Source: Pocillopora verrucosa
Lineage: Eukaryota; Cnidaria; Anthozoa; Scleractinia; Pocilloporidae
Assembly (NCBI RefSeq): GCF_036669915.1
Contig: NC_089325.1
Coordinates: 15,522,963 to 15,586,962 of the forward strand
DNA: 64,000 nt
Direction: 5' to 3'
Part shown: piece after piece, positions 1 to 64,000 of the stretch
Position numbering within the stretch: the first letter of the stretch is position 1
Layout of the letters: each line of letters starts with the position of its first letter
Program-made: the position numbers and the translations under genes
The notes under the pieces: generated by a model
What the model saw: only the letters and a program-made list of their open reading frames with translations
What the model was told of the DNA's origin: nothing
The model's database searches: none

Positions 1-152
1 CTTGTAAATTAGTTGCGAGAATTTGGTGTTGGATCAAGATAACAACTTCCACCTGATTAGTTTGAGTATTCTTACTACCTGTATGCAGGTTAATGTATGG
101 ATATTATAGGGAGAAGTTACATGCTAATCACTTCTGGGAGTTGAAGGGTTAA
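1..152. repeat. MITE fragment, TTAACCC-ended family B
   Basis: This is the right part of a short inverted-repeat element, cut by the window edge. It ends in GGGAGTTGAAGGGTTAA near 151. It aligns along its length with 11587-11797, sharing the segments around ATGTATGGATATT and ATCACTTCTGGGAGTT. It lies in an SDAD1 intron and is non-coding. Confidence 0.7.
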
Positions 153-498
153 CGTACCAGTCTTTACTCATCACCTGGAGGGAGGGGAGGGGGGTGTGCT
201 CTGTTATATTCTTATGACACCCTCTCCCCATTGGCAGTTAATTTGCAGTCAGTTTTCCTTAGTCCCCTCCCCTTTATTCTCTGTTGGTGACGACTGATTT
301 TCCCCTCCGTTTCTCTTGATGACCATGTGATGCCCTCCCCCCTAAAAAAAAACAAAATTTAAAAAATTCCTCGCTCTTCCAGGCGATAAAGAAATTCTAG
401 TCGCCAAGGTACATGTACTAGATTCCCATTGCCAGTCTTGGAATTGTAACGATAATTTACATAAACTGTAGAAATTCATTTTGATAAAATTTCACCAG

Positions 499-3400
499 TT
501 GGACCAGTCTGCTGTTCGAAGGATGCTCCATGCTGGTGGGGTGAACAAGAAAACGTTAAAAAAGAAACACAAAATTGAAAAAGCGATGGCAACGATAAAG
601 GTAGTGACCTACATTTCTGTTAATCATTAAACATATTTACGCAATCTTACAAAACTTAACCGCTTACAATTTTTTTTGCTTTTAAAATTACTATTGACTG
701 CAAACGGAGAGCCTTTGTTCCTACCGGCACCTCTGCTGGGAAGGATCGAAAACTGGACCCGAATAAGCGGCGGAGATCGAGCTCAGCCATGTACAGTCAA
801 GGATGTTAGTTTATTTCAGAATAACGTTACTCTAAAATCTGTTTTTCAGAAACAAAAGAAGAAACACAAAAATCCATCAGCGGTAAACTTTTCAGCTCTT
901 CATCTCATTAATGACCCCCAGGGTAAGACATACAACCACGCAAATGAAAATGTATTTAACAATGTTAACACTTTTCGCAAAGCTACTGCAAATCTTTTAC
1001 CCTCAGTGTAAAGTGATCAGTTAGGAAATACAACTGAGCTAGGGTTCAATAACTTTTCCAGTGGCTGCTGATGGCGCGGTAGGCGACAGTGCCCGGAAAG
1101 GGACTGCAAGGTGAAACGCAAACGCGAGACCCTGCTAGCGAGCTAAACAGAAGGCGGAGGGAAGTCTTACAGGCGGCAGTAGACGGCCGTGAACCGGCTG
1201 TTAACCCTTTAACCCCTAAGAGTGACTAGCATCGAATTTCTCCTTACAATTTCACCCCCAAATCACACATGAAGGTCACAAGAACGAAGGAAATGATCAC
1301 CAACGAAAGAAACTCTCGATTGTTAAGGAAATTCTCCTTGTCAGCACCTTAGGAAATGTATTGAGAACAGAATGGAGAATATGCATACTGATGTTAGGGT
1401 GTAAAGGGTTAATGATCTTGACATCTGTTTTGGCTTGATTTAACCACCAGAAGTTAAAAAAATAAATAAATGAAAAATAAATAAACGAAATGAAATAATA
1501 ATGGAAAGGGTGTTTGGCCATCCTTGTGGATAAAGGTCTCTTCCGGGTTTGCCATTGAATTGCTAAATGGAATTTGTGTCAAACAAAGCTTGATGAATAT
1601 GTTATATAATCCACAGGTTTCAGCGAAAGGCTGTTTAAGCAGCTTGAATCATCAACGGAAAGATTTGAAGTGAAACTGATGATGATGGACTTGATATCGA
1701 GACTTGTTGGGATTCACCAGGTGAGTCGGACATGTTGTCTACAGGACTTAAACCAAACTGAACAATTTACACCATAAAGCATTTGAGTGTCAAAAGCGAT
1801 TTGGATCGCAAAAGCAAAATGGATCGCAGTAGTTTTGCTTTTTATCGCTCTGTGATTGGTCTGGAAAATCCGTGGAGCTCTCTCAACCAATCAGAAGGAT
1901 TGTTTTTTCTGTTCATCGCCCTCTGATTGTTCTAGAAAATTCGCGTCAACTTCTCAACCAATCAGACGCAAAATTAGTATTAACGCGCCTGTTGCTTTGA
2001 GTTCTTGGCTCCTGTGATAGCTTCCTCCGCTCTCGTTCGTCTTTGTGATTACCTTGGATTTCGTTGCCCAGACACTAAATCGAACCCCTTAAGAAATGTT
2101 TGACCTTTTACTCTTAAGATTAAAAAAAAATCCCTTTTCTTTAAAGTATATCGTACTTTGCTTACATTTTTATCCAGCAGAATTTGGTGTAATATTAAAG
2201 AGTATCCCATAGTTAATATTTTTATTTTCTGTCATCGCGTTTTTGGTTAATTAATTGTCATTTTCACTCTTGTTTTCTGTCAGCTTTTTCTGTTCAATTT
2301 TTATCCTTTCGTCCAACGATATTTGCAGCCACATCAGAGAGGTAACTTGTGAAAACTTTGTTATTGTCTTCGATTAATATTTAGGAATTTTATCTTTGAA
2401 TCTAAATAGAGCTAAAAATAAGAAAAAAAATGTCCTCTTTTCGGTTTTTGTCGCATAAAGCGACTAAAAGTATTGCAACTCCCCTTTTCCGTACCACGGA
2501 ATAGTCAGGTCTTGAAGACCTCGGTGCTACACACGTCCCTGAAATGTTCCCCTCCCGCCTCACCTGTTTGCTGTTGCAGTTCCGCCATCTTCATGTTAAC
2601 TGTGCGCTGATGAAATGGCCAACCACCCAGAACAAGATTTTGTGTCCCCTCGTCCTAATGAGTCCCTTTGGATATGCCTTTAGTGTCCAATTCCCCCCAT
2701 GACTAATTGATCTACCTAATGAGTTGTATTCGGTATTCTTTAAATTATGCTGTCATTTTGTTTTCATGATATGTAGTCTGATATGCTCGTGTCTACATAA
2801 ATACACGTTTATTTTGTAATTCAACAGAAGTGACCAAACTACTGACTTACTTTGCTCAGGCTTGTCATGATTTGGTTCCTCCTGAGGTTTGTCGTCACGA
2901 GCATTTAAACTTAGAGTTAGGTACCTTTACGAGAAAATAACGGTAAATAGAGGACGGCCCCTGTTGCATGTCTTTAGATATGCCGATTCTGATGATTTTT
3001 GTTTTATTTAATAGTATCTAGAACGGAAGTTCGTTTTCCGGAACGTTTGCATCATGGCTAAAATCGATCCGATGCCCCCCTACTGAGAGCAATATAATAG
3101 CAGAAAACTTGGAGACTGGTTTTATCGATGAAAAAGAATAATTATTCGTCAAAAATGGAAAATTAGAGAATGCCTTAGCGCAAATGTTTGGGAGACAACC
3201 TTCCTTTTCCGTTTGAAACTAAAATAACTTTGGTCGAATTCACACATCCCAGCCAACACATTGATGGTTCCTCTCTGTTCCCAACGTTTTCTCTTGGTAA
3301 CTGAGGTCAACGGGAAAACGTTTCATAAATTGATGTTTGTCGTTATCGATAGATAATTTAATCCCATGTTTATATCTTCATGGACTAATTTGGTTGGGAG

Positions 3401-6234
3401 GATGGCTTGCAATTCCAGACTGACCAAAATCTATCGATTAGTTTCAACCTTGATAAATTTAAATTACGTATGAAATTATATCGATTATTTGTGTTGCTAC
3501 ACCTCTAGGTGTGGATTATTTTTAAGATTAGTGTTTAATTACTTATCTATTTCATTATTCACATTCATGTTCGTCTTATTAGTAATTAATTACTTTTCTC
3601 TCATTCATGTATGCCCTTTTAAAGATTTATTTTCGAGATATTTATTTTCTATAATTACGTGTTTGTTTGTCCGTTTTCTTTTTTCAGGTTATCGAGTCAG
3701 GTTTAAAAGCGATTGTAAATAATTTTGTGACTGAAAGGAACTCTAACGAAGTAATGGCCGTTGGGTGAGTTTCTGTCGTGTGTCGCTGTGGTGACGATTT
3801 AGTTATTTTTTTATTGCAGGTTTTTGTTGATTGTTATGGGATTGTTTTCTCAAAGCAGTTGCGCTATCTAGGTTTGTTAAGAACACATTTCATTGACAGA
3901 CACGCGAAGTTTTCAAATTAACCACATACTTCCACACTAAAGAACTAACAAACTTCCTCTGACTGCTAATAACACGCTGCACTCTTCCATCTAGTTTGAA
4001 CGCTGTCCGCGAAGTTTGTGCAAGATGTCCCTTAGTAATGACAGATGAGTTACTTCAAGATTTAGCGCAGTACAAGACATCTAAAGACAAAAGTAAGTTG
4101 TCCTACAAAACACGTTCCCTCTGCCCCTCTCTCTCTCTCTCCTGTCAGGGAAATCTCAAATGTTCCTTTGGCGATTTGAAACCAGATATCATTCAAATCA
4201 TGGAGGACTGAGAGGGTTGGAGGTTTTTTTTTTTTTGGGGGGGGGGGGGGGATCACAGTCAGGGGAACAGAGGGGGAATCAGTCGTCGCCAACAGAGTAT
4301 TCAGGTAAATTTTTACTGTGACACAACCAAAATCCTCCGACCCCTCCCCCCCTCCAGGCGATAGATAGATTATCGTTCCAGTGATTCCTTGCGAACTGCT
4401 CTATTTTGTTTTTCATTATAAAATTGTGATAATGGATTTGGATTTATTATTCACAGGTGTTATGATGGCAGCGCGATCGCTCATTCAGCTCTTTCGGTCC
4501 GTGAATCCAACTCTTCTTCACAAGAAAGACAGGGTAAGTAAAGAATTCTGTGCTTAAACTTTTTAACTCCTACGAGTGACTGAAGTATAATTTCTTCTTA
4601 CAATATCAGTAATGAATCAAACACGGAAGTCATGAGAAATAAAGAAATAATAATCGACCTAAGAAGCTCCTGATGGTTAACAAATGCTCCATGTCAGCAC
4701 CATACTGACGCTGGGAAAACGCGTCGACCAAGTCGTGATTGGTTTTAGTTTTTCGTCCAATTGGTTGGGAGAGTGGCACGAGTTTTCTGGACCAATCACA
4801 GAGCCAAATGAAACAAAACCAATGCAATGCCGGATTACTTTCGACACTATTGAAAAGAGCTTTATCCAGCGGTATATATCGGGGAAATTTTGCTTATCTG
4901 TTTTTATTTCGCGCTAAATAAGGGCAAACCAACAGAGGCAAGTAAAGAGATGACAGTGAAGCAGTATGGGGAGCTAAAAACAACAGACTTCGTTCCAGGG
5001 ACAGAGGTAAATTGTTTGCGTAGATGAGATTACAGAATTTCGAAACCTGTGCACCATCCGTGGGATTGTAGTCTAATGTTACTGCGAAACCCTGTTATCC
5101 TCTAACAGTGATCCTTGAGATACATGATAATTTAAAGACTTGGTATTTATTGTGATTATATGACTACTCTGTAAGAGACAGAGTGATGTTTTTTCATCGA
5201 CGGGGACTTGACTCTGTAGATGTTCACCTCACCCCACAAGCTTCACAAGTGGATAGCTTGAACGCAGCCACCCCTCCCACAATCTTCTAATGCCTGCTAA
5301 ATTTTGTTCCTCTCAACCTCGTTTTGGGTTAAACTGACCTTCTCCCCAAATTCCCCCCTCCAATAGACCAAGAAGCTAAGATTTAACTTGTTATCGAGGA
5401 ATGCCCCCCAACCCTCCCCACTTCCCGTTATTTTCTTTGAGGGGAGGACACTGCACTGTTTTGTCACTCGATTGTCAGTCTGATCTCGCGACGTGAGTTG
5501 ATGAATGATGTAGGTAACAACTCAATACTTTAATTGCAATAGGTACTTGATGATGATCAGGATGAAGAGAAGCAAAACAGTAACGAAAACCAAGGTAAAT
5601 TTGATTTCATTAGAGATCCAGCGTCATATCACTTGTTGTTCATTCTTCCTTTCAGCAAAATTATTAGTGATGGAAAGGGGGAAGTCGTGGGAATGATAAC
5701 CTCAGTACAATTAAAACCAAAACAATAAGAAAAAAAATTAATTAGGAAAAAAAAAAAGGAAAAAAGGCTGTTTCGGTCTATGTATGGCATAGCTTATGTG
5801 ATAGCTTTGGGTTCCCACAAACAGAGATGCAGAGGTCTAGATATATCTAACGCTGTAAGTGCTTTTACTAGCTAAAAGTAAATGTATACACTATAAAACT
5901 ACAAAGGCGAGAGTTTTTTCCCCTAGACGGGTGGGAGAGTGACGAAGATGATGACGACGATGGTGAATGGGTGGATATTTATCATTCATCGGACGAAGAG
6001 GAAGAGGTGCAGTTTGTCTATTTTAGATTTGTTGGTTTGAATGTTTGCTTTTAGTTGACCTGCACTTTTATGTTGTTACTTTTCATAAAAGTTCAAAGCG
6101 AAACTAATTTTGGAGTACTAGAATAACTTACTGGAGATGCATTCCTGTTTTAAAGAGTTTTATACACTGCGCTTGGTTAGTTTATGTTGTAGTGCACCGG
6201 ACTGCCGTGCGGCAGGTCGAGGGTTTAAGTACCA

Positions 6235-6272
<38 letters not shown>

Positions 6273-9200
6273 AAATTTGCTATTTTTGCTATAACATCCG
6301 CAAATGGTTGGACATTTTAGTCCCTTCGGGTAAGGACGAGAAACTGTAGGTCACGTCTCTTACATCTTCTCTGTACTGGTTAGCAGGGGACGTTAAAGAA
6401 CCCTCACACTTCTCGCAAAGAGTAGGGAACTTAGCCTATGGTGTTGTGATCTGGTCTTGTTATTGTTTATACAGGTCCCCATGGTAACCAGCTTTAAAAG
6501 CTGAACGGGGCCAGCCTGTCTCAATATCGCAAATAAATAAATAAATTCACTCAGATGGTAGTGTATTGTACCTACAGTAAAGAAAAACAAGAAACTAAAG
6601 TGATGCAACAGGATTAGCATTAGTGACGTCCAAATAGTGGTCATTAATTCTTTCTAACTGATACAAGATATGATGTTGAATAATTTTGTTAATGTTCAAG
6701 CGCTTTACGGTTGAGTGTCGTAAAATCAAAACATAAGTAATCACAACGACCAATCAAAAGAAAGGAAAATACCTTTAAGAACCAATGAGAATCAAAGTAA
6801 CCACAAGCAAACTGCCTAAAGTGCGGGAAAACGCGGGCGACCAAGACGAAATCGATCTTAGTTTTGCGTCTGATTGGTTGAGAGAGTGGCGCAAGTTTTC
6901 TGGACCAATCACAAAGCAGCTTAAAGCAAAACCACTGCAATCACGGATTACAGTACTATAAACGCTCAATTGGGAATAGCCCTGTCAGGGTCAAAATTTC
7001 ACTTGTAAAAACATGTTAAGGTAATGATCTTTGATGCCCAGTTGGCACCCTGTACATAAAAGATGTTTTGTCTTTAATCAATTTGAACAGAATGAGATGC
7101 AGGATGAGGAAGGGGAAGAAAGCAACGAAGAGAATGAAGGAGAAGATGGAAGCGAAGACTTGAAAACTAAGGCAGCAAGAATAAGCCAGTCAAGAGTAAG
7201 AAATATTGTTCGCTTCTTGCGTTTTTCAGTTATTTCTCCTCAATTTTCCTTTTTTTTTCAAAGCGCTATTGCGGAGTATAACTGTATTATGAGTTAACAC
7301 CGCTTCAAAGGCTGGTAGACATTACCAGCAGATAAAATAAAAATTTTTGCTGACATCGTGCTTAAATCAGCCAAGACTTCATTTGTTTTTCGAAATGGCG
7401 ACTCGAGCCTGTGACGCTCATGATTCAGTCAATTTTGTTAATGATAATATCATCACTTTTTTGCTGCTTAAATAGACTTGTTCAGTTATTCATGATAACT
7501 CCACAGGCCTCCACAGCCAAAGAGGTGCCCGATAGTCATTAGCAGAGACTTTGTCATGATATAGAGCCTCTTATATCAAATAAAGGGTTTATTTGTTTGT
7601 TTGCTCGTGTTTATTTGTGGCTTTTATTTCACGAAGCATATCTATTGTTTACCCTTTTTCTGTAGTTTCTCACAGATGACGACTTCAAGAAAATCAAAAT
7701 GCGTGAAATCGCACGTCAGATTGACCCCAAAGCGGGTAAGAAGCGAAAGAGGACTTCAGACACCACTGGGCCAGCTGAAAGGTTAGTATTTCTCTGTGAA
7801 TAATAAAATATCTATGAGCTGTGGAGACGACAGTTTAATGTATATTGGGGTGGTAACAAAAAACATCTGGCACACTCATTTTTGTGGCTACTACCTCTTA
7901 TAGGAGGCAAAGTTACATGTTTCGTCGAGATAAGTGAGTGAGTGAGTGAGTGAGTGTCACAACAGAATTACGATCTAGACCCAATTTTGACCCGATGTTC
8001 CCGGCGCTACTTATTGTTTGTTTCGGAGTATCTTAGTTGTTCGGACATTCGCACTCAATACACAGGCTAAATCTGCAGGATACCTGTATTGCTTTGAGTT
8101 GGAAGTCTCGAGTTTCCCTTTTCCCTGGTGTTGTTTCTTTTACAGATTTCTATGAACGTTTCAACTATCTTGCAAGACCACAGTTGTTTCTTATGTTTTC
8201 CTTGAAAATTTTGCGTGGGAAAGAAGCGCATGCTCGACGTTTGACCGCTGTGCCATGCGCTGGTTTATTTACCAACTCATTTCCTTTCATGTGTAATTCT
8301 ATTCGCCTGTATTTTAGGTTTGTTGGTTTGACTATTTGGGTGCTTTTATATTCTTTAGCTCATTTATTTGTTTGTTTTCACCTCTTTTCACAGAAACGAA
8401 CTTATTTCCGTGGGAGACATCGAAAATATTCACAAGAAGAGGAAACACGATAAAGAATCCAGACTCGAGACCGTGATTGTAAGTAGTCAGGAACTAACGG
8501 TAGATCAATACTGTTATTCTCTTCTGTGTTCTCTTTACATTTCCTATGGTACTGACTAAGAGAATTTGTTAGACAATCAGGGGCTTCTTGTAACTGATGA
8601 TCATTTCCTTTATTCTTGAGACCTCTATATTTCATTCAACGGTAATATTTTAAGGAGAATTAGAAGTCAGTCTTTCTTATGGAATGAAGTGTTAAAGAAA
8701 TAAACGCGATGCCAGTATGATCCGAACTTTTTCAAAGGTTGTATAACGCTATCCTTTGGATAAATCACTATCCGGTGGATAGCGCAGTACGGTTTCTTAA
8801 TAGTTATCCTCTGGATAGCGATTTATCTGTTGGATAGCGTTATCCACTCTTCGCACAAATGGGCTCTAGTTTTACTTTTATTCGACACAAATGACGCTGA
8901 AGGCGTATTTAAGTGAAAATTCATCCTGTTCGACCTTTAGATATGGTGTGACAAATTTAGCTCTACAGGTAAATTGCAAGTTAAGAAAAAGGCCTTCGAA
9001 TGGCTATAGGTCAATATTAGAAAAACTTAACCGTTGTCCAGGGAAAAAATGGTTCGATTCTCGTCAAGAGCCACAATTTTGTCAAGTTTCGATGTCGTCT
9101 AGGACCAATCATAATTATTGCTTAAGGGTTAGGGAATATGTGATTCGTTACCAACGAATGTGTCTTCATATAGACTGTAGATGAGGCAACTTTAAACCAC

Positions 9201-12200
9201 CGGCTTTTAACGTTTTCGTAGCCATTCCATACAGAATCATACATCATTTTACTGCATTGTTTTAAAGTATCTTCGGAAAAATTTTTTATTGAATCCTTCT
9301 TACTAATTGAGTTGAAGGTCCATACTGTAAATTGGGACCGTGTCTTTTCTTTTCCACTCGGACTTATGGCCTAAGCACCAAGCGCGCGGGTCACAAATGT
9401 GAGCGGCAAAAACTGAATCGGTTCCGTGACTTACAGTACGACCCAAGAAAACGAGGTTTGTAACTGAAGATATTGATCATATCTGAGGGTTCAAATAGAA
9501 GGGGAAGATTCCAATTCAACCAATTTTTGAATATAGCAGGCCGCACAGTGAAATACGTGTCGCTAAATTGACCAATTATAGCTTACGTACCAACTGACGT
9601 TTTGAATACCTGAACTTTGGCAATGATCGTTAGATGCGCTTATTTCCAAAGAAACAAGAACCCCGAAATCACTCAAGTTGACTTAAAGAACACCAACTGA
9701 TAAAGGTCAAACATGACGTAAATGGCGATCAGAAAACGGTCGAGTGAATTTTTTCACCGTCTGCTTTCAGCCGTCAGTGCACACGGACTAAAATATCTGC
9801 ATTAGTTGTCGACTACTAGGGGTTTGAATCAGGGTTTGTTTAATGATAAAGGAAAAGTAAGCACCCTAGGGGTTATTTTTGGCGTTTGTCGTTGTCTCTA
9901 ACAAGATGTTTAAATTCACTGATCTCTATTTCCGTTTCGAATTTCACTTGTGGTCTCAGTCGGCGACTTGCTCGTTTTTGTAATTGTCGTTTGTAGATTT
10001 GTTGTTTCAAACAGGAAGATGTGTTAAATATTAACGCTTTTTTTTTTTGTTATTCTCTAAACGTGCAGCATGAAGGCTTTTATTCTTCACAGCGGCACAG
10101 TTTGCGCAGGAAATTGCAGACATTGCTTCACGGTAGTACGTGTGCTATCTCTGTCCATCTTTGCACAATACTCTTTGGAAGTCACGATTTGTTTTTAATT
10201 AAGGAAATCGCAGTGGTTCCTTTTCATAAGCGGAATCTTGAGCGCTGTGCTAAACTGCTGGTAGAAGTTGCTTTCCTGTGTTAAGAGTTCCTTTGCATGC
10301 TCCGCCGCTGGTAACCCGATTAAGGCGTGTTCTAATCCTGCCTGATAGTATGGCTTACAACTTCCTTTGTGTCTCTTTACATGAGATGAAGCTCCCATGG
10401 TGGGCGCGCGCGCGATAACGCGTGTGGAAACGCATGCCGCACTCGTAATACGCGCGCGGAGGTGATTGCATTGTTTGGTGATGTTGGGCAGGAGCCCATT
10501 ACTTGGGCTCCTGTGTTACGTAATTATCTTTGAATATGAGTAACATATCCCTCTGAAATTTTTTTGCTAAATTTTGAAAAAGAAAAATTGTTCTCCACGG
10601 GAAGTCTGGCTTTCGTTTGCCGTAGCCCCCCATGTTGCAATTAGATTCCATTCAGCTTTTGAAAGAAGTCTTTCTTGTCCAAGTCGTGATTTTCTTGTGA
10701 TTATCTTGTGCTTATCCGCCGTTTATCGTCAGTTGTGCCCGTTTTTTAGTTTAGAAACGTATTCGAATTTTCCACGATTTGCCGCTTGCCGTTGATTTGC
10801 GAGTAAGACATTCGCGAAGTAAACAGGAACAGGTTATAAGTACTTAGCGGTAGCAGAAGTATTCTCCTGCTCTGCTAAAACGGAACTCGTGGAGTTGTAG
10901 TAACCGGGACGTGTTTCAAAAGGTGAAGTGTAGCGTGACTCGTTTCCCGTCATCAATAAATACCCGCGGGCTTGAAATTAGCATTTTCTCCGCCACCCTC
11001 TCCCGGCACCTAACCTACCCTTATACCAAGAGAAACATGAAGGAAGTAAACAGAAACTATAAGAGGGCACTCTTTTAGAAAAATGGTACACGAAAGGATT
11101 AACTTTCAGTCAAAAGTGGAAAATAACTGGGAAAAGGTTGGACCCCTGGGCGGAAACCCCTCTTTCTCCCCCCCCCCCCCCGTCCTTTGTACACACAAAT
11201 ACCCAGGTTAACATTTTGTAATTTTGTAGCATTCTGTTGCATCAGAGGGAGGGGAGTGTTTCACTGGAGTATAGAACGATCTCTTCAACTCACGCCGAAG
11301 AGAGAAATCGTCAAAGTTAAGGGAAACCACAAAATTTAAGCATGTAAGGGGGGGGGGGGGGTGGGAAGAGAGAGATATTAAAGAGATATGGTACCTGAAG
11401 AGAGGTAGCTGTGATATTCCTTAGTGGAGGGAAGTTTACGCCGATTGCAAACTACAGACTTTGCGCATTTGGGCTGCTTTTCCCATAATGCACAGATCGA
11501 AGGGTCGCATTTATAAAGTAAAACACCAGCAGCTTTTGCAAGATTGGGGCCAACATTGTAAGATAGGTGAGGGAAAACGTCAAGCCTAACCCTTTAACTC
11601 CCAAGATCTTATTGTTAATTCTTCCCTGTGGCAGCTACACATTTCCTTGTATATTAGTTGTGAGAACTTGGTGCTAGATCAAGATAGCAGCTTCTTCTTG
11701 ATAAGTTTGAATATTCTCAATACCTGTTTGCTGAAGAATGTATGGATATTGTAGGGAAAAGTTTTATTTTAATCACTTCTGGGAGTTAAAGAGTTAAACA
11801 TTTCCTCTTTACACGTGGGGTTATCGCATGAACTTCCTGCACTTACAGCGGGAAATTCCCCAGATTTTATGTACAGCTTCCTTGTGTTGCAGAAAGATCT
11901 GCTTATCCCAAGACTTCTTAAAAGAAATTTTTCTAAACCGTTTCTATGATTCCAATGACTTCACTGTCTCATCGTATTCTGATGGCAAATGGAGTGGAAC
12001 ATAAGTTGTCGTTGTATCAATGTAGAATCTGTAGCCTCTTCCTGATGCCTGCCTTTTATTCTGTTATTCGATCATATGTAAGGCCTTGGAAGCTCGTCGG
12101 TCTAATGTTTGTTTTGGATTTGTTTACCACGAGCATATGTCGATGACACAGTCGGGGTTAACGGCTGATTTGAGTTAAAATTACGACCTTTGTCACAGCA

Positions 12201-14644
12201 TTTGGTGCTATTTTTACATCATTGGCTTTTAATAGAAAGAAACCTCGTGAATGGTTGTGTGCTTGGGAAGGAGATTAATAAAATGTTTAAATTTAACCAT
12301 ATAGACACAATTATGTGTAAGATGGCGGAGATCATGACACAGATTTCAATTGAAGAGCCTGGAAGATGAAGCCAAAATGTTCAAAATACGTCAAACTTGA
12401 GTGAGCTTCCTTGAGAGGTCATTTGGATTTCTTAAATGACATCACTACAGGAAGAACAGTTTGAGACCTTTGAAAAACATTTCCCTTTGGGAAGCCGTGT
12501 CTTAAGTGTAAAGATATTGATGCAAGGGGGAATTTGGATGACGCACATGCCACCGGTTGGATACACAGCAAACAGGTTCCAACTCTTCCGCATAAAATAA
12601 GAGTCTAAAAGAAAGACTTCTGAAAATATTTCGTCTTGTTGTTAATATGAATTTCACTGATTCGTGTAACATGCATAACCGTCGAACAAAGCGGTTGGGG
12701 ATTAGGTTTTGTCATAGATCCGCACTGCTCTTTGTAAATTACGAAAATAATTACGTCAATCACTTTATTTAGAGACCTGCCAATACCATACGAAACTAGC
12801 GTGATCTCGACTCAGACAAGAACTAAATCACTATCGTCTGCTTTTCAATGGAGTCATACATACTTGGATTTGTGGCCACTAACATTGCATGCATGAACAG
12901 ACAGGAATACTTTGAAAGCTTAGGCGGCGTTGGCACGTTTTTACTGCTGTGTTTGTTTTGCAAATTTTTTTCTTTTCATTTATCGTGATCAAGATATTAT
13001 ACCTCAAGAGCAAATGAAGGTTCCAGTATTTTCACTTTTACGTTCATTGAAGAAAGGGCCGGAAAAATTAGTCGTCATAATCGTGAGCTGTTTGTAAAGT
13101 GATGACGATATTTTTGCGTTTATAAGTTCTCAGACATATACAAGTGGTTGATATTGATCAAGTGTGAGACCGGCCGGTCAACAAATTGCGAATAGGGATT
13201 TAAAAATTAAAGGAAAAAAAATAGAGTCACGAACGGATCGTATGGTTTCCGCATTTCTTCTGATGGAAACTTTACAAAATGGACAGAAGATAACTTAAAA
13301 TCCTCTTTTGTCCTCGAAAATACTCTGACGTGCATGCACTGAACTTAAAGATTTGTACAGCTTATCTCATTGAAGCGACCTCAGGCTGGTCATTTAGAGA
13401 GGTTCAAATGCGTTTTAAGTGAAACTCTCAGTTTGCGCATTCCTAATCACCAAGTTTGCTTCCTGTCTTAGTCTAGAGTAGATATTGGTTGACACAAACG
13501 TTGCTTTCTGACTTTCGAAAGCTACAGGCTCTTTACACAAGATTTAATATTTTTAGAAATTATGATCAGATTCCTCCACAGGGAAGAGGAATAGAGGAAT
13601 CCTCTCAATGTTCCCCGTTTCCAACATGTGGAACCGTAGCTCAGTTGATAATAGCGCCCAGTTAGTATCTGGAAGGCACAGGGTTGAATCCCATCGAAGC
13701 CTGAATTTCTTTCAAGGGCTTCTTTCCTGCAATCTGCTTAAACTAGACCTCTCCTGCGAGGATTATTGCTTTACTCGCTCCTTACGCTGTTACCAGGTGG
13801 CAGTGTTGGAAAGTTTGTGCAAGTTATTTCCCTGGTGAACGGATGATGGATCACGTGTCTGTCCCAGCAATAGTGGTTTATGAGAATAGCACCCCTTCTG
13901 TAACTGACCAAATCTCCGGCTTAGAAAATCTCAATACAGTTAAAATTCACATACTCGTTATTTTTCTTTTTTCAGGCTGGTAGACAAGGTAGAGAAAAAT
14001 TCGGCTCAAAGAAGGCTTCAAAGAAGCGTCTCAATCAATTTGCTAGCACATCAAACAAGGTCAGTGGAGACTGTTTTTCGTTACAAACATTTTGGAGCAA
14101 TTCAAAGAAAGAGTTTCTCAGAATGTATTAAGAAAACAAGACCATTTTATGAAAACCAACTTTTCTGGACATTTGCAGGAGAAAAGGAAACACAAGAATT
14201 TCATGATGATGCGTCATAACAAAGATGTTAGAGGGAAAAACAAACGTTCCTTTCGAGATAAGCAGGTTGGTTCTTTTAAGCATTATTTTTTCTTTAACAG
14301 ACACAACAGATTTTGCCAGCCCTTGTCAGTACAGTAACGCTCCATAAAAAAAAAAAAAAACTCGAAAAAACTTCGCCAATATAAGAAAAATGCTAAGTGC
14401 GTTATACTGATAGTGTTTTTTGTCAAGAATTGTTTTTCAGAGAGGTCCCTAGTCTTACTAGGAGTATTCAGACATTCTTCCGCTTTGGCACTCTCTCGTC
14501 TCTCTCCCTGATCAGATGAAGACATGAAAACGAAAAAGTAGTCGTATTTATTTTGAGTAACTTGGTTGTTTCTCTTAGCCTGTTCTTGCCTTTTTTCAGT
14601 TTGCACTGAGGCAAGCGCTTCTCAAGAACAAGAAAGCGAAATAG
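499..14644 (+). CDS. SDAD1: SDA1 homolog, ribosome biogenesis (5' partial, 17 exons seen)
   Basis: Sda1/SDAD1 is a nucleolar protein needed for maturation and export of pre-60S ribosomal subunits. Exons: 499-600, 850-922, 1617-1720, 2284-2341, 2828-2886, 3688-3764, 3995-4092, 4457-4533, 4923-5006, 5543-5594, 5927-6006, 7091-7195, 7666-7781, 8394-8478, 13976-14059, 14179-14265, 14600-14644. All junctions keep frame and give 461 residues plus a stop. Conserved stretches include [18 protein letters not shown], the [20 protein letters not shown] segment, an acidic D/E-rich middle (exons 5543-7195), and a basic tail with [20 protein letters not shown], all typical of the family. The human protein is about 690 residues, so roughly the first third lies left of the window. 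Donors are GT throughout; the one at 6007 (GTGCAG) is weak. A poly(A) signal AATAAA lies at 14913-14918. No internal damage is seen. Confidence 0.95.
1201..1412. repeat. MITE, TTAACCC-ended family A (full-length)
   Basis: This 212 bp element has 10 bp terminal inverted repeats, TTAACCCTTT at 1201-1210 and AAAGGGTTAA at 1403-1412. Ends of the TTAA type suggest mobilisation by a TTAA-targeting transposase such as piggyBac or Kolobok (inference). Related copies lie at 4555-4700 (partial), 19890-20040 (inverted, diverged), 20977-21187 and 26155-26375 (inverted). It has no coding capacity and sits in an SDAD1 intron. Confidence 0.75.
1790..2015. repeat. CCAATCA-type interspersed repeat
   Basis: Two direct sub-copies carry GATTGGTCTGGAAAATCCG-like and CTCAACCAATCAGA-like blocks at about 1853-1902 and 1922-1971. 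The alternating inverted ATTGG/CCAAT boxes resemble the elements at 4708-4870 and 6815-6970. It is non-coding and lies in an SDAD1 intron. Confidence 0.5.
4555..4870. repeat. Composite repeat: family A MITE half joined to CCAATCA-type repeat
   Basis: Positions 4555-4700 match the left part of the family A MITE at 1201. From about 4708 the sequence changes to a block with GGGAAAACGCG, GATTGGTTTTAG, TTTTCTGGACCAATCACA and GGATTACTTTCGACA. That block is closely shared with 6815-6970. The junction suggests insertion of one element into another. The repeat ends just before the SDAD1 exon at 4923. Confidence 0.55.
6172..6547 (+). mobile_element. tRNA-derived SINE with AAAT tail
   Basis: The element starts with a degenerate tRNA-like head. 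A tRNA-like segment with TAGTGCACCGGACTGCCG is followed by the B-box-like AGGTCGAGGGTTTAAGTACC near 6216-6235. A non-tRNA body follows and ends in CAATATCGC and an (AAAT)n tail at about 6530-6546. This is the classical layout of a Pol III SINE. It is inserted in the SDAD1 intron between exons 5927-6006 and 7091-7195, in the same orientation as the gene. Confidence 0.65.
6815..6970. repeat. CCAATCA-type interspersed repeat
   Basis: This block matches 4708-4870: GCGGGAAAACGCG, GATTGGTTGAGAGAGTGGCGC, TTTTCTGGACCAATCACA, and an end with CACGGATTAC and CTCAATTG. The internal ATTGG/CCAAT boxes are inverted and could form a hairpin. It lies in an SDAD1 intron. Confidence 0.6.
7934..7957 (+). repeat. 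(GTGA)n microsatellite
   Basis: This is a short perfect GTGA/GAGT tetranucleotide array inside an SDAD1 intron. Confidence 0.85.
8743..8850. repeat. TATCC/GGATA inverted-repeat array
   Basis: Alternating TATCC and GGATA boxes with AACGCTATCC at the left and GGATAGCGTTATCC at the right form several nested hairpins. This is the structure of a short foldback element or MITE. It is non-coding and lies in an SDAD1 intron. Confidence 0.65.
10489..10513. repeat. Perfect 10 bp stem-loop
   Basis: CAGGAGCCCA (10489-10498) and TGGGCTCCTG (10504-10513) are exact reverse complements around the 5-base loop TTACT. It follows a GC-alternating region. The function is unknown. Confidence 0.7.
11587..11797. 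repeat. MITE, TTAACCC-ended family B (full-length)
   Basis: The element begins TAACCCTTTAACTCCCAAG and ends GGGAGTTAAAGAGTTAA, so its termini are imperfect inverted repeats. The right two thirds match 1-152. It is non-coding and lies in the long SDAD1 intron. Confidence 0.7.
13630..13800 (+). mobile_element. tRNA-derived SINE or tRNA pseudogene head
   Basis: An A-box-like GTAGCTCAGTTGATA (13636-13650) and a B-box-like GGGTTGAATCC (13681-13691) lie at tRNA-like spacing. They are followed by CATCGAAGCCTGAATTTCTT and a non-tRNA body. Acceptor-stem pairing is not visible and an extra base disrupts the A box, so it is not a working tRNA gene. It lies just upstream of the SDAD1 exon at 13976. Confidence 0.65.
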
Positions 14645-16260
14645 TGTTGAATGTCCAGAGTCGAAACTGTCGGGAAGTTTAATCACTGAACGTTGTGACA
14701 GCTCAGGTGGTGAAGTTGAACGCGTAGTTCCCCTGGAGAGTATTCTCTAGTGAAGTGGCTAGATCTATGTGAAAAATGCTGTACTTGAGTATTTTCGTCA
14801 AGGTTGCGAAGCGAGACAGCATTTTCAATTTGATTGAACTTGGAAATGAGATGAAAACTGAAAGGGCACAAAAGAAATACTAATGCCTTTTTATTGTATC
14901 TCAAAATGAATGAATAAATACGGAAGTGGTTCAAGTTAACAGCGTACTGTTGTATATTTGTGTAAAGTTGAAACGTGCTTGGGTAGTTATTGGATAAGCA
15001 GCTGTCAACAATTTCACTCAACTTGAGAGAGTACACCGATACATTGCACGCAAAAGAATGATACTTTAACTATGTTAAGAGACGTGAAATTGTCCAGCAT
15101 TATGTTAAGCTTCCTCAACAAAGTGGTGAGCTTAAGGATGGCACGTTTGCAGGGAGGTTTTTCCTTCCTGTGTGAATTTTTGTCGTTTCTTAAACTGTTT
15201 TTAAAGATTTGTTAATTTTTTACCGAGAGCAATCGGAGATAGAAGCGTTGCTTTGACGAACCTGATGTAACGCATTACAACACATTACAGTCATAAATAT
15301 TTGATTTTTTCCACATTTCTGTCTGTTGAATGGAGACAGCAAAACGCTTTGAACCGTGAAACTTGACCGGCCCGGCACGCATTTCATCGTTCGCTTATGA
15401 GTTGGATGATAAACACTCAGCTGTTTTGTATTTTCAAGGGTTCTCTAAATATAGCCTTTACCTACCCGAAATTAAACAGTCATATTCCTATTTTATATGA
15501 AAGGGTTTTATTCTGTTATTTTTAAAAGGACGATATTGGCTGATATGTATTCAAATATGTCATTGGAAAGCTATGCTCCCTCACGCAACTTAGCGTGTAT
15601 CTCGATTTCAAGTTAGTCCTAAGGGCGACTTGCTTGGCAAAGGTCAAAATCAATTAAAGAAAAATTATGCGAGTGGAAAGGGGGATATGAAATGTTCGCC
15701 GAGACATTTCCTCCCTGATTCTCATGTGCAGAATGTTTCAGCACACAACTAGCGCGTGACATTTGTAAATTAATATCGATGAAAAAGCGTTCGCATACTT
15801 TACGGCATTTCTCGGAAGATCTTCGTGACCCGATCCTTAGGCGTGCCGTCATCGGCACGCAAATCTCGTGAAACCAAATTCCAAATTTGGAACGGTGACG
15901 ATATCGCGAGGGAGGTATCAACCAAATAAGGCAGGCCGACAACAATAGGGCTTGATGTTTCCAGGACGACGGCCTCCTGGGTCTTAAAATACGGAGCAAT
16001 GATTTCATTGCCTATTATAACATGACAATAGTCGTTGGATCAGCTTGGAGTTAAGGAAACAGCGCACGAAATGGATTCTACGCAACGATCCTGACGAACG
16101 GCGGCTGAACTTATATTTCAGCAGAGTTTCGTTCAATCTTTGACGATACGTCTTGTTAAAGCATTGATCGCGTCGGATTGGTGTCGCTAGCAGAAAGACC
16201 GCGGCCTGCATTACACTGCTTTGATTTGCGAATTTCAATATAGGAAATTGTTCCGAGACA
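14645..16260. other. Intergenic: SDAD1 3' end to PNT gene 5' end
   Basis: The left part should hold the SDAD1 3' UTR, with AATAAA at 14913-14918. The right part should hold the promoter and 5' UTR of the gene starting at 16261. Reverse-strand open frames at 15619-16008 and 16005-16280 are not supported, because the second overlaps the + strand first coding exon antisense and neither resembles a known protein. Confidence 0.6.
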
Positions 16261-19200
16261 ATGAGCGATCCTGTTGCCATTCGGTAAGCTTTAGCACCAT
16301 CCTTGTTTTTGTTCTTCTGAGGTTGTTTTTAGCATTTTACAGAGTTAATCTTTTGGTGCAGCTGTAGTAATTGGCTAGGTTCCATGTTTGCTTCTTTTCC
16401 TAGAGTTCTCATCGACGATGGCACGCCGCGAATGTCGTTTCCTTTCCGAATTCATCTTTCCTTAACGGTCTTCAGGCTGAAACAAATGATAGAGGCGCAA
16501 GAGGGTTTTACTGTTGGAGAACAAGATGTTTTCTTTCACGGAAATCCGGTTGGTAGCTTATGTTCCGTAGTATGTGCTAGAAACTGCATGCCGGAATGGA
16601 ATTTTTTCATGTCCGCGCGCGATCGAGGACAATGCAAAGCTAATCGCGCATGAGAGTCACGCTGAAGTGGTGCGTGCGTTCGAAGCTTTACCTGATTGCT
16701 TCAGGTTTAATTCGTCGTCTTATTTCCTGGCTAAATTTTTCTTACCACTAAATCTTATTGAATCAGCTGCAAAGCAATAAACGATGAAAGCTGCGTTCGA
16801 GTTTCTTTCGAAATGTCTTTCGAAATGCACTCCCACATGCTACAAAGGATCGAAACTGTTCCTTGAAGCGAGCTTTGCGCTTATTAGAAGTCTCGTGCAT
16901 AAGCTTGGTAAAGATCGTGCTCAAGAAAGTTATATTGAAAAGATTCATGCACACATATGTTTGGCGATATTAACAATGCAATCTTATATTTCTAACGTGA
17001 CGCGCAGACTATTCGCGGCATAAATGAGCGTTGTTAGTATATTGTGTGATGACCTCCCGGGGATATGACTTTTAGATCAATACTTGCTTCTTTTCCGCTC
17101 TTCAGCTTCAAGACAATCTCACATTAGGACAGCAGGGAGTTATGGAAGATACCCAACTTGATATTCGAGTTAATTTCCAAGGTAAAGTATCAATCTAAAG
17201 TATTCGAGAACTTTATCAGTGTGCGGGTTTTGTTCTCTGTCATGACATGAATGTTTTTGTGTCATGAATAATGATTTGTTTCCTAGGTTAGTAAATCGGG
17301 TTAATACCACGCAAATCATGGATCTTCTCTTTATGCTGTTGTTGCTAGTGAAAGTGATTTAAAAGTATTGTTTTCGAAGAGATTGTTCGGTAATTAAATC
17401 TCTCAGTGATAATGTAATTTGCGTAGGCTTTGGGAATCACGCCGTGTAAATTTATGTCATAGTTCTCTCAAAGAACTTTTTGTTCCAGTGTGAGGTAAAC
17501 TTTATTCCCGGACGCCCACAAGAATGCCTGTTATTTGCGGTTTCTTTCAATTTATTTTGCCTGGGAAACAGGGCAGATGTACAAGACATAAATCAGTAGA
17601 AGGAATGCACAAACTTTTGCCATGGCCTAACGAAACGATGGCGAAAAGAGTTGAATATGTTTTGACAAATTTAATTGTCTTATTGGTACATATTTGTACG
17701 ACTAAGTTTATTTTAAAGGTTACGTTTTGTCTGCCATTGGAGACGGATTATTTTTTTCTGTATTATCTGTAGAATTAAGTTAGAAACTGGATCGGCCTGA
17801 GAAATATCTTGTCAAGATATTTGTTCAAGCAACACCGAAACCCACAGTAAGATTTTTTCTTTCAGAATATTGCAGATGTCGTTTCTCATGGATAATAGTT
17901 TAGTGTGGGCAGCGATCTAATCTTGCGTGGAAACTTTTCATTTTAATTTCTTTTGTTTTCTCCTAACTTGATAATTAGTGAAGTGTGATTTATTTTTCTT
18001 CAAGAGAAAATGAAGTGAAAATCAGTACCTGTTTCCAATTTTATTTGATTCGGATCTTTCGATAGTTAATTGCTACAGAGAGGTAAAAAAAAAATTTGAT
18101 ACTGATCAAATCCAAGTGAGTTATTTCTTATTTTAATGGGAAATACTAGGATTTTATTGTCGTTCTTACACCAGTGAAGGAAATACTTTCAATTCCCCTA
18201 CTTAAATCACAGCTTAAAACCAAGTCGAAGTGCTCCCTGTGCAGCTCTTGAGGAAGTGAAACTAGTCTAAGTCTTTCACTTTCATGTATAATTTTTTGTC
18301 TGAGAAATTGAATTGAATGTTTCATTAGTGAGTGGGAGGGGTAACGAAACCTCTAGATACACTCCTCTGAAATAAAACAAAGGGTTGGCGACAAAAGAGA
18401 TAAAATAGTCATGGTCAGTGATACTCAAGTGCCTTAATTTTTGGATTCTGTTGTTTGAAGTCTGCAAACAAGTGATGTAAATTAGATTGTGCATGATGTG
18501 TGCACTGAGGCTAACTCTAAGATGTATTTTTCAGGAGGGAAGTGACTTTGCCATAACCCCTCTGGTCTTAAGATCTCATCAGAAATTCTTGCGTCTGTCT
18601 GTTATGCAATTCTTTTGATGTTCCTTTGGAGAATTTTGTGTTAGATCAAGTTGTAATCACCTAATTGAAATTTTGGTGTATTCTCATCACTTGTCTCCTT
18701 GATATTGTATCAATATTGTAATGAGAAATTCTGTCTTGATCACTGGTCACTTGGTCACTTAGCAAACATCTGTAGTGGTTTCCATTATTTATCAGGGTCA
18801 CCAACAGCAATTACTCAATCAATTTGAAGAACTCAATATCATATCTTTTTCTATGTATTTATTTGAAAGGAAATGTGGGGGTGTATGTAAAATGTTGCTG
18901 ATAACACAATATTGCTATAAGTGAAAAAAAGCCACGTCTTTCCTCTAGTCCAATATTTTCCCAACTCCACTGTGTTTCTTTAAATAAGAACTGACGTAAA
19001 TTTTTGGAGTTCTTGGAACCAATATTCGTTCATATGCAAAGAACAGTACAAAAATAGAATCTTAACTACACATGTCACAAGGAACTATTGTGAAAGACAT
19101 GGATTCCTTCAAGTGACAGATTTTATCACTATAACATGTTTTTTCTTTTGCGTTAAAAGCATACTTAGCCAATTAGCTTAAGCACATACCTTAATTATCA

Positions 19201-21483
19201 GTTAAATAGTATTGGCCTACAGGCAAATGTGTCATAGAATTTTCCACCACGTGTGGAATCATAGGTGTATTTAGAGGGAGTGCTACTCAGGGACGTCTTC
19301 TCCCTAACCTCTCCCTCCTCAAAATGTAATTTTGTTACAAGATAGTTAAAAAGGAATTGTTTCAAGGCATTTATGTGTCATTCAGTTTTTATCACAATAA
19401 AGCTAAAGTTAGATTTGAGCCAGAAGTTTCACATTGAAAAACCTGAGTAGTTACTGTTGTGGTAAGGCATCACTTTGAACTGAAAACTTTGCTCTTTTAT
19501 TAATGTACAAGACTGTGCAGTAAGTTATCATTTGCTCTGACAAAGGGCTTAGGTTTAAAATGTCAGCTTAGAAATTCTTTATGGTGGCCAGTTTATGTGA
19601 TCAACTCAGTTCATGATACTAAACTATCCTATTCACTGAATTAGTTTCTTCTCAAAGCTCTAGCAGGTGGACAGGCAAAACCTCTGGGTGTACTCTTTTC
19701 TCTTAGTGTAATTGTGAGACTGATATGTTAAAAGCATTGTGTCCATCAATCTCATTCAACTTTTTTTTGTAAACAATAACTAATTTACTTAAAATGTTTC
19801 CTATGGGGGACAAGCTCTCAATAAACCTTTTTGGGCTTAATGCAAAGATCCCTTGTCTGAATGCTTGTGTTTGATAATTTTGATAGATATTTAATGCTCC
19901 TACTTAAGTTTCACCCTTTCCACCCTAATATCAGTATCCATATCCTTCATACTCTTCTCTACACATTTCATTTGGTACTGACAGGGGAATTCATTCAGTG
20001 ATCAAAGCTTCTTAGGTTGGGGGTCATTTCATATATTTTCATGATCTTAATAAATGATTCAGCAGTGTACTGTAAGGAGACATTACAGCAGTAGGTGTGT
20101 AAATGTTTAAAACAATATTGTTGCTTCTGCCAGTGTTCACTGCTGATTTCACAATGTCTTTTTCCCCAGACATTCCGTCTCCAACAAGAAAGAAAGGTAG
20201 CACATCAACATCTGAAGATTGTGTCGTACCAGATATTGATGATGAAGATAATGTGTTTAACTTTGAACAGCCCAGAGTGCCATCTGGTAAGGAAGAAAAT
20301 TAAAGAAATCCTTTTTAATTTGAATGATTCCTCAACCGTCACAAAACACAAAAACGTTTTGCATTATTTTGCTAAATGCAGAAAAACTGGTTATTGTTAC
20401 ACATTTACATGTATACAAATCATTAGGTGTGGGTGATAATATCGTGTGTGAAGATTGTGCAAAATTATCTGGTAATGGCAACATTGATTTAGATTTCTGT
20501 GCTGAAACCTCTTTGTACACAGTTTTTATTGATTTTTTTTTCTGATCTCTTTACTCTTGTCTTTATTTGATTACAATTAGTAGGTCTAAGGAAAAGTAGT
20601 ATTTTAATTAAGTTATGAATTAATTTGCAATATCAGATTCCAGGCTTGTGCTTGTTTTATCACTAACCCATTCAGCTTAATATCAGGGGAGAGTATTTCA
20701 GTACTGAACATACAAATGTGATGGCTTTGAAATTATTATTATTATTATTATTATAGTAATATATTATTACTTTTTTGGGGGTGGGGGGTGTATCAAGAGC
20801 AATTCAACAAAGGATAACATTTTGTATGTATACAGACATATACAATGTTCAGGAAAAGAGTGTGATCAGTTCTGCCTCAATTTTTTAGTGATTCTTTCCT
20901 TGATAAAGATAGATTCTAGTAAAAACTAGAAAGTTTTTTTTGAATAAAGGCAGACTGTCTTTCTTGGGACCAGATGTTAACCCTTTGGTGCCTAAAAGTG
21001 ACTAGATTTTAATTTCCCTTGACAATATCACCCCTGAATCAAGCATTAAGGTCACAAACTAAAAGTAATGACCACTGACTTAAGAAGCTCTGGATTGTTT
21101 TACAAATTCTCTTTGTCAGCACCTTAAGAAATGTATTAACAGCAGTTTGGAGAATATGCATTCTGATGTTATGGTGTAAAGGGTTACTTATTCTCTTATT
21201 ATCTCATTTAGATCCAAGAATGTGGAATAAATGGGAAGTGATGGAATGGCTGAAATGGGCAACAGAGAGATACAGCATAAGGGATATAACAGCAGATAAG
21301 TTCTTGATGAATGGGAAAGGCCTGTGTATGCTTGGTGTGGAGGGGTTCCTCTATAGAGTTCCACGAGGCGGAGATGTTCTTCATGGTGATTTTAATAAAC
21401 GGGTGACAGCAGCAGTGGAACAGTCACGCCATATGCAGAGCTATCTTAATCCTGGTGCATCAAACTTCTACTATGTGTATTGA
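16261..21483 (+). CDS. OST-like (ubiquitin-like) + Pointed domain protein lacking ETS domain
   Basis: Exons 16261-16283, 16404-16548, 17106-17181, 20170-20286 and 21212-21483 join in frame with GT..AG introns and give 210 residues. The ATG at 16261 is preceded by an in-frame TGA at 16222. Residues about 5-82 look ubiquitin-like: after the FRLKQMIEAQEGFTV helix come LQDNLTLGQQGV and LDIRVNFQ, the pattern of the GABP-alpha OST domain. Residues 83-120 are a Ser/Thr then Asp/Glu-rich linker. Residues about 124-190 are a Pointed/SAM domain (WEVMEWLKWATERYSI, FLMNGKGLCML, RVPRGGDVLH) like ETS-family PNT domains. Translation ends 20 residues after the domain and no ETS domain follows, so direct DNA binding by the usual means is not expected. 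A protein-interaction or dominant-negative role is inference. The last two coding exons could belong to a longer isoform that I cannot see. Confidence 0.8.
18535..18745 (-). repeat. Diverged MITE, family B, inverted
   Basis: Read on the minus strand this resembles 29655-29864: an AATTTCT..ACAATATTGATACAATATCAAG segment, AAGTGATGAGAATA, and an AGATCTTAAGACC-like end. It is diverged, with no clean termini, and lies in the 3 kb intron before the exon at 20170. Confidence 0.5.
19890..20040 (-). repeat. Diverged MITE, family A, inverted
   Basis: On the minus strand it matches the central and right part of the family A element, including GAGAATATGCAT-like and TGATGTTAGGGTG-like segments. It has no intact terminal repeats and is intronic. 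Confidence 0.5.
20736..20777 (+). repeat. (ATT)n microsatellite with G-run
   Basis: An imperfect ATT trinucleotide array runs into a T/G-rich tract. It lies in the intron before the last coding exon of the PNT gene. Confidence 0.8.
20977..21187. repeat. MITE, family A, abutting a splice acceptor
   Basis: It starts TTAACCCTTTGGTGCC and ends GTGTAAAGGGTTA, homologous along its length to 1201-1412. Its right end lies only about 24 bases before the splice acceptor of the last coding exon of the PNT gene (AG at 21210-21211). The polypyrimidine tract follows directly. Confidence 0.75.
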
Positions 21484-24120
21484 AGAGATGAGATAATTTA
21501 TTTGAAAAAGGACAGACTATTGAAAAGAGTATGATATAATGTGGGCAACCAAGAGTCACTGATGCTGCTTACAAAGATTGTACAATAATTATTTAAAAAA
21601 ATTTGCTATTTGTATATATTGTGCATTTGAATGGGGTTTGCCTTAACGCGCTCAAATTCGCAGTTCATGTAGTCATACTGGTCAAGATTTGTTACAGCTT
21701 TTGAATGTTATTGTATTTTACAAAGACCAATTTCACAAAATGGGCTGGGGTTAATTTATTTATCTAAAAGATTTTTTTAAGATTTTTGTTTTACTCTGGG
21801 GCCTATCGTTCCTCATTATAAATGAAATTGAGAATTCACTTGTCAACAAGACAAGCTGATGTGAAAAATATTGTGTTTTTTGGATTGATTTATTTTTTCT
21901 CTTTTCATGTAACTTTTTATGCATGTAAAACTTTGTTTCTGTGTTTTTATTGTAAGGTCTGTGTTGTTTTATTTGTTTGGTTTACTGCCAAGTATAAATT
22001 GTGAAAGCCATGGATCATAAGAATCCACGAGTCAAATTTAATAGCTTTGAACCTTTACAGTGATTAGCAGTGTTCTCCTTTTCAAGAGGTAACTGGGAAA
22101 TTTACCACCTGTAGTACCTTATTACCTACTAAAATTTCTAAAAGTGCAAGGAATTCTTGAAAATTCAACAGTTAAAACGAATGCTCTACCTGGAAATTTC
22201 CTTTACCTGTCTTACTTAAAATATGGGAGAATGCTGGATCAGAGTCAAATTTTTATTATTATCTTGAAGTATACAGTTACTATCTGGATGTGCTGGTAAA
22301 ACTAGATCTTTAGTTCAAGCCAGAAATGTAGAGAGTAAATGTTTATGGAGTTGACACAAAATGGAGCCATGTATGCTTAGACTATGACATACATCTACAG
22401 CTAACCACTACCTAGAGTTTAGTTCTTACAAACTTGAGCTATGGAGATCATTAGAGGATTAAGACAGTCCAAAAATTTCTCTCTACCAGAGTTTTAAAAG
22501 AGTAGATAAACATTGTTGCAGGGAAGGAAAGTTGACAATTTGAGCAGCATCTTGTTGCCGAATTTTTTACTTTACCTTTTCTGTATCACCTCCAAAGCTT
22601 TCATTGGTAACATGCATATCCTCAGTATTTATTTTCATTCACACTTTCTTCTTGGTAAAAACTGTTGCACTTGTGTGGTAAAGTAATATTCTGCTTTAAA
22701 AAAAATGCTTACAGGAATTTAAGAAAAAAGATCTGTATATTTTAGCGTCGAATATTAATTGAATTGTTATCTCGGAAAGTATGGAAAGCCCAAAAAAATT
22801 AAAGAGCCTACCGATTATTAAGAAAAAAAGTTATGAATTTCAAAAAGTTATCTCGAAGTTGCGCCTTTTCATTTCACAGCAACTAAGCATTCTCCTGTCT
22901 TCAAACTGTTTTCTTTAAAAAAGAAAGACTAATTTAGATGTACAGTTGTTTAACAACGTTCGTTTTATTTACGTTACATTCAAAGCATGGTAAATCGCTG
23001 GGCCAGATTTTATTTCAATGAAACTGATAATAAATAAATTTTTGTTCTTCCTGATACCTGACTTGTCTTGCAAAATCTTCATTCCTCGAACGTCACAAAA
23101 TGACCATAGACCATGTTTCCTGGATCACACCCCAATCATCCCGGGTCGGAGATCGAAGGGAGAAAACCCTGGTAAAGAGTTTAAACATCCTCATGATTTT
23201 TTGGTGAGCTGTGTTACGTCTTTTCCAACCGTGCTCAGCTTGAAAAATGTGTCGGATTTTGTTGGATTAAGATATTTTTTAATTGGAATATTTCGAAATC
23301 TCATTAAAATCAGCAACCAATTATCAGAAAAACATGACGAAATGCTGGGGGAAATTCTTCATTTATTTATCAACTGAGATACTGTAAAAAAAATCCAATT
23401 ACGTAACAAGAGGCTGAAGTCCAAACTCCGCAGAAAATATGTATTAAACTTGGTAAATGAACCGCAACAGTTCGCAACAATAAAAAGACTTCGAAACTAC
23501 CTAAAATCCACGTCAGTTTTCTAATAATAAGGTTAGAGTTCTTAAACGTGATTGGCTAGTTTGTGAAATCACGCGCATCGCGCGTGAATACAAAGATAGT
23601 GCAAAGGGGGGGGGAGGGGGGTGGGAAGAGGAAGAGAAAAAAAACTTGTATCATAAAAACGAAAGAGATTTTCTACAGATACTACGGGCGCCCTGATTGG
23701 TCAGAAGCCTGTCGTTCATTGCACCAGTAAACCTAAAGAAAAGTGAAGTTTATTTTGTAATTTACTACAGATAATATTCGGTTGTGTGGAATTATTTTTG
23801 TTTCGTTTTGTTTTCCTAGACCTAGATGACGATGAGGTTTCAACAAGTTGACGTTAGTATGACAAGTAACCATTTGGAATTATCTGATAAATTTATGCAA
23901 GTCGTGTCAGGTGCAAATATAATTTGCATAATCGAGCTCGCCGAATAACGAATTTTCGCGTGTTAAAGTGGAATTATTACGACACTACATTCTAACGTGT
24001 TTCTGCTTCAATTTATAGTCGCTCTTCCTTCTAAGTAAATATTTATCAAGCGGATAAGCGTCTTACAATTGAACAAATTACGCCTCACAAAGAAATAAGT
24101 CAGATTAAAATCACCACGGG
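21484..24120. other. Intergenic / probable PNT gene 3' UTR
   Basis: This AT-rich stretch follows the stop at 21483. The first clear AATAAA on the + strand is near 23032, 1.5 kb downstream, so the 3' UTR is either long or uses a variant signal. An open frame at 23018-23377 (119 codons) has no recognisable domain and is not annotated as a gene. A G-rich tract lies at 23608-23636. Confidence 0.5.
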
Positions 24121-25030
24121 ATGTCTGAAGAAGCATGTGCTAACGAACAAAATGGCTCGACGGCCGGTCCAAGCAGGTATTTAAAAATAAAATAATTTAC
24201 TTGTAGACTGTCTTAAAAATATTATTCCCGTATATCCCGGGTTCCTTATGTTAGAAATAACGTATTTATTGATATGTTTCTCCTCGATTTTGAGGGTAGA
24301 AGCGAAAATTTTTCATCTAAAAATCGCTTTCAACGGTGAAGATGAATCAATGTCGAATACAGTCCTTCCTATACATGCATAGATAAACAAAAGACTTCCC
24401 AGTAGGTTTTAGTAGTTTAAAGAAAGAAACTAGAATGGATGAATTAAATTATTCCTAATATGAAGGTGTGCTTAAGTAAACTCAGCTGAAAGCTATTTTA
24501 TAGAAGCGTTAATATTCTACAGATCCTATCAAAAGGTTTGGCAAAATGGATAGCGTATGTGAACGTTTAGAGAGCCGTAAATTTAGACAAATATATGTTT
24601 CGGTTTCGGTCCACGTCCATAATTCGAGAATATTTGCTGCAGACTGTCCGTAGAGAGTGAATTCATTCAGCTAACTACCCTAAGCGAGATAAATATGAAA
24701 TTTTGTAGAAATAAATTATTGGGAAGTGGCTAGTTTTGCATCTCAAGTCGCTTTTAAAGTAAAATACCCTGTTTGAATAAGATGTGAGGTGACGACTTTC
24801 GAATTCTATGCTGAATGTATTATGAATTTCAAAACTATAAAGATTTTGTCAGCGGAAATTTCAGAATTTTAGGCTTTCAATCGTTAACTTCAGTGAACAA
24901 AGCATTCCAGGATGGAAATGATTTTCAATTCGCGAATGTTGAGAATTTTCGTGAAATGCTGCAAGTTTATACATCAACAAAGCTTGGGAAGCCAAAAATA
25001 AATACCAAGAGAATAAAAAAGTCGAAATAA
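24121..25030 (+). CDS. Possible two-exon small protein (73 aa), unknown
   Basis: Exon 24121-24176 starts with an ATG, and its donor (AGCAG|GTATTT) joins in phase to exon 24865-25030 (acceptor TTTCAG). The product begins MSEEACANEQNGS and ends with a lysine-rich tail (KPKINTKRIKKSK). The middle, FANVENFREMLQVY, looks like an amphipathic helix. No domain is recognised and no signal peptide or membrane segment is seen. Support is limited to an in-frame junction and plausible composition. Exon 2 could instead belong to a decayed element or to a longer gene with other exons. Confidence 0.35.
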
Positions 25031-25369
25031 GTAATTTCAATTTGTTATGTATGGAATTATTTTTGAATTTTGGTCTTCATAACGACGCCGGCTGGGATAG
25101 TGTTTTAAATAAGAGATCTCTGAAGCCAGAATTTTTAATTCCATACTTTAACTGAGTCTTCAATTTTTTTTTCCACTTTTCTCCCATTTCTGCGTGAAAA
25201 GTTCCTTTTATTTGTAGTAATTTGATTTCTATTCGCACGAGCTTCCAAACTTGTTCTCAGAAAACGTCACTTTCATTCCGGGTGATAAATTCTCCATTTT
25301 TTTTCTCTGACAGTTCACAGAAATTAAATCTACATGGCTTTCCAAAAGTCAGAGTTATGTTACAAGAAT

Positions 25370-25387
25370 AAAGGAGGTAGGTTTTTT

Positions 25388-25418
<31 letters not shown>

Positions 25419-25552
25419 TATAACTGGGTAATTAAGTGCTATCAAATGAGTTGATAACGTAAATTGGCCACGGTAAAGAGTTTAAAAACTGATCATGACG
25501 TTTCGAGCGTGAGCCCTTCGTCAGCGATGAAAGAAGGGCTCACGCTCGAAAC
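25370..25552. repeat. Foldback repeat with 20 bp perfect hairpin
   Basis: The region includes TTAAGAAACTGTGGTGCTGC, then GAGTTGATAACGTAAATTGG, then a perfect 20 bp inverted repeat with arms at 25500-25519 and 25533-25552 (13-base loop). Related blocks recur at 38995-39150 and 61590-61645, where the GCAGCACCACAGTTTCTT-type end appears in the opposite order. It is an interspersed non-coding family. Confidence 0.6.
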
Positions 25553-26154
25553 TCAGTTTTATGTCAGCCTGTTGCAGCCTGTCCTTTTCCTTCTCTTTCC
25601 ACGAAAGGAAGCGAATAAAAGGAGGACGTCTCATGGCAAGTTAGAAACTCCTTGACCGTTAAGACCCGTCATAACTACCAGTATACGCAGACCGTCACCA
25701 CCACAAGTATAAGGGGAACGCTTATTACCTAGCGCTCACGATGCTAAAAGTTCATTTGTAATCTATGGCTCTCAACGTTGAAAGTTGTTGTTGTTCCTGT
25801 ATTTATACAAAAACAGAGGCGTTTGACTAGCATCTTAGTGTTTCCCGGAGAAGGCAAGGTCCGTCATTATCAGAGGAGACGCCCTTTCACCTTTGGGAGA
25901 ATCTTGTGGAAAGTTCATTTCAGGCGTCTAAGCGTGTCTTGCTGTTCCTTCGTGACGCGGGGCTCTTACGGATTTAATTATTGACAGACGCTTTTAACCG
26001 CTCCTCTAACTAGCACTATTTCAAAAAAGCGTCTACTTTTTCGGGATTCTACCTCGGCCACGATCTCTGTGGCACGTATGTTCTGAGAAGTTACCGCGAG
26101 TATCAGCAGTATTCAAGAAATCATAAACCGGATCACGACACAACTTCTATGTTT

Positions 26155-26375
26155 TGATCTTTCCCTTGTCTTACTCTAACATCAGTATGCATATTCTCCA
26201 TACTGTTCTGTATACATTTCCTAAGGAGCTGACAAAGAGTATTTGTTTAAAAGTCGAGAGCTTTTCAAGTTTGTTATCATTTTCTTTATTCTCGTGAACG
26301 TAATGTTTGATTCAGGGGTGATTTTGGAAGGAGAAATTAGATGAAAGTCACTCTTGGGGGTTGAGAGCCTTAAAA
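26155..26375 (-). repeat. MITE, family A, inverted
   Basis: On the minus strand it matches 1201-1412: a GAGTGACTTTCATCTAATTT-like left part and a GAGAATATGCATACTGATGT right part. The terminal TTAACCC motif is decayed to AGAGCCTT-like sequence. Confidence 0.65.
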
Positions 26376-26541
26376 TGGTTATTCCATCGTCGAACCGAAT
26401 ACACTGTAGGAAATTTCAGTTGGGAAATCAGGTATTCTTGCGCAGTCTGGTCTTTTTTCTGTTACTTAAATACACTTACTATCTGCATAATTACCATGAT
26501 CTTAATGTTCAGAACACAACTGCAAAACTTGCTCGATAGCT

Positions 26542-26750
26542 TTAACCCTTTATCCTACGTGTGACCAAAACAGAATTTCTGCTTACAGTGTCAATACAAT
26601 ATCACGCAGAAAAGTGATGAAAATAAGAAAAATCTTGATTAGGGGAATATTAGTTGATGCAATACCTAATTCTCCAAATTAACATCACAAGAACCATATG
26701 GCTGACAGTAAGGAGAATTACAAATGAGATCTTGGGAGTTAAAGTGTTAA
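26542..26750. repeat. MITE, TTAACCC-ended family B variant
   Basis: It begins TTAACCCTTTATCC and ends GGGAGTTAAAGTGTTAA. The interior (CAATATCACGCAGAAAAGTG, GTAAGGAGAATTACAAATGA) is shared with 29655-29864. It is about 209 bp and non-coding. Confidence 0.7.
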
Positions 26751-29654
26751 TACTCGCTACTGTTACCTACACTTGTTCCTCATTTTTTTTTGGTTATTGA
26801 ACGTGTTTTCCCTGGGTTTTACCCATTCCTGGCTAGTTAATACTTTCTCGCAGAAGCTCCTCAAGAAAAACGCAGAACGTGACTAAATTTGTCTCACTCT
26901 ACTGCGAAGTGCCATTTAGCTTGTTAAGAACAGCAGGGGAAAGTAAAGCGCTACGTGCCAGTCTTTGAAAGAGTTTATAATTAGAAGCCGGTGAGATTTC
27001 GAAATATGATCTTTACCACACACTACTTCTGTAACATCTCTAGAAAGGATATCTGAAATTGACGGATTCTGGTGAAGTTTGGCTCTTCAACGTTAACTGA
27101 ACAGAGGAGTGTACCAGATTGTCAACATTTTTCCAACATTTCTGTCGTTGTGGCCTCAGAGTGCAACACGCTGGGAATTTTTTTATTGTGGAATCTGAAA
27201 GATCTATGAAAAGAAAACCAATTGGAATACGGTAGTGTTTATGTAGTGTAAGGGAGTAGTGTTTTGATGCGGAGCTTCAACGTTGAGCACTGACGTTTCA
27301 TCAGAGATCACGTTTAATATCCGAATAATTCGATGGAGCTGGCTTGGAGTCAATTTATCGGCTTCCATCGTCTTATCAGAGTATTTACCAAAATAGGTTA
27401 TACATTTTATTAAATTATGCGTCCAATAACCTCTTTTTTATCGATTTAAATTTATGATGGTTTCCTGAAAGACAACAGTTATCGTGTCCATCCTGTTCTT
27501 AAAATATTTGAACATTAAAGTAGCATTTCGAGGGTAACATGTACAGCTTTTTTGGTTTCGAAAAGAGTTTAATATTATGCTCTCTGGCTGTTAACTCCTT
27601 TTCCATCTAATTAATTAATTAATCCACCCAAAATCTTATTGTGAAAATGGAAAAAAAAAGTACCAAAGGGATGCTCATTTAATGATGAGCTTCTGTTGAA
27701 CAACAGTTAACTGTTGGGGACTCATTGCTCAACCAGCCAAAGGCATGCCTTTACTTAACCACTCTTTGCCGTTTGCACAAGCAAACCTATTTGTAACACT
27801 GACAGTCTACAGTGTGTCTATAATCCCGCGATTCGTGAATGTGGCTAAGTATAGAGGTACCCCAGACAATAACAACAATTATAATAATTTAAATGATAAT
27901 AAACTATTACATACTATTTCGGGATGTACTTTTTTTTTTTTTTTTTCACTTCTAAAACGATCACGTACATGCAGTGAAATAACAATGAGGCTAAATATTT
28001 TCCCAAGCCAGTTCTATGATATGCTTTTTCCTCGGCTCCACTTCCCACGATTAAATTTACTAATATTAACGTACCACGGTAAGTGAAAAAATAACCTTTT
28101 CTAAAAACGTTGAAATTATGACTTGTTTGTTGGTCAATTTTCTCGGTGAGCGAGCGACTCTGAGGATCAAACGATCCATTTTAATATTTTACTTAGTGTT
28201 AACAATTGACCAAAGCAATTACCGTATTTATTCAATGTTGTGGTTAATGAATACCAAACTGAAGCAACATCCTTCAAAATCTGGTGACAACGGGCGTCGC
28301 GTGTAGAGACAAGAGAGATTCCGACGTAGCAATACTGTTATTGCCGTCAGAGGTCTGTAGAAAAGGCCTTTTGCGGTACAAAAACCATTTAAGTGGAGAT
28401 CACTATCTGGGATCTGTCGGAGTACTCTTAATTTGAGTGTGCTAACTGATAAATCTTTTAATTTTCCTCAGGTTACGACGCAACAGATTGGCATTAACTG
28501 AGATAAACGTGGTTTGGTACTCGTTTAATTATCTGGGCGGCAGCTTTGACCAGATTGTGAATGTAGACAAAGAAGTGCTTTCCTTTTAAAGGTGAGTTAT
28601 TTAAGGCAAATCTGCATGTATCAAAGAGACCGATGAAAACTCGAAATCGACCTTGAAGGTTCTGTTGTGGTTTAATTGTAACTTGGCCGCCAGATGGAAT
28701 CTGTAGTCAGATATTTCAAACATCTTTTTACAACACGGATGTTATACATATTCAATTGGCTGCTTTTCGATTAATCGGCGAAGTTCCATCTCGAAGCATA
28801 TTTGTTTTGTATTAGAATGATTCGTATCAAACTACTACTAAATACGATGTCTTCGAAGGTTTGTGCGTGAGTGCTAGACGAAAGCTATTTTTAGATCTAA
28901 TGCCTCGGACATATGGCCTTAATTTCAGTTACTTACAAATTTCCTCCATCCGCTCTAAATGCAACAAGGAAAGAAACAGGGAAAGCGAAGAAAAAAAAAA
29001 GTGAACAAAAATTAAAGAAAAGAAGGAACGGGGACATTCAGCTGAAGGGAATAACACTGAAATGCAAGAGACATATCACTTTACTCAAATGTGGAATTAT
29101 GCTCACCCGACCGCCACTGGCAACAGTCCTTTCAGGACTCTTTTCACAGGGAGGGTTAGACTACGCGATCAAATGCTACTCTTAAGTTCAAGCACGCACT
29201 GTTTTTAATGCATCTTTCACTATATTGAGTCATTCCTGTCAATGGTTTCCTTTTAATTCCTACAAATTGATCTCTCAGAGACGTAGGGTCACGCAATCCT
29301 CGCTTACGAGCAAATTTTTTTCTTAGAAAAAAATCGCACACATCACCTTAAACTGTAAAAGAACTTAAAAGACGAGTAGGAAAGTCAATCTAGAGAGGCA
29401 GTAATCGGCAGCAATGAATAACAAATATTAACACTGGCTCTTCAGATCTGAAAGCTAATTTGCAAGATAACTACACGAAGTTCTTCCTGTTGGCTAGTCC
29501 TGTCCTGAGAATCTGGCGATTAATTCAGTCGATATTCGCTATTTGATAATTTTTTAAATTCTTGCTACCTTTATGTTGGATAGCGTATTAGCTTTTGAGG
29601 AGAATTTAACATTTGATCGATCAGCAAAAAGAGAAACGAACCCCATTACGTTAC

Positions 29655-29864
29655 TTGACCCCATTGATCCCATTAGTGATCAAGGTTGAATTTCTCCTCA
29701 CAATATCGATGCAATATCAAGCAGACAAGTGATGAGAATAAAGAAAAAATATAAATGAGGGAATTATTACTTGATTCATTGCCAACTTCTCCGAACTAGC
29801 CTCAAGAACCGTAGGAAAGACAGTAAGGAGAATTGCTTATGAGATCTTGGGGGTGATAGGTTTA
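29655..29864. repeat. MITE, family B variant
   Basis: Its interior matches 26542-26750 (CAATATCAAGCAGACAAGTG, GTAAGGAGAATTGCTTATGA, GATCTTGGGGG). The termini are degraded. Confidence 0.65.
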
Positions 29865-32417
29865 AACTGATACCTAGGACTGAGAATAAGAATTTCAGTA
29901 CCTTACATAACGTGGTGTATAGATTGGGTTGAACTCGGTGACTCTTAGAAAATAGTTTTTTGTTGTCTTGGAGTATATTGGTATTCGTTAGAGACGCCAA
30001 AGGCGTGGTTGCTGAGCCGAGTTTGTACAAGTTTACAAAGCGATCAATGAAGAATTTCGGATTTGTAGAATTACCAGTACATTAAGTTAATCGAGAGCTT
30101 TACTTTGCTCGTATCACACTTGAAAAATTCCTGCAAAATCAATTCAGAAATATCTCGTGACGAGGATTACATTGACGTCATTATGGCCGTGCGGTTTAAA
30201 TCAACAGCAATATGCATGAGCAATTTCGTTCTATGCTAACCCCCTCTCGTGCGTTAAACAAGGTTTTCTAGCGTGTTTCTGGGGATAAACTCGTGCCGTG
30301 ATCGTGCAGTAAGAGCCACGTAGCGTGATCAAACAGGTATGTTCTTGTTGATCATTATTTAAATGCACTATGTCTTCTTCTTCCTTGATTTTAGATATAA
30401 CTGCTTTGTAAGTCGAACTGATGAATTTGCATACAGGGAGCTTTCATTTTGAAAGTCAGTTTGATGTTGATTTAACGAGTTTGATCGATTGAAAAGGAAA
30501 CCCACGATTGTCACTTTGTCTTGTAAGAGCTTGTTTAACTTGATCTGTAATTGTTACAGAATTTCAGTAGAAGTGCAATGAGTGGTTTTCATCTCTTAAA
30601 TATTACGAATTCTTATTCAAACGAGTGTTGTTCCTCTTTCAAAGTATTCGAGCTCTATCTATGGGTGCAAAGGTAAATTCTGCAAGATTTTCTCTTAACT
30701 ATAGAAAATACTTTTGATGTAGTCGAGTCTCGGAAATTAGGCCGTCCAAGGTTACCCATCTTTCAACTTGGATCAACATTGCTCGTGTCTCAATTATAGA
30801 TCGCTAAGAAATTATTCAAATCGTTGCGATTGATGTTGCTATGACTTGTATTAGAAGGGAATCTTAACGATAAGTTCCCAAAGTTTTCGTTACTTTCTAA
30901 GGATTAACTTGAATGGCATCTATACCTAAGACATGGAAATATTATGGTGCTGATTGGCGACAACATCAACTGGAAGTTCGGAGTCTGTGTTCGAGTCTGT
31001 GATCATAACTTCATTCATTTTGTTTATATATCTTAACCGTTTCTTGTTCATTAAAAGCCACGATATCCAGGCAATTCGAGAAATAAGTCTTAACTATTAG
31101 ACAGTGTTACTTTCACCATGTCTAATCTTTTTCTAGACGTTATCTATTCATTTTAGAAAATATATATTTTTGTTAAGTGTAGCTTTGGTGGCTAAACCAT
31201 GTATCTCCTCTTTGAAGGATACGAGTCGCACACTTCTAACTGAGCCTGATTTGTTTGTTTAGAACGTGTTAGCACTGTTATTGACATTGAAAAATGTCAA
31301 AATAGACCAGTGTTTGACAGACAACACTCAATTATCATTATACATAATTATTGAACCATAAAAGGTATGATAAAGACTTCTTTCTGTAATGTTCGTTTCG
31401 GTCTTGTGTTTATAAACCGGAGAATGGGAAGTTTGATCAATAGAAAACATTCGCATTCCCCGACGGCTTTGGATACAGTACCTCTACGCGTAAATGCTGG
31501 GTTCACCCGAAAATTGTTTGCCGGCATTTAGCCGGAAAGCAAGAACGACGCATTAGAAAAACTACAAGGATTGTAGGATATTTATTTGAAATAACGCTAA
31601 GAAAGATTTGCATGCCATCATTACCAAGAACTACAGCGACGCTAATTTCTCTTCATTTCAAACAAACCGAACTACGTAATTTGGTTTCGAGTCTTCTCAT
31701 GGAAAGGCTTATGACCTTAAGATTTGCAGCATATGAGGAGAGACGGGGGAGAGGAGATAACAGCTTAAGGAAGGGGCTTGCAATTCTTCTCAGGATTTTT
31801 TGAAATGTTTCAGCAATCTATCCTTTTCATGCTCATTTTTTATCTCCAGAAAAAATTCGGCATAGCAAGGTCGCACTTTGTTACTTGTTTGAAAGGAAGT
31901 CTGTTGGACGTAAAGATGAAATATCATGTTCTACGCATGAAGAAATGGCTCGTTCTCTTCAGCTTCCATGTAGCTCGAAATAAAAAGGATGGAGAACGTG
32001 GAAATCTTACTGTTTTTTTTTATTATTATCATTAACGCTTCAGTAAGAGCGTTTCTTCACTCGCCTATAAGTTTGAGGTGTCGAGAAACGCAAGCTGGGT
32101 AGTGGTCTATTCGTGTCCTACGGCAAACTACTCCCCGACTCGTCTCAAACTTCTCAGGGGCAGAGAGGAGCTTAGAACCAAGTTTACAAACGGCAAACGG
32201 CAAAACTTGCTTTAGCTCTTTCGGCTGTTTTTTCATCTAAGAAAAAAAGTTAAATATTTGGACGTTTTGTGGTTAGGGGAAAATATTTTGAATTCTATCC
32301 ACTCAAGGATTAAAATTAAAGAACCGAAAGCAAAGGTTAATTTTTCCCTTCGCGTTCGCCCTTTAGCATGAATCAAAATCCATGTAGGTATTGACACTCA
32401 AGTCGTAGAGCTTTCAT

Positions 32418-32738
32418 TAGGGACCTTAAGCAAACCACGATGGCGACGGTAAAAAAACGTTTTAAAACTTTGTACATTTCTTAGCCGTCCTATGCAAAAC
32501 AACAACGTGAAATCAACACAATTTGCGTCGTCTACGAACCGAAACCTCGACGGCAAATTATTTTAATTTCCATTTGGAACTCAACGCTTCTTTTATACGT
32601 TATCCTGAAGTTGAGGTATGGCGCCGCATGAGACGGCAAACATATGCAACCAATTTTGAAATTCTAATTAAAGGCAGAAATTTATTTTTTAATCGAGGTC
32701 TTCCTTGGCGTTGCCGTCCTGATTGCTTAAGGTCCCTA
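32418..32738. mobile_element. Non-autonomous DNA transposon with AGGGACCTTAAGCA inverted ends
   Basis: TAGGGACCTTAAGCAA at 32418 is mirrored by TTGCTTAAGGTCCCTA ending at 32738, giving a 321 bp element with about 16 bp terminal inverted repeats and inner GACGG/CCGTC pairs. No clear target-site duplication is visible. A decayed relative ending GCTGAAGGTCCCTA lies at 35098-35227. The open frame starting at 32523 runs through it and is not a gene. Confidence 0.75.
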
Positions 32739-33447
32739 GTAATACCCAAAATCCAGCTGATGGTATCTGAGCCTGCATTGTATCTGCGGTATTTTTCCTC
32801 TGTTCGAGGTTTTTATGTTTCCGTTTTTGTGGTAATCAAAAAACTTGCTTTTATCTGTTGGTACCGAACTGCTTTCACCCTGTTAAGCCCTAAGAATGAC
32901 GTTTATCAATTATTAAAGAGATTAAAACCGACAAGGTTTGAATACACTATTTGCATAGACCGTGAATAATAGTGTAGTAAACCGCCGCCCTGCGGGATTC
33001 TCCGATAGGAAGGAAAGGATGATTTTTCCTTTGGGTCTTTGGACGTGACACTCATCTTCGCGCTCTAGCGAATTCACCAGAGTAGCTCTTTTTTTACAAT
33101 TAGTCCCTTAATGCTCTCTCAATTACAGAAATAGCATATCCGCCTCGAAAATTCAGCAGCACCTAGTCCTGCAAAGATATCGCGATCGTTGAATTAAGAG
33201 CTATTTGTTGTTGATTTACCCACATGAATGACCCTTCATTTCTGTCATTGTTCGGGGTCGCTCTTGTTTGAATCGATTATGTCTCAGTCATTGTTATTGT
33301 CACACTCCAAAGCATGCGTCTGACTTCGCGCAGTGTGACGAGTTGTCATGCAAATTTTCGTACGTGCTTGACGCAAAGTCTGTGCTGTTCCTATTTATGT
33401 TGTACTGCACGGTTATGTTGAGGAATCAGCTCGTTCATTATTGAACA

Positions 33448-36400
33448 ATGGGGTCGTATATTGAGTGAGTTTCGAGTTTCTTTGCGATACTTTTTTGATT
33501 TAAAACGAAAGTCGGCGCGACTGCTATAAGTTTCATTTCACTGAATGATTACACGACGATGATTTTTCTTTCAGAAGCAGTGGGAAAATCCGAAAAACCG
33601 ATCTTAACGCGAGCTTGATGACGGTTTCAAGCGACGATTCATCGGCGACTAGTACATCACAGTGTGTTGTTTCTTATCCCGATGTCAGCTCAAGCAGGGA
33701 GGCGAAGACGATAGCGCGGCTCAAACTGGCACTTGAACTTGTGGCTTTAGGATTCTTGACTATGACTGTGCTGTTTATTTGGCAAATCACGAAGAAACGG
33801 CCCGATGCTACTGTGCAAGTGAGTCTTAAATTTTACAGAAACTGACGAATTGAATATTCGATTTAGATACCTGTTTTATTTAGCTCTCGAGTCTTTCTTT
33901 AAGCTCTCGATCGATTCTTGGCACAGATTTGTTTACATGTATATCATGCGGCCTACAGGTTTTTGATTGGCTACGCTCGAGTGCGCCGTGGAATCTAAAC
34001 GGCTTCAAAAAGTGCAGCATCTGCTAAACTCCTCGGTCCTAGCAAGCTCTTTCTGTGCTGGAAAAGTATCGATAAAGAACTTAGTTTACGGTCTGACATT
34101 TCAAACCGGCCATATCGTAAATGTAAAAAAAAAAAAATATGGACTCGAAGAGGTATTATGTAATGAACTTTGCATAATACCTTTTACTGAGTAAATCAAG
34201 AGTGAAACACAGATACATATTTTTTCTTACTTTCAAAGTAAGGCTCTTCCTGAACCTCCTACATCTATGAATAATTATATCAAACATATCTGTATGTAAA
34301 TTTTATTTACGCAAGTATCATTTTTTGGAAATAGTCCTGATTTGTATACTTCTTATGACGCTTTTAATGTTTACATAGTTGGTATTTGTCTATTTTTCGT
34401 ATGGGCACACTTTATTTGGATCTTCCCTCTGTTTTGTGTCCCGCACCTTCGTTCTTATGCCCTCTTCAAATGTGTCTCTTTTCCCCAGTCTTATTTTAGC
34501 ACTGTGATCATGGTGAAAGCGATTAAATAAATGATAAGTTAAGGTGTTCTAAGGTAGCTGCAGAGAAGGTTGTATTATTGAATCTAGTCATACTTCTTTG
34601 TAATGGAAATCATGTCAGTTTTACGTACCGAAGGAAGTCCTTAATCATGTTACACATTTTCTTTGGCAGAACCCAGTTGATCCATCATCGACTCAGGTAA
34701 GCAGACTGATTGAATATAAAGTAGTTAGTTTACAATGTCATTTCCCCGCTGCAATGCACTGTTTCTTGATTTTTTTAAATTTACTACCAACGCTATCCCT
34801 GACCATATTGCATGGAAACGCGCCAAATTTCTGTCCAAATGCTTTTCAATGCTTTTGTCTTACCGTGGGAAATGCAATGGCTAAATGGCTAATATTGGAT
34901 TGAAAAATGAATATATATTTTTAGTAAGAATTTCGCGAATGGCTGGATGTGTTTACCGTCTCTCACGGCGCCACATCTTGATTTCAGCATAACGTATGTG
35001 AGCAGCGTTGAGTTTTAATTGGAAATTTGAATAATTTGCCGTCGGAGTTTTGTTCATAGACGACCCAAATTTTGGTGATTTCACGTTGCTGTTTTGTAGA
35101 AGACGGCAAAGAAATGTACAAAGTTTTAAAACGCACGTGCTGAATTATTGTTCTGAAATTTGTTCTTTTCTTTTGCTACGTCCTCGATCGTTGCCGTCGC
35201 ACTCGTATTTTGCTGAAGGTCCCTATTTATTGATACAAGTATTACGTAATATTCGACATCGCCGAGAAGCAAGGACTGCTCGTGGTCTACGCGTGCAGCA
35301 GTGTTTTTGAGACACACCGACAAAAAGCAGATTTAGACATGCCTAGTTTCGGTCTATTAAACGCAAACAATACCTTTCACACTTAATCCCGAAGTAGTGA
35401 GTTTGGCTAGGGTACTGAACCTAACAGTTGTTTACGTCTTTTTGCGTCACCAAGATTTAACCTTTTTTTCTTTGTCTCTTTTTCCTTTTTTGGTCCAGAA
35501 ATATTTGACTTTCAAAAACTCCCCGTGCCCTATTATGATCGAGAGGGCTCAACCACCGTGGGTGCTTCCTAATGAAGTAAAGAGAGCTCTCTATCAAGCG
35601 GATGCCATCTTTGGCGCCTTTGAAGGCGTCCAAGGCCTCGTGAGTTATTTTTGTAACATGTTGTTACGGTATTTAGGTCTTTTACGCTATAGTTTGAAAT
35701 CCAAAATACCTGACGTAGGATAACATTGAGACACTGACCTTAACTTACACTTGAGTAAATGGATTGACTTCTGCGTAAGGGTACGCAGGATCTCCCTCAC
35801 TAGAGAGTCGCCTCGTTCATTATAGAGATAACAGATCACGAGTGGAGAACGTTGTAGAGCGAGGAGAAAGGGGGGGGGGGGGGGTTGGGGGGCTGGATGG
35901 GGGCGGACACCTGCTGCTTCGTTTGTGGTATTTCAATGACGTCACCGGCGGTCAAGCCTGTGAACTGAAAAAGTATTATAAACGGTTCTTTTTTTGTAGA
36001 GTTTTAGTGTTCTCGGACTGGGTAATTGACTGAAACTTGCATGTATCGTGTTTAATAGGTGCTTTGATCATCGTTTCGCAAGTAAAGTTGATTCATAATG
36101 CTGCTGAAGAGCTCCAGTTTTCAATAGAAGCAAGGAGAGACCACAATAACGAAAGATTCCTTTCCTGTTTTTCTGCTCCCGTCAGTTTGAATTACAAGGG
36201 ATTGTTAAGAATCGAGATGATTCAGGAGAAGAACAACAAACTTCAAATTGACCCTAACAAGTTTGTTTATTAACTGACAAAATTACATGTTTTGCATGTG
36301 ATGTCTACAGGTGGGGATGACTGCTAACGTTGTTTATCAAGACAGTGTGATATGGAGAAGTAACTACGGCCTGAAAGACAAAAACCATCCGGGGATCTCG

Positions 36401-39101
36401 CCTGATCAGGATACGGTATTTCGAGTTGCCAGTATCACTAAAATATTTACAGTAAGTATTCTTCTGTCATTGAAACTGTAGCTTAAAATTCAGATCGGAT
36501 GATTATTGATCATTTGAATTATACAGTTCATTGATGAACATTATTTGTAGACTAGTTACTAGTTAGACTAGCGAATTCAGTTTAGACCGGTGTGCATGTT
36601 GATTCTTACTTCCATTACATGGATGTTACTGATCAATAATTAACAGTTAATAGACCTTTTTAAGACTGAAACGCTTATTTTCAAAATGTCTGCCGAACGA
36701 TTTTTTATTGCTTGAAAGAAGTAGGTGAAGTAAACAATTTGATCCGATAATCGAATGGGCACAGAAACTCATTTTACTCATTACTTACATAAATAACCTG
36801 CAGTTTTTTTTTGTTATTTTTTTTATTGTTCCTGCTCTTCGTGTTGTTGTTGTTTATTTACTGTTGTTGTTATTGTAATTCTCGATGACGATGTCGTTGT
36901 TCTAAATGGGATTCGTCTTTTCATTTCTCCCAGGCTATATTTGTGTTCAAACTACTTGAAACCGGCGAAATAGATTGTTTAGACGACCCGTTAGAGAAAT
37001 ACGAACCCAGATTTCAGGTTAAGAATTCTTTCAGTCAACAAAAAATAACAATCAGGTGAGTTGGACGTGATGCTGAATTCAAATAATATGCAAAAATTAA
37101 TACAAATTAAAATGGTAACTATGATGTTTATGATGACGATGGAATAGTCAATTGTTTGAACCCGGCGAGGAACCCATTGGATCGTGAGTGAATGTAGTCC
37201 TGAGAAGGACTGTTGTCGGTGGTGGTGACTGGCGTTTCGACATCCTTAGCGGAAGTCATAATAGTCAAGTGAATAGTAGTTGTCAGTCAAATGTACCAAG
37301 TCCAGTTCGTGTGACCTGATTTGTCGGTTCAGCGTAGTGTTATTGGCTGTAAGACTCAAGTGGCGTAAATTGTCTGTGATTGGCCAGTTTCGATCCGTCG
37401 TTGAGTTGTACTGTTTGGTTCGTTTGTGGTGTTGATTCGCGAATAAGCCGTTGGTATGGGGATCACTAATGATCAGTCCCAAAGAAAAAGCTCTCATAAC
37501 GTTTGTCTTTGTGCTTCTCTATAGGCAAATTTTAGCCCACACCTCAGGCCTCCCGCGGGAGGTTCCATGCAGTGACGCCTACTCATACGGTAAAACTCAC
37601 GTGTGTCCTGTTAACAATACGTACGTCCTAGAACAACTGAGTAGAACTGAACTAAAGAATCCCCCTGGAAGACTACCGCACTACAGGTAAGAAAGAGAAA
37701 AACGGAATCTGCCAATGGGTGTTAAGGAGTATACAGACTTTAAAAGTTAATATTTATTGGTCAGAGCTTCACTTCAATCTCTGCCCAAAGTTATGGCCAA
37801 CAGGACTCTTGTATGAAGGTCGGTTAATGTTGAGTTGAAAGAAGTGCATCTTCCAACTGTATTTTAGAGGGACACGCATGTATAGAAGTAATAGATCATG
37901 TTAGGGAAATCTCCCCTCCTGATTGTGGGATTCCTTCCTGTCAGGCACTTAACGCATACCATCGTCCTCTGGGGATAGAAATGAGAGAATAACCTAGATT
38001 TCGCATTTTGGCTTCTCTATTCATGATAGAATGGACATATTTGGTTTACTGAATGTTACACTACAGTATTAAACAAACGCAAAATAGATTAAATCATGCA
38101 ACACAACTCAATGCAATAGAAGACAATTGGATCAGTATCACATCTCAATTCGAATCCGTGGATAACGGTGGTTATTTTATATAGAAAATCAGTTCTCGTA
38201 TATCTCTTCTTATAGGAAACCAAATTGCCTCCAAAAAGTCCAATGAATTGATTTTGTTTTTCAGCAACTTAGGCTATGCCTTAATCGCTCGGATTTTTGC
38301 CGAGAAATTTGCAAACAGCGACTACGAGGGCTGGGTGGAGAGAAATATTTTCCAGCCACTAGGAATGGGGAAAACTGGATTCAACCTCAGAAGGTATTTG
38401 AGCTTTACTTAGGCCGGTGTTTCTGAAACAAAACAAAACAGACACATAACCAACGCAAAGGAGAAAACAAGATTAACTATTCTATAACTATTATCAACCG
38501 CATGGGAATGTTCTCTGATTTTTCAATCGCTGAGGCCTCATTATGGGCTTGCAACTCGGTGAGTGGATTGATTTTTGTCATTTATTCTGCCCAGAATGTC
38601 CTCTAACAAAGCTGTGGGCTACGATGACGATGGTGAGGCTCCTCTGGTTGACTGGGATTGGGCCTCGCCGGCAATCCAAGCATACTCGACAGCAAATGAT
38701 CTTTATAAGGTTTGTGATTTGACATTACTTTTTTTCACGTTATGAAGCAACGCTAACATTGATGTGGAATGAGTTTGCCCAGAGGAACGCGGTGTACAAG
38801 AGACTAATGACGACAGCCGGGTTGAGTTGAACAGGTTTAAGCCCCAGATTAGATTTTCGGTGTTTATGTACATCGCCAAACTACTGGCCGAGTTTTTTCA
38901 AGCACGATTATCACTTATCTAGGGTTAAATACCAAGGCAAAGTTTAAAATCTTGTATACAGATAAACTGGGTTTACAAGGTAATTTGGTGTCATCAACGT
39001 AAGATGATCCAATTGAGTTGATAACGTTAAGTGGCCACTGTGAAAAGTCTTTAAAGCTGACGTTTCGAACATTAGCACTTCGTCATTCGCTCGGACGCTC
39101 C

Positions 39102-39132
<31 letters not shown>

Positions 39133-41315
39133 TCCCCCCTTTATTAATTTGGGTTTAGTTTTTTCGAGTTTCATATTAGTTATCACGTAATCGTAATTCA
39201 GGCAACAGTTACCCTTTTTTGACGTTTTTATTGAAGTGTGTTATTTCTCTGTACAGTTAATGACGTTTTTACTTGGCACGTCAAGCACATCAATACTAAC
39301 ACGAGAATTGGTACAGCAATTGATGAAGCCAGGTCTGTGGGTATAATAGCTTTGATATTTTCATATCTTTAGAAACAAAAGTCGTCTAACGACTTAAGCA
39401 TAGTGAATATAAATCATGAGATACCTCATGAAAGAGCCTGGTTTTGTTCTCTGCAGACACTTCGGAGGAGAAAGGTTCTTCTTTCATGCAATGCGTTGTT
39501 CTAAAGTGTAACCATGTTGGTCATGCATTTACAGTTTGTCGTAGCCCTTAAGGCGATCTGTGCATTCTTCTTCAGCAGTGAAAAATAAGGAAAATGAGAA
39601 AAGCTATTGAAATAAGAAGTAGGAGGCCAAACCTGATGTCTGAGTGAACTCAGCCAGCTATCTTCTGTCCATTTCCCTTAACTTGCAGATTTCATGTACC
39701 CGGATGGTAGCACTGTGTTTGGGACTGGCTGGGAGATTATTGACGCTGGTACATATTCAGTTGTGACAAAGTCAGGATTTGTTCCGGGATATTCTGCTGG
39801 ATTTGCATTTGTACCAGAATTTAAACTTGGTTGGTAATTCGTACTTGATAGATGCTGTCTTAAAATTGTTTTCTTTGAGAAATTTATCTTAGAACTGAAG
39901 TTTTAGTAGAACAGTAGAACACGACTTAACTCCTCACTGACTCCCTGTAATACTTTTGTTTTTGATTTCCACCCTCTAGTGGTTCTTTGGTTTTTGTTTC
40001 TCTACAATTAATTTAGATGCACTTTAACTTTTGCGTTTGTTTACCACTCTGCCATTGATTTTGACTAGCTAAACAGTCGGAACCCCTGTGTTAGTTGCAC
40101 CTCACCAAACAAGCGATTGATACACATGTTTTCCTATTTCTATTTCGCTTTCATTGTTTGTACTTGTCTAACATTCATGCAAGACCCAGCTTTTTTTCAA
40201 TCTTGGCACAAGTTAGTCTTTCGAATGAATGTTAATCTATTTTCTGCAAAGATCTCTTCAGTTTAGCTGGTAAGCCAGCGATCGTATCCTTATAATGTTC
40301 TCATTTTTGACGCTGCTATCCTTAAATACATTTGCAGGCGCAGTCGTCCTTGTCAGCGGTCGTGAAGTCGCTTGGAGGCTAGTGCATTCGATTGTTCAAA
40401 CTTTGGCCAAAACGATGGATGCAGTGTTATTGCGTCAACAGTTGCAGGTAAACCAACTCTTAAATCTCTGCACTGTTGTGAATACAGTGCTGTCAATACG
40501 TCAAAGGTGTACACATGCTGTAGCATCTCGAAACAAACTGATTTGCGAATACATTTTAGGTTGTAAAACGTTGTTGTCGTCACACGTTTATGGCAAATAT
40601 TTGCAATGACATACGCTGTTGTTTTATTTTTAATGAAAATGTATAACCGACGGTTAGTTTGTTTCTGAAGTTTTTTCATCGTTTTAATTAATTCGTAAAA
40701 GGACTTTGTGTCGTCCAATTCTGTCTGTCTCATACTTGTTATTAACAAATCGGACCAGCGCTTCGTGGTCGTCTGATTTTGTAAATCTCTTGTCTGATTA
40801 CTAACCCGATTGGACTCCACTCATTCCCATGACCATAACTAATTAGAAACATTTTCTGTTAAAAGTAGTTACAAGGAAATTTTATTCTATGACAGTGCAG
40901 CAGCATTATAACTTTTCTTTGTAATGTCCTGTAGATCCAGCTCCTTCCCAATAACGAACAGTACCTTGGGGAATACCGGATTGTCTCTCATTGGATGCCG
41001 GAAGTAATTGTTAACATAACGCAAAATGACGGACTTTTGCTCTTCACCCAACTTCCGGGCTCCTTTGGTTTTTCCTATCTGAAACCCATCACGGACCACG
41101 TGTTCGAGGTAATTTACAGAGCTGGATTGGATTGCATGACTTATGGATTGGGACAGAATCGAGAAAGGGTGTCTTTCGATCCGCCGTCCGCTGGTAAAAA
41201 GAGTCCTGGTCTTAGATTTGGCCCGTTTATATTCAAACGAACGTTCCCTGTACATAATAATGTCCTAAAACCAAGGACGTCTGGTTCACATCTCGCGCCA
41301 TCAAGTCTACTCTGA
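33448..41315 (+). CDS. Membrane-anchored beta-lactamase-like serine hydrolase (LACTBL1-like)
   Basis: Exons 33448-33464, 33575-33818, 34670-34696, 35499-35639, 36311-36451, 36934-37055, 37525-37686, 38265-38393, 38595-38709, 39257-39332, 39689-39829, 40338-40447 and 40935-41315 keep frame and give 601 residues. Residues 1-56 are Ser-rich and cytoplasmic-like, residues about 57-77 form one membrane helix followed by KKR, and the rest is a class C beta-lactamase/penicillin-binding-fold domain, probably extracellular or lumenal (type II topology inferred). Catalytic motifs are intact: SITK (Ser184, Lys187), Y284-S-N and K419-S-G. The family in animals comprises poorly characterised peptidases/esterases; the closest match in style is putative beta-lactamase-like 1. 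The substrate is unknown. The last exon is a distinct C-terminal domain of about 125 residues. A poly(A) signal candidate lies at 41815-41820. Confidence 0.88.
35098..35227. repeat. Fragment of AGGGACC-type element
   Basis: This decayed copy of the element at 32418-32738 shares GACGGCAAAGAAATGTACAA-like, GTTGCCGTCG and CTGAAGGTCCCTA segments. It lies in an intron of the hydrolase gene. Confidence 0.5.
35869..35904 (+). repeat. G-rich tract
   Basis: A run of about 14 Gs is followed by further G-runs in a purine-rich setting. It could form a G-quadruplex on the + strand and lies in an intron of the hydrolase gene. Similar runs occur at 4235-4251, 11346-11361 and 23608-23636. Confidence 0.6.
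37186..37490. repeat. Interspersed repeat filling intron 6 of the hydrolase gene
   Basis: The block begins near AATGTAGTCCTGAGAAGGAC, includes GACTGGCGTTTCGACATCCT and GCGGAAGTCATAATAGTCAA, and runs to within about 35 bases of the next acceptor. The composition and the CGTTTCGACA motif are typical of short interspersed elements, but I see no second copy in this window. The antisense open frame at 37246-37497 is therefore discounted. Confidence 0.45.
38995..39150. repeat. Foldback-type repeat, copy 2
   Basis: It shares GAGTTGATAACGTTAAGTGG, GACGTTTCGAACATTAGCAC and GCAGCACCACAGTTTCTTTA with 25370-25552, in a different arrangement. It lies in an intron of the hydrolase gene. Confidence 0.55.
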
Positions 41316-42739
41316 CAGATTTCCGTGATAGTAGTTTTTCAAGTTTTTAACGTAAATATCATCAGTATACACCACACAGGTGAATAGTTCTTTTAGAGCG
41401 CGCTGATTGGGTAGTTCGGAAGTAAATAGCAAGTGTTATTCTCCTCCGAGCATCTGATGAGACAAAATTGCGCGTCAAGGATTTAATTTGCGACCATTTT
41501 TCGGTATTTTGTAAGATACATTATATCAGATATTTTGTATCTGTGAGGCATACAGTATATACCTTGGTTTCTGTGACAGTGGCGGATATTTACCGAGCCG
41601 CGAAGCGGTTCGGTAAATATCCGCCACTATTCACCTTCACTTTGGTGAATAACTGTTAATTGCTGTAGACAGTTTGCCTCTAAAGACAGATTTTCAATAT
41701 TATTTCAATGCGTTTTCTTGGCATCCATACGCTCGCGCCATATTTGATCTAGGAATTTCCTCAAAGCTTATAAATATATTTAAGAGTCTGGCAATTTACG
41801 TCTGTCTTCTTTCGAATAAATTAGACTATTTAATAAATGTAAGTATAATTATTACGGGTACCAATTTACTCAAACCGAATTAAAATTGAAATCCTCAATG
41901 TTTCGGTCTGATGGCTTTTCCCTTTCGTTTCCTCAATTTTAAAATGACTGTTTGGTGAGGAACCCAGTAGGGAATATATGAGTGGAATCGTCCTTGTTGT
42001 TGCTTCAGCTTGAAGCTGGGAATGATTAGGCTACTTCAGTGTGAACTGTGAATGCTTCGCTCAAAAAACCACTACACAAAAGTCCTAATTAAAAGCATAA
42101 TTTTTTTCCAAGTGTATGCGATAAATTTTTAATCATTTTTGGCTGAAGAAATGTTTTTACAGTCAAGTCACGTCCTCCAATGATGAAAATGTTCTTTCTT
42201 TTTTCATTTTTGGTGTCTAGTGCTTTAGCACGAAGACACCTATGGAAGAGTGCAAAAAATTTCGAAAAATACTTCATATACCACAAATTACGAGGTCATA
42301 TTGGTAAGGCCACATGAAAGTATACATTTTGTGATGGTCGACATGAAGGGGGAAAGAAAATGTTAACCAAAAAATGTGTAAACAAATCGATTTATAATCG
42401 CGGGGAGTCGGAAACGAAAAAACTACGACGAATCCCATTCAAGAAAAAAACAGAGCGAGGAATAGTCGAGACCAATGGAATTTGGAAACGCGAAGAAAAC
42501 AACAAGTCGATGAAAAGGTAATGTTTTCTTTCGACGTTGTGCGTAGTCAAACCCACGCGTGGATGGTGAAGTAGGTAAGTGAAGCGGTCTTTTGTGGAGT
42601 CTTTATAATGAATTTCCTCAAAGTTTGTTTCTCATTATGCCACAGTTTTCGAAGCACGGTTCAATGTGAACGAGTGAAAGGCTTCAGAAAATAAAGAGAG
42701 ATTGGTTAGCGTGCATTACAGTGACATTGTAAATCTGAA
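41316..42739. other. Intergenic: hydrolase 3' UTR and repeat
   Basis: It contains the putative 3' UTR with AATAAA at 41815-41820, the long palindrome at 41578-41628, and AT-rich sequence leading to the Helentron remnant. The open frames here (for example 41468-41659 and 42089-42286) overlap the repeat or lack any recognisable feature. Confidence 0.5.
41578..41628. repeat. Near-perfect 24 bp palindromic stem-loop
   Basis: The outer arms of 19 bases (41578-41596 and 41610-41628) are exact reverse complements. The inner bases CCGC/GCGG plus one G-T wobble extend the stem around a GAA loop. It sits inside a larger element (about 41390-41660) that also includes GCGCGCTGATTGGGTAGTTC and is probably the tip of a foldback transposable element. 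Confidence 0.75.
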
Positions 42740-44449
42740 TTGAGGCAGTCAGATAGAAGAGCGGCTATGTGTGTTGAAAACATATTCTTTAAAACAAAGA
42801 AACTGCAAATGAAAATACTATTAGGAAATTCCCAAGTTGCTCTTAGAAAGTGCAAAGGGAATAGCAGAACTTTAAATGCAGCACAACTTAAACAAGAAGG
42901 AGCATTAGAGAAATTGATTCATCATGATGATGGATTTCAGTTTCTTAGAGCATTAAGAGGTTCCCTACCATAATTTGAAAAAGCAAAGAAAGACTTGTTT
43001 GCCATGATAAGACAATTAGGACCAGCCTTCAGTGTTATTTTGTAGTTTCTCTTCAGCAGAAACTCAGTGGATCCATTTGCTCAGAATACTTGGAGAGTTG
43101 GTTGACCACAAACAGTACACTGATACTCATCTGGAAAATATGAACTGGGATGAAAAATGTAGGTTAATTCAAAGTGACCCAGTATCATGTGCCAGACATT
43201 TTGATTATCAGATCAGTCAATTTCTCACTAACTTCCTCTTGAATAAGTGCCAACCTCTAGGAAGGATATCTGACTGGTTCTATAGAGTAGAATTTCAACA
43301 ACGAGGTTCACCTCATATCCATATGCTTATATGGCTAGAAAGTGCACCAGTGTTTGGAATTGATGATGATGCAACTGTTACAACGTTCATTGATCAGATT
43401 GTAAGTTGTAAATGGCCAATTGATGACCCACAACTGCAGAAACTAGTGAACAGACAAATTCACAGGCATTCTCACACATGTCGAAAGAAGTCAAAGAGTG
43501 AATGTCAATTTAATTACCCGCAACCTCCTATGAGAGCAACTGAAATCATGTATCCTTTAGGTTCAGATATATCACAACACGAAATTAAAAAACATAAAGA
43601 AACTTGGAAAACTATTAAAAAGCAACTAAATGATTTAAAGGATGGTGAATCAATTACTTTTGAGGAGCTGCTTCTTAAACTAAGTATTACTGAAAATAAC
43701 TATCGATTAGCTATCAGGACAGCTTTGAATTCTCCAACTATATTTTTAAAAAGAGAACCAAGTGAGTTAAGAATTAATAGTTACAACCCAACTTGCCTTA
43801 AAGCATGGAGAGCAAACATGGATATTCAATTTGTTCTTGACATCTATGCGTGTGCTATGTATATAGTATCATATATTTCTAAAGCACAAAAAGGAATGAG
43901 TAAACTTTTGTGACAAGCATGTGCAGAAGCAAGGAAAGAAAATTCTAACATCAAGCAACAAGTCAGGGATATTGGAAACAAATTTTTAAATAGTGTTGAA
44001 ATTAGTGCACAAGAAGCTGTATACATTGTTCTCCAGCTCCCTATGAAGAAGTCATCACAACGAGTGGTATTCATAAATACTGCACCTCCCGATGAAAGAG
44101 TGCAGCTCCTCAAGCAACTTAATGAAATGAAAGAAATGGAAGATGATTGTGAAGAAGTGTATACAACTGGTCTGTTGCAGAGATATGTAAAACGTCCTTC
44201 AGCCTTGAACACCTAACATTAGCAGATTGGGTAGCATGGTATGACTTGTCTCAAAAGCCTTATGTAAAGAAATCTTTTCAAAATGACACAGATAAACTTC
44301 CTTTAGAAACAGGCATTGATGAAAATGATGATACCCTTCCTGATGAAAGTAGGAGCAATAAGGAAACAAATAGAAAAAGATCATCAGCTAGAATTATTAG
44401 AAGTGTTTGGTTTAACAAAGAAAAAGACCCAGAGAAATACTACCGTTAA
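42740..44449 (+). pseudogene. Helitron Rep (HUH) domain, broken
   Basis: Frame 42740-42973 has the typical opening (NIFFKTKKLQMKILLGNSQ, LIHHDDGFQFLRALRGS) and stops early. Frame 43032-43913 carries [28 protein letters not shown] and [20 protein letters not shown] followed by HMLIW. The H-I-H of that segment is the metal-binding HUH motif of rolling-circle replication initiators. A TGA at 43911 interrupts the frame, homologous coding continues to about 44204, then shifts frame into 44246-44449. The family nicks and joins single-stranded DNA during rolling-circle transposition. This copy cannot make a full protein. Confidence 0.85.
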
Positions 44450-44529
44450 TTATGCTCTTCACATCATGAAGAAATGAGGAAACTGACTTAATATCCAATT
44501 GTTCTTCTTATAAGGCCCGATTTTTACTT

Positions 44530-46300
44530 ATGAAAGATGCCATAAATGACCAAATGAAACAATATGCTGTTTACAGCGATGAAATTGATAAAATTCAGGA
44601 GCACATAAATGATAATATTCTGAGTGATGATCAGTTTCATTCAATAGCACCATTTACTCAAAATATAGAATACCAAGATGAGTATGAAGGTGTTCATGAC
44701 CTACATCCTGACTTCAATGAGAACTATGACCTATCAGAAGATGTTGGAATTCCTTCTGTGACAACAAGTACTGAACCACTAATATTAAATGAGCTGCAAG
44801 ACAATGATTATAGACAATTAGTACAAACACTAAATAAAAAGCAAAAATAGTTTTTTTTATCATGTCTTGCATCTTATTAAAACATCAGACAAACCATTTT
44901 ACTATTTTCTCTCTGGAGGAGCTGGAGTGGGTAATTCCCATCTTGTCAAAGCATTATATCAGGCAGCATTAAAATATTATAACTCCAGACATGGAGAAGA
45001 TTTCCAAGAAGTCAAAATATTGTTGCTTGCCCCTACTGGAAAAGCTGCTTTTTCTATCAGAGGTAACACAATACATAGTACCTTGCAAATACCAGCATGC
45101 CAATCACTTAAGAATGACAAACCACTAGACTCTAGTAGACTTAACACTTTGAGATGCAAACTTCATGCACTTAAACTAATATTTCTAGATGAGATATCTA
45201 TGGTAGGAAATACCATGTTTAATGTACAAATAAACAACAGATTAAAAGATATTAAAGGCAGCAAAGAGGCATTTGGGGGTGTTAGTGTTATTGCACTGGG
45301 TGATTTATTCCAGCTAGAACCAGTTATGGATAGATAAGTGTTTAAAGACATGAAGGACTCAGAGTATGGAGCTCTTGCTCCCAACCTCTGGAAAGAACTT
45401 TTTACCATATTTGAATTACAAGAAATCATGAGGCAGAGAGAAAGTAAACAATTCGCTGAAATTCTTAACAGATTAATAGAAGGTAATCACACTACAGATG
45501 ACATTGCCAAACTTAAAGAGAGATGCATTTCAGAAAATTGTAGAGACTACCCAACTGATATTCCCCATTTTTTTACACAGAATTCTAAAGTAGATGAGTG
45601 GAACAATAGAGTCCATATGGCAGCTACTGGTGATAAATACACCATTAGAGCTTTAGACAGTGTTATAGGTGCAAACTCTCCAGAACTCAGAAGTAAGATA
45701 TTAAACCAAATACCCCTAGATCCTAGAAAAACCAAGCAGTTAGCCTCAAACCTTCAACTTGCTGAGGGTGAGAGAACAGAGATAGCATCAAATGTAAGAA
45801 CTGATGATGGTATCACAAAAGGGGCAAGTAATATTATCAAAAAGATTACATTATATGACAAAAGTAGACCATCTGGTATAATTTGGGTACAGTTTGACCA
45901 TGTTGATGTTGGAGAAAAAACTAGATATGATAACAAGCAATTGTATTTGCAAGGAATTGAAGCTACATGGACTCCTATCAAACCTATCATTGCACAATTT
46001 GCAGTAGGAAGAAACAGAACAGCCCAAGTTGTAAGAAAGCAGTTTCCATTAAGACCTGCAGCAGCCAAAACCATACATAGATCACAGGGTGACACAGAAA
46101 CTAGAATAGCTGTTAACTTTAACACCAAAAGAGCAATACCTCATGTGCATTGTGTAGGATTCAGCAGAGTAACAACAGTTGATGGACTTTACATAACTGA
46201 CCTTTCTGAAAGTAAAATAGCTGTTAATCATGATGTTAAAGTTCACATGCAGCAGTTACGCACAGGTCACCATACCAAACTTTCTAATACTCCGATCTAT
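44530..46300 (+). pseudogene. Helitron PIF1-like helicase, broken
   Basis: An acidic linker (44530-44850) precedes the helicase. The Walker A segment GGAGVGNSHL has Asn (codon AAT at 44933-44935) where the family has the ATP-binding Lys. Walker B is LIFLDEISM, followed by FGGVSVIALGDLFQLEPV. A TAA at 45335 interrupts the frame, which resumes in the same phase at 45338 with the C-terminal half (ELQEIMRQRES, FTQNSKVDEWNNRV, AAAKTIHRSQGDT, VHCVGFSRVT). Such helicases unwind DNA 5' to 3'. The missing Lys and the stop both predict loss of activity. Confidence 0.85.
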
Positions 46301-47123
46301 GAATTAGACCCAAATACTTTTAAAATTTGCTTCCTTAATTCAAGATCTCTGCATAAACATATTGAAGACATACGTAGTGACCTAAACTATTCAAATATGG
46401 ATATCAATATATTCTCAGAAACAAGACTGTACCATTTAGATAGCAATGCCAGCTATGCCATAAGTGGGTATACTATATTTCGAAATGACAGTGAATCTGC
46501 AATACTCACTACAAGACCCTTTAGTGAAACAGCTGTATACACTAAAATCCCCTTTAAGCCTGGATATCTACTGGCCAAAAACACCAATGGAGTAGAAATA
46601 ACCATTATCAAAGTTGTTGCCATTCCCCATGTTAATATCATAGGTGTGTACAGGTCACCGAAAGTGTCAGTCCAACAAATGTGTCTAGCATTGACCCAAA
46701 TTCTCAATAGTTGCTGTTCTGATTTTAATGTTTTTCTTGGGGATTTTAATGTCAATTACTTAATTCAAAAAGAGAAAGTTCCCCTCAATAACTTGTTTAT
46801 AAGAGAGAAAAATTACAGACAATAATTGGTATCATCCTATCCTAATTAAATTAGTGTTAATTTTTTAATATAATGTATGTTTTTCTGTTTTATTTTTCGA
46901 TTGTATTTATATTTACATTTTTACGTAATTATATTGATTTGTAGTTACCTTTAGAGGACCCTTCTGTAAACCACTCTTTCTGTGATGTTGGCATCCTCAA
47001 TAAAGATTAACTATTATTATTATTATTATTATTATCAATTTGCCTGAATCACAAGTGACTGTACACATTCTGGAAACATATTTCACTGATCATAAAGCAA
47101 TATGTGCATTGATTAAAACTTGA
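46300..47123 (+). pseudogene. EEP-type endonuclease fused to helicase, split by insertion
   Basis: The same frame as the helicase C-half continues into a nuclease of the CR1/L1-like retroposon type: CFLNSRSLHKHIEDIRSD, NIFSETRL, IIGVYRSPK and FLGDFNVN. The frame ends at 46823-46825. The expected C-terminal end, with the family's D-H pair (YFTDHKAICALIKT, stop at 47121-47123), reappears only at 47037, after about 210 bases of unrelated sequence. A C-terminal nuclease of this kind distinguishes Helentrons from plant-type Helitrons. Confidence 0.8.
46826..47036 (+). mobile_element. LINE/SINE-like 3' tail inserted in the nuclease
   Basis: This AT-rich insert ends with GGCATCCTCAATAAAGATTA and a run of ATT/TTA trinucleotides (about 47010-47035), a layout typical of the 3' ends of L2/CR1-like retroposons or their SINEs. 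AATAAA lies at 46999-47004. Coding sequence of the Helentron nuclease flanks it on both sides, with roughly 15-20 residues missing, so the insertion may have come with a small deletion. Confidence 0.6.
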
Positions 47124-47711
47124 TGTTGTTAAAAATTGAATACACATGTAAGATGTTTGAGAATGTCATAAAGTACCAATAGAATTCAATGTAGGAAGAT
47201 TAATTCAGAAATTCACTTGACATCCATCATCATAACTTATGCATGTATTGATAAGATGTTCCAATTTTTCAGATCACAAGCCAGTGTTTTTGCATAAATT
47301 GAAGGATAGAAACTTGAAAATAGGCACACATGTGAAGTCAGTTAGTTAACTGTCAAGTAACTGATCTAAAAATACTAATTTTCCTCAATGAAATTCCTCA
47401 ATAAGATAACCTAAAACTATAATGCAATTCTGAAGGTTGTTTTGCTTTTTGGCAACCTTCTTACACTTTTTTCCATCAAAGAATAAACATAGGGATAGAG
47501 GTAAGCTTGCAATTTTTTTCCAATTTTATTTGGTTTCCCCTTTCTCTCAATAGTAGCAAACAATTTCCTAGCCAGTTTATATAATAACAACTAAATATAC
47601 TTATTTCTCTGTTTAAATCTAAGTACCTTCTCCTCATTTTAAGTCTTTGTGTCAATACCAGTAATTTCATGTATTATCCCATTTTTTTCCCTTACAGCCT
47701 GTTCCTGAAAA

Positions 47712-47921
47712 ATGGAGGATGAACTTACTGGCCATCTTCATAACATTTCTCCTCTAAAGAAAGGTTCTAAAACCACATGGTTTGATATGCAAATTCTTTG
47801 TTCGCAATTCATGGTTCGTGCAGAGGTCCCTAATAAGTTGTTACACATTCTGTTCCTCCAAAAGTTACTTGTAGAAGGGAGAAGACAATTAGAATGCACA
47901 GTAGAAACAAGGATTAATTAA
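47712..47921 (+). pseudogene. Possible RPA-like OB-fold fragment
   Basis: The product starts MEDELTGHLHNISPLKKGSK, then TTWFDMQI, a pattern reminiscent of RPA70-like OB domains carried by some Helitrons and other animal transposons (an xVSPxK...YFxxxLQT style). The match covers only about 40 residues, and the rest (to 47921) is not recognisable. It lies in the same direction 590 bases beyond the Helentron nuclease, which would fit an accessory single-stranded DNA-binding gene. It could equally be a chance open frame. Confidence 0.3.
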
Positions 47922-49137
47922 ATGCAGTATGTAATCAAAATTACAAATTAGAATCAAGTAATCGGTGTGAAATCATGTTGAATTATACGGATGAAAAGGG
48001 GGAAGTTGCGATTGAAGGTTACGAGATTATAATTAAAGATTGTTGCTGAATTTGTGTGGTCCCAACTGAAAAAAAAAGTACAGCAGTACATAAACTAAGA
48101 AAGTACCCTGGGAAATGCAACACATACCTAACTAACAATGAGACGATTATAAAGAGAACTGAGTGCGAGAAATAAACCAATGTAGTCAATACAGACCGAG
48201 AGGGAAATATCGTAAATGTAAAATAAAGAAAGACTTACTTTTGTCTAGCTCCTAACGATAGCAGATGAACATTGAAAGTAACAGCAGCAACTAATGACGA
48301 TAAAAGATGAGATACAATATCTGATACATGTGCTCAAAAGAAAGTGATTGAAATGGCAAACTTATTAATTAATAATCATTAACTAATGAGGGATTAATTG
48401 TTAAAAAGAAGCCAGAACAGAAGACAAGAGAAAAGTACACGAACTACACGCTTCGAAACTAACACTCACGTGAATACAAACCCTATAATATTTTCTCTGG
48501 ACCAAAAGCTATTGATAAAATTCAAGGAAAGTAAGCAAGAAATATATCTTTATTCCAAAAAGTCTTAGATAGACCGTTCAAAAACGAAAAAACCAAGGAA
48601 TTTCTTGAACTTACAAGACCTGGGCGATATATGCACCATCGTTGTTTACATAAGTTCATGGCCATAGCGTTGTGTTAAAGATTCTGGAAGTTGAATAATT
48701 TAAAGACAAAATCTTCGATTTAATAATACCTTAAAAACATATGAACACTTAAAAAAATAAAATTATCAGTCCAAAAAATAGTCAAATATCGCAGAGTCTC
48801 ACTTGAAGTTAGGAAGTTCTGTTTTCATTTTCGGGCCTTTCCCTACGCTTTTGAGAATTGCATTTTTTGTTACCCTAAAACTAATTCCGTCGCTTTTACG
48901 CTTAAATTTAAATTATTCCAAGAATATGTAGTTTCCATTTAAGCTCCGAAACGTCTGCTATGATTGGGATAGATCGAAAGAGGTAACAACTGTATGCCAC
49001 AAAAAAAAGAAGTACATGTAAGCAACTAGCTCGCACTAGACACATGTATGCCTTTGCATACCTATTTTTATGAATGTTGTACGAAGAAGTCGTTTATTGG
49101 TTTGTAGGGAGAAAGTTAAGAACCCCAAATGATACCG

Positions 49138-49182
49138 CCCCCCCCCCCCCACACACCCACACCCACACTCCCACCCCCACAG
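49138..49182 (+). repeat. C-homopolymer and CA/CCCA simple repeat
   Basis: A run of about 13 Cs is followed by degenerate CACA and CCCACA units. Confidence 0.85.
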
Positions 49183-50640
49183 GTATATAGTAAACAAGTT
49201 AATTATTGGTTATTAGCTTCAAGCGCACAAAACAATCCACCCTTTTATTTTCATGAAAGAAGCCAAATCTGTACTTACGAAACAGTTTGCTGATTGGTAA
49301 CAGTTTCGTATGATAAAAATTTTCTAATTGAATTCATACCATAATGCTCTGTTTGTACGTGTAACAACAGGCATTTACTGAGTCTTTCATTTACAATCAG
49401 TACTAGCGCCTTTGTCTCGGTCGGTTTCAGTAAATTGCCAAGAGAAAACTGTATAAATGTCCTAGGAAAAAGTAATTAGAATGCAGGCGTCAAGTTGTGG
49501 CAGGTAATTCCTAAAGCAAGAGACTCAGTTTTATTGTCGTGAAGAGAATTTAAGAGTAAATGTCAATAAAAATCACAGATTATCGAAAAAGTCGCGGACA
49601 CGGTCAAAAATCGATTTGGTTCATTTTTTGCCTGTGGGTAGCCTTATCTAGTAAACAAACGGAAATGGGGTTAGATTTTTTAAATATGCACTTTAACGGG
49701 AATAATTTGTTTTAACATTTCCGGGGGTAAATAGCTCAAATTTCACTAAGCGCGATCCTGAAATTATGCACTTTTCGGGCACTTGTCATGCTAACAAAAA
49801 TGTAACGGAAGGACTTTTCTAGTCATAGAAATATTGAGTTGGACTTGCATTACCGAGACAAAGTGATAGTTTTTGTCTAATGTTATTCTTGGAGGAGCTA
49901 CGTCCCTATTAAGAGACGACATCTTCGGCCTTTCGAAATTAAGGCAAAGGTGGCCTAGAATAGCTTGGCAAAAATACATGTGGTAGTGTCTCAAAGTTTA
50001 CAATAACACTACCAAGAAGCCTTGAAAGATAGTTCTTTACGATGTGGGTTTTATTTCTTTGGGACCTTTGACTATCAAAAGATGACCACCAGCCAAATTT
50101 CAGTTAAATTACCATGACGCCATAATGAGATGCATAATAACAAAATTAAACGCGTCGGACACAAATAACTGTTTTGGTCAGTTATATCTTCACTGGCCGT
50201 TAAAATGACTAGAAACATATTAAAATGTCTATAACTACCCTTGAATTTTATATACGGAGACAGGAGAAACAATTTTCGACTTTTGCTACCCTTTGAGAAT
50301 CACGCCATAATTCTGCATAATTCTATACACAACAGGTTAAACAGTTCAATTGCACTCAAAAGGTTAAATTTGGCACAAAGCCGTTAGTTTCCGTTTACTT
50401 CTCATCCGGTGAACATGGATTCGAGCATTTGCATCCCTTCTACGCCTTCTGCACTCGCCAGTTTCGAATTTACTAAAAATCGTCCAACACAAAGATGAGG
50501 TTTCACAAGCAGTGGTGAGCCGCAAGTGACTAAAATCCGATATGTAGGACTCTGCTGTCACGCAACGCCTCCATGTAAATAATACACGCACCGCTTTTAT
50601 AATCAGCAGATCAGTTATTCGTAAAACGTTCAGTGCTCAG

Positions 50641-52650
50641 TTACTTGGAAGAGCAGGTACACTCCTGGACTAATTGCGTGAGTCGTGCGATGAATGGCTT
50701 TTTCCTCTTCTGAGGTGAAATGTCAGAAATATCCAGCCCAAGGTCTATGCACATGTCTCTTAGCCTATCCACTCTTAAAGTTGTGAGTGTACGTTTTTGT
50801 ACAAGTTGACAGATGTTTAGATCGAAAGATACAATCGGATGTTGAATAGCCACATCTCTCATCACATTTGCACACACTGCAGATAGATGGCTCTCAGCTT
50901 CGGCGGAAATTTCGTCCTTGTCGACGCTCTCCATGTCCACTTCTGAGATTTCACTAGCTTTTGCTCGGTTACCGGCGGCTGTAACTTCTAATCGCTTCTT
51001 TACTGAAAGACGGCTGAAGAAGCCACTAATCTGCTGCGACGTAAGGACTTCATCAGGTTGAAATCGACGTCCCCCCGCTTGGTCTCTTGCTAGGCTCGTG
51101 GTTTTCGAAACTTCCTGTGGATCGCTTTTCCGTCCACTATACTCCCCTTTTTGAAATTGGTCAGTTAAGAATTCGGTCTGTTTCCTTGTAAAACGCACCT
51201 TTTTCTTAATTGTCTTCAGGGCCCAATCCATTGGAAGAGGCGGCAAGCCGTCTCTCTTTGATTGTGCAGCAACTTGAACGCTTGGTATTCGACTGCGTCC
51301 CTCCATCAGCTTGGAAGAATATTCTCTTTTAGCTTTATCGTAGAGAGTTTCCTGTTCGAGCATCATTTGGTGTTTTCCAGTATCTAGGTGTGTCTGGAGG
51401 TTTGCAAAGCGACTGTAGGCTTTTACACATCCTTCTTCTGGACACGGGAAAAGCATGTCATCTGGCTTATATTCCCCAATACAGCTTCGATCTTGGTTTT
51501 CGCTTTCAGTTAAGAAATTTGCTTTGACAGAGCTTTCCTTAATATTTCGGTGTCTCACAATCTTGAACGTCGGTGCGCCACTTGGACTCTGCGATGGCGA
51601 GTCTAGGATTTCCAATTTTTCGGGCTACTTCATGACTCCTTCGAACTTGGCCCATGGCACTACTTTACCGGAACCTACATTGAATGCTCTCCACACTCGT
51701 GTGTCACTTTCATCGTACTCAAAATTGTTGAGTAAGCTTATGCCATCCCATTTGATATTAAAGGTGCTTGACGGTTTGGCAGCAACATAACTTGCTTTCT
51801 CTCCTGTGGTTTCTTGGCCAGATTCAATGGCTGTTTTGAACTGTAGAGCGTTGATGACATCATTGCCTTCGTTTACGTACCTTCCAACGTACCTTCCCTT
51901 GATTGTTGCCGCTTTGCGATCACATACCCCCTTTCCACCTTGAGGGTCCGAAAAGTCGTTTCTTACAAAAGCCACTCCCATGGCATCACTGGCCAGCTTA
52001 GCTTAGATGATTGAATTTCCGCCGTGATAACAGCCAGCGTTATCTTGTTTGTAATAAGCCATTTCCAGCTCTGGAATTTCCTTTTTCAGGGTAGTGAGGC
52101 AGTCAAGCATAATCGAAGCCACAGTCACACTGTCTTGGGTGCAGCTTTGAAATACGTGAACAGGTGTCTGCGATTCAAAGTGCTCAGAACCCTCTGACCG
52201 TCTTATGGCAACACTAATGTGCCATGGCAATCCTCGCTTCGCAAACCAATCTGACTGCGCCTCAATATTTTCGGGGCATATATTTCATTGCCTAGTCCTG
52301 GACTAACAACACCGATCGGCTGTCGAGTTTGGCTAAAACTGAATGCTTCGCCTCAGCTTGGTGGACTGAACGTAGCTGATGGGCTTTCCAGCAAATGATA
52401 TCATCCCTTGCCTGTTTGATGGTAAGTTGCATGTCAGCTTGATCTTCTGCTGACCAGAGCGCACTTAAACACTCATCTTCTATGGTACACAATACTTCCT
52501 GTAACTCATAACACTGCTCATATGACTCATTGTGGAGATGGTCGCAGGAGCCCCGAAATTCAGCATTGCTCTGGTCACTTAGGGTGTTTTTATGATCTCG
52601 CCAGTCGACAATTTTAGAAGTTTTTCCCCGAAAGGAACATCTTGAGTAAC
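50641..52650 (-). pseudogene. Transposase-like (DDE-type) gene with C2H2 and SAP-like C-terminus, broken
   Basis: Read leftwards, homologous coding starts near 52650 (YSRCSFRGKTSKIVDWRDH) with a Cys/His-rich stretch (CDHLHNESYEQC). It continues with PWHISVAIRRS, YYKQDNAGCYHGG, NDFSDPQGGKGVCDRKAA, RYVNEGNDVINALQF and RVWRAFNVGSGKVVPW, the style of a DDE/RNase H-fold transposase. The last part has a C2H2 finger (CPEEGCVKAYSRFANLQTHL..H), TSQQISGFFSRL and a SAP-like LRDMCIDLGLD segment. A stop near 52292, a frame change near 52270 and in-frame stops at 52001-52003 and 51622-51624 break it. The final 324 codons (51615-50641) remain open. I cannot assign the superfamily. The proposed catalytic acids are inferred from position, not proven. 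Confidence 0.65.
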
Positions 52651-54491
52651 GTGTGGACTCGTTATGAAAGAAACAAAATGTTCTAATCTTACAGGTTCAA
52701 TTTTCATTCTCCTTTTCTCCTGGTTTGGAAGAGGAGCAGCTCTTCCGCGTATCAGGCTTCGCGAAAATCCCGCTTCTTGCTAAGATAAGTTCAATCTCTG
52801 TCTCAGCACCTGAAAATTGTAAAAAACGCTTGTGGCTTCCTCTGCGCCACAAACGCCACCTACAATATCATGTAAAGATTAAGACATTCTTTTTCTGCTG
52901 GAGTTAAAGCAACCGTTGTCTTTATTCCCTTCACCGACGATTATTACGCTTTTGTTTTTTACTTTCGTTAACCCATCACATTTGTTTTCCGTGGGAAAAT
53001 TGTATTGTTATTCTCGTTCCATAAGGTTTTCACTGTACGGTTTATATTTGTGAAATTTTGTAAAGTCTATTTCTTTTTTGTATCGTTCTCGTTCATGATG
53101 GCAATATATTTGTTTAGATCTTATATGTGAGGCAGAATGAATTGTTTGTTGATCTCGTTACGTGACAGATTATCATATGTCACGCAGAGTGACAGGAACC
53201 TGTGAAAAATTAAAATCCGGCAAATCGCTAGCGTTACCTGCCGTTTTGTGCGGGACCCTTTTTCTGTGAGACGTCAATAAAACCAAAATTAAGATCAAAG
53301 TAGACTAAACGTAACTGGGTTGTGACGCGCTGTAGAAAATGACAACAACAAGTAACTTTATTTTACTCATCCCGGCTCAGTGGCTTCAATGAGTTAGCCG
53401 GTCGGCCACCTTCACACCAAATTGCAAAGGACAGTATTTCGAAAATATCTTCCAAGCGGAATAACAAGGGCCTATAAAAGATTTCTAAGGTAAGGAACTA
53501 TTTATGTCAAAGCAAAAATAAAAAGCTAAGTGCGGCTGCGACTCAAACAATGCTTTGCTTGTGTCATTGCAATGTTGATTTTGTTCATTTCAATATAGCG
53601 CCATTTACAATTTTAGCGAAGTTTGGTTGGTTGGTACATCAAAACAGCGCAAGATACCAGAAAAATGAAACAATGAATTTGAAGACCCACCTTATAAGCC
53701 CTCGTGATAGTATTGCTGGAGATTTTGAGAAACTACCACATGCATTTTTGCCACACTACATTAGGCCGGGTTTGGCATGAATTAAATATGGCGAACACGT
53801 TCACTGGTAATTAACCCGTGGTTTCGTCAGGAAGGACACGATACAAAAAATATCATTATATCTTGGTAATGGAAGGCCACATGTATATATTTATAGCTAG
53901 AGAAGTCCTGCTGTTGCATTTTAGTTCATGCAAGGACGGCCTGAAAACTGCATAATTTAGAGCTCGCAGGCACTCATTTTCGATCATGCAATTAGTATCG
54001 GTTTATTTCCGTTAAAATGAATATTTACAGAAACTAACCTCACTTCACTTTAAGTAGTACCTATAGCTACCTGTAGACAAAAAATGGGACGAAATGATTT
54101 TTTTACCATGTCCGCGATTTTGTTATTTTTCTTTGATTTTTAGAGACATTCACTCTTACCATTCAAGCTGAAGGCTGTTCCTCTTTCTAGTCGTGTTTAC
54201 GGAAGGATGTTAGACACCTCAACTTCTCAAACAGTTTGGATTCTGCGTTGTACGGTTTATCCATTGTTCAGCTCATTGAAAGTGTCTGAAACTCTGAGAA
54301 ACTAACACATGTTTTTTTCTTTGAAGAGAAAAAGAAAATCTGCAAATGTGTTATAACTCAATGCAGCTAGTGATCGATGCGAAAAAAATTATCGACAAGG
54401 AAAGCTTGCAGTTCAACTAATTTAGTTTCAAGAAAACAGAGGACAGAGAAGTAGATCACCGACAAGGAAGAGACACACTCTCACCTGCGCG
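52651..54491. other. Intergenic, upstream of GPCR 1
   Basis: No convincing gene is seen. Open frames at 52725-52907 and 53550-53780 lack domains. The right end (about 54230-54491) is the 5' flank of GPCR 1 and is similar to the 5' flank of GPCR 2, so it probably contains the promoter and 5' UTR. Confidence 0.5.
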
Positions 54492-55565
54492 ATGAATTCC
54501 AGCAGGGCCGACAACAACTTTATTCCACCTGAATGCAGCGTCTACAAAACAGTGGGAGGGAAGCTATCCGATTCTGATACCCAAGCCAGAAACGTTCTTA
54601 TCTTTATCGTAATCACCAACATCGTCCTATCTCCCCTCACTGCTACTTTCAACATGTTATCGATGATAGCTGTAAAAACTAAAAGGCGCTTGAGAGAGCA
54701 CAAGTCCAACATACTGCTTGCTTGTTTAGCGGTGACCGATTTGGCGGTGGGTGTGATTGTTCAACCAATGTTAACTGTCGTTTCAATCATCGACCTGGTC
54801 GGCGAAATAACGAGAGAATTGTGTTTATTACAGATCTGCACACAATTTATGACGAGTCTTTTAGTTAACTCGTCTCTTATCCACCTGGCTTTGGTGAGTG
54901 GAGAAAGATATTTAGCCACGAAGCACGTTTACGCCTATGCAAACGGACTCGTTACAGAGGTTCGCCTGCTGGTTGCTTCAGGACTGGCGTGGCTCCTTTC
55001 CCTGATCTTGCACATTCCTCTTTTTGTTAAGATATCAGTTTTTTATGCCACAAACAACATTTTCATCGGAATTTCTCTCGCTATAATAACTTTCTGCCAT
55101 GTAACCGTCTACCGCGGGGTTCGCAGACAGCAAAAGACACTTTCAACCCAACAAGTCACAGAAGAGGCAAGGCAGAAAATTCTGAAAGACAGGAAGGTTT
55201 TCAAACTGACAGCTACAATTGTTGCAGTGCTATTTTTCTGTTACTTACCAATAACAGTTGTTAGAATTGTATTAAACTGGTCAGGTTTAATGTCTATAAA
55301 AGTAAGGTTTACAATTTTATTCTTTTCCGTGTCGTTCACACTATTTAATTCATTCCTTAATCCACTTATTTACGCCATTAGGATACGACAGTTTCGCGTA
55401 GCCTTCATCGAATTGTTATGTAGAACCACAAACTTAGCCGAAGCTGAGGAAATGGAAAGGAACATGTTTAGACGGCCTAATGCTGTGGCAGTAATGGACA
55501 GAGGACAAAAACAAGAAGAAGAACATCATGATGAAGGACAGCAAATATCGATCGTGAGCACGTAA
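54492..55565 (+). CDS. Class A (rhodopsin-like) GPCR, orphan, paralog 1
   Basis: A single-exon gene of 357 residues with seven membrane segments at about 33-60, 75-97, 108-135, 155-176, 183-207, 234-258 and 272-297. Class A hallmarks: LACLAVTDLAV in TM2, G-E-R-Y at the end of TM3 (ERY in place of DRY), a Trp in TM4 (SGLAWLL), FFCYLP in TM6 (the FxxCWxP region with Tyr for Trp) and NPLIYA in TM7. TM1 has TFNML in place of the usual GN. The N-terminus is short with an N-S-S sequon and no signal peptide. The acidic, Gln-rich tail is a likely intracellular C-terminus. The ligand is unknown; amine, adenosine and melanocortin-like receptors share this short-loop style. The 5' flank and coding sequence match the gene at 58104. 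Confidence 0.92.
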   Translation: MNSSRADNNFIPPECSVYKTVGGKLSDSDTQARNVLIFIVITNIVLSPLTATFNMLSMIAVKTKRRLREHKSNILLACLAVTDLAVGVIVQPMLTVVSIIDLVGEITRELCLLQICTQFMTSLLVNSSLIHLALVSGERYLATKHVYAYANGLVTEVRLLVASGLAWLLSLILHIPLFVKISVFYATNNIFIGISLAIITFCHVTVYRGVRRQQKTLSTQQVTEEARQKILKDRKVFKLTATIVAVLFFCYLPITVVRIVLNWSGLMSIKVRFTILFFSVSFTLFNSFLNPLIYAIRIRQFRVAFIELLCRTTNLAEAEEMERNMFRRPNAVAVMDRGQKQEEEHHDEGQQISIVST

Positions 55566-56438
55566 TGATGTTCTCCCAGGAAGAAAAAATCATATCCGTA
55601 CAGTTAACTACAACTAGAACTTCCATTTATTTACTTTCATTTTAGAAATATACTGCCTTTGTTTCCCAGTAAATGATGAGAAACTTGAAAGTTTGAAGAG
55701 TCTGTCCACGAAAGGACCAGGCAAGCGTGACACATGCCATTTCACCGATTTCTCTCAAACGTTCACAGTTTATGAGGCGTGAATACGAAAGCGATCTTCG
55801 CAGTAATGAATAATAGTAATGAGGGTCACTAAGTAGTTCAAGAATCCAAAGTAGTTCGGGCTCCCGGCTAATCCCTGGGGTATTAGAGCCCCCAAATCAA
55901 ATCCCTGGGGTATAAGGCTTAGATTAGTTCGAAAAATGCAGTTCCAATGAATCTCTCTCACACTAACAGAATACGATGGATTTTAATCTTACTGAGTCAC
56001 ATGGTTGTTTGAACCTTTAGGAATTAATTCTTAAAAGTTTGGGTAATTTGATACGACTCTGCCAATTTATGGCAGTTAATTATTAACCATGTCACGCAAC
56101 TATTCCAAAAAAGAAAAAAATAAGGTTTTTTAATTGCAAATATCTCCAATGGGCAACATTGTATGTCGACAAACATTCCATCACAGGAAAGACCTGTCCT
56201 AAAATTACGTTTGTGAGTAAAAAAATATTTGGCCTCTGTAAAATAATTTGTGATCACATCCCTCTGAAATACGTGACCTCTGAGGTTAATTTATGCAATT
56301 TTTGGTCATAAACTGATGTTTATTCACTCAATTTCAATTTGAGAATGGGATCGCCGACACTAGTTTTTGTGGTACTAATGTCTGAAAACAACAGATGTAC
56401 AGCTGCCGATCTAAGGCGTCACTTATCGTAGAAATTCT

Positions 56439-56750
56439 GTGACACTGACACAATCTATTAGAAATATATATATATATATAAAAAGCGAAACTGCATTTAA
56501 CCTACGGTTAAACAATCACAGAAACCATATTAAAAAGGGAGTGAGTAGCTGCGAACTCACGGAACACTTTTTACATAACAAACGAACTCACGACTTTAAC
56601 AATAATGTTACCATAACCATTATAGAGCAAATCCGAAAAGATCATTTAGAGACTGACGAAAAGAAAGAAGTTCTTAGAGAAAGAGAGATTTTTTGGCAAA
56701 GAACATTAAACTCCTTTCAGCCATATGGACTAAACAAAAGAACTGGATAA
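56439..56750 (+). pseudogene. Penelope-like element GIY-YIG nuclease C-terminal fragment
   Basis: Residues from about 17 onward (AFNLRLNNHRNHIKKGVSSC) continue with LTEHFLHNK, VTITIIEQI, a charged helix, then LREREIFWQRTLNSFQPYGLN. This is the pattern of the distal GIY-YIG endonuclease domain that ends Penelope-like retroelements: an NHR..I segment, an H-F pair, the conserved Glu of the REREIFW helix, and P-x-GLN. The GIY-YIG half itself and the reverse transcriptase are absent upstream, so the fragment is 5'-truncated, as is common for these elements. The first 15 residues come from AT-repeat sequence and are not part of the domain. Confidence 0.75.
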
Positions 56751-56948
56751 AGCTTTTACGCGAAAACCTTTATAAAGTTTTAGGTACATAAATTGTTTAT
56801 AACATACGTTATAAAGGTTTTAAAACTGTTAACCAATTAGAAACACTAATTGTTTACGAGAGATTTTACTCAGCATTTAATTAAGCAACATGCACTGTAC
56901 TACGTCACACAATTAACCAATTACGACTCTGTAACAATTGCATGTTAA

Positions 56949-56986
56949 GGCCCCTGAGGAAGGCAAATGCCGAAACGCGTCGGGTC
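56949..56986 (+). ncRNA. Hammerhead-ribozyme-like motif (retroelement-associated)
   Basis: The order fits a small type I hammerhead: stem I strand GGCCC (56949-56953), core CTGAGGA (56954-56960), stem II GGC/AAAT/GCC, core GAAA (56972-56975), a self-complementary stem III ACGCGT (56975-56980), a GTC cleavage triplet ending at 56981, and stem I strand GGGTC (56982-56986). Penelope-like elements are known to carry hammerheads with short stem III. Deviations: one extra A after the CTGAGGA core. Catalytic activity is uncertain. Confidence 0.5.
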
Positions 56987-57028
56987 TTTAATAAAGCGTT
57001 GAAAACGGAAGCACATTCTCCATTGTGC

Positions 57029-57031
<3 letters not shown>

Positions 57032-57076
<45 letters not shown>
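57032..57076. repeat. (TA)n microsatellite
   Basis: This is an almost perfect TA dinucleotide array of about 45 bases. A shorter one lies at 56465-56480. Confidence 0.95.
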
Positions 57077-57077
<1 letters not shown>

Positions 57078-58103
57078 CATATATTAACATTACCGAATTG
57101 AGTAATGAACATCGGCAGTTGACAGCGACTTTTGCCAAATGTACTTTACACGAATGAAACACTTTATGTACCTAGTATAATTTTACTCAATGTGCATATC
57201 TTTTTTTGTCTGTGGGAAGCTTTAGAAGACTCCATCTAATTTTAGGAACATCACAGGAAAGTTGTTCTTGTTACATTTACGAATTGCGATGTGAAAATTG
57301 TCGACAACGATAGAAAATAAACCGGCAATGTAGCTGATAGCTGAACTGTTGTTCTTGTGTTTGATTTTTTCGCTTTTTTATGTATGAATCCTGATGTCCA
57401 ATGAGAACAAAAATGTGAACCACGCGTGGTTTGGATATCTTATCCAAAACACGTGTGATTTTCATCTTGGTTTTCATTAGGTTTCGAAACTCATGCACGT
57501 GACGAAGTTGGATCGCTAAGACAACTAATGAATGAATTATTAGTTTTAAAATAAGTGTCAAAAGTTTCATTTCCCGAATATTTTAGAATACGACAGTGTA
57601 GTGGTGCCTTCGTATCCCTTGTTAACAACTATTGGCAAACTGAACAAAGAGGATGGGAAAATGCGTCGGCAGAGCAGGTGTGGAAATATACCAAGTAATT
57701 CTTACAGCTCAAAACTCAGGAACGCAATAGGAGTAGTTCATGGCAAGGTTTTATTGTAGTGGCGAGTAATTAATTTTTTTTGGACGTACTAAACCGGAAT
57801 TTTCCTGGCCATGTTGACGGAAAGAGCTACAACACCCACGCTTGAGTTTCCAAAAGAAAGTTTGGATTCTGCGTTGTTCGTTTATTCATTTTGTAGCTCA
57901 TAAAACTGCATTCAAGTCGTGGAAACGGTCAGACGCTTCTTTTTCGGAAAATAAAAAAAATAAAGGGTGCAAATATCATATCATTCGGTGAGACCAGCGA
58001 TAGCGATAACGGTCAAGAGCTCACAGTCCAACCGCTTAGTTTCAACAAAATAGAAGAAAGAGAGGTAGATCCGCAACAAAAAGAGACAAAAGCTACACAA
58101 GCG

Positions 58104-59183
58104 ATGACTTCGAGCCATGTAAGCAACGACATGACCCCTGCTGAATGCGGCGTCTACAGAGCAACGGGAGGAAAGCTTTCCGATTATTCGGACGCTCAAG
58201 CCGTTCGAATCTTCCTCTCGGTCACCTTCACGATCACATGTCCTCTTGGTGCCACTTTCAACTTGTTAGTGATAATAGCTGTGAAAACTAAAAGACGTTT
58301 GAGGGCCCACAAGTCCAACGTACTGCTTGCTTGCTTGGCGGTGACTGATTTAGCAGTGAGTGTGATTGTTCAACCAATGTTAATTGCCCAGTCGAGTCTC
58401 AACTGGGCGGGTGGAACCACAAGCTCGAATGTATCGTGTGCTTTACATTTGTGTGCACAATTTATTACAAGTGTTCTATGTGAATCGTCTCTTATCCACC
58501 TGATTTTGATAAGCGGAGAACGATGCTTAGCCATGAAGCACGCTTACGCGTACAGCAACGGACTCGTCACAGAGGTACGTTTACTGGTTAGCTCAGGTCT
58601 GGCGTGGCTCCTTTCTCTGATCCTGCACATTCCTCTTTTTGTTCATAGATCAGTTTTTTATGCCACAAACATCATTTTTATGTGCATTTCTCTCGCTATC
58701 ATAATTTTCTGTCATGTAACTGTCTACCGCGAGGTTTGCAGACATCAAAAGACACTTTCAACTCACAAAGTTACGGAAGAAGCAAGGCAGAAATTTCTGA
58801 AAGACAAGAAGGTTTTCAAACTGACAGCTACAATCGTTATAGTGCTATTTTTCTGTTACTTGCCCGTAACCGTTTTTAGATTTGTTTTGAGCCAGTCAGG
58901 TTTCATGTCTTTAAAAGTAGGTTTCATCTTCGCATCCTTTTCTGTGTCTTTTGCAATATATAATTCATTCCTTAACCCGCTAATTTACGCCATCAGGAAA
59001 CGACAATTTCGTGTAGCTTTTATCGAATTATTGCGCAGAAATACAAACTTAGCTGAAGCTCAGGAAATTGAGAAGAAAGTTTTTGGATCAGCAAATGCTG
59101 TGGGAGTTAGTAATGGACAGAGGAAAAAACAGGAAGAAGAAATTCAAAGCGAAGGACGGCAAATCTCAAACTTGAACTTGTAA
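58104..59183 (+). CDS. Class A (rhodopsin-like) GPCR, orphan, paralog 2
   Basis: A single-exon gene of 359 residues, collinear with the receptor at 54492 and very similar throughout (KTKRRLRAHKSN, LACLAVTDLAVSVIVQPML, SGLAWLLSLILHIPLF, FFCYLPVTV, NSFLNPLIYAIRKRQF). The TM3 motif is G-E-R-C, so the Tyr of the D/ERY box is replaced by Cys, unlike paralog 1. The extracellular loop before TM3 differs most (SSLNWAGGTTSSNVSCALHL) and adds an N-V-S sequon, so ligand preference may have diverged. A poly(A) signal AATAAA lies at 59785-59790. The ligand is unknown. Confidence 0.92.
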   Translation: MTSSHVSNDMTPAECGVYRATGGKLSDYSDAQAVRIFLSVTFTITCPLGATFNLLVIIAVKTKRRLRAHKSNVLLACLAVTDLAVSVIVQPMLIAQSSLNWAGGTTSSNVSCALHLCAQFITSVLCESSLIHLILISGERCLAMKHAYAYSNGLVTEVRLLVSSGLAWLLSLILHIPLFVHRSVFYATNIIFMCISLAIIIFCHVTVYREVCRHQKTLSTHKVTEEARQKFLKDKKVFKLTATIVIVLFFCYLPVTVFRFVLSQSGFMSLKVGFIFASFSVSFAIYNSFLNPLIYAIRKRQFRVAFIELLRRNTNLAEAQEIEKKVFGSANAVGVSNGQRKKQEEEIQSEGRQISNLNL

Positions 59184-60911
59184 TAATATTTTCCTACTTT
59201 CCGTGAAAACTACATCCGACGGGTAAATTTTTAATTTCGTCGATTCCATCGAACTGCGTTGTCATAGTAAGTAAAACGTGCCGGAAACAAAATGAGCATC
59301 TTTACTTACAATTTGAGCATCAAACGCGCCAAAAATTGGTTTCTGATTTTTTTCCCTATATATAAAAATATTGTGCCTCTGCGTCCATGTTGAAATATTT
59401 ATTCTAATACTCTCATCTGATCTATTGTACTCTTTCTATAAGCGGAGAAGTAATTTTATAACGTGAATTAGAAAAGTTAGAGCGCAAATTTTTTTCTGGC
59501 CTTATTTCCACTACTGCCTAAATCGTGTTCATTACTGCGAATATCCCTCTCATATTTAAATTTTGAATATTCAAATTTTGAACAGTTAAATATATCATTG
59601 TAAAGCTGTTTGAAAAACGCGTCTAGCAGCACTTAACTCTAAGAAATTGTTTAAGTTTTCAATTTGACGGATTTGCCTGCGGGTCGATTTATCTCTTTGC
59701 TCAAAACGAAAGCTACAGACTCATGTTTTTTGGGTGAAAAGGGAATTTTGATTTTGTGCTCCAAGCGTAATCACTGTGTGGCACAATAAAAGAGGGTTTT
59801 ACCTTTGTAAAAAAACTAATTATGCGTATTTGCCTAAATAGGGATACAACATTTAAATAAACATGCAGCAAACATTCGTAGCCAAAGGAAACTCTATCCG
59901 ATGGTGTGCGGATAAAATCTCAATACTCACTCCAATATTCACTCCTCTCACTTAAAAGACCTCTCACCCTCCCCTTCCCCCCCTCCCCCTCCCCCCCTCC
60001 CCATCAACCCAGTCTTTTGTTTATATTTACTTCACTTTTCTTGGATTTGTTTTGTTCAGGTAGCCATGACCGTTGAGTGTGTCCGTCTTTGAAAACGACA
60101 GAGTTTAGTAAAAGCTATAGAACGGATCTGAAAGGAAAGAAAAGAAGAAATTTCACCTGCACTTTTAACAAACTGAAAAACTAATTTCATGCTTCAGATA
60201 TTAGCCAAATTTAGTTTACGGAGTATTCTATTTAGGTCGATAAAATTTCAATTAGACTTTTGAAAGGGAATTTTCTCGACGCTTATGAAAGTATGGCTGT
60301 GTGCACCAATCATAACATGTTATACCTTTCAGTTTTTCTAAAAAATTTAAATACCTTATTCCATTCTGTTCTTGATGAAGTGTGATCTATTCTTGGAAAA
60401 GGTCTTCATTTCGTTGTTGACACGGCTAGTGGTGCATGATAAAAAGCATCCGCTTTTGCTTTCCACCTTATAACCGAAATTGAGATTTCCTTGGACCTTT
60501 GAATTCGCTTTTGTCCTTAACTTTCCTTGAATGGCGAAAATTTCAGATAACTTGTTAATTTAATAGAAATGCAGTCATTCGTTGAGTTGTTTAAAAGTCA
60601 TGAAATTCAGATCATAGTGCATGTCGCAGCAATTAGCTTTAATTTTACATTTTAGATGGTAAACAAAAACTAAATCTCCATAAGATTCTTTATCAACACA
60701 AGAAAGCAATACAAATTTGTCGAAATATTCTCTAATATCGAACGCTTGTGCCCTTAATGAGATTGGAAGTTACAATCATTACGTTACGTTGTATCTTTAA
60801 AAACTATTTGTTTTATCTATACAGCTACAAGCAGCGGATATGATTTGTTCTTTAGCGCTGTGCAACAAAAACCATCAGAACAACGCTCAAAATCTCAGTT
60901 CTGGGTTGCAT
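59184..60911. other. Intergenic between GPCR 2 and the minus-strand gene
   Basis: The left part is the likely 3' UTR of GPCR 2 (AATAAA at 59785-59790). A pyrimidine-rich tract with many C-runs lies at 59940-60010 and could form a quadruplex on the minus strand. No gene is seen. Confidence 0.5.
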
Positions 60912-61277
60912 TTACACAAAGTTCGTCATTTTAAAAATGAAAAATCCTTGAGCGGCCATAGCATCCACAACCGGTCGATCTACAACTTTTGAGCTGACTC
61001 CAGCAACAACCAGTGCGTTTTCGGGGCCATTGGGAACAGAAGTCGTTTGTAATTTTTGAGGATCTGCACTCAAGACCAGTTTTCCCGTGTTTTTATCAAA
61101 TTCTAACCTTTCTTGCGTGGAATTGTCGCTGCGTGAAGTAGTATGGCTAGCCTGTCGCTGCTGCTGCGTCGAAAAGTTCCCGTCGAACGGTACGAACCCT
61201 TCATGCTGCGGATCTGCTCTATGTCGAAAGTTATCAGGATTCCAGCGCCTAAAAGGAAATCTTTGCTTGTCTTCCAT
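60912..61277 (-). CDS. Uncharacterised 121 aa protein with VVDAMAAQGFF C-terminus
   Basis: The ATG at 61275-61277 is preceded by an in-frame stop at 61293-61295, so this may be a complete single coding exon. The N-terminal half is basic and aromatic (MEDKQRFPFRRWNPDNFRHR), then Gln/Ser-rich, then a segment (RLEFDKNTGKLVLSADPQKL) with beta-strand character. The last 20 residues, VVDAMAAQGFF followed by a hydrophobic FKM end, recur at the C-terminus of the gene at 62972-63625, also on the minus strand. No catalytic motif or membrane segment is seen. It may be a truncated paralog of that gene or part of a larger locus with unseen upstream exons. Confidence 0.45.
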   Translation of the reverse strand: MEDKQRFPFRRWNPDNFRHRADPQHEGFVPFDGNFSTQQQRQASHTTSRSDNSTQERLEFDKNTGKLVLSADPQKLQTTSVPNGPENALVVAGVSSKVVDRPVVDAMAAQGFFIFKMTNFV

Positions 61278-62971
61278 TTTGAATTTCCGTTCTCAAGAAG
61301 CGTTTTGTTCGAATACTTAGCAATAAATACCAATAGTGAGAGCGGGCTGGAACTGTTATGTCCGCATGACAGAAATAAACCATTAACACGCACGCGCATT
61401 TACGGCTTGAACCATTTGACAGGTAACGAGTGGTACGCCCAGCGATGCCAGCGTCCAATAAGATCGTTTTCATCTTGGAGTGTCGTTTACTCTAACTGCA
61501 AAGGTGGAGTCTAGTCATTTAATTATGAGTCTGGATAAGTTAAAAGAATGGATTGAAGAAATACAGTATAATATATACAATATATCCTTCCTAACTTCCC
61601 ACCGACGCAGGACCATAGTTTCATAAGAAACTTACCCCCTTTGTCCTTTTCCTTTAACTTCGAAGACATTGATATATGTCTACCTAATAACCTTACGTAA
61701 TATAGGTTATGAAAGAACCCTTATTTGGGCATCCTGGAGTGGTTTGGTAAAAAGAAAACAGGTCAAGATCGATCGTGGTGAAACCTGCAATGTTATCATG
61801 GCGCCATTTTTGGCTTGCGGCGATGTTGGGACAGAGTCATCCACTCTTCACTCAAAGGAAAAAAATCATTACGTGGACTTTTTAATGACTCCAGTAAATT
61901 AAAATGAAATAAATAACAGCTTAAGTTAATATTTGAATATGTCATCAACATAAAAACTCTGAATTTATAAAAAATTATTGCTTTTGTCGTGCAACAATGC
62001 AATTTTTAGCAAAAGCTTGTTGCACGAAGTCTCTGAATGTTTCACCACGACATTCAATACATATTGTTATAATTAGTGATTCGATTTAGGATTCACACTG
62101 TTTACAATTTCTTTTGTCTCCTTTTCCGAGAAAGAACAACATTTTGCACTCAGTGATTATATACATCTTCCGGTTGTTCCCGGAAATTTAAGTTTTGATG
62201 ATGTGAGCAGATCTTTTGTTGGCACTTGCTTACGCAATATCTGACTAGTTACGGATCAAAGACTTATTTTCACTTTCTTCGTATGAACATCACATGATTG
62301 CCAAATGACACGAAACTGGTGGCCTATAATAAGAGACCTATTCTTGCCTATTGCGTTAGTTTTAAGGTATAGGAGGTTTAGAGGTCGGTTGGTATGTCGT
62401 ATTAAATTTCCATCCATCTTTTCTTGGAATTCCCTTCGTCCTATTGATTACATATCGATTTCTAAGAAATTCAATTATTGAGCGATTGAAGGAACTATCA
62501 ATTCGAAAGGTCAGTGATACTGCTGTAAGCGTTCTGTGCTTCAAAACAGAGACATATCTGCAAGAATTTCACATAAATTTTCTTTAATTTAACAAATGAT
62601 GCATTTGTATAGTGCATCCTTCAGATCAGTATGCTCTTATAAGCTTTACAACACTATGCAATGACTTTGGCTCGACTGGAGAGTTGAGCTGTTTACAATT
62701 TTGCAGAAAATTAAAAAGCATCGCTTTGCCATTGCACAGCGTTACGTTGAAGAAAAACACGTCGAGTTTTCGTTCAATTGGTTCAATTCGCTTTTATGCA
62801 GGGTACATTGAAAAGTGGGCGCAAAATTACAATCTGCCTTTTGACAAATTATCTCAGCACTACTTTCTGCACTAAATAGTCTACATGACACATGCCTAAT
62901 TCTGCTGCTACTGTGGACACTTCATACCATGAAGGCAACCTTGATTTCTGACTAGTAGTTCCAGGCTGCGT
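61278..62971. other. Interval between the two minus-strand genes
   Basis: The open frames here on both strands overlap each other and lack recognisable domains. A foldback-repeat piece (GACGCAGGACCATAGTTTC) lies at about 61590-61645, related to 25370 and 38995. The open frame 62612-62875 has no known domain. Confidence 0.45.
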
Positions 62972-63625
62972 TTAAGAAACATTCATCATCTTCAAATAGA
63001 AAAATCCTTGAGCAGCCATGGCATCCACAACCGCGTGACCTTTTTGGGGGTAAGTAGAGCCTGGGTAACCTCCAGAGGGAGACCATTCCACATCGTGACC
63101 TTTTTGGGGGTATGTACAGCCTGGGTAATCTCCGGAGGGAGACCATTCCATGTCTTCTTCCCCCTCAAAACTGTCGTCCAAACGACTGCGTGTATTGATG
63201 GTCCTAAATGGGCTTTCAATTTTCAGAACTTCAACGTCAAGGCATCTTGGACGACCTCTCTGTAAGTTGACGATATATGGCTCAAGCGTGACTTCTTGTC
63301 CTGAACGGTCGATTATAATTTTCATTTGAAGAAATCTTCCCTCTGTCCTATGGCTGCAATTTGCGACGTCTTTCTCACTCCTTCCTGAGCTAAAATACTT
63401 TGAAGAATGGCCATAATACCAATTACCGATATGCGAAAGGGAAGGATCCTTTTTAACTTCGCAGGAATGCTCTATTGAAACGATGTGGATCACAGGTTCG
63501 CCATTGGTAGTCCACAAACCAAACATATTTCCACTGGCCTCTCGCTCGGAATTGGAAAGAATAAGCTTCTTAATGGCAGCATGTTCCCTCTGGAAAATGT
63601 AAAGCTTCTCCTTAGAAGTAGCCAT
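62972..63625 (-). CDS. Degenerate JAB/JAMM-like protein with 20-aa tandem repeat, 217 aa
   Basis: The coding exon starts at the ATG just after a splice-acceptor-like TTTAAACAG (minus strand), so a 5' untranslated exon is likely upstream. Residues about 1-90 resemble the start of a JAB/MPN fold: EREASGNMFGLW with a glutamate before the GLW strand, VIHIV, then HIGNWYYGHSS and SEKD. A catalytic JAMM has E, H-x-H and S-x2-D. Here the first His position is Tyr71, His73 and S83-x2-D86 remain, and spacing is longer, so metalloprotease activity is doubtful. Residues about 158-197 are two copies of a 20-residue unit (EWSPSG.YPG.TYPQKGH). The end VVDAMAAQGFF is shared with the gene at 60912. The JAB assignment is by pattern only and could be wrong. 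Confidence 0.55.
   Translation of the reverse strand: MATSKEKLYIFQREHAAIKKLILSNSEREASGNMFGLWTTNGEPVIHIVSIEHSCEVKKDPSLSHIGNWYYGHSSKYFSSGRSEKDVANCSHRTEGRFLQMKIIIDRSGQEVTLEPYIVNLQRGRPRCLDVEVLKIESPFRTINTRSRLDDSFEGEEDMEWSPSGDYPGCTYPQKGHDVEWSPSGGYPGSTYPQKGHAVVDAMAAQGFFYLKMMNVS
63035..63154 (-). repeat. 60 bp coding tandem duplication
   Basis: Units 63035-63094 and 63095-63154 differ at only a few positions and keep frame, giving two 20-residue repeats in the protein at 62972-63625. The similarity suggests a recent duplication. Confidence 0.9.
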
Positions 63626-64000
63626 ACCTGTTTAAAGAAGGAGAAGACTAAAACACAGAACGCCGGAAAGCATTGTTTACAGCAAGATTTCTGTTTAGCA
63701 AGCTCTTTACTCATGCGCAACGTGTCAGTGGATTTCTGGGAATTTCGGATGCTAATTGCATTTCAATGAATCTGGTTCCGTGGTCCGAAATCCACTTCCA
63801 ATAGAATTAATTTCAATTAAGCCATGAAATTTAAGGAAGTTTATAAATTATTTTCAAGATTGTGACAGTTATTGGTGACTTTTCATTAAAAATTCGTCAG
63901 TACATCTTTCATAACTCAAATTTCGTTTGTAACTACGAGATTCATTAAGAATTCTGTTTTCGAAACTCGTTTCTAAGTCGAAATGTCAATGGTTGTCTAT

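Follow-up and report, generated by a model that had tools for sequence, protein, structure and literature searches.

A gene joining a ubiquitin-like domain to a Pointed domain, with no ETS domain, in Pocillopora verrucosa

The window analysed here (the whole stretch of 64,000 nucleotides of Pocillopora verrucosa DNA) contains a gene on the + strand at 16261-21483, referred to below as the UBL-PNT gene. Its five exons total 633 bases, or 210 codons and a TGA stop, and all four introns are GT-AG, with exons 2-5 beginning in phases 2, 0, 1 and 1. A five-exon gene with in-phase joins had been proposed in an earlier sequence-only reading and this was borne out. The product consists of a ubiquitin-fold domain, a linker and a Pointed (PNT) domain, with the stop soon after the PNT. 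The donor after 16548, at the end of exon 2, is weak (gttggt). The exons and the first polyadenylation-like motif pair are as follows.

16261..16283, + strand: exon 1; MSDPVAIR, ATG and first strand of the ubiquitin fold; donor gtaagc, in-phase join
16404..16548, + strand: exon 2; most of the ubiquitin-like domain; PF00240 match; weak donor
17106..17181, + strand: exon 3; end of the ubiquitin-like domain; phase-0 join GNP/LQD, cag acceptor; PF00240 match
20170..20286, + strand: exon 4; acidic/Ser-rich linker; phase 1-1 exon
21212..21483, + strand: exon 5; PNT/SAM domain, short tail and TGA; PF02198 match, E 2e-19
23029..23038, + strand: overlapping AATAAA polyadenylation-like pair, first after the stop; motif scan only, no indication of use

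The motif scan also listed an ATTAAA at 22798, 3' of the stop. Scanning the window for Rfam families and tRNAs gave no match, and a scan of prokaryote genome contigs found no contaminating relatives.

The Pfam ubiquitin model PF00240 matched residues 15-76 with an E-value of 2.3e-10, far above chance, and scored 40.5 bits for the whole protein and 43.2 bits for the domain alone against a curated cut-off of 25.4. SAM_PNT (PF02198) matched residues 115-179, again far above chance. The sequence-only reading had described an OST and a PNT module and had staked its case on an OST or ubiquitin-like match at the N-terminus. The ubiquitin fold and the PNT were both found, but the OST assignment did not hold, as the GABP-alpha OST model PF11620 was not listed for this protein even at an E cut-off of 10, yet matched human GABPA (111.1 bits) and the GABPA of the same genome (28.8 bits).

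The surface of the ubiquitin-like domain was compared with ubiquitin in an alignment inspected by eye. F stands at the Ile44 site, D replaces His68 and the Val70 site is a gap followed by R. The C-terminal di-glycine of conjugated ubiquitin-like modifiers is absent and the domain continues into the linker. Because of these changes the usual ubiquitin-receptor surface is, as judged from the alignment, not kept in the UBL-PNT protein. An integrated ubiquitin-like domain combined with an interaction domain is the layout of shuttle proteins, for example Rad23 and ubiquilin, and this layout together with the PF00240 match would fit a protein-turnover shuttle that delivers ETS partners bound by the PNT to the proteasome, p97 or a ubiquitin ligase, with the ubiquitin-like arm as the docking element. 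Loss of the receptor surface argues against this role and we consider it improbable.

The nearest PNT in the genome, at 44% identity, belongs to a second ETS-less PNT gene on contig C6, which terminates within the PNT exon (TAA after 74 codons) and looks PNT-only. A tree of 14 PNT rows and 69 columns, in which 1 of 11 inner branches was fully supported, paired the UBL-PNT domain with this C6 paralogue (support 83/95) and placed the pair with human ETV6/ETV7, the nearest human PNTs, at less than full support (68/91). Bit scores against PDB entries ran from ETV6 (52.1) and Yan (51.4) through ETS1 (48.2) and Mae (1sv0_C, 46.4) to GABPA (40.0), the margins between ETV6 and Mae being small.

Sites of the PNT were mapped using the ETV6 association hot spots given in an excerpt of PMC7949025. 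ETV6 sites 77, 79, 89, 93, 96, 97 and 112 are hydrophobic or small in the UBL-PNT domain, and R105, D111 and V112 of ETV6 are retained. The K99-D101 salt bridge of ETV6 is gone at both sides, which are V and G. The combination of an uncharged residue at position 93 and a large hydrophobic one at 96, a pattern chosen after the table of sites was inspected, was found in 4 of the 14 PNTs (UBL-PNT, the C6 paralogue, ETV6 and ETV7). Counting how many of the 17 mapped sites are identical to ETV6 was not discriminating (8 each for UBL-PNT and the C6 paralogue, 9 each for ETS1 and ETS2). The ETS1 and ETS2 PNTs are not known to self-associate. A single-sequence structure model of the PNT exon had a mean pLDDT of 41.7, too low for use.

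The gene had been labelled GABP-alpha-like, and a truncated GABP-alpha duplicate, in which OST and PNT were copied and the ETS domain was lost, would be a competitor for GABPA co-activators. The domain order is that of human GABPA and RVPRG is shared with the human GABPA PNT. The genome has its own GABPA orthologue at a separate locus, with OST and ETS and no detectable PNT, so that the two genes look complementary. Its OST exons were identified by reading the locus; a PF11620 genome scan gave no match, but the control of that scan makes this result uninformative. In the alignment, a phase-0 intron in the OST of this orthologue coincides in position with one in the UBL-PNT gene, and a phase-1 intron does so approximately. 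Intron positions were compared with three other interrupted ubiquitin-fold genes covered by four stretches (L047-L050, with L047 and L048 the halves of one gene). The phase-0 site was identical in one of the three (L049, a UHRF1-like gene of this genome), while the intron of L050 lies two codons further on and that of L048 differs in place and phase. The intron common to the UBL-PNT gene and GABPA is not discriminating, because the UHRF1-like gene has it too. A clade of UBL-PNT, the C6 paralogue and GABPA was not rejected (p-AU 0.14), but UBL-PNT with GABPA alone was (p-AU 0.0057), GABPA scored below ETV6 and Yan against the UBL-PNT protein, and PF11620 recognized both GABPA proteins and missed this one. 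With the PNT grouping with the C6 paralogue and ETV6/7 and a GABPA orthologue residing elsewhere, the label was dropped, and an origin from GABP-alpha was set aside on the Pfam, tree and intron control results as unlikely.

The presence of an ETS domain was checked by tblastn, by an ETS HMM on open reading frames and by a genome-wide PF00178 scan. Three human ETS domains used as queries produced no tblastn hit in the window below E 0.25. Among open reading frames of at least 15 aa in the window and its 30 kb upstream flank the HMM returned only a chance-level row (window, minus strand, E 0.85), and when other blocks were included, for 284 kb in all, the sole real match was ERG on C6. PF00178 located at least 22 ETS places in the genome, none of them on contig C14, which carries the UBL-PNT gene. 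The earlier claim that the gene has no ETS domain agrees with these results. It is very unlikely that the gene model is incomplete, with an unannotated alternative last exon joining the PNT to another part, or that the gene is a decaying pseudogene: the exon 2 donor is weak, but the frame is open over five in-phase exons, both domains match at strong E-values, the C6 paralogue likewise stops soon after its PNT, C14 has no ETS match and no GTRAG donor was found within exon 5.

Four confident PNT matches were found in the genome and an ETS domain adjoins only that of ERG, with the other three having no ETS match nearby. ERG was the only PNT-bearing ETS factor found in this genome. No PNT could be detected in the ETV6-type ETS gene, which lies on another contig.

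We tentatively favor, at a little under an even chance, a reading in which the UBL-PNT protein belongs to the TEL/Yan/Mae class and works on its own as a PNT adaptor or antagonist; the adaptor or competitor role suggested earlier is plausible. The PNT would dock on other PNT domains through an end-helix/mid-loop contact, with the C6 paralogue, the UBL-PNT protein itself and perhaps ERG as predicted partners. The ubiquitin-like arm may recruit a further protein to the PNT partner. The net effect would be that ETS-factor output is titrated or modulated without DNA contact, in the manner of Mae acting on Yan and PntP2. PMC3355116 describes inhibition of ETS factors by Mae and also by the SAM domain of TEL2 on its own. 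The UBL-PNT protein would not reproduce the Mae mechanism in every detail, because one face of Mae is blocked by Asp and the UBL-PNT protein appears to keep V there. It is also possible, though doubtful, that the TEL/Yan repressor is divided among genes: a TEL-type ETS domain lacking a PNT would occupy one contig, and two further contigs would each carry an ETS-less gene with a TEL-type PNT, in one case joined to a ubiquitin-like domain. PNTs would in that case control ETS factors in trans, and the UBL-PNT protein would serve as a dedicated bridge.

The defining feature of ETS factors is the ETS domain; the PNT has been studied as a docking and polymerisation module built into them. Searches of an open-licence literature library on cnidarian ETS genes and PNT-only, UBL-PNT or OST proteins listed no report of a UBL-PNT protein. 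A mammalian equivalent of Mae had not been identified as of 2012, as stated in PMC3355116. Finding a Mae-like pair in an anthozoan would point to ETS-less PNT regulators being ancient and not a novelty of flies. If PNT and ETS prove to be separate in other early-branching animals too, whether they began fused or apart becomes directly testable. The ubiquitin-like fusion would be a new route by which an ETS-less PNT regulator might recruit partners.

The UBL-PNT protein resembles GABP-alpha in having a ubiquitin-fold domain followed by a PNT, and differs in that the former is not OST by Pfam, the PNT is not paired with GABPA in the tree and there is no ETS domain. As in Drosophila Mae/EDL, a PNT without ETS is encoded by a separate gene; Mae, unlike the UBL-PNT protein, is not known to have a ubiquitin-like domain. 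Mae has Asp at a key EH site (PMC3355116), whereas UBL-PNT has V at ETV6 position 112, the residue used for this comparison. With respect to ETV6/TEL and Yan, the tree places ETV6, at modest support, as the nearest human PNT and the hydrophobic ML/EH sites look compatible, but the UBL-PNT protein is without the ETS domain and the K99-D101 salt bridge and has an added ubiquitin-like domain. Sea urchin Yan/Tel is described in an excerpt of PMC6160229 with SAM and ETS within one protein. The human TEL2a isoform (predicted SAM-only) is, like UBL-PNT, an ETS-less PNT product, and a TEL2 SAM construct inhibits TEL1; TEL2a arises by splicing from an ETS gene (both from PMC3355116), whereas UBL-PNT is a separate gene.

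The UBL-PNT gene, which encodes a ubiquitin-like and a Pointed (PNT) domain, lies in a window corresponding to C14:15522963-15586962 of a 353-Mb genome of 52 contigs.

Coding exons of the UBL-PNT gene (window positions)
16261-16283, plus strand: exon 1, exact GT-AG border
16404-16548, plus strand: exon 2, exact GT-AG borders, donor gttggt weak
17106-17181, plus strand: exon 3, exact GT-AG borders
20170-20286, plus strand: exon 4, exact GT-AG borders
21212-21483, plus strand: exon 5, ends in TGA

The five-exon structure with phase joins proposed by the sequence-only reading was confirmed, as the 633 coding bases form a single frame of 210 residues followed by TGA. Pfam identified a ubiquitin domain at residues 15-76 (E 2.3e-10) and SAM_PNT at residues 115-179 (E 2e-19). 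The proposed lack of an ETS domain was also upheld: there was no GTRAG donor inside exon 5, and none of the 22 places listed in the PF00178 (ETS) genome scan was on C14. These places, at least 22 in number, were on C4, C6, C8, C9, C10 and C11. The ETS HMM was also run on six-frame ORFs of at least 15 aa from 284 kb in total, made up of the window, the 30 kb before it on the upstream side and other genome blocks; the sole confident match was ERG on C6, and a chance-level row (E 0.85) was seen on the window minus strand.

Elsewhere in the window we observed Helitron-like ORFs at 43020-46822 (Helitron_like_N E 2.9e-18, PIF1 helicase E 1.9e-17, then a long ORF that matched nothing in Pfam), two rhodopsin-family receptor genes, each a single ORF, that resemble each other by eye (54426-55565 and 57897-59183; 7tm_1 E 3.9e-23 and 4e-24), and two tandem 60-base copies at 63034-63150 within minus-strand ORF 62972-63631. 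The genome held at least 74 GFP matches, all on C1 among the matches listed, with two large GFP-like clusters at C1:28.36-28.79 Mb and C1:0.67-0.88 Mb; many matches had internal stops. These GFP matches are consistent with a coral-like anthozoan.

The N-terminal part had been read as a GABP-alpha-like OST, and this did not hold. The isolated ubiquitin-like part scored 43.2 bits on PF00240 (ubiquitin) and no match to PF11620 (OST) was listed for it, compared to a score of 111.1 for human GABPA. With a part that matches PF00240 and not PF11620, UBL-PNT was rejected as GABP-alpha. The genome has its own GABP-alpha orthologue.

C6:17984517-17992398, minus strand: own-genome GABP-alpha orthologue (loci L045 and L010), OST and ETS

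Its ETS exon was 70.6% identical to human GABPA (78% over 81 columns). In an ETS tree built from 20 own-genome rows and 14 human ones, which leaves out 2 of the 22 ETS places (no locus), the two GABPAs stood unresolved side by side, and holding them together was not rejected (p-AU 0.43). Three phase-joined exons upstream of the ETS exon encode the OST (PF11620 E 1.5e-6). PNT was undetectable in 10 kb upstream, in the ETS locus and in the PF02198 (SAM_PNT) genome scan at E 10, so this protein seems to be OST and ETS without PNT. A phase-0 intron was found at the same aligned position in UBL-PNT and the own-genome GABPA OST, and a phase-1 intron near the domain end, where the alignment is only rough, was common to both. 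Three interrupted UBL control genes were chosen from 95 matches by match end position; the phase-0 site was also present in one, an exon we take from its sequence to be UHRF1-like, and absent from the other two. Because the UHRF1-like exon has this site too, intron positions do not decide where the ubiquitin-like part came from.

The closest other own-genome match to the PNT of UBL-PNT was C6:19228048-19228263 (43% identity), within a second ETS-less gene.

C6:19228036-19229852 (L028:8039-8260, first exon L028:9852-9687), minus strand: C6 paralogue, Mae-like, ETS-less, PNT at end

This predicted two-exon gene, its first exon selected by eye, would encode 129 residues with PNT in the last exon (Pfam E 1.4e-20), which runs for 74 codons and then TAA. 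The ETS exon of ERG is some 55 kb away, on the opposite strand. Searches of the 38 kb downstream for ETS and of the 30 kb upstream for a ubiquitin-like match gave nothing.

Comparison of the UBL-PNT PNT with PDB chains by phmmer (best single-domain bits) gave ETV6 52.1, Yan 51.4, ETS1 48.2, Mae 46.4, ETS2 46.3, ETV7 46.2, GABPA 40.0, FLI1 38.5, SPDEF 36.0 and ERG 32.1, suggesting that it is nearest to ETV6/TEL, by small margins. In a PNT tree of 14 rows, 10 of them human, UBL-PNT grouped with the C6 paralogue (83/95), and this pair in turn joined ETV6/ETV7 (68/91). Of four named groupings, the tree itself contained two, and a topology test was needed for the other two. UBL-PNT with GABPA was rejected (p-AU 0.0057). 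The pair with GABPA was not (p-AU 0.14), so the two may be distantly linked to GABPA.

PF02198 matched four places in the genome with the cut-off at E 0.001 and eight when it was relaxed to E 10; the four extra matches (C13, C4, C3 and C14:11.4 Mb) were below the curated cut-off and none adjoins an ETS place. Only ERG's PNT adjoins an ETS domain (1.1 kb), which fits the naming of NvERG as Pointed-containing in Nematostella, where 12 Ets genes are described (PMC11193209, PMC10491807). A fourth, divergent PNT was seen at L004:1396-1683, minus strand (C7:24141392-24141595; PF02198 E 3.1e-12), and C7 had no ETS match. Nine ETS matches lie within 68 kb at C11:17461919-17529734 and two more at C11:20644819-20652988, apparently a lineage expansion; no PNT match was found on C11 with PF02198 at E 10. 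In the ETS tree L011 (C8:15.81 Mb) grouped with ETV6/ETV7 at 98/93, and the rival grouping of ETV6/7 with locus L016 was not rejected (p-AU 0.089). Searches for a PNT in the 10 kb upstream of L011, and on C8 using PF02198 at E 10 or an ETV6 SAM query, gave no match; such scans could miss a PNT that is very divergent or divided among several exons. Sea urchin Yan/Tel is described with SAM and ETS within one protein (PMC6160229).

At 17 mapped positions from the catalogued ETV6 PNT association hot spots (PMC7949025), ETV6-identical residues numbered 12 in ETV7, 9 each in ETS1 and ETS2, 8 each in UBL-PNT and the C6 paralogue, 6 in own-genome ERG and 5 in human GABPA. As ETS1 and ETS2 reach 9 against 8 for UBL-PNT, the plain count does not discriminate. 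An uncharged position 93 with a large hydrophobic residue at 96, a pattern picked out only once the hot-spot table existed, was found in 4 of 14 rows (UBL-PNT, the C6 paralogue, ETV6 and ETV7). Position 93 is Glu in both ERGs, FLI1, GABPA, SPDEF and L004. Both sides of the K99-D101 salt bridge are lost in UBL-PNT and the C6 paralogue; UBL-PNT retains R105 and D111, and the C6 paralogue has R105 and Asn at 111.

The ubiquitin-like arm, with the alignment read by eye, has neither a GG end nor an Ile44-type surface, so it probably serves as a fixed module for docking a partner of its own. The fly SAM-domain protein Mae is described as inhibiting Yan and PntP2, whose SAM domains it binds, and the TEL2 SAM domain on its own as inhibiting TEL1, ETS1 and ETS2 (PMC3355116). 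Similar behaviour, joining or capping assemblies of PNT domains, would be predicted for a free PNT that has TEL-type faces. UBL-PNT differs from Mae in keeping a hydrophobic residue at the end-helix (EH) site mapped here, which would make co-assembly with PNT partners as likely as capping.
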